A stretch of DNA of 33,558 nucleotides, from assembly GCA_022776305.1 (NCBI GenBank), contig JALFIB010000146.1, positions 1 through 33,558 on the forward strand, in the 5' to 3' direction. Both the position numbers and the translations under genes were made by a program. Below are positions 1 to 33,558 of the stretch, piece after piece; position 1 is the stretch's first letter; each line of letters begins with the position of its first letter. The notes beneath the pieces were generated by a model, which saw only the letters and a program-made list of their open reading frames with translations, had not been told where the DNA came from and searched no databases. Origin of the DNA: Lachnospiraceae bacterium (lineage in GTDB: Bacteria; Bacillota; Clostridia; Lachnospirales; Lachnospiraceae).

Positions 1-236
1 TGGCCGATTTTTCCAAAACCGCAAAGCCAGTTACTTAAAAACATCATGGCTGCTGTGGAGGTACCGCATTTTCCCGGCACCCCTTCCGTACTGTAACAAT
101 CCAGACAGTACAGCATGATATTGCGAATCACCTCCGGCGGGATCTCTTCCCGCTCAAATAAGTAACTGATCCCATTTAACATGGAGGTAGGTCCACAATC
201 ATATTCTGAAAGTTGATAGTGAAGTGGATTTTTCAT
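1..236 (-). CDS. C39-like cysteine peptidase family protein, N-terminal part (runs off the window)
   Basis: The frame opens at an ATG at 236 and stays open to the window edge, giving 78 residues. An AAGGAG site (249-254) lies 12 bases upstream and overlaps the end of the permease gene, so this is the last visible gene of the transporter operon and is probably translationally coupled. The N-terminus has the papain-like C39 signature: Gln8, then YDCG with the presumed nucleophile Cys14. It matches the complete protein at 6216-6830 at about 45 of the first 78 positions, so they are paralogues. The His and Asp expected in the missing half cannot be checked. C39-type folds cut leader peptides or act as transferases, and the substrate here is unknown. 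Placement behind peptide permeases suggests a role linked to peptide uptake, which is inference. Confidence 0.8.
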   Translation of the reverse strand, partial: MKNPLHYQLSEYDCGPTSMLNGISYLFEREEIPPEVIRNIMLYCLDCYSTEGVPGKCGTSTAAMMFLSNWLCGFGKIG

Positions 237-252
237 AACCTTTGCAATCTCC

Positions 253-1125
253 TTACCTGCTGTTTGGATCGAGTGCATCCCGCAGCGCATCACCGATGAA
301 GTTAATGGACATCACAAGAATAACGATCAAAAGTCCTGCGGGAATCCAGAGCCAGGGCTGTTTTGTGAGGACAGTCAGGGACTGGGCACCGTTCAGCATA
401 TTTCCAAGGCTCGCTGTGGGTGGCTGGACGCCAAGTCCAAGAAAGCTTAATGCAGCCTCATCCAGCATGGACAAGGCAAGGACCGATGTGGCATACACAA
501 GGATCGGAGCCACTGTATTGGGCAAAATCTCAGAAAAAAGTATATGGCGTACAGGCATGCCTGCAACGATATTGCTTTTGACAAAATTTGTTTCCCGGAG
601 GCTAAGGACATTTCCTCTCACCAAGCGGGCAATGCCGGGCCAATCCACGAAGCCCAGAATCAGAATAATGTTCCAAAGTCCCGGACGGAAAATGGCTGCC
701 GCCACAAGAACCAGTAAAATATAAGGAAAAGACATCACCATGTCTGTAAAGCGCATAATAACCATATCCGCGATCCCGCCAAAATAACCGGCGATCAATC
801 CAAGCACCACACCTACTACTGTGGAGATCACCGTTGCCAATACGCCTACCAGAAGTGAGATCCGCATGGCATACAGCAATCGGCTGAGCACATCACGGCC
901 GATCTGGTCTGTCCCAAGTAAGAACTCCCTACAAGGCGCCCCGCTGAAGGTTCCCACGATCGCATCTGGATCATAAGGCGCAATCCAAGGGGCAAGTAAA
1001 GCGGATCCCACTAAAACAACCAACACCACAAGGCTGGCCATAGCCAGATGATGACGGCGAAAACGGCGGAACACCGTCTGGAGATAACTTTCGTTTATAA
1101 TATCAGTCTTTTTATCCTTTGCCAT
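253..1125 (-). CDS. oppC: Peptide ABC transporter permease (DppC/OppC type)
   Basis: This is a 290-residue inner permease of the peptide/nickel ABC family (BPD_transp_1 fold). The N-terminus is cytoplasmic, followed by the DppC/OppC N-terminal helix and about five further membrane segments. Near the C-terminus lies the EAA-type loop that docks on the ATPases (around EILPNTVAPILVYA) and the family signature ALSFLGLGVQPP. The start at 1125 is chosen because GGAGGA (1132-1137) sits just upstream and the protein then opens MAKDKKTD, typical of the family; a longer frame reads into the preceding gene. The ribosome site overlaps the dppB stop, so translation is coupled. It should pair with the DppB-like protein to form the translocation channel. 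Substrate, whether oligopeptide, dipeptide or another, cannot be told from sequence. Confidence 0.95.
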   Translation of the reverse strand: MAKDKKTDIINESYLQTVFRRFRRHHLAMASLVVLVVLVGSALLAPWIAPYDPDAIVGTFSGAPCREFLLGTDQIGRDVLSRLLYAMRISLLVGVLATVISTVVGVVLGLIAGYFGGIADMVIMRFTDMVMSFPYILLVLVAAAIFRPGLWNIILILGFVDWPGIARLVRGNVLSLRETNFVKSNIVAGMPVRHILFSEILPNTVAPILVYATSVLALSMLDEAALSFLGLGVQPPTASLGNMLNGAQSLTVLTKQPWLWIPAGLLIVILVMSINFIGDALRDALDPNSR

Positions 1126-1136
1126 GACGGTTCCTC

Positions 1137-2084
1137 CTAGTTCAGCGAAATGGTTGGGTCCACAAGAGCATACAAAATATCCGTAACTAGGTTCGCCACA
1201 AGGACGACAACGGCTGAAAGAAGGCACACGCCCATAATCACCGGATAGTCACGGGAAGTAATGGCGCTCATGGTCATAAGCCCCAATCCCGGCCAGGAAA
1301 ATACCTGTTCAATGATCACGGCGCCGCCGAACAGTGCCGGTATCTCCATACCTATAACGGTCACAATGGGCACCAGTGCATTGCGCAGCGCATGTTTATT
1401 GATCACAAGGAAATGTCCGATTCCTTTTGCACGTGCAGTCCGCAGATAATCCTGCTGTAATATCTCCAGTACGGCGCTCCGGATGTAACGGATATTGCTG
1501 CCGGCCATAGAAAACGACAGCACCAGCACCGGCATTACCATATGCTTTGCCACGTCAGTCCATCCTCCTTCCGCTCCGAGGGTGGTCATTCCGCTGGATG
1601 GAAGCCAGCCAAGCTTAACCGTAAAGATATAGATCAGCAGTAAAGACAAGAAAAAGCTGGGGATACTGCTGCCAAGAAAGGATGCGGTAACCACTGCGTA
1701 ATCCCCTTTTTCGTACTGGTGGATCGCGCTGTAAATACCTGACGGTACTGCCATCAGCAAGCTGACGATCAGGGATACGCCCATCAGCAAAAGAGTGGGG
1801 CCCAGATGGCTTGCGATCATCGCACTAACCGGCTGGTAGGATTTGATGGAATATCCCATGTTGCCGTGCAAAAGCTGTCCAAGCCACACAAAATACTGGA
1901 TATAAAAAGGTTGGTCCAGACCTAATGCAATCTTTTTCGCCTCCACTGCTGCCTCTGAAACACGGGGGCCCTGAAGCATCTCCAGAGGGCTGCCTGCCAT
2001 GCACATAATGGCATAATCAATGATCGTGATCCCGATGAGGACCGGGATCGCAATGAGGATCCTCTTGATAATATACTTATACAT
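1137..2084 (-). CDS. oppB: Peptide ABC transporter permease (DppB/OppB type)
   Basis: A 315-residue permease that opens [20 protein letters not shown], the usual DppB/OppB N-terminus, with six predicted membrane helices and an EAA loop (KHALRNALVPIVTVIG). It ends in the family-typical LVDPTISLN. It is the partner of the 253-1125 permease. The start at 2084 is supported by AAAGGAG directly upstream. The ATG overlaps the stop of the preceding ATPase gene by 8 bases (ATGTATAA), which indicates coupled translation. A longer open frame exists upstream only because 36-bp repeats at the end of oppF happen to be open in this phase; those extra residues are not expected in the protein. Gene order ATPase-ATPase-permease-permease is less common than permeases first, but it is known. 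Confidence 0.95.
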   Translation of the reverse strand: MYKYIIKRILIAIPVLIGITIIDYAIMCMAGSPLEMLQGPRVSEAAVEAKKIALGLDQPFYIQYFVWLGQLLHGNMGYSIKSYQPVSAMIASHLGPTLLLMGVSLIVSLLMAVPSGIYSAIHQYEKGDYAVVTASFLGSSIPSFFLSLLLIYIFTVKLGWLPSSGMTTLGAEGGWTDVAKHMVMPVLVLSFSMAGSNIRYIRSAVLEILQQDYLRTARAKGIGHFLVINKHALRNALVPIVTVIGMEIPALFGGAVIIEQVFSWPGLGLMTMSAITSRDYPVIMGVCLLSAVVVLVANLVTDILYALVDPTISLN

Positions 2085-3156
2085 GGGCGGGCTCCTTTCC
2101 TGCCACAATCGGGCATGATGCGGCATGTTCCTTTTCTTCCGTAATCTGGCATGATACGGCATGTTCCTTTTCTGCCATAACCGGACATGATGCGGCATGC
2201 TCCTTTTCTCTCATCAGGCTTTGCAGCACAGGCTCACGCTTTGCACAAGCAGGCACTGCATAAGGACATCTTGGATGAAAACGGCAGCCGGAGGGAGGAT
2301 TGGAGCTGTCCCCGATCTCGCCTTGCAGCAGCTCCCGCTCACAGTTTTTCTCAGCCGGATCCGGTATGGGCACTGCACTTAAAAGCGCTTTCGTATACGG
2401 GTGGACCGGATGACGAAAAATCTCCCGCGCCTCTCCGATCTCCACAATCTTCCCAAGATACATCACTGCGATCCGGTCACTGACATAGTTCACTGCACCC
2501 AGACCATGTCCCACAAAAAGCAACGTTAAATGCAATTCCTTTTGCAGGTCCTTCAGCAGATTCAAGATCTGCGCCTGAATCGATACATCCAGCGCGCTTA
2601 CCGGCTCATCGCAAACGATGAACCGGGGATTTAACGATAAGGCTTTTGCAATCCCTATCCTCTGGCGCTGTCCCCCGGAAAATTCATGGGGATACCGTCC
2701 AAGGATGTGTTCCGGCAATCCCACCATATCCAGAATCCGCACAATGTCTTTCTCCACGGTCTCTTTGGTGGAAATGTGATGGTACAGCATAGGCTGTGCC
2801 AGAATTTCAAAAATATGTTTCCGCGGGTTCAAGGAAGAATAGGGATCTTGAAAGACCATTTGCAGCTGCGTGCGGATCCGGCGCATTTCTTTTTTATTGA
2901 AAGAAAACAAATCCCTTCCTTCATACAAGATCCTGCCCTCCGTTGGTATTTCCAACCCTACAAGCTGACGCCCGATGGTGGATTTCCCGCAGCCGGATTC
3001 CCCCACAAGGCCCAAGGTCTCCCCTTCCATGATAGTAAAGGAAATATCATCCACTGCATGGATGTTTCCGGTGGTATGTGTGATAATACCTCCCTTAATG
3101 GGATAATACTTCTTCAGGTGGTCGACCTGAATCAACGGTTTCTTTTCTTCATTCAT
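2077..3156 (-). CDS. oppF: Peptide ABC transporter ATP-binding protein (OppF/DppF type) with repeat tail
   Basis: A 359-residue ATPase that energises peptide import with the OppD-like subunit. Walker A GESGCGKS is at about residues 52-59, followed by Q-loop [11 protein letters not shown], signature FSGGQRQR and Walker [10 protein letters not shown]. The C-terminal oligopeptide-transport domain has the Cys pattern ([11 protein letters not shown]...C, then KEHAASC) that in OppD/OppF proteins can bind an iron-sulfur cluster. The last Cys-containing motif is then repeated: KEHAASC, KEHAVSC, KEHAASC, each 12 residues apart, a tail absent from ordinary family members. The start is taken as ATG 3156, nine bases after AAGGAGG (3166-3172). 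The TTG at 3165 is too close to that site. The gene lies 5 bases downstream of oppD. Confidence 0.94.
2093..2213. repeat. 36-bp tandem repeat, three full copies and a partial, in the 3' end of oppF
   Basis: Units occupy 2093-2128, 2129-2164 and 2165-2200, with a fourth partial from 2201. They read tccttttct...ggcatgatgcggcatg on the plus strand with a few mismatches. The period is a multiple of three and adds 12-residue blocks ([12 protein letters not shown] type) to the ATPase tail, each carrying one Cys and one His. The last unit also supplies the AAAGGAG ribosome site of the next gene. There are no spacers, so this is a minisatellite-like expansion and not a CRISPR. Confidence 0.9.
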
Positions 3157-3161
3157 TCCGG

Positions 3162-4253
3162 TCAACCTCCTTGCATTTCAGTTTTTGTAACGACAGGCCG
3201 TCCGCCAACCCAATCATGTTCTTTCATCAAGGCACAGTTTGCAGGCTGCTCAGTTTCTTTCATCAAGGTATAATTTGCAGACTGCCCTGTTTCTTTCATC
3301 ACAATACATTTTGCGGTGTGCTCGGGTCCAAATTCATAATCTTCCTGTGGCAGGCCGCATTTCCCACAGGCAAAAGCGCATCGGTCCGCAAACCGGCAGC
3401 CTGACATAGTATCATAGCTCTCCGGTACCATGCCCGGTATAGAGACCAGAAGGCGATCTGCGCCATCACGGATCGTCGGCACAGTTTCAAGGAGCGCCTG
3501 CGTGTATGGATGAGCCGGGTGATGAAACAGCAGTTCTGAAGGAGCCCGTTCAACGATCTGCCCCGCATACATGACAAGCACCCGGTCGGCCATATTGGCT
3601 ACCAGACCGATATCGTGGGTGATCAAGATCATCGCCATCCCTGTCTCGCGCTGCAGTTCCTTCAAAAGTTTCATGATCTGCGCCTGAATCGTCACGTCAA
3701 GGGCAGTGGTGGGTTCATCCGCGATCAACAGACGAGGATTGCAGGCTAAAGCCATGGCGATCATCACCCTCTGCCGCATACCTCCCGAAAGCGTATGTGG
3801 ATATTTTCTCATTACACTGTGGGGATCCGGCATTCCTACACGCGACAGCAGCGACTCTGCCCGTTTGGCGGCTTCCTCCTTTGACAGATGCATATGGATG
3901 CGGATGCTTTCCACCATCTGGTTTCCTACGGTAAACACCGGATTTAAAGAAGTCAGCGGATCCTGAAAGATCATGGACATCTGATTTCCGCGTACTTGAT
4001 CCAGCTCTTTTTCTGACATGGAAAGAAGTTCTTTATTGTCAAAGAGGACAGAACCGTCGATGACGGCTCCGCCCCTCCCTAATAACCCCATGATCGATAA
4101 TGAGGTCACACTTTTTCCACATCCGGACTCACCTACAATGCAGACCACCTCGCCCTCATCTACATGAAAGCTCACATGATCCACGCTGACATTTCTGCCA
4201 TAGTCACCGGTAAAAGCTGTCGTCAGCTCCTTTACCTCAAGCAAATGTGCCAT
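3162..4253 (-). CDS. oppD: Peptide ABC transporter ATP-binding protein (OppD/DppD type) with repeat tail
   Basis: A 363-residue ATPase and partner of OppF. Walker A GESGCGKS is at residues 41-48, the signature LSGGMRQR starts near 155, Walker B IADEPTTALD lies near 177-186, and H-loop LITHDIG follows. The oligopeptide-transport C-terminal domain carries SGCRFADRCAFACGKC and HTAKC, the Cys set associated with a [4Fe-4S] site in OppD proteins. After HTAKC the protein continues with a 12-residue block repeated about 2.5 times (LMKETEQPANCA type), encoded by 36-bp repeats and not part of the family core. The start at ATG 4253 is preceded by AAAGGA. An upstream in-frame TTG (4277) has no ribosome site. 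The end of the gene contains the GGAGG used by oppF. Confidence 0.94.
   Translation of the reverse strand: MAHLLEVKELTTAFTGDYGRNVSVDHVSFHVDEGEVVCIVGESGCGKSVTSLSIMGLLGRGGAVIDGSVLFDNKELLSMSEKELDQVRGNQMSMIFQDPLTSLNPVFTVGNQMVESIRIHMHLSKEEAAKRAESLLSRVGMPDPHSVMRKYPHTLSGGMRQRVMIAMALACNPRLLIADEPTTALDVTIQAQIMKLLKELQRETGMAMILITHDIGLVANMADRVLVMYAGQIVERAPSELLFHHPAHPYTQALLETVPTIRDGADRLLVSIPGMVPESYDTMSGCRFADRCAFACGKCGLPQEDYEFGPEHTAKCIVMKETGQSANYTLMKETEQPANCALMKEHDWVGGRPVVTKTEMQGG
3219..3301. repeat. 36-bp tandem repeat in the 3' end of oppD
   Basis: The string ttctttcatcaa recurs at 3219, 3255 and 3291, an exact 36-base period. Units are 3219-3254 and 3255-3290, with a partial third. They encode 12-residue blocks at the C-terminus of OppD. 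Their sequence is unrelated to the 36-bp repeat in oppF, yet the period and the position in the gene are the same. Confidence 0.88.
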
Positions 4254-4342
4254 TCGTTTATCCTTTCTTTTGTCCAAATGTCATTTTTGAATAAAGATGC
4301 CAGTGCCAAAAGCCTCGAACCACGATATGCTTACGCATGGGT

Positions 4343-4362
4343 GGCCATAGGACTTAATGGCC
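4343..4362 (-). promoter_or_regulatory. Short stem-loop between the binding-protein gene and oppD
   Basis: GGCCAT and ATGGCC form a six-base-pair stem with an eight-base loop directly after the stop of the binding-protein gene. There is no U-run, so it is not a full terminator. In binding-protein transporter operons such stems often protect the 5' transcript segment and allow excess binding protein; that role here is inference. Confidence 0.4.
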
Positions 4363-4365
4363 GAT

Positions 4366-5970
4366 TCATTCATTGATATCCCAGTTCTGGACATCATTGA
4401 AGAAACCGTATGCACTCGGCTTTGCACCACTTAAGCGGTTGCTGACTGCACCCTGGGCGCTGATGATATATACGGAGAACATGGGAACATCTTCCTGTAC
4501 TTTTTTATCTACGATAGAATAAAGGTTCTTGATCTCTTCTGTATCGCTGGTCTGCTGTGTACCTGCCAATGCTTCACTGATAGAATCATCAGCATAACCG
4601 GTCCAGCTTCCCTCGCCACTAAGCAGCCAGTCTACATCCGGATAAGGATCAACCGGCGCATAAGTATACTGCACTGCCATAATATCATAATCCGTCGAAC
4701 CTGCCACAGTCATCAGTGTAGCCAGATCCACTGTTGTCACCTCAACGTTGATACCCACTGCTGCCCACTGTGCCGCAAGCACCTGTGCACCGTTTACAAA
4801 TGTGCTGTCCCCTGAGTTTACATAGAAACGCAGAGTCTGGGATCCGTCCCATCCTGCTTCATCAAGAAGCTCTTTTGCTTTCTCCGGATCATAGGAGATC
4901 GGTTCAATCGCATCATCAAAGAACGGGCTGGCAGAAGAAAGGAAACCATCTACCACTTCACCGTGTCCCTTCAGCAGCTGCTCAACCAGCTGGTTTCGGT
5001 CAATGGCATAAACAAGGGCCTGACGCACTCTGGCATCCGGGATATTGGCTGTCTGGATAAAAGCAGACTGGTTTGTGATCGGCAGTCCGTAAACTGTCTC
5101 CACATTTTCAAGGGCTTCTATGCTGTCATAGTCTTCCTGCGGAATCGCTGTCATAGTATGATGGGTAATATCAATCTCGCCGGACTGCAGTCCTGAATAG
5201 ATCTGGCTGCCCTCAACGATCTTGATGTTCAGCTTGCCGATCTTCGGTGCGCCCTTCCAGTAAGCCTCATTTGCCGTATAAGAAATATAGTGGTCTGTAT
5301 CATAATCTGCAAGAATATACGGACCGCTGACCACATCCGGATGGTTGAACCAATCCAAAGTCAGCAGTTCTTCCTCGGTATATTCTCCAAGGATATGCTT
5401 CGGAAGCGTATGCAGATAACGTCCATAGGTGTTTTCAAATGTGGTCAATGCCATCGGATACTTGGAAGTAAACTGTACGGTCTTCTCATCAACAACTTTA
5501 ATACCCTCAATACTGGTAGCTCCTTCTTCTACGAAGCCGTCATCGCCCACACCCTCAAATGCGTAGAGGAGCATAGTCGCATTGTTGATCACCGGGCTGG
5601 CAAGGCGCAGCACCGTAAACTCCACATCCTCTGCTGTCACCGGTGTACCGTCTGACCAAGTTGCTTCATCATTAATGTGTACCGTAAAAGTCAGGTTATC
5701 CTCTGTGGTCACAGAGTCTGCAAGCATTCCCTGAAAATTCAGCTCAGAATCCAGCTCTACAAGGGGCAGAAACTGTAGTCCTACGGCATACTTGTTGATC
5801 TCTGTCTGATCGATGGCCAACGGATTCACTCCACCCAGAGAATCTGTGACACCCACGTTTACGATTTTCTCCGCTCCGTCACCTTCTGCAGCAGCTCCGA
5901 ATCCCACAGTGGAAGCCGCCATTGCTGCAGCCAAAGTTACACCAATTACTTTTCGCATAAACCTCTTCAA
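4366..5970 (-). CDS. oppA: Peptide ABC transporter substrate-binding protein (SBP family 5)
   Basis: A 534-residue extracellular solute-binding protein of the OppA/DppA/NikA family. It captures the peptide and delivers it to the OppB/OppC channel. Family features include WSDGTPVTAEDV, the VSGPYIL region, DARVRQALVYAIDR and YDPEKAKELLDEAGW. The start is taken as TTG 5970, eight bases after GGAGG (5979-5983); ATG 5958 inside it is an alternative. The signal peptide has a KRFMRK n-region, a hydrophobic core and an AAA cleavage region. Unusually for a Gram-positive binding protein there is no lipobox cysteine, and I see no Cys anywhere in the protein, so it should be released by signal peptidase I and not lipid-anchored. 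It is the first gene of the operon, with its own promoter at 6066-6094. Confidence 0.93.
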   Translation of the reverse strand: MKRFMRKVIGVTLAAAMAASTVGFGAAAEGDGAEKIVNVGVTDSLGGVNPLAIDQTEINKYAVGLQFLPLVELDSELNFQGMLADSVTTEDNLTFTVHINDEATWSDGTPVTAEDVEFTVLRLASPVINNATMLLYAFEGVGDDGFVEEGATSIEGIKVVDEKTVQFTSKYPMALTTFENTYGRYLHTLPKHILGEYTEEELLTLDWFNHPDVVSGPYILADYDTDHYISYTANEAYWKGAPKIGKLNIKIVEGSQIYSGLQSGEIDITHHTMTAIPQEDYDSIEALENVETVYGLPITNQSAFIQTANIPDARVRQALVYAIDRNQLVEQLLKGHGEVVDGFLSSASPFFDDAIEPISYDPEKAKELLDEAGWDGSQTLRFYVNSGDSTFVNGAQVLAAQWAAVGINVEVTTVDLATLMTVAGSTDYDIMAVQYTYAPVDPYPDVDWLLSGEGSWTGYADDSISEALAGTQQTSDTEEIKNLYSIVDKKVQEDVPMFSVYIISAQGAVSNRLSGAKPSAYGFFNDVQNWDINE

Positions 5971-6065
5971 TATGATTTCCTCCTTCTTTTTTATGGATAA
6001 AACAATACCCAGTTCATTTCCTTTTCCTACCATCTCTATATGAAATATATGATATAGTTTTATTT

Positions 6066-6094
6066 ATTTTATTATATCACACTTTTCTTGTCAA
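6066..6094 (-). promoter_or_regulatory. Sigma-A promoter of the peptide transporter operon
   Basis: On the minus strand a perfect TTGACA (6089-6094) is followed by a 17-base spacer and TAAAAT (6066-6071). The leader to the TTG start of oppA is about 90 bases. Confidence 0.75.
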
Positions 6095-6103
6095 ATACAT
6101 TTT

Positions 6104-6113
6104 TCAAATTTGA
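6104..6113. promoter_or_regulatory. Palindrome TCAAATTTGA between the divergent promoters
   Basis: A perfect 10-base palindrome lies between the two outward-facing -35 boxes (6089-6094 minus and 6142-6147 plus). The position would suit an operator controlling both the transporter and the peptidase-like gene. The sequence is AT-rich, so chance occurrence is possible. Confidence 0.3.
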
Positions 6114-6141
6114 TAAAAAATCGTGGAATTTTCGCAAAAAC

Positions 6142-6170
6142 TTGACAAATCATGCAATTTACGTTATATT
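6142..6170 (+). promoter_or_regulatory. Sigma-A promoter of the C39-like gene
   Basis: TTGACA (6142-6147), a 17-base spacer and TATATT (6165-6170), placed about 45 bases before the start codon. It is divergent from the oppA promoter. Confidence 0.78.
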
Positions 6171-6215
6171 ACAATCATTTTAGGCACTTTTTACAAATGA
6201 AAGGTGAGTTATGGG

Positions 6216-6830
6216 ATGAAGAATGTATTAAATTACCAGACAAGCGAATACGATTGCGGACCGGTCTCTCTTCTTAACGGAATCCGCTATCTTTTTGACC
6301 GGGAAGAAATTTATCCGGATATTGTAAAGTTTATCATGCTCTATTGCATGGATACCTATAACGAAAATGGGGAGCTTTGTAAGCGCGGCACCTCGGCTGC
6401 AGCGATGAATTACATCACAAACTGGCTGAACCATTTTTCCGAGACCAGGCACTTCCCCATCCATTGTGATTACCTCACTGATGAAGATGTGGTCCTGTCA
6501 CCTGAAAGCCCGATCTGGAAAGCCCTCGAGGCAGGTGGAGCCGTAGTGGTACGGGTAAACCTCGAATGTTGGCATTACGTGCTACTAACCGGGATTTCCG
6601 ATGACCGTGTGCTGCTCTTTGATCCTTATTATGAGGAAGAAGACGATCCGGAATTTGACGAAGAATACAATACAGAGGAGATCCGTTTCCTCTATGATAC
6701 ACCAAAGCGAGCTAACCGCTGTGTATCCATCCAGCGTCTCAACCGGACGGATACCGGTTATTACCAGATGGGAGAGCCAAAAGGCAGGGAGGCAGTCATC
6801 ATGGTTAACACCGGCAAATCAACCATATAA
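6216..6830 (+). CDS. C39-like cysteine peptidase family protein
   Basis: A 204-residue protein with no signal peptide or membrane segment, so probably cytoplasmic. It has the papain-like C39 layout: Gln8 as oxyanion residue, Cys14 in EYDCGPVS, His in WHYVLLTG and Asp in LLFDPYY, all in family order. The start is ATG 6216 because AAAGGTGAG lies seven bases upstream and the first residues MKNVLNYQ match the paralogue at 1-236 (MKNPLHYQ). A GTG at 6204 lies within that ribosome site. There is no ABC or bacteriocin-exporter domain, so it is a stand-alone C39 fold. C39 relatives include leader peptidases and acyl or peptidyl transferases such as the BtrH type, so the reaction is unknown. It is divergent from the transporter whose far end carries the paralogue. 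Confidence 0.82.
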   Translation: MKNVLNYQTSEYDCGPVSLLNGIRYLFDREEIYPDIVKFIMLYCMDTYNENGELCKRGTSAAAMNYITNWLNHFSETRHFPIHCDYLTDEDVVLSPESPIWKALEAGGAVVVRVNLECWHYVLLTGISDDRVLLFDPYYEEEDDPEFDEEYNTEEIRFLYDTPKRANRCVSIQRLNRTDTGYYQMGEPKGREAVIMVNTGKSTI

Positions 6831-6856
6831 CATCTCTGGTTTATTTCCAAAATATC

Positions 6857-6905
6857 AAAAAGCCTGTCACAGAATGCGAAAAACTTCTGCGGCAGGCTTT
6901 TCTTA
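6857..6905 (+). terminator. Rho-independent terminator after the C39-like gene
   Basis: AAAGCCTG and CAGGCTTT form the outer stem, with an inner CAGAA/TTCTG stem, followed by TCTTATT. It lies 27 bases after the stop codon. Confidence 0.75.
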
Positions 6906-6931
6906 TTCATTACAGTAATTTTTTCTTGGCC

Positions 6932-6955
6932 ACAAAAAAACCGAAACTCCTTGAT
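6932..6955. repeat. Left copy of a 24-bp direct repeat bounding a small island
   Basis: Identical to 8240-8263 at 23 of 24 bases; the core is CCGAAACTCCTTGAT preceded by an A-run. The right copy is the distal half of the tRNA operon terminator. This left copy has no matching second arm, so it is a stray duplicate, as expected of an attachment site or target duplication. Confidence 0.75.
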
Positions 6956-7096
6956 ACAGGGCATATCATCCCTATTGCCTTGATTAAAACTGATTAAAAT
7001 TTAACCACAACCAGAAAGGAGAAAATTGGATGGTGTAATTCAAAAAGGAAGAATCATATACAACAAATTTTTTCTTTTCTCTTTCTCTAATTTTAA

Positions 7097-7118
7097 TATT
7101 GTGGGAATATCCACAATA
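7097..7118. promoter_or_regulatory. Operator 1: TATTGTG-N8-CACAATA at the secreted-protein promoter
   Basis: A perfect inverted repeat, extended to nine bases per arm (7096-7104 and 7111-7119). It lies over the -35 box and spacer of the promoter of the 7195 gene, where a bound repressor would block RNA polymerase. The same half-sites with the same eight-base spacing occur at 8186-8207 beside the promoter of the Cro/C1-type gene. Confidence 0.72.
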
Positions 7119-7127
7119 TAGTATAAT
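7099..7127 (+). promoter_or_regulatory. Promoter of the secreted-protein gene
   Basis: A weak -35 TTGTGG (7099-7104), a 17-base spacer and a perfect TATAAT (7122-7127). Operator 1 occupies the -35 and most of the spacer. The leader to the ATG at 7195 is about 60 bases. Confidence 0.65.
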
Positions 7128-7194
7128 CAAAATCATAAGAAAACAAAATGTGCGTAGCACAAATCAATTTATTATTAGAAAGGAGACTGACGTT

Positions 7195-7845
7195 ATGAAA
7201 ATGAAAAAATTATGTGCAATTGTATTGGCCACGGCGATGAGCTTTTCTATGTGTGCATTCGCAGAAGAAACAAATGATGCTTTGTTTACCTCAGAAGAAC
7301 AAGAAGCTATTGTTCAATCTGTAAAAGATTCTGTCACTGAAATGTATTTAGAAAAGTACGGAATAACACCTTCCGATTTCGAGTTATCCCAATATAATGT
7401 TGATGATATTGCAAATTATAATGACGGTAATTATTCCGGCGAAGATCCTTATAGTTGTACTTCTGTATGGCTAGAAGTTGATATGGCTATTACTTCTGGA
7501 GATACAAACTATTCCGTCCTCGAAGATTTGGATAAAGAAACAGCCGCAATGATTGGTATTTTTACGATAGAAAGTACACTCGACGAACAGCTGTCAACAA
7601 TGTTAGTAGGTTCTGATTTAGGATACTTGGACAACTCTGAAGAATCAAAAGATCTTCTGAAATCCGTTTATTTCGGTGTTGCTAGCTTTCTTAACAATCT
7701 AGACGAACAAAGACGTGCAGAAATCATTGTAAACTGCTATTATAATGCATATAAAGATAATCCTTTAACTGAAATCAACGGGAGAATGTATCCACAAGAA
7801 ACTATGTTCGATAAGATAATCACAGAAAATATTACTTTTGAATAA
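7195..7845 (+). CDS. Secreted protein of unknown function in a small island
   Basis: A 216-residue protein I do not recognise. It opens MKMKKLCAIVLATAMSFS, a clear Sec signal peptide, with probable cleavage after CAFA and before EE. The mature part is acidic and rich in Asp, Glu, Asn and Tyr. It has a single Cys (in YSCTSVW), no wall-anchor motif and no further membrane segment, so it should be released. The start at 7195 is set by GAAAGGAG nine bases upstream. The coding and flanking DNA is visibly richer in A and T than its neighbours, consistent with transfer. It converges with the Cro/C1-type gene at 7933, shares its operator and lies within the 24-bp direct repeats. A secreted effector, inhibitor or signal are all possible; nothing in the sequence decides. 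Confidence 0.8.
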   Translation: MKMKKLCAIVLATAMSFSMCAFAEETNDALFTSEEQEAIVQSVKDSVTEMYLEKYGITPSDFELSQYNVDDIANYNDGNYSGEDPYSCTSVWLEVDMAITSGDTNYSVLEDLDKETAAMIGIFTIESTLDEQLSTMLVGSDLGYLDNSEESKDLLKSVYFGVASFLNNLDEQRRAEIIVNCYYNAYKDNPLTEINGRMYPQETMFDKIITENITFE

Positions 7846-7898
7846 ATAATAGCCTACCAGAAATATCTAAAAAGAGACCAGCTGCATGATGTAATGAA

Positions 7899-7934
7899 AA
7901 AGGAGAAAAGCATATATAACTGCTTTTCTCCTTT
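7899..7934. terminator. Bidirectional terminator between the secreted-protein and regulator genes
   Basis: A 14-base-pair perfect stem (AAAGGAGAAAAGCA and its complement) with an eight-base loop. The right arm overlaps the stop codon of the regulator gene and is T-rich, so it can end transcripts from both sides. Confidence 0.75.
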
Positions 7935-8172
7935 AATCATCTTTAAACTTAACAATATCATTTGGTGTACAATCCAAAATCCGGCACAACTTTTCTACTG
8001 TTAATAATGTAATATTTTTTCTCTTCTTTAAGGAATCCAATGTTTTGTTATCTATTCCAGATTTTAAAAGCTGATACTGTGAAATATTTCGCTTATGCAT
8101 TGTATCCCACAGCGGGCTGTAATCAATAATTGTAACCACCACCTCTACTATAGTTACAATTATATTTCCCAT
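7933..8172 (-). CDS. Small Cro/C1-type (XRE, HTH_26-like) transcriptional regulator
   Basis: Up to 79 residues. The core from SPLWDTMHKRNISQYQLLK to CTPNDIVKFKDD is a complete five-helix Cro/C1 DNA-binding domain with nothing beyond it. The N-terminus is uncertain. ATG 8172 gives 15 extra hydrophobic residues and has a poor ribosome site. Relatives normally open with the equivalent of IDYSPLW, which here follows an AGAGGTGG site but has ATT (8130 or 8127) where ATG is expected; GTG 8142 or 8139 are other options. A TATAAT at 8159-8164 would start the transcript after ATG 8172, favouring the shorter forms. It probably binds the two matching operators and so represses itself and the secreted-protein gene, which is inference from site position. 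Confidence 0.82.
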   Translation of the reverse strand: MGNIIVTIVEVVVTIIDYSPLWDTMHKRNISQYQLLKSGIDNKTLDSLKKRKNITLLTVEKLCRILDCTPNDIVKFKDD

Positions 8173-8187
8173 TTTCCATTTTCAATA
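8159..8187 (-). promoter_or_regulatory. Probable promoter of the Cro/C1-type gene
   Basis: On the minus strand, TATTGA (8182-8187), a 17-base spacer and TATAAT (8159-8164). The -35 edge overlaps operator 2. Confidence 0.5.
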
Positions 8188-8207
8188 TTGTGTATATAGC
8201 CACAATA
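8186..8207. promoter_or_regulatory. Operator 2: TATTGTG-N8-CACAATA at the regulator promoter
   Basis: Same seven-base half-sites and eight-base spacing as operator 1 (7097-7118), here immediately upstream of and touching the -35 box of the regulator gene. Two matched sites flanking a two-gene unit that includes a DNA-binding protein point to autoregulation. Confidence 0.7.
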
Positions 8208-8239
8208 CTATTCTGATTAAAATGATTTAAATATATGAA

Positions 8240-8263
8240 ACAAAAAACCCGAAACTCCTTGAT
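8240..8263. repeat. Right copy of the 24-bp direct repeat, within the tRNA terminator
   Basis: Pairs with 6932-6955, one mismatch in 24. Together they enclose 1.3 kb containing only the secreted-protein and regulator genes. No integrase or transposase gene is present between them. Confidence 0.75.
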
Positions 8264-8280
8264 TTTCAAGGAATTTCAGG
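8242..8280 (-). terminator. Terminator of the tRNA-Val/tRNA-Met operon
   Basis: On the minus strand a 15-pair stem (CCTGAAATTCCTTGA with its partner, including G-U pairs) and an AAA loop, followed by TTTTTTG. It begins 12 bases after the end of tRNA-Met. Confidence 0.85.
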
Positions 8281-8291
8281 CTTCTGACAAG

Positions 8292-8365
8292 TAGCGGAAG
8301 GGAGATTCGAACTCTCGACACTACGGGTATGAACCGTATGCTCTAGCCAACTGAGCTATTCCGCC
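8292..8365 (-). tRNA. tRNA-Met (CAT anticodon)
   Basis: A 74-base cloverleaf with acceptor GGCGGAA/TTCCGCT, D stem GCTC/GAGC, and anticodon stem TACGG/CCGTA with loop TTCATAC giving anticodon CAT. The T arm has TTCGAAT. The form fits elongator Met and not the initiator or the lysidine Ile type. CCA is not encoded. Two oddities: position 1 pairs with 72 as G-U, and the T stem has an A-C mismatch at 50-64. Confidence 0.93.
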
Positions 8366-8379
8366 ATATTCAATTGGTA

Positions 8380-8452
8380 TGGGGCCTATAGGGCTCGAAC
8401 CTATGACCCTCTGCTTGTAAGGCAGATGCTCTCCCAGCTGAGCTAAGACCCC
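8380..8452 (-). tRNA. tRNA-Val (TAC anticodon)
   Basis: A 73-base cloverleaf: acceptor GGGGTCT/AGGCCCC with discriminator A, D stem GCTC/GAGC, anticodon loop CTTACAA giving TAC, and T loop TTCGAGC. CCA is not encoded. It is the first gene of a two-tRNA operon. Confidence 0.95.
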
Positions 8453-8486
8453 ATAGTCAGCGAGCTGTTTCTCAACTCGCTTTGCT

Positions 8487-8516
8487 ATTATAATACAAAA
8501 ACCGTTTAAAAGTCAA
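8487..8516 (-). promoter_or_regulatory. Promoter of the tRNA operon
   Basis: On the minus strand TTGACT (8511-8516), an 18-base spacer and TATAAT (8487-8492). A short AGCGAG/CTCGCT stem follows in the leader. Confidence 0.75.
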
Positions 8517-8577
8517 GTATTATTTTTTAATTTTTTAGATTTTTCGAAATTTTTATGAAATTATGTCAGAGTCAAAA

Positions 8578-8677
8578 GATGCCATACGGATTGTTTCGTG
8601 CTACGCGCTCCCACGTCTCCGCTCCGCTTCGGTCAGTGCTAAACGGATGTCCCCCGGACATCCAGCACCCTGGCATC
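8578..8677 (-). other. GC-rich structured element after the PAP2 gene, possible dispersed repeat or small RNA
   Basis: About 100 bases, far richer in GC than the flanks. On the minus strand it is closed by GATGCC and GGCATC, followed by TTTT. Inside it lies GTGCT, then a perfect GGATGTCC/GGACATCC hairpin (8645-8663), then AGCAC pairing back. It starts on the stop codon of the PAP2 gene. The fold could end transcription, act as a processing site, or be one copy of a family spread over the genome. No known RNA family is recognised. Confidence 0.45.
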
Positions 8678-9359
8678 ATGAAATTCTACGAACTTCTGCA
8701 TTTGCTTTCCTGCGTGCCAATGCTTCTTTCCACTCTACCTTGTAGATCAATCCGTGAAGAACGAAGCTCATCATAACGCCGCATACTACATCGATCACAG
8801 AATGCTGGTCCAGCATAACTGTGGACGCGCAGATTGAAACCATAATTACAAAATGGACAGCGATGGTAAGCTTACGGTGTTTTACATTCTCCAGACTGCA
8901 GATTGCCTGAAAGATCATCACTGTGTTCATTACATGGATGGACGGACAGACATTGGTCGGAGTGTCAATAGCCCGGAGCATGCTTACCATATTGTAAAGG
9001 AAGCCTGTCTCGTGCGGATTTGTAGCCAGACGGAGGTTCAATCCCGTCGGGAAAATATAATATATGATCAGGCAGATCGTAAGCCCTGAAAAAATCATGG
9101 TACAAAGCTTTGAATAATCCTGCCATCCTCGTCTTTTAAACCAGATAAATGATCCGGCTACGTACGGGAACCAGAAAACGTACGGTATAATAAAGATTTC
9201 ACAAAACGGAATCATTTCGTCTAATTTACAGTGGATTATATATTCCGGTTTTACAGTTACTTCCAGCCAATGGAAAACGCTCAAATAAAATACCAGATAG
9301 ATCATTGCCATCCCATAGGGATGTGCCTTACACCATTTTTTTATGCTCTCAATTTTCAT
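8676..9359 (-). CDS. PAP2-superfamily membrane phosphatase / phosphotransferase
   Basis: A 227-residue integral membrane protein with about six helices. It carries the PAP2 catalytic motifs CPSIH (residues 138-142) and, about 40 residues later, STVMLDQHSVID with His186 and Asp190 as the charge-relay pair. The first PAP2 motif (KxxxxxxRP) is not in classic form, as in the inositol-phosphorylceramide-synthase-like PAP2 branch. Likely substrates are membrane lipid phosphates or undecaprenyl pyrophosphate, with the active site facing outward; sequence does not choose. The start at ATG 9359 follows GGGGAG by seven bases. An ATG 15 bases earlier overlaps that site. It is monocistronic, with its own promoter at 9414-9442. 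Confidence 0.85.
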   Translation of the reverse strand: MKIESIKKWCKAHPYGMAMIYLVFYLSVFHWLEVTVKPEYIIHCKLDEMIPFCEIFIIPYVFWFPYVAGSFIWFKRRGWQDYSKLCTMIFSGLTICLIIYYIFPTGLNLRLATNPHETGFLYNMVSMLRAIDTPTNVCPSIHVMNTVMIFQAICSLENVKHRKLTIAVHFVIMVSICASTVMLDQHSVIDVVCGVMMSFVLHGLIYKVEWKEALARRKANAEVRRIS

Positions 9360-9413
9360 ACTGTATCTCCCCATTCAGTATACGCTTCTCTTACTATCAT
9401 TTTAACGGCTCTT

Positions 9414-9442
9414 ATCATAGCACTTTTTATTTTGGCGCGCAA
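9414..9442 (-). promoter_or_regulatory. Promoter of the PAP2 gene
   Basis: On the minus strand TTGCGC (9437-9442), a 17-base spacer and TATGAT (9414-9419). Confidence 0.55.
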
Positions 9443-9463
9443 TTGCACTTTTTTATAATCTTT

Positions 9464-10150
9464 TTAATCTTCTTGCTCCGGTTCTCTTACATAATGTCCA
9501 ATCAGCGGTGATTCAGAAGAATCGTAATCCTCTTCACTTGAAACTGTCACATCGATTGTGTCTTTGTCTAGGTTAAACACTACGTCGTGGTAATCATCCC
9601 CTTTGTAAACTGCCTGATATCCATTTAATGTGGCAGTACCTGAGATCCCTGCTTCTGTAAATACGAATGAAATAGTGTCTTCATCTAAGCGCGTGATCGT
9701 CACTGTCTCCTCATCGCCGACATAAGTACCTGCCCATTGATCATCGATTTCTGATTCACCTTCTGATGCAGGATCGGATGTATCATTTTCTGCTGCTGCC
9801 GCATCTTCATCCGGGATCACGTCGCCCACCGGGCCACCATCTTCTACCGGGCCGCCTTGGGCTGCAGTGCCATCCCCGGTTCCTGAACCGGTAGTACCTG
9901 CCTCTCCCCCGGATACTGTCCCGGGAGCTGATGTATCGCCATTTATGCCTTCCGGAAGGTCAAATGATTCTACTGCATCTGACTGGCTAACCTGAATACC
10001 GGATACGCTCTGGCTGCCGGACTGTGTATTTGATGTATTCTGGGAAGAAGGTGACTGTGTACTTACATTTTCGGAAGAAGTACATGCCGTCAGCACCAAC
10101 ATCCCCGTCACTGCGGCAGTCATCAATACTAACACTTTATGCTTCATCAT
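9464..10150 (-). CDS. Lipoprotein of unknown function with low-complexity linker
   Basis: A 228-residue protein with a lipoprotein signal ending in LTAC, so Cys23 is the lipidation site and the protein sits on the outer face of the membrane. After a Ser/Thr/Gln-rich stretch and a Gly/Asp/Glu-rich linker (to about residue 138), a compact C-terminal domain of about 85 residues starts at DQWAGTYVGDEETVTITR. It looks all-beta, with alternating Thr, Val and Ile, resembling small calycin-like or lipocalin-like surface domains. I do not recognise a named family. The start is ATG 10150 or the adjacent ATG 10147, both served by GGGGAG. It has its own promoter at 10205-10233. Confidence 0.82.
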   Translation of the reverse strand: MMKHKVLVLMTAAVTGMLVLTACTSSENVSTQSPSSQNTSNTQSGSQSVSGIQVSQSDAVESFDLPEGINGDTSAPGTVSGGEAGTTGSGTGDGTAAQGGPVEDGGPVGDVIPDEDAAAAENDTSDPASEGESEIDDQWAGTYVGDEETVTITRLDEDTISFVFTEAGISGTATLNGYQAVYKGDDYHDVVFNLDKDTIDVTVSSEEDYDSSESPLIGHYVREPEQED

Positions 10151-10204
10151 TTATACTCCCCTTTCATATCCCTCATTACATACTTTCCTTCTTTACGTTT
10201 GTCC

Positions 10205-10233
10205 ATTCTATCATGTTTTATTTCTATTGTCAT
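10205..10233 (-). promoter_or_regulatory. Promoter of the lipoprotein gene
   Basis: On the minus strand ATGACA (10228-10233), a 17-base spacer and TAGAAT (10205-10210). Confidence 0.55.
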
Positions 10234-10299
10234 GAACTTTCTTTTTTTTTAAGAAAAAGATATGTTTTACGTTATATTTTCCATATTTTATCGTTATTA

Positions 10300-10866
10300 C
10301 TATAAACATGGTATGTTTACTTTTCCGCAATGATACTGCCTGAACTTACGGCGTGCCAGTTCTTCATCTGGTGAGAAATGCAAGAGCAGCGTCCCCTCCT
10401 CCACCATCTCCCATGCATATATTCCAATATATGTAATGTAGCTGCTCCACCAATAATCAGCCAAATGCTCCACATACCCCTTTTCAAGGGGAACGTGATG
10501 AACCTTCCTACAATATACAGCCAGATCCTCCGCGGAATATAGTTCTTCTATATAAAAGGATAAAACAGGCACTTCAGCCTGCCAAAACCGGTTCCTGTTA
10601 GCATTGCTGTATTGGGTAAACTGCTCTGTTATCTTCTGTAAACCTAGAAGAAAATTTTGCTCCTCGTTTACCCCCATTAAAAAATATGCCTTGTCATCTG
10701 TAATACAGAACGCATAAATACACCATTTTTCTTGATCTTGTGTGGCAAGGACAATATCAAGCAGCTTCTTCTTATTTCTCTCATCAGCAAAAGTATAGCG
10801 GCTTCCTTGCAAGATATGATAATAGATTTTGTGAGGTAAGTTTTGAGATGTGTTTTGAGATAACAT
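10300..10866 (-). CDS. RAYT-like (Y1/TnpA_REP family) protein lacking the HUH motif
   Basis: A 188-residue protein that follows the REP-associated tyrosine transposase fold along its length. The N-terminal KIYYHILQGSRYTFADE matches the family iyHv..RG...i..d, and the C-terminal VYCRKVHHVPLEKGYVEHLADYWWSSY matches the yihrNPv.aglv....ywSSy block. At the catalytic HUH site, where relatives have NHVHL, it reads DKAYF (residues 58-62): both metal-binding His are gone. It should therefore be unable to cut DNA as a transposase, and may be a domesticated DNA-binding protein or a decaying copy. The reading frame is intact, with a plausible start at 10866. A 17-base palindrome (10303-10319) overlaps its stop codon. 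Confidence 0.75.
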   Translation of the reverse strand: MLSQNTSQNLPHKIYYHILQGSRYTFADERNKKKLLDIVLATQDQEKWCIYAFCITDDKAYFLMGVNEEQNFLLGLQKITEQFTQYSNANRNRFWQAEVPVLSFYIEELYSAEDLAVYCRKVHHVPLEKGYVEHLADYWWSSYITYIGIYAWEMVEEGTLLLHFSPDEELARRKFRQYHCGKVNIPCL

Positions 10867-11040
10867 ATAGATTGCCCCCCTTTTCTTTAGAACAGAACAG
10901 ATTCACCCCTTCATACTGCCCTTGTAGGAAGGATATTATCATTTTCTTATACATTTTTCAACATTATAAAACAATTTGTGTCATTTTATATTTTTGTGAA
11001 ATGGCTGTATTTTCGTTACACAAAAAAGCCCATTTTATCG

Positions 11041-11089
11041 GGTCACAAAAAAGGAATGCTACGAATTGTAGCATTCCTTTTTTGTGACC
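11041..11089. terminator. Long perfect stem-loop terminator downstream of the capA-like gene
   Basis: A 22-base-pair perfect inverted repeat (11041-11062 and 11068-11089) with loop GAATT; the core GGAATGCTAC pairs and is followed by T6. It can end capA transcripts and also works in the plus direction. The right arm merges into the 22-bp tandem repeat array. Confidence 0.8.
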
Positions 11090-11173
11090 TTCCCTCGTAT
11101 TTCGCTTATCTGGTCTTCCTATATTATTGACTTGGCCTTCAGATTTTATCGACCTGATTTCCGGTTTTTATTC
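11086..11173. repeat. Four 22-bp degenerate tandem repeats starting at the capA stop codon
   Basis: Units in perfect phase are 11152-11173 (includes the stop codon), 11130-11151, 11108-11129 and 11086-11107. The minus-strand consensus is about ATAAAATCNGAAGGCCAGGT. Identity between units is roughly 50 to 65 percent. Confidence 0.7.
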
Positions 11174-13837
11174 CAATCCGCTGGAAGCTGTGAATGTCTG
11201 TCCAAATGCACTGCTGTATTCATTTACACGTCCTACGATCCGGTCTGCCTCCGTCCCCTGAGCAGGCGTCGGCTGGTAATTATTGTATCCTGCAGTGGAT
11301 GAAATCGTACATGGGATAACCTCCACCTGACTGTCTGTAAGGACATTGTCTTTCGTTACTGTGAAAGTCTGGCGGAAAATCATGGTATCCATATCAGAAG
11401 GCGTACTGTTTCCTCCAAAGCAGAAATTGCCCAGACTGTACACGATATACTTTCCATTATAATTTTCAATTCCCTGAAGTACATGAGGATGATGTCCCAC
11501 CACAAGATCTGCTCCGCAGTCGACGGCCAGATGGGCTAATGCCTGCTGGGTCTCATCCGGCTGGGTAGCTTTTTCACTTCCCCAATGGAAGCCCACAATT
11601 ACTAGCTGGGCCCCCTGGGATTTTGCAGAAGAAATAGTCTCTTCCACCTGACTTTGTTTCCCCATTCCCTCATCTAAAACGTAGATTCCAATGAAAGCAG
11701 TTTTTATGCCATTGACCTCCCGGATCGCAATCTGGTCACCGGTGCAGTAATCAATTTTCGCTTCAGAAAGATACTTCTGCGTGTCAGAAAGGCTCTTGGC
11801 CCCATAATCACTGCTGTGGTTATTTGCCAGAGTTACCACTTCCACAGAGCCCAACTTTAAAATATCCGTGTAGGAAGGATCACCTTTAAAAGCATACTGT
11901 TTGATCTCGCGGGTGGTCTCGGTCGTAAAGGTTCCCTCCAGATTTGCAAAAGTAGCATCGTCATTCGCCAAAATATCTTTTACGTTCTGGAAGAAATAAG
12001 AGTGGCCGTTCATCATATCATAAGCATTAAAATCTGTAGTGGTGTTAAATGACTCGTCGCTTCCCAGCGTACAGTCTCCTATGGCGCTTACGGTCACAGT
12101 GCGCTGATTGCTCACTTCCACACTGCAGGAGACCTCATCAAGACCGTCGGCACTTACCTTCACCACCGTACTGCCCTCGCCCACTGCAGTCACTGCCCCG
12201 TTTCCGTCCACAGTAACCACATCTGTATTTCCGCTCTCAAACTTCAAATTGTTCAACAGTGCCCCCTCAGGGCTTTCATTCAACTGTATGTATCCCGTTT
12301 CATTTGGAAACAGGGAAATCTTTTCCTGCTCCAGAGCCAATTCTTCTGCCGGTTCCGTGGTAGTCTCGATCATCTTGCTTTTATTTCCTGCAGCGTCTTC
12401 TGCATAGAAATAATAGATCATGTTTTCTTCATATACAAAAGGCTCACTGTACTTTTCATAAGATGGCAATCCATTGTAAGCCCCTTCTTCCACAGCCGCA
12501 TACCAAATGCCCGTAACAGAGGATCTTGCGTCCGTAGCTGTCACCACAACCTGATCCTGCTGCCGTTCGATCTGGACAACCGGAGGCTGCGCATCGATCT
12601 TCGGGATTTCTATTACAGCTTTCAGCTCTTCATTTTCTGTCGTGGCAAAGGCCTCCAGCATATAATCAGAAACTTCTGCTGTAACCATCCCCATCTCATC
12701 CGGAATATATTCTTTGCCATTGATCGTCACTCTGGAGATTACTGCATTTTTAGCCCGGAACCGAAGCTCTATCTTCGCCTGGCTGCACCACTGCTGGGGC
12801 TCATTTTCCACTGTCACTGTAAGTCCCGGATCAGCTTCTACATGCTCCGCTTTCTTTTTATCAGAAATAGAAACAGAAACAGCACGGCCGATCAGAGTGA
12901 AAATCAGAATGATCAAAACGATTCCCGCACCGATCATGAATAATTCTTTCCGATGGATTCCCTTCTGCCTAAGCTTTTCCGGCAGGCCAGAAAAGAAATC
13001 CCTTATCCCTCCCATATCAAAATGGATCTGGGGAATTTTCTTTTTTTCTTTTTTCTTCTGGTTTTTTTCAGGGCTTTCCTGATCTTTCGCCAGCTCTTCC
13101 TCTTTTTCCGGCTCCGGATGAAGATCATCCCGGTCTAACAAACGGTCAATAAGGATCTCATCTTCTGATTTTTCCACAGCTGCAGGCTCTTCCGGATCTT
13201 TCTTTTCCCCCGATGTTTCAGGGTCCTTCGTATCTTCAGATGTTTTCAGTTCTTCGGCTGTTTCCGGGTCTCCTGATCCTTCTGGTTTTTCCGGTTTCTT
13301 GAGTTCTCCGGCTGTTTCCGGATCTCCTGATTCTTCTGGTGTTTCCGATTCCTTAAGTTCTCCGGATTCTTTCGCTGCTTCCTTTTCGCTCAGTTCTTCC
13401 GGCTTTGCCGCTCTTTTTTTGATCGTTTTCTTTTTCTTTGGCTCTTTCTCTTCTTCACTGTCAGGGTAATCTTCTTCATCACCAGATGATTTCTTTGTCA
13501 GGTTTTGAAAGAAAGAAGCTGTTTTCTGGACTCCCGCCCGGAAAGCGCCCAAAACCGGTTTCATATTGATTCCTTTTTGTCCGTCTGCCTTCAGGTTCTT
13601 TTCAAACTCATCATCAAAGCTGTCATCCCAAAAAGAATCTTCTTCCTGCTCTTCCTGAATAGATGATTGTTTTTTAATTTTTATATCTGCTTCCGGAATT
13701 GACTTCGGAGAGTCCGCCTCAGGCGCACTCTCCGCTTCTTTTCTTCTCAGCATTTCTTCCGGGTCTTCCCCGTTTTGAACTGCTTTTACGATCTCAAATA
13801 GTTCTTCGACACTGTCTGTCTTTATCTTTTTTCTCAT
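11168..13837 (-). CDS. CapA-family metallophosphatase, membrane-anchored, with Ig-like domains
   Basis: An 889-residue protein in four parts. A cytoplasmic acidic and Lys-rich low-complexity region (to about 295) includes 18-residue ESGDPETAGELKK-type repeats. One membrane helix lies near 300-322. Two or three extracellular beta domains follow (about 340-575; the last is Big2-like, with a VVTVDGNGAVTAVGEG motif). The CapA domain runs from about 580 to 875, with GDCTLG, NLEGTF, LANNHSSDYG, GFHWG, GHHPHVLQG and YSLGNF. CapA belongs to the calcineurin-like phosphoesterases and is linked to poly-gamma-glutamate assembly, but no capB or capC is nearby, so a wall or envelope role is more likely. 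The ATG overlaps the purL stop (TGATG), so it is translated with purL. Confidence 0.87.
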   Translation of the reverse strand: MRKKIKTDSVEELFEIVKAVQNGEDPEEMLRRKEAESAPEADSPKSIPEADIKIKKQSSIQEEQEEDSFWDDSFDDEFEKNLKADGQKGINMKPVLGAFRAGVQKTASFFQNLTKKSSGDEEDYPDSEEEKEPKKKKTIKKRAAKPEELSEKEAAKESGELKESETPEESGDPETAGELKKPEKPEGSGDPETAEELKTSEDTKDPETSGEKKDPEEPAAVEKSEDEILIDRLLDRDDLHPEPEKEEELAKDQESPEKNQKKKEKKKIPQIHFDMGGIRDFFSGLPEKLRQKGIHRKELFMIGAGIVLIILIFTLIGRAVSVSISDKKKAEHVEADPGLTVTVENEPQQWCSQAKIELRFRAKNAVISRVTINGKEYIPDEMGMVTAEVSDYMLEAFATTENEELKAVIEIPKIDAQPPVVQIERQQDQVVVTATDARSSVTGIWYAAVEEGAYNGLPSYEKYSEPFVYEENMIYYFYAEDAAGNKSKMIETTTEPAEELALEQEKISLFPNETGYIQLNESPEGALLNNLKFESGNTDVVTVDGNGAVTAVGEGSTVVKVSADGLDEVSCSVEVSNQRTVTVSAIGDCTLGSDESFNTTTDFNAYDMMNGHSYFFQNVKDILANDDATFANLEGTFTTETTREIKQYAFKGDPSYTDILKLGSVEVVTLANNHSSDYGAKSLSDTQKYLSEAKIDYCTGDQIAIREVNGIKTAFIGIYVLDEGMGKQSQVEETISSAKSQGAQLVIVGFHWGSEKATQPDETQQALAHLAVDCGADLVVGHHPHVLQGIENYNGKYIVYSLGNFCFGGNSTPSDMDTMIFRQTFTVTKDNVLTDSQVEVIPCTISSTAGYNNYQPTPAQGTEADRIVGRVNEYSSAFGQTFTASSGLE

Positions 13838-16800
13838 CACTTAAAGTATGCTACTCCCGACTCAAATATCTTCAGATCCTGCTCCCCGTAAATGTTAATG
13901 GCTACTGAATCACCGCGGCGCTCTGAATGTGCCATCTTACCGAGCACACGACCATCCGGGCTTGTAATACCTTCGATTGCAAAGTAAGAACCATTTATGT
14001 TCCACATCTCATCACCCACACAGATATTTCCTTCCGGATCACAGTACTGGGTTGCTACCTGACCGTTGGCAAACAGTTTTGCAAGCCACTCTTTGTTTGC
14101 AACGAAGCGTCCTTCACCGTGGGATGCCGGGTTGGTATATACACCGCCAAGCTCTGCCTTTGCAAGCCACGGGGACTTGTTGCTGACTACTTTCGTGTAA
14201 ACCATCTTGGAGATGTGGCGTCCGATGGTATTGTAGGTCAAGGTCGGTGAATCCGGTGTCTGCCCTACGATCTCACCATGGGGAACAAGCCCAAGTTTGA
14301 TCAGTGCCTGGAAACCATTGCAGATACCAAGTGCAAGGCCGTCGCGCTCATTCAAAAGCTTCATGACAGCTTCTTTCATCTTTGCATTCTGGAATGCTGT
14401 AGCAAAGAATTTTGCTGATCCATCCGGCTCGTCACCTGCGGAAAATCCGCCCGGGAACATGATGATCTGTGCCTGATTGATGGCTTTTTCAAATTCATCT
14501 ACGGATTCGCGGATATCCTGTGCACTTAAGTTGCGGAATACTTTTACCTCAACCTCTGCTCCGGCTCTCTCAAATGCTTTCGTGCTGTCATACTCGCAGT
14601 TTGTGCCCGGGAATACCGGAATAAACACATGAGGTTTCGCCACTTTATTTTTGCATACGTAAATGTTGTTCGCTTTATAAACGCCGCCTTCGCTCTGGCT
14701 TCCCTCTTCTGATTTTCCTGCGAAGAAGTATGAGCTTGGGCCATCGGTGGGATTTCCGTCCAGATCAAGGCCGCCTCCTACGGTAGGAAGGCCTGACTCT
14801 GTCTTAAATACTCTCTCCAGCGTGCCTTCCCAAGCAGAAAGTGCTTCTTCTATCTTGATCTTCACATCTTTATATTCAAATGTGCCGTTGTTTACTACTT
14901 CACCGATCACCGTGTAAGTAATACCAAGCTTTCCTACTGCTCCATCCGGAACTTCAGCTACGATGTCTCCAAAGCCTGCTGTAAACAGGTCGCGTTCATC
15001 TACGTTGTGCTCGATCTTAAATCCGAGTCCATTTCCAAATGCCATCTTGGACAGGGCAGCCACAAGGCCCTTACCATCCAGAGCATAAGCGGAAATGATG
15101 TTGCCAGCTTTAATATCTTCATGGAATTTTCCATACTGGTCCATAATCTGGCTATATACCGGAAGATCATACTCATCTTTTTCTATCTTGAGCAATACAA
15201 GTTTGCTTCCTGCCTTTTTCAGCTCCGGTGTAATGATGGTCTTGTCACTTGCCACATCAACGGCGAAGGATACTAAAGTCGGTGGAACATCGATCTCATT
15301 GAAGGAACCGGACATGCTGTCCTTTCCTCCGATAGACGGCAGGCCAAATCCCAGCTGTGCGGAATAAGCTCCCAAAAGCGCTGCAAAAGGCTGGCTCCAC
15401 CTCTTTGGATCCTCTGTCATGCGGCGGAAGTATTCCTGGAATGTGAAACGGATCTTGCTGTAATCACCGCCGTTTGCCACAATACGTGCAACGGACTCAA
15501 GAACGGCATAAACTGCACCGTGGTATGGGCTCCAGCTTGACAGATAAGGATCAAAGCCGTAACTCATCATGGTCACTGTATCCGTCTTGCCTTCCAATAC
15601 CGGAAGCTTTGCAACCATTGCCTGTGTCTCTGTGAGCTGGTATTTTCCGCCGTAAGGCATAAATACGGAGCCTGCACCGATGGAACTGTCAAACATTTCT
15701 ACCAGCCCCTTCTGGGAACAGCAATTCAGGTCTTTCAATGTATCCAGCCATTTTTCACGGACATCGGATACTTCTTCTCTCACGAAATATTTTTCCGTCT
15801 CAGAAGGCATTTCTACCGTGACTGTAGTTTCCTGATGTGCACCGTTTGTGTCAAGGAATGCCCTTGAGATATTTACCACTTCTTTTCCTCTCCAAAGCAA
15901 TACAAGACGTGGCTCTTCCGTCACAACGGCAACCTCTACTGCCTCAAGGTTTTCTTCGGAAGCGTAGCCCATAAATTCTTTCACGTCTTTGGGATCTACA
16001 ACCACTGCCATACGCTCCTGGGATTCAGAAATGGCGATCTCCGTTCCGTCCAGACCGGCGTATTTCTTCGGAACTTTATCAAGGTTGATCTGAAGACCCG
16101 GTGCCAGCTCTCCAATGGCAACGGAAACACCGCCTGCACCGAAATCATTACATTTTTTGATCAGTTTGCTCACTTCCGCGCGGCGGAACAGCCTCTGGAT
16201 CTTACGCTCTGTGGGCGCATTACCTTTCTGTACCTCTGCGCCGCAGACCTCAATGGAAGCCTCTGTATGTACTTTGGATGATCCTGTTGCACCGCCGATA
16301 CCGTCACGGCCCGTCCGGCCTCCAAGCAGGATGATGATATCCCCCGGATCGGAATTCTCGCGGATCACGGCACTTCTTGGAGCAGCACCCATAACGGCAC
16401 CGATCTCCATACGTTTTGCAACGTAATCCGGATGGTAAACTTCTTTTACGTAACCTGTGGCAAGGCCGATCTGGTTGCCGTAAGAGCTGTATCCATGTGC
16501 AGCCTCACGCACCAGTTTTTTCTGGGGCAGCTTGCCTTTCAATGTATTCTTTACAGAAACAGTAGGATCCGCAGCACCTGTCACGCGCATTGCCTGATAT
16601 ACATAGGTACGTCCTGAAAGAGGATCGCGGATAGCTCCTCCGAGACAAGTGGCAGCTCCACCGAAGGGTTCAATTTCTGTGGGGTGGTTGTGTGTCTCAT
16701 TCTTAAAGTTCACAAGCCATTCTTCTGTTTTGCCGTCGATCTCAACCGGCACAACAATGCTGCATGCGTTGATCTCATCGGATTCTTCCTGATCCTGCAG

Positions 16801-17673
16801 CTTACCCTCTTTTTTCAGCTTGCGCATCGCCATCAAAGCAAGATCCATCAGGCAGACAAACTTGTCATCACGGCCTTTGAAGATCTCCTCACGGTCTGCA
16901 AGATACTGCTCATAGGTACCTTGGATCGGCGTTTTATAGTATCCATCCTCAAATGTGACATCTTTCAGCTCTGTGGAGAATGTGGTATGGCGGCAGTGAT
17001 CTGACCAATACGTGTCAAGGACACGGATCTCTGTCATGGATGGGTTTCTCTTTTCTTCGTTTTTAAAGTAATTCTGAATATGCTGGAAGTCTTTCAGTGT
17101 CATGGCAAGATTTAATGACTTGTAAAGCACCTCTAAATCTGCCTCATTCATATCGATAAAGCTGTCAAATACGATCACATCTGCCGGATCATCGAATTCT
17201 GTCACTAATGTCTCTGGTTTCTGGAATCCTGTCTCTCTGGAATCTACAGGGTTGATACAATGTGCTTTGATCGCTTCAAATTCTTCATCAGAAATCTTTC
17301 CCTCGATCACGTATGTTGTAGCAGAACGGATGATCGGTTCTTCATCCTCTTTTAAAAATTTCACACACTGTACTGCAGAATCAGCTCTCTGGTCAAACTG
17401 TCCCGGTAAAAACTCTACCGCAAAGGATCTTTCATCAGCAGCCATTGGAAATTCTTCTTCATATAATGTATCTACCGGTGGCTCCGAAAACACGGTTCTG
17501 CATGCATCTTCAAATACTTCATCCGAAATATTCTCCACATCATACCGGATCAATACACGCACATTCGTCACGCTCTCCACGCCAAGATAGCTTTTGATCT
17601 CGTGGGCAAGCCCCTTCGCTGCAACGGCAAAATCCGCCTTTTTCTCAACATACACTCTTCTAACTTTACTCAT
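13837..17673 (-). CDS. purL: Phosphoribosylformylglycinamidine synthase (single-chain PurL)
   Basis: A 1278-residue FGAM synthase for the fourth step of de novo purine synthesis: FGAR plus glutamine and ATP to FGAM, in the cytoplasm. It is the large fused form found in Clostridia and Proteobacteria, with a PurS-like N-terminus, two AIR-synthase-type halves (the ATP-binding DSCRHTTF-type region is visible as YWSDHCRHTTF) and a C-terminal glutaminase. The glutaminase has FPGTNCEYDS, FPGGFSAGDE, the nucleophile Cys near 1118 in GICNGFQ, and His/Glu in MAHSERRG near 1249-1251. The start at ATG 17673 follows GGGAGG by five bases. It has its own promoter at 17802-17830 and a leader of about 120 bases with no recognisable purine riboswitch. 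Its stop overlaps the capA-like start. Confidence 0.97.
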   Translation of the reverse strand: MSKVRRVYVEKKADFAVAAKGLAHEIKSYLGVESVTNVRVLIRYDVENISDEVFEDACRTVFSEPPVDTLYEEEFPMAADERSFAVEFLPGQFDQRADSAVQCVKFLKEDEEPIIRSATTYVIEGKISDEEFEAIKAHCINPVDSRETGFQKPETLVTEFDDPADVIVFDSFIDMNEADLEVLYKSLNLAMTLKDFQHIQNYFKNEEKRNPSMTEIRVLDTYWSDHCRHTTFSTELKDVTFEDGYYKTPIQGTYEQYLADREEIFKGRDDKFVCLMDLALMAMRKLKKEGKLQDQEESDEINACSIVVPVEIDGKTEEWLVNFKNETHNHPTEIEPFGGAATCLGGAIRDPLSGRTYVYQAMRVTGAADPTVSVKNTLKGKLPQKKLVREAAHGYSSYGNQIGLATGYVKEVYHPDYVAKRMEIGAVMGAAPRSAVIRENSDPGDIIILLGGRTGRDGIGGATGSSKVHTEASIEVCGAEVQKGNAPTERKIQRLFRRAEVSKLIKKCNDFGAGGVSVAIGELAPGLQINLDKVPKKYAGLDGTEIAISESQERMAVVVDPKDVKEFMGYASEENLEAVEVAVVTEEPRLVLLWRGKEVVNISRAFLDTNGAHQETTVTVEMPSETEKYFVREEVSDVREKWLDTLKDLNCCSQKGLVEMFDSSIGAGSVFMPYGGKYQLTETQAMVAKLPVLEGKTDTVTMMSYGFDPYLSSWSPYHGAVYAVLESVARIVANGGDYSKIRFTFQEYFRRMTEDPKRWSQPFAALLGAYSAQLGFGLPSIGGKDSMSGSFNEIDVPPTLVSFAVDVASDKTIITPELKKAGSKLVLLKIEKDEYDLPVYSQIMDQYGKFHEDIKAGNIISAYALDGKGLVAALSKMAFGNGLGFKIEHNVDERDLFTAGFGDIVAEVPDGAVGKLGITYTVIGEVVNNGTFEYKDVKIKIEEALSAWEGTLERVFKTESGLPTVGGGLDLDGNPTDGPSSYFFAGKSEEGSQSEGGVYKANNIYVCKNKVAKPHVFIPVFPGTNCEYDSTKAFERAGAEVEVKVFRNLSAQDIRESVDEFEKAINQAQIIMFPGGFSAGDEPDGSAKFFATAFQNAKMKEAVMKLLNERDGLALGICNGFQALIKLGLVPHGEIVGQTPDSPTLTYNTIGRHISKMVYTKVVSNKSPWLAKAELGGVYTNPASHGEGRFVANKEWLAKLFANGQVATQYCDPEGNICVGDEMWNINGSYFAIEGITSPDGRVLGKMAHSERRGDSVAINIYGEQDLKIFESGVAYFK

Positions 17674-17801
17674 TATGACCTCCCGGCATCTGCCTTTCAA
17701 AATTTTTGTAGCAGTTTGAGCCAAGCAAAAACACGAAGTATTCTCTTCCTGCGGCACATCCGCTACATTGATTTGCGCAATTCAGACACATTTCTACGCG
17801 A

Positions 17802-17830
17802 ATTTTAACACAACTGAGCCTATCTGACAA
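17802..17830 (-). promoter_or_regulatory. purL: Promoter of purL
   Basis: On the minus strand TTGTCA (17825-17830), a 17-base spacer and TAAAAT (17802-17807). It lies only 20 bases beyond the stop of the upstream helicase gene. Confidence 0.7.
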
Positions 17831-17849
17831 GTTATGCCCGTATTTTCTT

Positions 17850-20210
17850 TTATAAGATGCTCCAGAACGCTTCTGTTTTTTCACGGACCGTCCGAACCGT
17901 ACAGTACTTAGGCTGGCTCCATTCCGCAGGGAACATTTCTCGGTACCTGGCAGAAGCAAAACGTTCATCCAGCAAAAGGATCACCCCTTTATCTTCCTCC
18001 GTCCGGATCACACGGCCTGCAGACTGCAGCACTTTGTTCATACCCGGGCAAGTATAAGCATAAAAGAATCCATCCTGTCCCCTCTTATCATAAAATTGTT
18101 TTAATAATTCCCTTTCCCTACAAACCTGAGGCAGTCCGGTACCCACGATGACCGCTCCAATGAGCCGGTCATTTCTCAGGTCGATCCCCTCACCGAAAAT
18201 GCCCCCCATCACGCAAAATCCCACGAGTCCTTTCGGATGGGCACTCTCAAACTGGGCCAGAAAATCCTCCCGTTCCGTTTCATGCATCCCGGCCCTCTGG
18301 CATAAAATCTCTATTTCTTCATTTTTCTGGCTGCACAGATCCTCAAATTGGCCGGAAATCTCCTCGATCAGCCGGTAGGACGGGCAAAATACCATATAAT
18401 TGCCGCGTTTTGCCTGAAGAACCGCTAAAATATAATCTGCCATTTTACGGAATTCCTGCTGGTTCCGGTTCGTATACCGGCTGCTGGTATCTGTTCCCAC
18501 CAATACAAGGCGCTTTTCTGCATCAAAAGTAGAATGGGCATAAATGGCATAATTATCCTTTTCGGTGCTCAAAAGGCTTTTGTAATAATGAATAGGAAGA
18601 AAGGTCGCTGAAAAGTAAATGGTACTTTTCCCTTTTTCCAGACATTCCTGAAGGTTCTCAGAGACGTCCACACAAAACAGTTTCAGCAGGAACCTTCCAT
18701 CCTCGCAAAGCTCTGTATAAACCATATAGTTTTCATTCAGGTTATCACAGGTATCCAAAAAACGCCTCGCCTGAAAATAGAGGTCCAGCACCTTTTCATT
18801 AATCTCCTGATTTCGCGAATCCTCCAGAAAGTCTTCCATAATGCCGCACAGATTCATCAGGTAAATGGGGAATACCCCAACATCAGGCAGAACAGAAACC
18901 CCTTCACATTCCCTCTTTTTTTCAAGAAGCCACGTATTGCATCTGGCAAGGGCTTTTCCCATCTTGGGACTGTAGGGCTTTATCTCCTTTTTTAACGCTA
19001 AAAAATCTTCTTTATAAAGGGCAGCGGAATACATTTCTCTGGCCCGCTCCACCAGATTATGGGCTTCATCGATGAGAAACAGGTACTCCCCCTTCACCCC
19101 TTCTCCAAAAAAGCGTTTTAGCTTTGCCCTCGGGTCAAAAATATAATTGTAGTCGCAGATAACCGCATCGGCCCACAGAGAAACATCCAGACCAAATTCA
19201 AAAGGGCAGACCTGCCATTTTTCCGCATATTCTTCTATGACAGGACGGGTAAACACTTCTTTTGAAGAGATTAAGTCAAAGACCGCATCATTCACCCTGT
19301 CAAAGTGACCCTTTGCATAAGGACATGCGTCCGGATTACATTCCGCTTTCTCCAAAAAACAGATTTTTTCTTTTGCAGTTAACGTGATGGACTTCATCCG
19401 AAGTCCCTGTTCCCGCAATATGTCGTACGTCTCTTCCGCCACCGTCCTCGTCACCGTTTTCGCGGTAGCATAAAAGATTTTTTCCGCAATTCCTTCTCCC
19501 ACTGCCTTCACTGCCGGAAAAATGGTGGAGATAGTCTTACCCGTTCCGGTAGGCGCCTGTATAAACAATTTTTTTCTCCGCAGCATGGTCCTGTAAACAG
19601 ACGAAGCCACGTCTTTTTGTCCCTCGCGCCATGCAAATGGAAAAACCAGCTGTTTTATGGATGATTGCCGCGTTTTTCTCCATTCCTTTTGCAGCTCTGC
19701 CCATTTTTGATACTGGGATACCACATCAAAAAACCAGGTCTCCAGCTCATGGATCCTATACGTTTCCTTGAAGCGGCGTATTTCCTCCGTCTCCAGATTG
19801 CAGTATGTCATCTGTATGCCAATTTCATCCAACTCATTCTGGCTCCCGTATATATAAGCATAGCATTTTGCCTGCGCCAGATGGATCATATAAGGTTCCT
19901 GCATCAGTGCTACGTCACGGTACACACCTTTGATCTCGTCGATGAAAGTGCTGTCCTCTTCCATGAAAATTCCATCGGCCCTTCCCTCTACGATCAGGAT
20001 GTAATCTTCCCCGGGAATCTCTATTGACAAAGGCACTTCTGAACGGTATACGCCGCCCATTTTTCCTTGGATCTTCCGATGGATACGGCTTCCTTCCTGC
20101 ATAGCCTCCTTCTCGGCAAATCCTCCTTTTCGATTGTCGATGTCTCCTGCCCTTAAAATAAACTCCACCAGATTCCGGACAGACGTCCGGATTCTCAGCT
20201 CCTGCTCCAT
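17850..20210 (-). CDS. RecB-type nuclease fused to XPD/DinG-family Fe-S helicase
   Basis: A 786-residue protein. Residues 1-180 form a PD-(D/E)XK nuclease domain of the RecB/Cas4 kind: EGRADG with Asp79, then DEIKG with Glu92 and Lys94, and a QAKCYAYIY helix. From about 200 it is a superfamily 2 XPD/DinG helicase. Walker A APTGTGKT lies near 219-226, Cys284, 291, 296 and 335 form the [4Fe-4S] domain, and the DEAH box is at 381-384. Motifs V-VI (GIDLRNDRLIGAVIVG, QSAGRVIR) follow. The combination suggests 5'-3' unwinding with cleavage during repair. The start is ATG 20210, because relatives begin close to RTSVRNLVEFIL; GTG 20267 with AAGGA before it is an alternative adding 19 residues. It stands alone as one transcription unit. 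Confidence 0.88.
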   Translation of the reverse strand: MEQELRIRTSVRNLVEFILRAGDIDNRKGGFAEKEAMQEGSRIHRKIQGKMGGVYRSEVPLSIEIPGEDYILIVEGRADGIFMEEDSTFIDEIKGVYRDVALMQEPYMIHLAQAKCYAYIYGSQNELDEIGIQMTYCNLETEEIRRFKETYRIHELETWFFDVVSQYQKWAELQKEWRKTRQSSIKQLVFPFAWREGQKDVASSVYRTMLRRKKLFIQAPTGTGKTISTIFPAVKAVGEGIAEKIFYATAKTVTRTVAEETYDILREQGLRMKSITLTAKEKICFLEKAECNPDACPYAKGHFDRVNDAVFDLISSKEVFTRPVIEEYAEKWQVCPFEFGLDVSLWADAVICDYNYIFDPRAKLKRFFGEGVKGEYLFLIDEAHNLVERAREMYSAALYKEDFLALKKEIKPYSPKMGKALARCNTWLLEKKRECEGVSVLPDVGVFPIYLMNLCGIMEDFLEDSRNQEINEKVLDLYFQARRFLDTCDNLNENYMVYTELCEDGRFLLKLFCVDVSENLQECLEKGKSTIYFSATFLPIHYYKSLLSTEKDNYAIYAHSTFDAEKRLVLVGTDTSSRYTNRNQQEFRKMADYILAVLQAKRGNYMVFCPSYRLIEEISGQFEDLCSQKNEEIEILCQRAGMHETEREDFLAQFESAHPKGLVGFCVMGGIFGEGIDLRNDRLIGAVIVGTGLPQVCRERELLKQFYDKRGQDGFFYAYTCPGMNKVLQSAGRVIRTEEDKGVILLLDERFASARYREMFPAEWSQPKYCTVRTVREKTEAFWSIL

Positions 20211-20631
20211 ACTTTCCCGCTCTCTTTTCCCACTGCCATGATGCCCGTGCCAAAAGCCTGCATCCACGTCATCCTTGCATGGCCGCGGATGAATGGCTTC
20301 TTGACACTTGGATCATACCATTTTTATTCAATAACTTTCTCTTTGACATCATAACACAAATCAGCGGGTATATACAGATTCTTTTGTGCCTCCCACTCCC
20401 AGGATCCTGAAAACATGGCATTTAGGGTTGCGGCACACAAGTGCATATTCCACTCCCCACGGGTCGCATCCTCACGGAGTGTTTTTGCGTTATAGGAAAT
20501 CGGAATTTCCTATAACGCAAAAAAAGAGGCTCCCATCCTGTAAACTCCAGCTTTGGAAACCTCTTACCATCTATTCTATATATCTATACTTTTATCGTCA
20601 ATTTTCATTCTGCAGCCATCGCTGCATGATA
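20211..20631. other. Intergenic region with several stem-forming segments
   Basis: No gene is supported in these 421 bases. They hold the upstream region of the helicase gene, for which no convincing promoter is seen. A TGTGCC/GGCACA bracket spans about 20390-20450. CACTCC/GGAGTG arms (about 20452-20481) are followed by TTTTT, which can be read as a plus-strand terminator. The large hairpin is listed separately. Confidence 0.45.
20482..20523. repeat. 19-bp perfect inverted repeat without a U-tract
   Basis: TTTTTGCGTTATAGGAAAT (20482-20500), loop CGGA, then the exact complement (20505-20523). On either strand the stem ends in an A-run, not a U-run, so it does not have the form of an intrinsic terminator. 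It lies between the ends of two transcription units and may be a dispersed palindromic repeat or an RNA-stabilising element. Confidence 0.7.
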
Positions 20632-20859
20632 TTAAGCAACAGCAAACTTATTCAGTACATTTTCAATGGCTCTGTCTTCTCTTGCATATTTTACTGTCAG
20701 TGTTTTTGTCAGGTCAAGGCTCATAACACCCAAAATGGATTTTGCGTCTATGATCACCCGGTTGTAGAATACATCTACATCATACTGGCATTTCTCTGCT
20801 GCTTTTACAAATTCTGTGACATCCTTTACCGCGTTCAGTCGGATCTTTTTCTCCAACAT
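20632..20859 (-). CDS. HPr-like protein lacking the phosphocarrier histidine
   Basis: A 75-residue protein of the HPr fold. It aligns without gaps to HPr from its Lys23 onward, and the AKSILGVMSLDL segment keeps the serine (Ser41, equivalent to HPr Ser46) that HPr kinase modifies. At the equivalents of His15 and Arg17 it has Ala10 and Lys12, so it cannot accept phosphate from Enzyme I. This resembles Crh, the regulatory HPr homologue of Bacillus that works with CcpA, although Crh has Gln there. A role in carbon-source control and not sugar transport is likely, which is inference. The start is fixed by AAGGAGG seven bases upstream. Its promoter at 20922-20950 is full of inverted repeats. It stands alone. 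Confidence 0.85.
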   Translation of the reverse strand: MLEKKIRLNAVKDVTEFVKAAEKCQYDVDVFYNRVIIDAKSILGVMSLDLTKTLTVKYAREDRAIENVLNKFAVA

Positions 20860-20908
20860 CGCAATCCCTCCTTAAAATGGAACAATACTATCACATATTT
20901 TCTTCTCA

Positions 20909-20961
20909 ATTGTTTTTCCACATTATGTCATACGGAAAAACAATCGTCAAGGAACGATTGT
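20909..20961. promoter_or_regulatory. Two adjoining inverted repeats over the HPr-like gene promoter
   Basis: IR1: ATTGTTTTTCC (20909-20919) and GGAAAAACAAT (20934-20944), 11-base arms around the -10 box. IR2: ACAATCGT (20940-20947) and ACGATTGT (20954-20961), over the -35. They share the ACAAT segment, so binding at one may exclude or assist the other. They do not match a CcpA cre site. Confidence 0.5.
20922..20950 (-). promoter_or_regulatory. Promoter of the HPr-like gene
   Basis: On the minus strand TTGACG (20945-20950), a 17-base spacer and CATAAT (20922-20927). Confidence 0.65.
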
Positions 20962-21031
20962 ATACATTTTTTCTTTCTTTTTCCTTCTTTTTTGTGCTTT
21001 TTTTACAGGATTTTTTTCTTTTTGTGCAAAT

Positions 21032-21850
21032 TTACCCGTTCCCGTGCCTTTTCTGGGCGGATAAATGTCTTTCTGATGCAGTACCCTCTGTCATCCACCT
21101 GCGGAACTTCAATGGCCAGAACTGCTGCTGAAGCTTTGTGTTTCTCCGCTCAGTAATAGCAATGGTATCACAGAAGCTTCGCCATAAATCCTGAAGTTCC
21201 TCTTCTTTTTTCCCAATTTTTTCTTTGGCTGAAGCGTCCGGATCTGTATTGCGCAAAATGAACCATGGCCTGCGCTTCCCGTGGATCAGACAGTCATGAT
21301 GGCCATTGTCATAGATCATAAAATCTTCATTAGGGAAACGGTCTGCAAAGTGTTCTCCGATCAACGGAAGGATTTGGTTTTCCGCCTGTATCTCAGAAAA
21401 CAACACCCCATTTTCTAATTCCCGGAAACGAACAAACTCAATGTACCTGTGGGCCTCATTTCCTGTCTTTCTGGAAAGCTCAAAGGTTCTGCATACGTTT
21501 GGGTCCTGCAAATTCCAGATCACATTGCGTGCTTCTTTTTTTGACACCCCAGAAGACATCCCCCGTACAACAACGCGGTAAATACATTCTGCCCGCTCCG
21601 GTTGACGTGAAAGCGCCGCCTGATAAATCGTCTGGTAAGCATCCTGCCCCATCTTTTCTCGGATGGACCTCGCCACCTTCTCCGCCTTTTCCGGGTCTGT
21701 GCCCACCTCCCGATACTCAGCAAACAACTCAAGCTCCATCTCCCTGCCGATGCGAAGGCCCACACAGGAATGCCCAAGCCTGCTTGCCCACGCATCATAA
21801 ATCCCCGTGAAGATTCCATCTACACTGTCATCACAAACAAAAATCGTCAT
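21032..21850 (-). CDS. DNA metabolism protein of the TIGR03915 / DUF4130 type
   Basis: A 272-residue cytoplasmic protein that opens MTIFVCDDSVDGIFTGIYDAW, the start typical of the TIGR03915 family. That family almost always neighbours the radical-SAM protein of TIGR03916, as here. The VCDDSVDGIFTGIY region and the C-terminal half with FADRFPNEDFMIYDNGHHDCLIHG are the conserved blocks; the exact reaction is not known. It lies 96 bases downstream of the radical-SAM gene, separated by 38-bp repeats, in the same transcription unit and so probably under the same LexA control. The ribosome site is weak (GGATGGGTG, lying at the end of a repeat unit). The last 20 residues are basic and the 3' flank is very A-rich. 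Confidence 0.83.
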   Translation of the reverse strand: MTIFVCDDSVDGIFTGIYDAWASRLGHSCVGLRIGREMELELFAEYREVGTDPEKAEKVARSIREKMGQDAYQTIYQAALSRQPERAECIYRVVVRGMSSGVSKKEARNVIWNLQDPNVCRTFELSRKTGNEAHRYIEFVRFRELENGVLFSEIQAENQILPLIGEHFADRFPNEDFMIYDNGHHDCLIHGKRRPWFILRNTDPDASAKEKIGKKEEELQDLWRSFCDTIAITERRNTKLQQQFWPLKFRRWMTEGTASERHLSAQKRHGNG

Positions 21851-21856
21851 CTTACA

Positions 21857-21940
21857 CCCATCCTAACACTTTCCACATATTTCGCCCTGATCCGCCCCGA
21901 CTGGCGCTTTCCACGTATTTCGCTGTGGTCTGCCCATCCT
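21857..21940. repeat. 38-bp tandem repeat between the two DNA-repair genes
   Basis: Units are 21903-21940 and 21865-21902, with the first eight bases of a third at 21857-21864. The minus-strand core GCGAAATAYGTGGAAAG occurs in both, and AGGATGGG recurs 76 bases apart. The array fills the gap between the genes. The core resembles part of the fourth capA repeat (GCGAAATACGAGGGAAG). Confidence 0.75.
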
Positions 21941-21946
21941 GTCATT

Positions 21947-23272
21947 CTACATTCCCGCTTGCAAAAGCTCCGGAGGGACTTTCCCGAAAACTTGGTCATC
22001 ATCAAATAAGGAGAGCTGCCTGTAGGTCACAGTCTCCGCAGGTATCCGGCTTTGGTTCTGCATCAAATTCCTTAATATAAAATCTTCTTCTATCTTTAAA
22101 GGATACATTTGTTTCCCGCTGCAAGTGATAAAGTAAATGGCACGTTTCAGCACTACCCCTGCTTTCTTTAAATCAGGATAATCCAGTGTCCCCAGCTTGC
22201 GTGCCTTTACAATCCTCTGGGCAGATTTCGGCCCTATCCCCGGCACTCTCAGCAGGGTGTAATAATCCGCCTGATTCACTTCCACCGGAAATTGCTCCAG
22301 ATGTGCAAGGGCCCAATCACATTTCGGATCCAGAAACACATTAAAATTCGGATGCTGTTCACTGAGCAGCTCCTTAGCGCCAAATCCATAAAACCGCAGA
22401 AGCCAGTCCGCCTGATAAAGCCTGTGCTCACGAAGCAGAGGAGGGCCTCCGGGAAGGGAGGGAAGCATCGCGTCTTGGTTTACCTGTACAAAAGCAGAAT
22501 AAAATACCCTCTTTAGCTCAAACTTCTGATATAATGCTTCGGCAACTGACAAGATCTGGTAATCATTTTCCGGTGTGGCACCAATGATCATCTGGGTACT
22601 CTGCCCTGCCGGAACAAACTGCGGTGCGTTTTTATAAACCATCAGCTCATTTTTATTTTCACGTCTGGACAGCTGTACCTGACGCATAGGGGTCAGGATC
22701 CTTTTCCGCGACTTGTGGGGTGCTAGCTTTTTTAAACTCTCCGATGTGGGAAGCTCCAGATTGACACTCATGCGGTCTGCTAAAAAACCGGTCTTTTCAA
22801 TTAACTCCTGTGCAGCCCCCGGGATCGCCTTTACATGGATATAGCCTTCAAAATGGCATTCATTGCGCAGCTTGTACAGCGTCTGGTATAAAAGCTCCAT
22901 AGTATAGGAAGGATTCTTCAAAATACCAGAGCTCAAGAATAGACCTTCAATATAATTTCTCCGGTAAAACTCCATGGTGAGGTAACACACTTCATCCGGT
23001 GTAAAAGAAGCACGTGGTACATCATTGGATGAGCGGTTGATACAGTACTTGCAGTCGAAGACACACTCATTGGTAAATAAAATCTTCAGAAGAGAAATGC
23101 ATCTTCCATCTGCTGAAAAGCTGTGGCAGATACCTGCCGCTATGCAGTTTCCCATACCTGCTCCGCTGCCTTTCCGGTCCACTCCGCTGGAGGTACATGC
23201 AACATCGTATTTTGCCGCATCCGTAAGTATATTCAGCTTTTGGAATAAGTCCATTTTCTGCGTAATTTCCAC
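21947..23272 (-). CDS. Radical-SAM DNA modification/repair protein (TIGR03916 type)
   Basis: A 441-residue protein with the radical-SAM cluster motif ECVFDCKYC (Cys70, 74, 77) that binds [4Fe-4S] and cleaves S-adenosylmethionine. A conserved AAKYDVACTSSGVDR start and, in the C-terminal third, a helix-hairpin-helix DNA-binding motif LLRVPGIGPKSAQRIVKAR are also present. This combination defines the rSAM family linked to the TIGR03915 protein and often to uracil-DNA glycosylase-like domains. A role in DNA repair is presumed but the lesion is not known. Two LexA boxes at the promoter support SOS control. The start is GTG 23272 with GGAG ten bases upstream; ATG 23254 would also keep all motifs. 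Confidence 0.88.
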   Translation of the reverse strand: MEITQKMDLFQKLNILTDAAKYDVACTSSGVDRKGSGAGMGNCIAAGICHSFSADGRCISLLKILFTNECVFDCKYCINRSSNDVPRASFTPDEVCYLTMEFYRRNYIEGLFLSSGILKNPSYTMELLYQTLYKLRNECHFEGYIHVKAIPGAAQELIEKTGFLADRMSVNLELPTSESLKKLAPHKSRKRILTPMRQVQLSRRENKNELMVYKNAPQFVPAGQSTQMIIGATPENDYQILSVAEALYQKFELKRVFYSAFVQVNQDAMLPSLPGGPPLLREHRLYQADWLLRFYGFGAKELLSEQHPNFNVFLDPKCDWALAHLEQFPVEVNQADYYTLLRVPGIGPKSAQRIVKARKLGTLDYPDLKKAGVVLKRAIYFITCSGKQMYPLKIEEDFILRNLMQNQSRIPAETVTYRQLSLFDDDQVFGKVPPELLQAGM

Positions 23273-23285
23273 TCTGCACCATCTC

Positions 23286-23299
23286 CGAACATTTGTTCT
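23286..23299. promoter_or_regulatory. LexA (SOS) box 1
   Basis: CGAACATTTGTTCT matches the Gram-positive LexA/DinR pattern CGAAC-N4-GTTC. It lies between the transcription start and the radical-SAM gene. Confidence 0.8.
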
Positions 23300-23306
23300 T
23301 TTTTAC

Positions 23307-23335
23307 ATTCTAATACATACCGCTGAGTTTTGCAA
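23307..23335 (-). promoter_or_regulatory. Promoter of the radical-SAM repair gene
   Basis: On the minus strand TTGCAA (23330-23335), a 17-base spacer and TAGAAT (23307-23312). A LexA box lies on either side. Confidence 0.65.
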
Positions 23336-23343
23336 GGGTTTTT

Positions 23344-23357
23344 CGAACATTTGTTCT
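23344..23357. promoter_or_regulatory. LexA (SOS) box 2
   Basis: The same 14 bases as box 1, placed eight bases upstream of the -35 box. Two identical sites 58 bases apart bracket the promoter. Confidence 0.8.
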
Positions 23358-23372
23358 TATCTATGTAAAAAA

Positions 23373-23417
23373 ACTGCTGTAAAACCATCCGGGACCTCCG
23401 AACACTTTTACAGCAGT
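23373..23417 (-). terminator. Terminator after the DUF1858 gene
   Basis: ACTGCTGTAAAA and TTTTACAGCAGT form a 12-pair stem, followed on the minus strand by a T-run. It lies 22 bases after the stop codon and upstream of LexA box 2. Confidence 0.82.
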
Positions 23418-23438
23418 CTTTCTTTTTATATCTGAATC

Positions 23439-23651
23439 TTATTTCTCCATTGCTTCCAAGAATGCGTTTAATCTTGCAAGAAGCACGTCAAGTTCAATTC
23501 CGTGCACCATAGCTGCTTCCTCAAGAGTTTCCATCTGGGAAGAGGGGCATCCAACACAGTGCATACCGCCTGCCATGAGTACCGGCGCAAGTGCCTGATT
23601 GATCTGGAGAATCTGACCGATCGTCATGTCCTTCGTAATCTTTTCTGCCAC
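23439..23651 (-). CDS. DUF1858 domain protein (hybrid-cluster-associated redox disulfide type)
   Basis: A 70-residue cytoplasmic protein that is one DUF1858 domain: [48 protein letters not shown] in register, with a CVGC pair (CxxC) followed by the conserved ETLEEA. The family is thought to carry a redox-active disulfide and is often found with hybrid-cluster proteins. The start is GTG 23651, eight bases after GGAGG. It stands alone, divergent from the ferredoxin gene, so the two may share redox-linked control; that is inference. Confidence 0.88.
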
Positions 23652-23733
23652 TTTGTATTTCCTCCTTTTCTTATTTCTTTGTACATTATAACAGTGTTTC
23701 CATAGAAATACAACGTAAAATCTTCTTTTTCGC

Positions 23734-23762
23734 TTGTGTATTCTCTGGTTTTGTATTAAAAT
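23734..23762 (+). promoter_or_regulatory. Promoter of the ferredoxin gene
   Basis: TTGTGT (23734-23739), a 17-base spacer and TAAAAT (23757-23762), with AGGAGG and the start codon about 50 bases on. Confidence 0.6.
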
Positions 23763-23819
23763 AAGAAAAAGGTTCCTAAGAGGAATTAAAAACGCATTTT
23801 TAAAAGGAGGATATTTATT

Positions 23820-23990
23820 ATGGCATATGTAATTTCTGACGAATGTGTAGCTTGCGGAACATGTGCAGGCGAGTGCCCGGCAGATGCTATTTCTGAAGGC
23901 GATGGAAAATACGTAATCGACGCTGACGCATGTCTTGAGTGTGGTACATGTGAAGGTGTTTGCCCGACAGGTGCAATCTCAGCTGAATAA
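23820..23990 (+). CDS. 2[4Fe-4S] ferredoxin
   Basis: A 56-residue clostridial-type ferredoxin with two CxxCxxCxxxCP motifs: Cys9-12-15-19 in [12 protein letters not shown] and Cys38-41-44-48 in [12 protein letters not shown]. Each motif gives three ligands to one [4Fe-4S] cluster and the fourth to the other. It is a low-potential electron carrier for hydrogenase, pyruvate:ferredoxin oxidoreductase and similar anaerobic enzymes. AAAAGGAGG lies nine bases before the ATG. It has a strong terminator after it and is a single-gene unit, as expected for an abundant ferredoxin. Confidence 0.97.
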
Positions 23991-24030
23991 TTCAGCGTGT
24001 ATTTCAGATACATGATTTGATTACTGAAGC

Positions 24031-24083
24031 AAAATGAACCCTGATAATCCGTGACTATCCGCCGGATACAGGGTTCATTTTTT
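24031..24083. terminator. Terminator between the ferredoxin and MerR genes
   Basis: AAATGAACCCTG (24032-24043) pairs with CAGGGTTCATTT (24069-24080), with an inner ATCCG/CGGAT stem, then TTT. It is convergent, so it can serve both genes. Confidence 0.82.
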
Positions 24084-24084
24084 A

Positions 24085-24672
24085 CTATTTTATCCGGAAT
24101 ATCCTTTCCATAAACTGGCGCAGCCTGTACCACAAATTCCTATCCCGGTTTTTTTCTGCTGCCGCTTCTCTCATGATCTGGATATATTCAAAATACAAAG
24201 TTTCCATCTCATCACGGACGGCATCGGAAATCATCTGCTCCAGCCTCCTGTCTTGTTCCTCCGTCACTTCCTTCATCATCTGCTTTAATATGAGCATAAA
24301 TTTCTCTAAATTCTCTTTTGTATCCTCCGTAGAGACGATCTCATAGGACTGCGCCTCCTGCTCATCGATTCCCTGTTCATTGATTCCCTGTTCATCATAA
24401 GCTATTGTTTTTACCTGTCGGTCAAAATCAACAGCCTCTTCTGCCACATCTTCTTTATTCAACAGCAGCCGGATTGCTTTCAGCTGAAGCCCCTTTTGCC
24501 TCCATTCCCTCACCTTGCCAAAAAGTTCAATATCCCTCTCACTGTAAAGCCGGTGTCCCTGACTGGAACGCCGGATTGGAATCTTAAGCTCCTCTTCCCA
24601 ATAACGCAAAACGTGCGACTCTACACCGACGAGCCGCACTGCTTCTGAGACAGAATATATTTTCTCTTCCAT
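24085..24672 (-). CDS. MerR-family transcriptional regulator with coiled-coil tail
   Basis: A 195-residue protein. Residues 4-72 form a MerR winged-helix domain (YSVSEAVRLVGVESHVLRYWE, then GHRLYSERDIELF). A short linker with a five-residue repeat (DEQGI, NEQGI, DEQEA) follows, then a charged helical stretch that looks like a coiled coil (about 120-180). No metal-binding Cys or drug-binding C-terminal domain is present, so it is not a classic metal or drug sensor. The layout resembles RacA-like or phage-type MerR DNA-binding proteins. It lies 84 bases downstream of dnaB without a clear terminator between, so it may be the last gene of the gdpP-rplI-dnaB unit. The start is supported by GGGGAG upstream. 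Confidence 0.83.
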   Translation of the reverse strand: MEEKIYSVSEAVRLVGVESHVLRYWEEELKIPIRRSSQGHRLYSERDIELFGKVREWRQKGLQLKAIRLLLNKEDVAEEAVDFDRQVKTIAYDEQGINEQGIDEQEAQSYEIVSTEDTKENLEKFMLILKQMMKEVTEEQDRRLEQMISDAVRDEMETLYFEYIQIMREAAAEKNRDRNLWYRLRQFMERIFRIK

Positions 24673-24756
24673 AGAAATTCTCCCCTTATCCGCCGCACAC
24701 CTTTTTTTATCCCCGTGCTTTGTACAAGTATATGAAGGATTTCCCTAAAATAGAAC

Positions 24757-26085
24757 TTATTTTTTCATATTGGCAAACTTTGTAAAGCGCGGCAGCCATG
24801 CCAGCTCTACGGTACCGATAGGGCCGTTTCTCTGTTTTGCGATAATAACTTCTGCCACATCCTTTTTCTCTGTGTCGTGGTTGTAATAATCGTCTCGGTA
24901 CAAAAACATAACCACATCGGCATCCTGCTCGATTGCCCCGGATTCTCGAAGGTCTGACAGCATAGGACGGTGATCCGGCCTCTGCTCAACAGCACGAGAA
25001 AGCTGGGATAAGGCTACCACAGGTACCTGAAGTTCTCTCGCAAGCTCCTTCAGTGATCGGGAAATATCTGAGATTTCCTGCTGCCTTGACTCTGACCTGC
25101 GGCTTCCCTGCATCAACTGCAGGTAGTCGATCATAATGATGCCTAAATTATGCTCCAACTTAAATTTTCGGCACTTGCTGCGAAGCTCCGCTACAGAAAT
25201 ACCCGGGGTGTCATCTATGATCAGGTTGGAACGTCCTATGGTCCCTGCTGCTTCGATCAAGTTAGCCCAATCACTGTCGCTTAAATTTCCGGTACGCAGT
25301 ATCTGTGAATCCACGCGGGACTCTAATGCAAAAAGACGGTTCACCAACTGCTCTTTTGACATCTCAAGGCTGAAGATCGCCACTGTTTCGTTGCTTCGAA
25401 AAGCCATGTATTCCGCAATGTTCAGTACAAAAGCCGTCTTTCCCATAGACGGACGTGCTGCGATCAAGATCAAGTCAGAGGGCTGGAATCCGGATGTCTT
25501 ATAATCGAGATCAATAAATCCTGTGGCCATACCCGTAACGCTTCCTTTGGAACGGCTCGCCGCTTCGATCTTATCCAAAGCGTTCAGAACAACTTCCTTG
25601 ATCGGAACAAAATCATCGCTGGATCGTCTCTGCAACACTTGAAATATCTGTTTTTCTGTGTCTTCTAGAATGTCTTCCACCCGCTCTTTGCCTGCGTAAC
25701 ATTCTGCAGCAATATCTTCATTTACTTTTATCAGCCTTCTCAAAAGGGCTTTTTCCGAAACGATCTCTGCATAATACTTTACATTCGCAGATGTTGGGAC
25801 CGTCGTGATCATATCCCTCACAAACTCAAGGCTGCTGATCTCCGGGGGCACATCCTTTTCTTTCAACCGGTTCTGCAGTGTAATCAGGTCGATCGGCTTT
25901 CCTTCGCTGTAAAGCTCTGTCATAGCCTCAAACAGGATCCCATACTGCTTTTGATAAAAATCTTCTACGTTCAGCATCTCAGATGCCACCGTCACAGCAT
26001 CACGATCCATGATCATCGCTCCGATTACTGACTGTTCCGCCTCAATGCTGTGCGGCATCACGCGTTTCAGTAATGCTTCCTCCAC
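24757..26085 (-). CDS. dnaB: Replicative DNA helicase DnaB
   Basis: A 442-residue hexameric helicase that unwinds DNA at the replication fork (named DnaC in Bacillus). The N-terminal primase-interaction domain opens PHSIEAEQSVIGAMI, and the RecA-type core has Walker A ARPSMGKTAF near 210-218, the FSLEMSKEQLVNRL block, Walker B IMIDYLQLM and the C-terminal R-finger region ESGAIEQDADVVMFLYRD. The start is GTG 26085, six bases after AAGGAGG. An upstream ATG at 26130 has no ribosome site and would add residues foreign to the family. It follows gdpP and rplI, the usual Firmicutes order. Confidence 0.96.
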   Translation of the reverse strand: MEEALLKRVMPHSIEAEQSVIGAMIMDRDAVTVASEMLNVEDFYQKQYGILFEAMTELYSEGKPIDLITLQNRLKEKDVPPEISSLEFVRDMITTVPTSANVKYYAEIVSEKALLRRLIKVNEDIAAECYAGKERVEDILEDTEKQIFQVLQRRSSDDFVPIKEVVLNALDKIEAASRSKGSVTGMATGFIDLDYKTSGFQPSDLILIAARPSMGKTAFVLNIAEYMAFRSNETVAIFSLEMSKEQLVNRLFALESRVDSQILRTGNLSDSDWANLIEAAGTIGRSNLIIDDTPGISVAELRSKCRKFKLEHNLGIIMIDYLQLMQGSRRSESRQQEISDISRSLKELARELQVPVVALSQLSRAVEQRPDHRPMLSDLRESGAIEQDADVVMFLYRDDYYNHDTEKKDVAEVIIAKQRNGPIGTVELAWLPRFTKFANMKK

Positions 26086-26162
26086 GGTATTCCTCCTTAC
26101 AGTTGCTTGGTCGCAATTGGCCATATACAACTTGTTTCGTTGCTGTCTGGCCGCATCTTTCT

Positions 26163-26196
26163 ACACATGTGTTTTATTACATACACATGTGTTTTA
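26163..26196. repeat. 20-bp tandem duplication starting on the rplI stop codon
   Basis: ACACATGTGTTTTA occurs at 26163-26176 and 26183-26196, an exact 20-base period. On the minus strand each copy begins with TAA, and the first TAA is the rplI stop codon. Each copy contains the palindrome ACACATGTGT. Confidence 0.85.
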
Positions 26197-26640
26197 CACT
26201 TCAACAACCTGTACTTTCAGCTCTGCAGTCACTTTCGTGTGAAGTTTGATTGATACATTGGTCACTCCAAGAGCTTTGATGGGATTGTCAATCTGGATCT
26301 TCTTTTTATCAATCTCGTATCCAAGCTGCTTCTTGATCTCTTCTGCAATCTCTTTGGAAGAGACAGAACCGAAAATGCGTCCGCCTTCGCCTGTCTTCAC
26401 AGCGATCTTAATGGATTTTCCTTCCATCTCTTTACCCAATGATTGTGCCGCTTCCAATGTTTCTCTAGCTATTTTTTCAGCGTTTGCTTTTTGAAGCTTC
26501 AGGTCATTCATGTTTTTTCCTGTGGCTTCTATTCCCATTCCTTTTTTGAGAAGCATGTTGCGCGCATAACCTTCGCTTACTTCCACAACATCTCCTTTTT
26601 TCCCTAAAGCCTTAACGTCCTGTAATAAGATTACTTTCAT
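26194..26640 (-). CDS. rplI: 50S ribosomal protein L9
   Basis: A 148-residue L9 of normal length. The N-terminal rRNA-binding domain opens MKVILLQDVKALGKKGDVVEVSEGYARNML-like with the family KKG and GYARN motifs, followed by a long central helix and the C-terminal domain (GRIFGSVSSKEIAEEIKKQ). The ATG is two bases after the gdpP stop, and AAGGAG lies inside the end of gdpP, so translation is coupled. Confidence 0.97.
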   Translation of the reverse strand: MKVILLQDVKALGKKGDVVEVSEGYARNMLLKKGMGIEATGKNMNDLKLQKANAEKIARETLEAAQSLGKEMEGKSIKIAVKTGEGGRIFGSVSSKEIAEEIKKQLGYEIDKKKIQIDNPIKALGVTNVSIKLHTKVTAELKVQVVEV

Positions 26641-26642
26641 GA

Positions 26643-28709
26643 TTAAATCGCTCCTTCTTTCGTCATCTGTGTCAATACTTCTTTTACTTTTACGCGGGCC
26701 TCATCTATATCGACCCCTTCTAACTGGGCACCGGCAATGTTCAGATGGCCGCCGCCGCCCAGACGTTCCATAATGATCTGGACATTTACTTCATCGATGG
26801 CACGTGCACTGACATAGATTTTATTGTTAAACTCAGTCAAAACAAACGATGCTTTCACTCCGATAATATTCAGCAGTTCATTTGCTGCTTGTGCCCCTAC
26901 CACAGTAGGATTTTCGATTCCTTCACTGGGGCATACACTGATGGCATAGCATCCCATGAACGCTTCTGCATGACGGACAGCCTCTGCCCGCGCCTTATAC
27001 GTATCCATATCGTTTCGGAATGCTTTGCGGACTCTCGTCATATCGGCGCCATTCCTGCGAAGGAAAGCTGCCGCTTCAAAGGTACGCATTCCTGTCTTTG
27101 CCACAAAATTATTCGTATCCACGATCATTCCCGCATAAATGCAGTCTGCTTCACTTGGGTTCAGGCGAATGCTGTCATCATAATACTGTAAGATCTCGGA
27201 AATCATCTCACAGGCCGAAGATGCCGACGGCTCGATATAAGAAAGAGAAGCATTCTCTATCTTTTCCGTACTTTGGCGGTGATGGTCAAGCACCACGATA
27301 GTCTTTGTGAGGTACAGCAATTCCTCGCACTCTGTCATGCTGGGCTTGTTTGTATCCACAACAACAAGTGCCGTGTTGGCATTTGTCATCTCAATGGCCT
27401 GCTCATGTGTCAAAAATACATTTTCTGCATAACCGCCGTTAGCTTCCAGAGCCTGTACCCATGGGCTGATTCCGCTGTTTCTATCCCCCAGCACGATATA
27501 AGCAGGCTTTCCAACCTGTTTTGCCGCACGGCATACACCCACACATGCTCCCAGCGAATCAATATCCGTCATTTTATGGCCCATTACAACAACCTTGTCT
27601 TTCGCACTGATCAGTTCTCGAAGTGCCTGTGCTTTTACTCTGGCACGGACTCTCGTATTTCGTTCCCCTCTCTGAGTCTTTCCACCGAAGAAGGCCATTT
27701 TGTCATGATCTTTTACAACTGCCTGATCTCCGCCCCTTGCAAGGGCCATCTCAATGGCAACCCGCGCCGCTTCATAATTTTGTGCATAATCGCCGCTGTT
27801 CGTGCCGATGCCGATGCTGATGGTCATGCTGATCCCATTTCCTATATTGACAGTCTTTACATCCTCCAATACGGAGAATCTGTCATCCTCCATGGTCTCA
27901 AGCCCTTTTCTGTTGACAACCAGAAGGTACTTGTCTTTTTCCATCTTCTTGATCAGCCCGCCAATGGTAGAAATATACTTTGTAATACGCCTGTCTACCA
28001 GCGCTTCCAGCATGGAACGGCGCACGTCCTCCACGCTGTCCATCACTTCGTCATAATTATCCATATAGAGCAACCCCACTACCGGCTTTTGCTCATAATT
28101 CTCTTTTTTTATAGCGGAGAGTTCTGTAATATCAAAGAAATGCAGTGCGATCACGTAACACTCCTTTGAGATCTGCTCTACTCCGTCCAGATCACTGATC
28201 ATCTCATCCAGAGATATTTTTTTCATGTTAACACGGTATTTCCGCTCATCATGTTCAATCTCCAGAGAGCGCTCCTCCGAACCAAGGGGGAAGTGTGCAG
28301 AATTGATCTGTGGAAAAACGGTAGAAATATTTTTATGGTAATCTTCGTTTTTCCCTGTGAGCCCTGCCATCATATCGTTCATCCAGAGCAGCTTTCCATC
28401 CGGCTGTGCCATGGCGTAGGGAATGGCCATCTCTTTCAGCATCTCTTTTTCTACACCACTGAATTTGTGGGCAAAATCCATCAGCTCAATCAGTACCTTT
28501 GACCGGTAATGGAGGTCCAGAAACATCACTGATAGAAATAATACCAGCGTAAATCCTCCGACGATACATCCTGCAAAGGTGTCAACATACAGAACAACAG
28601 CCGTAAGGATCAACAGAAAAAGAGTCAGCAGCACACACCAATACCAATGCCGCATTAATTTCCCGCTGTATTTCATTTGTGCTTTATTATCTGTCCTGTC
28701 TTTATCCAT
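26643..28709 (-). CDS. gdpP: Cyclic-di-AMP phosphodiesterase GdpP (DHH family)
   Basis: A 688-residue membrane protein that hydrolyses c-di-AMP to pApA. It has two N-terminal membrane helices (WCVLLTLFLLILTAVVLY and the following segment), a PAS-like domain, a degenerate GGDEF domain (GLLYMDNYDE; no intact GGDEF motif) and C-terminal DHH-DHHA1 domains. The DHH motifs are GHKMTDIDSLGA, VVVDTNKPS, VLDHHRQS and AGMIVDTNNF, and GGGGHLNIAGAQ marks DHHA1. All metal ligands appear present. The start is ATG 28709 after GGAG; the TTG at 28721 lies upstream of it. It is the first gene of the gdpP-rplI-dnaB operon. GdpP enzymes are known to be inhibited by ppGpp, and a ppGpp synthetase gene lies directly upstream. 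Confidence 0.95.
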   Translation of the reverse strand: MDKDRTDNKAQMKYSGKLMRHWYWCVLLTLFLLILTAVVLYVDTFAGCIVGGFTLVLFLSVMFLDLHYRSKVLIELMDFAHKFSGVEKEMLKEMAIPYAMAQPDGKLLWMNDMMAGLTGKNEDYHKNISTVFPQINSAHFPLGSEERSLEIEHDERKYRVNMKKISLDEMISDLDGVEQISKECYVIALHFFDITELSAIKKENYEQKPVVGLLYMDNYDEVMDSVEDVRRSMLEALVDRRITKYISTIGGLIKKMEKDKYLLVVNRKGLETMEDDRFSVLEDVKTVNIGNGISMTISIGIGTNSGDYAQNYEAARVAIEMALARGGDQAVVKDHDKMAFFGGKTQRGERNTRVRARVKAQALRELISAKDKVVVMGHKMTDIDSLGACVGVCRAAKQVGKPAYIVLGDRNSGISPWVQALEANGGYAENVFLTHEQAIEMTNANTALVVVDTNKPSMTECEELLYLTKTIVVLDHHRQSTEKIENASLSYIEPSASSACEMISEILQYYDDSIRLNPSEADCIYAGMIVDTNNFVAKTGMRTFEAAAFLRRNGADMTRVRKAFRNDMDTYKARAEAVRHAEAFMGCYAISVCPSEGIENPTVVGAQAANELLNIIGVKASFVLTEFNNKIYVSARAIDEVNVQIIMERLGGGGHLNIAGAQLEGVDIDEARVKVKEVLTQMTKEGAI

Positions 28710-28788
28710 CTTTATCTCCAATCCAGTGCCGACAAACCCTCTGGCACCATTCCTGTGATACGATATGGCAAAAATATCTTATCCTTGT

Positions 28789-28817
28789 ATACTACCATAA
28801 AATGATGTAGGTGTCAA
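28789..28817 (-). promoter_or_regulatory. Promoter of the gdpP-rplI-dnaB operon
   Basis: On the minus strand TTGACA (28812-28817), a 17-base spacer and TAGTAT (28789-28794), about 70 bases before the gdpP start. The -35 lies 19 bases after the stop of the alarmone synthetase gene. Confidence 0.75.
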
Positions 28818-28835
28818 AAGACGCGTGCATAGCTT

Positions 28836-29522
28836 TTAATCCTGACGCTGATCTCCAGTTTCAATCATGCTTCGGATCTCCTGCATCTCATTGTCAAGTC
28901 CGGCGATCACATTGGCACACTGGCGCAGTTTTTCGACAATCTCTTCTTCATTGGGCAAGTTCTTTTTATAGCGGAGTTTATGATCCACACTTGCCCAAAA
29001 ATCCATAGCGATGGTCCGAAATTGCACCTCAACCTTCACCGGTGTCTTTCCGCTTTTTAAAAATACCGGCACCTCCAGAATCAAATGAAGGCTTCTGTAG
29101 CCATTTGGTTTCGGATTTTTTATATAGTCCTTCGTGCGGATCAAGCGGATATCGTCCTGCTGGATCAGCAAATCAGCCAGACTGTAAATATCTTCTTGAA
29201 AAGCACAGATCACACGGATCCCTGCTACATCATATAAATTTTTCTCAATGCTCTCTTCCATCCCCTCCGGCATCAGGTCGGGATCCTTGCGCAGCAGTTT
29301 CTCAATAATGCTCACCGGGCTTTTCAACCTGCTTTTAATGGACTCAAAGGGATTCCTGTCATACTGCATGGAAAACTCTGCGTTTAAAACGTTTAATTTC
29401 GTCTCTACTTCCATAATGGCACAGCGGTATTTATTCATCAACTCCATATATTTTTGCCCTGTCTCCAGCAGGTTTATATATTTGTAGCTTAATTCGCTCA
29501 ATTTCATGTTTTTATTTTCCAT
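28836..29522 (-). CDS. Small alarmone synthetase (RelQ/YjbM-type GTP pyrophosphokinase)
   Basis: A 228-residue single-domain RelA/SpoT synthetase with no hydrolase or regulatory domain, the length of RelQ. It transfers pyrophosphate from ATP to GTP or GDP to make (p)ppGpp. Visible motifs are IKSRLKS, DVAGIRVIC (metal-binding Asp), DYIKNPKPNGYRSLHLI (the guanine-stacking Tyr in NGYRSLH) and VEVQFRTIAMDFWASVDHKLRYKK with the catalytic Glu in VEVQ. The N- and C-terminal helices are those used for tetramer formation in RelQ. The start is ATG 29522 after AGGATGG, seven bases upstream. It is adjacent to gdpP, but gdpP has its own promoter. Confidence 0.9.
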   Translation of the reverse strand: MENKNMKLSELSYKYINLLETGQKYMELMNKYRCAIMEVETKLNVLNAEFSMQYDRNPFESIKSRLKSPVSIIEKLLRKDPDLMPEGMEESIEKNLYDVAGIRVICAFQEDIYSLADLLIQQDDIRLIRTKDYIKNPKPNGYRSLHLILEVPVFLKSGKTPVKVEVQFRTIAMDFWASVDHKLRYKKNLPNEEEIVEKLRQCANVIAGLDNEMQEIRSMIETGDQRQD

Positions 29523-29653
29523 TTGTATACCATCCTATCATCTTCCATTGTTCATATAAAGCTCATGCCGATATTGTACCAGATTACGACTCTGATGACC
29601 ACTTAAAATTCATTTCTTTTCTGTCAAAAGCGTGCTTCAGAACTACTTTCCCA

Positions 29654-29695
29654 TCTTCCTAAATTCATATAGAATCTTTCTAAATCCATATAGAA
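29654..29695. repeat. 21-bp tandem duplication
   Basis: CTAAATTCATATAGAA (29659-29674) and CTAAATCCATATAGAA (29680-29695) recur at an exact 21-base period, two helical turns. It could be a tandem protein-binding site upstream of the alarmone synthetase gene, or another 3'-flank repeat of the adhesin. Confidence 0.7.
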
Positions 29696-29699
29696 AATA

Positions 29700-29732
29700 G
29701 AGGAAACTTCCGCATTTATCCGGTGTTTCCCC
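29700..29732 (-). terminator. Terminator after the adhesin gene
   Basis: On the minus strand GGGGAAAC pairs with GTTTCCTC and an inner CCG/CGG stem continues it, followed by TATTTTCTAT. Confidence 0.6.
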
Positions 29733-29811
29733 TATCTTACTTCCGTTTCAGTATCTTGGTATATCATGTGGTCAAGCGGATATTCGCAATCCGCTTCGCT
29801 ACTTGCTCATA

Positions 29812-29921
29812 ACCCAAGCTTTTATACCTATATCCCGAAACCCTTATTTCTTTGTTATGAAGCTCTCATACTTATATCTGTAAGTTTTTATCCTTATATC
29901 CTAAAGGCTTTACGCTTATAT
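29812..29921. repeat. Five 22-bp degenerate tandem repeats across the adhesin stop codon
   Basis: Units are 29900-29921, 29878-29899, 29856-29877, 29834-29855 (most diverged) and 29812-29833. The minus-strand consensus is ATATAAGNATAAAAGCTT. The first unit is coding (KYKRKAFR) and the second starts with the ATATAA that contains the stop codon. Confidence 0.78.
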
Positions 29922-32900
29922 TTTTTCTTTCTGTATCGCCTGTATGCTCCTGTAAAGATTCCCCCTGAAGCCAGAAGAAGGGCAGCAGCAACCTCTGGAT
30001 CCATGGGATCTCCCGTCTTGGGGCTATCTGTCCCGGCCTCTGAAGGCGCTTTACTGTTTTTAATTTCCTTTACCACTTCCGTTACCGGTGTATCGCCTCC
30101 TTCATAAGCAAAGACGATCTTATACTCTTTTTCTTCTTTTTCATATCCATACGGAGCTTTCTTTTCCTGCAAAATATAGGAAAATTCCTCTTGGAAAACG
30201 CCGTCTTCAAATAATCCTATTTCATACAGGTCGCTTTGGGCAATACCCTCTTTATCCGTTGTCAGCGTCTCCAGCAGCTCACCTGTACTGGTTTTTAATT
30301 CGAACACAGCATTTTCCAGAGGCTCCCCCGTATGGGAATCTGTTTTCTTGATGATCAGGATGCCGCTGGCATGATCATCCTTCATCTCTACCTTCTGTAT
30401 TTCACCTGTATTTTCCACAGTGAAGCTCACTGTCTCTGCATTCACATAACCTCTGGGGGCTGTTAGCTCCGTCAGGGTATATGTTTTTCCTCTCTCTAAA
30501 GCGCGTATCCTATGAGGTTCTTTTCCTGATATCCACTGCTCAATCAAATTCCCCTGTTCATCCCTCACTTCTAATTTGGCTCCCGGTATTTCTGCCCCAT
30601 CCGTCATGTCAGTTTTACTGATCTCTACCAGAGTACTCACATTAGAAAAATTCAATTTTTTCTCTACAACCGGTGTCTGGAAATCGCAGGTGCGCAGATC
30701 CGCCTCCTGCTCTCTTTTTTCTTCTTTTTCCACGTATCCAAAGGGAACCTTTTCTTCCCTCACTATGTATAATCCATGGGGAATATCTTCCATAAATTCT
30801 CCATTCCCCTCCGCATCTGTTTTACACGTTCCAATCTGTGTCCCTGCTTTTACAATGCATGTGCCATCCATATTTTTAATATCTTCTTTTGCGTATAATG
30901 CAAATTCCGCATTTTCCACCGGATCCCCTGTCTCATAATCTGTTTTATACAACTGTATCTTTAACTTCTGGCGTATGTTTTCTATCTCTATTTCCCCTGT
31001 CACTACAGGAGTATACTGATCCTGATAAGAAAGAGTAATCACCATTCCCTCTTCATCTTTCAGGAATCCGAAAGGGGCCACCTTTTCCCTGATCCGATAT
31101 GTGCCCAAAGGAAGGTCTTCTACAACAGCATGGCCATCCTCATCCGTGACTGCCTCTATCATAATGCCGTCTTCCGACAGTACCTCAAAGGCTACGCCGG
31201 AAAGCGGTGATTTACTATATATAAAACCGTCTTGAAACCCTATAGGTATATCACCTGTCTTTATTATTTCAATTTTCCCCGTCACTGCTTCATCAAAGCA
31301 TACCGCCTCATAAACCAGATCCCCCGTTTCTGTATCCACTTGGCAGAGAGAATTTTCATCTAATGTGACACGGATCATCTCTTCATTCAGGGTATAGCCC
31401 TCAGGGGCAGTCACTTCGATGATCCCATAATTTCCGGCAGGAAGCTCCTTTGGCAGCAATAGATATCCCTCCTCGTTTGTAAAATACGTAGTGTGTTTCT
31501 TGTTTTCGGGATAAGACGTAGTCTGCTCTACCGCTTCCCCTGTATCAAGATTCAAAACCTTAAACTCAGCGCCAGAGAGCAGAACATCTTTTCCGCTTTT
31601 TTTATCGCGTTTCGTAATCTTCAGCCGTACCTGAAAAGCATCATCCATTAGGATCTTCCAGGGCTGCGGTACGTCCGGGCTGTGTTTTGAGATAGTCACA
31701 AAGAAATCTTTTACCGGTTTATGGTTGGCAGGAACTGTCGTCTCCCTTACCAAATATATGCCGTAAGGAAGAGGGATGGTGCTAAGGCAGCCGTTTTCAT
31801 CTGTAAAAATCTCCCTTTCCCCTTCTTTTCCCAATGGTGCAGGATCTGATTGCTCCGTCTTATAACGTCCATCCAAGTCCACCTCCAGATCCGACAAGAG
31901 CCACGCAGAAAATCCGGCACCTCCAAGGCCTGCCGGTGTATCGCCACCTCCTGACGATCCTTTGATCAACTGAAAACCTTGCTTCATCACTTGTTCAGCC
32001 ACCTCAATCTCCCTCACCACGGTGTCACTGTCTTTTTCGTATGTAAGACTTATGTCATGGCAGATTTCATCCTTTACGTAGCCCTTAGGAGGTTCGATCT
32101 CTTTTAAGTAATATTGCCCTAAATATAAGTTTTCAGCCTTGGCCTTGCCCTGCGCATCTGTTTTAAGAAGTGATATCTGTGCGTCTTTTTCATACAGCAC
32201 GCCTGTCTTTCCGTCCGGATGCAGGATCGCAGTTTTTGCATAGAGTCCATATAGGGCACCTTCCAAAGAACCGTCACCTTGAGGGCTGCTTTGTCCAGTC
32301 TCCTTATCTTTTTTATGCAGCAAAATTGTCCCTTTTTGTATCGTGTCTGTCAAAGCCAGATGGATCTCCGATTGGTCTGAAACAGAAACCGGATGTACCG
32401 TATGGTCTGGAAGATATCCATTGGGCGGCACGATTTCCTGAATATAGTATTGCTCCTGCTCTCCCAGCTGGATCTCAACGGAACTTTTTCCTTTTGTATC
32501 TGTTGCAGGAAACTGTTTCACAAGCACAGTACATGATTGATCTGCATACAGCCCATAAACTGCTCCGGAAAGGGCAGCCTTCGTCTGGTTGTCACTTTTT
32601 TCCAGCATAATCTCACAATACTGGATAGGAACAGAGGCTGTCACCTGAGGCTGGTTTTCCATGAGAGACATCCCTTCTGAAAGGAAAGTAATATATTGCC
32701 ATCTAGAACCCCCATTTGCAGGCACGTACCACCATCCGCCGTACTCCTGCGTGACCACATTTACCGTGACAGTCAGCGGTATGTTATCTTTTGCCGCTTT
32801 ACGGTAAGCTGCATCCGTGGCTTTTAAATAAAAGGAAGAAAGGACATTTCCGCTCTGGTTTTCTTGAACAGTAATACCCTCCGGCGCATTGGAACTTAAG

Positions 32901-33558
32901 ACCCTGCTGACGCTTACGACCCGTTCCCCATGGTTGGAAGCGCACACATAATCTTTTGCTGTACGCCATGTGCCGTCACTTTGGCGGATCCATTCTCCTT
33001 GGGACACAGGCGTGATCTGATAGGTTACTTGCTTTGTCTGGTTTGTTGTACTGCTTATGGTACTGTCTGCGTACGCATCTTTCACCATCTTATTGATCAG
33101 GTTATAGACCTGCGTATCCTTAGATTTATTGACAGAGCCCATGATCGAGCTCTCTCTTCCCTGCTGGTTATTGATGATATGGATGGCAATCTGGGTAATG
33201 TAATAATCTTTTTTCCAATCGCCTGTAGAATAGGCAGAGTTGTAGGAAGTACTCCCCCGATAGCGGCAGCCGTTATAAAGGCAATACGTGATCTCTTTGG
33301 AAAAAGCCCCCGAATCCTGCGGAATATAGGGGACTCCGTCCGGGCCTTCCAACGGATTATAGACACAGTATGCCACCAGAGTCTTGCCCCCAGTCTCCAT
33401 TCCATGGTTTGTCACATACTTAAAGTAACAGGGGAAGTCAAGATATGCCAACACCAGTGAATCATCCCTATGGCCTTCCGCCGAAGCAACACTCCTACCT
33501 TTTCCCCCTCCTGCCCTTACCATCAAACAATCCTGCCAATACTCCTGAAAAAGCAAAG
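29894..33558 (-). CDS. Wall-anchored adhesin with thioester domain and eight SpaA/Cna-B modules (5' end outside window)
   Basis: At least 1220 residues, open to the window edge, so the start and signal peptide are missing. The N-terminal part has Cys64 in VAYCVYN and Gln122 in YITQIAIH, the pair that forms the internal Cys-Gln thioester in Gram-positive adhesins. After a beta-rich region with a WWYVPANGGSRW segment come eight SpaA/Cna-B modules. They start near EIMLEKSD, GTILLHKKD, GFQLIKGS, RLKITKRD, KIEIIKTGD, KIQLYKTD, LVEISKTD and GILIIKKTD; most end in an E.xxPxGY-type loop, and their Lys can form isopeptide bonds. The C-terminus is SPKTG (1178-1182), a hydrophobic helix and a basic tail, a sortase signal differing from LPXTG. 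It is probably a surface or pilus-tip adhesin that binds host targets covalently. Confidence 0.87.
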   Translation of the reverse strand, partial: LLFQEYWQDCLMVRAGGGKGRSVASAEGHRDDSLVLAYLDFPCYFKYVTNHGMETGGKTLVAYCVYNPLEGPDGVPYIPQDSGAFSKEITYCLYNGCRYRGSTSYNSAYSTGDWKKDYYITQIAIHIINNQQGRESSIMGSVNKSKDTQVYNLINKMVKDAYADSTISSTTNQTKQVTYQITPVSQGEWIRQSDGTWRTAKDYVCASNHGERVVSVSRVLSSNAPEGITVQENQSGNVLSSFYLKATDAAYRKAAKDNIPLTVTVNVVTQEYGGWWYVPANGGSRWQYITFLSEGMSLMENQPQVTASVPIQYCEIMLEKSDNQTKAALSGAVYGLYADQSCTVLVKQFPATDTKGKSSVEIQLGEQEQYYIQEIVPPNGYLPDHTVHPVSVSDQSEIHLALTDTIQKGTILLHKKDKETGQSSPQGDGSLEGALYGLYAKTAILHPDGKTGVLYEKDAQISLLKTDAQGKAKAENLYLGQYYLKEIEPPKGYVKDEICHDISLTYEKDSDTVVREIEVAEQVMKQGFQLIKGSSGGGDTPAGLGGAGFSAWLLSDLEVDLDGRYKTEQSDPAPLGKEGEREIFTDENGCLSTIPLPYGIYLVRETTVPANHKPVKDFFVTISKHSPDVPQPWKILMDDAFQVRLKITKRDKKSGKDVLLSGAEFKVLNLDTGEAVEQTTSYPENKKHTTYFTNEEGYLLLPKELPAGNYGIIEVTAPEGYTLNEEMIRVTLDENSLCQVDTETGDLVYEAVCFDEAVTGKIEIIKTGDIPIGFQDGFIYSKSPLSGVAFEVLSEDGIMIEAVTDEDGHAVVEDLPLGTYRIREKVAPFGFLKDEEGMVITLSYQDQYTPVVTGEIEIENIRQKLKIQLYKTDYETGDPVENAEFALYAKEDIKNMDGTCIVKAGTQIGTCKTDAEGNGEFMEDIPHGLYIVREEKVPFGYVEKEEKREQEADLRTCDFQTPVVEKKLNFSNVSTLVEISKTDMTDGAEIPGAKLEVRDEQGNLIEQWISGKEPHRIRALERGKTYTLTELTAPRGYVNAETVSFTVENTGEIQKVEMKDDHASGILIIKKTDSHTGEPLENAVFELKTSTGELLETLTTDKEGIAQSDLYEIGLFEDGVFQEEFSYILQEKKAPYGYEKEEKEYKIVFAYEGGDTPVTEVVKEIKNSKAPSEAGTDSPKTGDPMDPEVAAALLLASGGIFTGAYRRYRKKKYKRKAFRI

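Follow-up and report, generated by a model that had tools for sequence, protein, structure and literature searches.

Two copies of one predicted operator at an HTH_26 regulator gene and a convergent secreted-protein gene in a Lachnospiraceae bacterium

Results

A convergent two-gene unit

The window, i.e. the whole stretch of 33,558 nucleotides analysed here, contains a compact unit of a gene for a putative secreted protein and a convergent gene for a small regulator. Its features are as follows.

6932..6955, + strand: left copy of a 24-bp direct repeat that brackets the unit
7097..7118, unstranded: predicted operator 1, TATTGTG-GGAATATC-CACAATA, over the -35 box and spacer of the secreted-protein promoter
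7099..7127, + strand: predicted promoter of the secreted-protein gene, with -35 TTGTGG (7099-7104), a 17-nt spacer and -10 TATAAT (7122-7127)
7195..7845, + strand: orphan gene, whose 216-residue product has a Sec signal-peptide-like N-terminus
7899..7934, unstranded: perfect 14-bp inverted repeat with an 8-nt loop between the convergent genes
about 7933..8139, - strand: gene for a single-domain HTH_26 (Cro/C1) regulator, assigned with Pfam
8159..8185, - strand: predicted promoter of the regulator gene, with -35-like TTGAAA (8185-8180), a 15-nt spacer and -10 TATAAT (8164-8159)
8186..8207, unstranded: predicted operator 2, TATTGTG-TATATAGC-CACAATA, adjoining the regulator's -35-like box
8240..8263, + strand: right copy of the 24-bp direct repeat, within a terminator-like hairpin after tRNA-Met

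The initial annotation had described a convergent pair of genes with an identical spaced operator at both ends, over the -35 box and spacer of the secreted-protein gene and at the -35 edge of the regulator gene, and each of these points holds. The full 22-mers, TATTGTGGGAATATCCACAATA at 7097-7118 and TATTGTGTATATAGCCACAATA at 8186-8207, are both exact instances of TATTGTG-N8-CACAATA; the former overlaps TTGTGG and the spacer that follows it, the latter abuts TTGAAA, and the regulator's -10 box begins 21 nt beyond operator 2. The hairpin at 7899-7934 is a probable bidirectional terminator.

The start of the regulator gene is inexact: by eye it is a GTG near 8139/8142, while the longest open reading frame reaches 8172. 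Its product scores 48.9 bits with the Pfam model HTH_26 (PF13443), above the curated cut-off of 22. The sole match in the PDB is 3tyr/3tys, which we take to be VanUg; with the VanU model NF000090 the regulator obtains 18.5 bits (E 0.0017) against a cut-off of 150, which leaves it outside that family. Among the 46 other members of the genus, its sole near relative is in genome G035, at 74% identity, the next best being 50-53% identical.

The 216-residue protein would be cleaved after CAFA, as judged by eye, to give a mature form with a pI of 4.05. At E 1 it has no match in Pfam or PADLOC, and a search of the PDB returned none; four matches to NCBIfam models all fall far under their cut-offs, and one weak match in PHROGs covers residues 3-51. 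Its AlphaFold model has a mean pLDDT of 47. A homologue search of genome contigs returned four loci: L009 matches residues 1-21 only and L011 residues 1-70, while L010 (residues 1-70) and L012 (residues 1-141, 28%) were rejected as, by eye, solute-binding-type transport proteins. Within the genus, the single positive among 47 genomes is the protein's own. In the family, three of 397 genomes responded: its own, G255 and G277. The first of the other two was rejected as well (29% over 94 residues of a 553-residue frame); the second carries a decayed C-terminal fragment with an internal stop (39% over 73 residues), which we judge from its sequence to be the sole convincing relative. Three of 295 genomes of the order gave a match, the two others lying within residues 1-65 only, and none was found in phage and plasmid records.

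Neither an operator site nor an HTH_26 frame lies within the 3.2 kb examined at the G277 fragment. The idea of the initial annotation that regulator and operators might travel with this protein is therefore opposed by a sample of one: the sole relative is decayed and unpaired. Against a conserved pairing also stands the regulator's partner, which varies by locus (see below).

Genomic setting

Two conserved blocks enclose the unit. To its right are tRNA-Met and tRNA-Val, a stretch matched in 46 of the 47 genus genomes, after which a PAP2 gene comes next in 21 of 30 loci examined, window included. To its left, an opp-type gene is paired with a C39-like gene, in relatives too. In genomes G024 and G025, 17-18 kb of other genes separate the C39-like gene from tRNA-Met, and the unit is therefore a synteny break. 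The two copies of the bracketing 24-bp repeat are 96% identical, and the best comparable repeat in 24 other genus loci reaches 18 of 24. An insertion and the scar of a deletion or rearrangement fit this setting equally. A mobile element was considered, given the bracketing repeat and the neighbouring tRNA-Met, and set aside, there being no empty site found and no integrase in the unit; at locus L196, an integrase-like frame noted by eye beside tRNA-Met received no support from Pfam.

Two related genes for C39-peptidase-like proteins, at 3-293 (- strand) and 6204-6830 (+ strand), flank the opp-type transporter genes. The protein of the latter has Pfam matches under the cut-off. A relative is present in 14 of 47 genus genomes, the window's own included.

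The predicted operator is rare and exact

The unit's own assembly (2,918,254 bases in 303 contigs, 89% complete, 6% contamination) contains the exact pattern at the window's two sites only, and the same pattern read backwards, as a control, nowhere. Three exact sites occur in all in the 47 genomes of the genus, 45 of which have none; the 397 genomes of the family hold 20 exact sites in 14 genomes, against four for the backwards control. When up to three mismatches are allowed, the window has four matches and shuffles have 1.8. It is therefore the exactness alone that is notable. With a weight matrix built from 27 operators of other loci, the window left out, operators 1 and 2 score 30.4 and 28.6 bits and the next best window position 16.1, so that both stand at least 12 bits above every other position. 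Sites with at least 11 of the 14 half-site bases occur once per promoter in the window.

Regulator type and operator occur together

We classed regulators by the motif D/N-N/H/T-K/R-T-L in their recognition helix; the classes were set after looking at the window's own helix. A module, here named DNKTL-type, is defined by this helix motif, by TATTGTG-N8-CACAATA upstream and by a -10 box exactly 21 nt beyond the operator. The window shows all three.

A protein search of the family with the regulator gave 53 matches in 42 of the 397 genomes. Among same-helix regulators found in this way, 24 of 29 have the operator upstream of their own gene, at a threshold of at least 12 of 14 half-site bases and at most 260 bp upstream, with the window excluded and one near-identical locus dropped; two of the five without a site at this cut score 11. 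These loci are kin by descent, and their counts are not counts of independent events. In a slightly wider helix set, which takes in the window and loci fetched by the operator pattern, 26 of 35 have a site, where 0.05 are expected from shuffled upstream DNA (maximum 1 in 20 rounds). HTH_26 relatives with other helices have a site in two of 52 cases, with 0.25 expected.

The association was also followed from operator to regulator. Of the 18 exact family sites outside the window, nine are followed after 71-130 bp by the HTH coding region of a same-type regulator; a tenth site of this kind, from the genus set (member G035) and additional to the 18, is common to a regulator and a divergent AMP-ligase gene. 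Eight of the 18 have no same-type regulator in the examined locus, and seven of these fall inside mechanically called reading frames. The remaining one of the 18, at L029 in genome G317 (1501-1522), lies 175 bp before a gene of ECF-sigma type (1676 onward), whose product is 61% identical over 187 residues to the sigma factor of L022 in the same genome; at L022, the regulator gene (1625-1834) is followed by the ECF-type sigma gene (1915-2475). The lone operator of L029 is possibly a target in trans, or else a locus that lost its regulator.

One exact match, L019:1501-1522, stands between genes beside what looks by eye like a Crp/Fnr-family regulator gene. It is probably an unrelated Crp/Fnr-type site.

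Comparison of loci links this type of regulator to this operator and to the promoter geometry described below. Because type and operator co-occur across many genera, the window's regulator very probably binds both predicted operators. The initial annotation's claim that it acts at both sites gains from the same pairing, seen in the 24 of 29 loci.

A constant promoter geometry

We aligned 27 non-redundant operators, window included, each scoring at least 11 of 14. On the regulator side, a TATAAT box (at least five of six bases) begins at precisely 21 nt from the end of the operator in 24 of 27 loci (23 of 26 when the window is left out) and at any other offset in at most two. On the divergent strand, a TATAAT-like box (at least four of six) follows the operator's TTGTGN at 17 nt in 14 of 27 loci, compared with nine at the runner-up offset and about three at most others. 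Three operators lack the phased -10 and 13 the divergent one. In about half of the loci, two divergent promoters thus seem to share a single operator, which lies over the -35 and spacer of the partner's promoter and next to the weak -35 of the regulator's.

In the window, operator 1 has the partner form, TTGTGG-N17-TATAAT, without a -10 of regulator type, and operator 2 has the regulator form. At operator 2 the position of the divergent -10 reads TTCTGA, which agrees in one base of six and is unrecognisable; the divergent-partner trait of DNKTL-type modules, found in 14 of 27 loci and not strictly defining, is absent there, and the partner promoter is at 7097-7118. As read from these motifs, the window assigns to two separate sites what the usual site does for both promoters.

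Among the same-helix loci examined, the window alone has another strong copy (13 or 14 of 14) that is not at a regulator promoter; the loci are mostly about 3 kb long, such that more distant copies would escape. L024 and L234 have two operator copies each, but also two regulators each; at L233 and L235 the second copy is weaker and belongs to the same promoter, and L222 has a 12/14 match 1.1 kb away. It is the motif and the promoter layout that assign the second operator to a separate, convergent gene.

Among HTH_26 regulators with other helices, six of 56 (L052, L253, L004, L041, L064 and L260) have some other 22-bp palindrome with a -10 at 21 nt; shuffles give 0.3, and palindromes at other spacings reach up to four of 56. 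In the window's own genome, an HTH_26 paralogue has TATTGTCC-N6-GGACAATA at the corresponding position. These sites hint at a helix-to-operator code across the HTH_26 family, the support for a shared geometry being weaker in these relatives than within the type.

Partner genes at other loci

As far as they can be named from their sequences, the partner genes of the regulator vary from locus to locus.

L015: AMP ligase
L225: leucine-rich-repeat protein with a signal-peptide-like start and a sub-cut-off Big_2 match; the frame leaves the locus
L224: DNA/RNA non-specific endonuclease, with a membrane or signal segment by eye
L233: 385-residue protein with an N-terminal membrane segment by eye
L017:1558-1908, L222:1808-2158 and L234:1806-2114: family of about 110 residues with no Pfam match
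L024, L027 and L230: other small proteins
L022: ECF-type sigma factor, downstream of the regulator

The three genes of the family of about 110 residues are each divergent to the regulator and have the operator in common with it. The members at L222 and L234 are 32% and 25% identical, respectively, to the one at L017.

Proposed regulation and alternatives

We think it likely that the two genes form a local regulon, in which the HTH_26 regulator controls itself and the secreted-protein gene through the two operators. For this unit we infer binding, dimerisation, the sign of regulation and export as follows. The regulator, presumably dimeric, would bind the 22-bp palindrome at both sites. At the secreted-protein promoter it would cover the -35 box and spacer and shut out RNA polymerase, so that the exported protein would be made only once the regulator is lost, titrated or inactivated. 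On the promoter of its own gene it would sit beside the -35 box and set its own level, by repression in the manner of VanUG more probably than by activation. The regulator and its operator would then be a reusable cassette: in relatives one operator would govern the regulator promoter and, in about half of the loci, a divergent partner promoter, while in the window the partner would be a convergent orphan gene with an operator copy of its own.

The initial annotation had the regulator repress both genes. The part concerning the secreted-protein gene is upheld by an operator over its -35 and spacer, and we consider repression there to be most likely because this promoter has the form of the divergent partners, with the -35 inside the operator. 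The part concerning the regulator itself is less secure, as operator 2 adjoins the core promoter, in constant phase, and does not cover it. By analogy we lean modestly towards autorepression, since VanUG represses itself from a similar place, plus a second promoter; activation of the regulator's own promoter seems unlikely. VanUG, of the vanG operon of Enterococcus faecalis, binds its own promoter from -70 to -20 as well as the second one and represses both (PMC4405338).

A dual function would combine repression of the secreted-protein promoter with activation of the regulator's own and result in a self-sustaining off state; we regard it as an unlikely reading, although one with several points in its favour. 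Lambda CI represses PR and activates PRM, and the position of the window's operator is compatible with activation of that type at the regulator promoter. If the start is taken 7 nt past the -10, operator 2 spans about -55 to -34, with its centre at about -44.5, and it adjoins a weak -35-like TTNA, from which a short spacer of 15 nt leads to a near-perfect -10. The common phase of operator and -10 in 24 of 27 loci is what an activator of the lambda CI type would likewise show, and 14 of the 27 operators lie over a divergent promoter as well. However, the constant phase could follow simply from a -35 box adjoining the operator, and the window's TTGAAA-15-TATAAT scored best among the promoters compared and may need no help. 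Moreover, VanUG represses while protecting -70 to -20 of its own promoter, in overlap with the -35 (PMC4405338), and Aca regulators repress from inverted repeats inside the core promoter (PMC9410906). Extended to all loci, self-activation would imply an undescribed class of one-gene bistable switches, where a single-domain HTH_26 protein activates itself and represses an exchangeable accessory partner, the operator being split in the window. This we find distinctly unlikely. If it were true, clonal bacteria would keep accessory, often exported, products heritably on or off; the partners would include a surface protein, an exported nuclease and an orphan exported protein, and self-activation would proceed from a constant, class-II-like position.

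Two further readings differ from the local regulon as to what the operators mean. The palindrome could belong to a global regulator, its presence at both genes reflecting a wider regulon: its half-sites resemble Crp/Fnr-type sites (TGTGA/TCACA), and the L019 site lies beside a gene that looks by eye to be of that family. This is highly improbable when the whole assembly has two exact sites, both in the unit, when 45 of the 47 genus genomes have none and when the palindrome strongly co-occurs with one type of regulator. It is also quite improbable that unrelated neighbours were joined at a rearrangement junction and that operator 1 controls the secreted-protein gene incidentally. The secreted protein is indeed an orphan that has no conserved partner, the 24-bp repeat brackets the unit between conserved blocks where two relatives carry 17-18 kb of other genes, and partner genes vary elsewhere; but operator 1 falls precisely over the -35 and spacer of what is a good promoter for that gene, as in the divergent promoters of relatives, which makes an accident unlikely. 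Our preferred reading is still the local regulon, with repression of the secreted-protein gene.

Comparison with known systems

This local regulon resembles the VanUG system in that both have a small Cro/C1-like regulator, with operator-like sites, in the window, at its own -35 and at a separate target promoter. It differs in several respects (PMC4405338): VanUG is encoded by the first gene of the vanURS operon with a two-component system, none of which is in the window's unit; its own promoter has two adjacent 14-bp imperfect inverted repeats, whereas each promoter here has one 22-bp palindrome; and the target in the window is separate and convergent, unlike that of VanUG.

The arrangement in relatives is reminiscent of lambda CI at PRM and PR: the promoters are divergent, and the -35 of the target falls within a single operator that immediately precedes the regulator's core promoter. 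Lambda has three operators against usually one, however, and in the window the regulator has a single domain, the promoters have separate operators and the genes are convergent.

Aca proteins, most of which belong to other HTH families, are small HTH repressors; through inverted repeats in the promoter they regulate their own expression together with that of an adjacent accessory gene (PMC9410906). The window is similar in its predicted control by a small HTH protein of itself and of a neighbouring accessory gene through inverted repeats in promoters. However, aca genes are in the same operon as their target and the repeat is within one core promoter, while the window has two promoters and convergent genes. 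A regulator downstream in its target's operon, as in acr operons, is thus not what is found here: the genes converge on a hairpin. AcrIIA1 combines HTH_26 with HTH_3 in 149 residues (PMC9410906).

Altogether, the unit is of a known type, a small Cro/C1 autoregulator with a neighbouring target, and a neat, fairly ordinary case of local control. What seems new is the operator of this HTH_26 subgroup and its constant promoter geometry. Among the literature matches listed, in a scope mostly without subscription papers and without bioRxiv, there is no recognisable description of this operator, and the same scope gave no match on XRE regulators of Lachnospiraceae. Sequence comparison alone gives an operator and a promoter layout to a subgroup of tiny regulators (PF13443) about which little is published. 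Because the geometry is so constant, genome sequence is enough to pick out probable targets of such regulators, which opens the accessory partners, exported ones among them, to testing.

Elsewhere in the window, a very long repetitive frame occupies 29894-33556 (- strand) and ends in SPKTGD, LPXTG-like by eye; its product is perhaps a surface adhesin or pilin.
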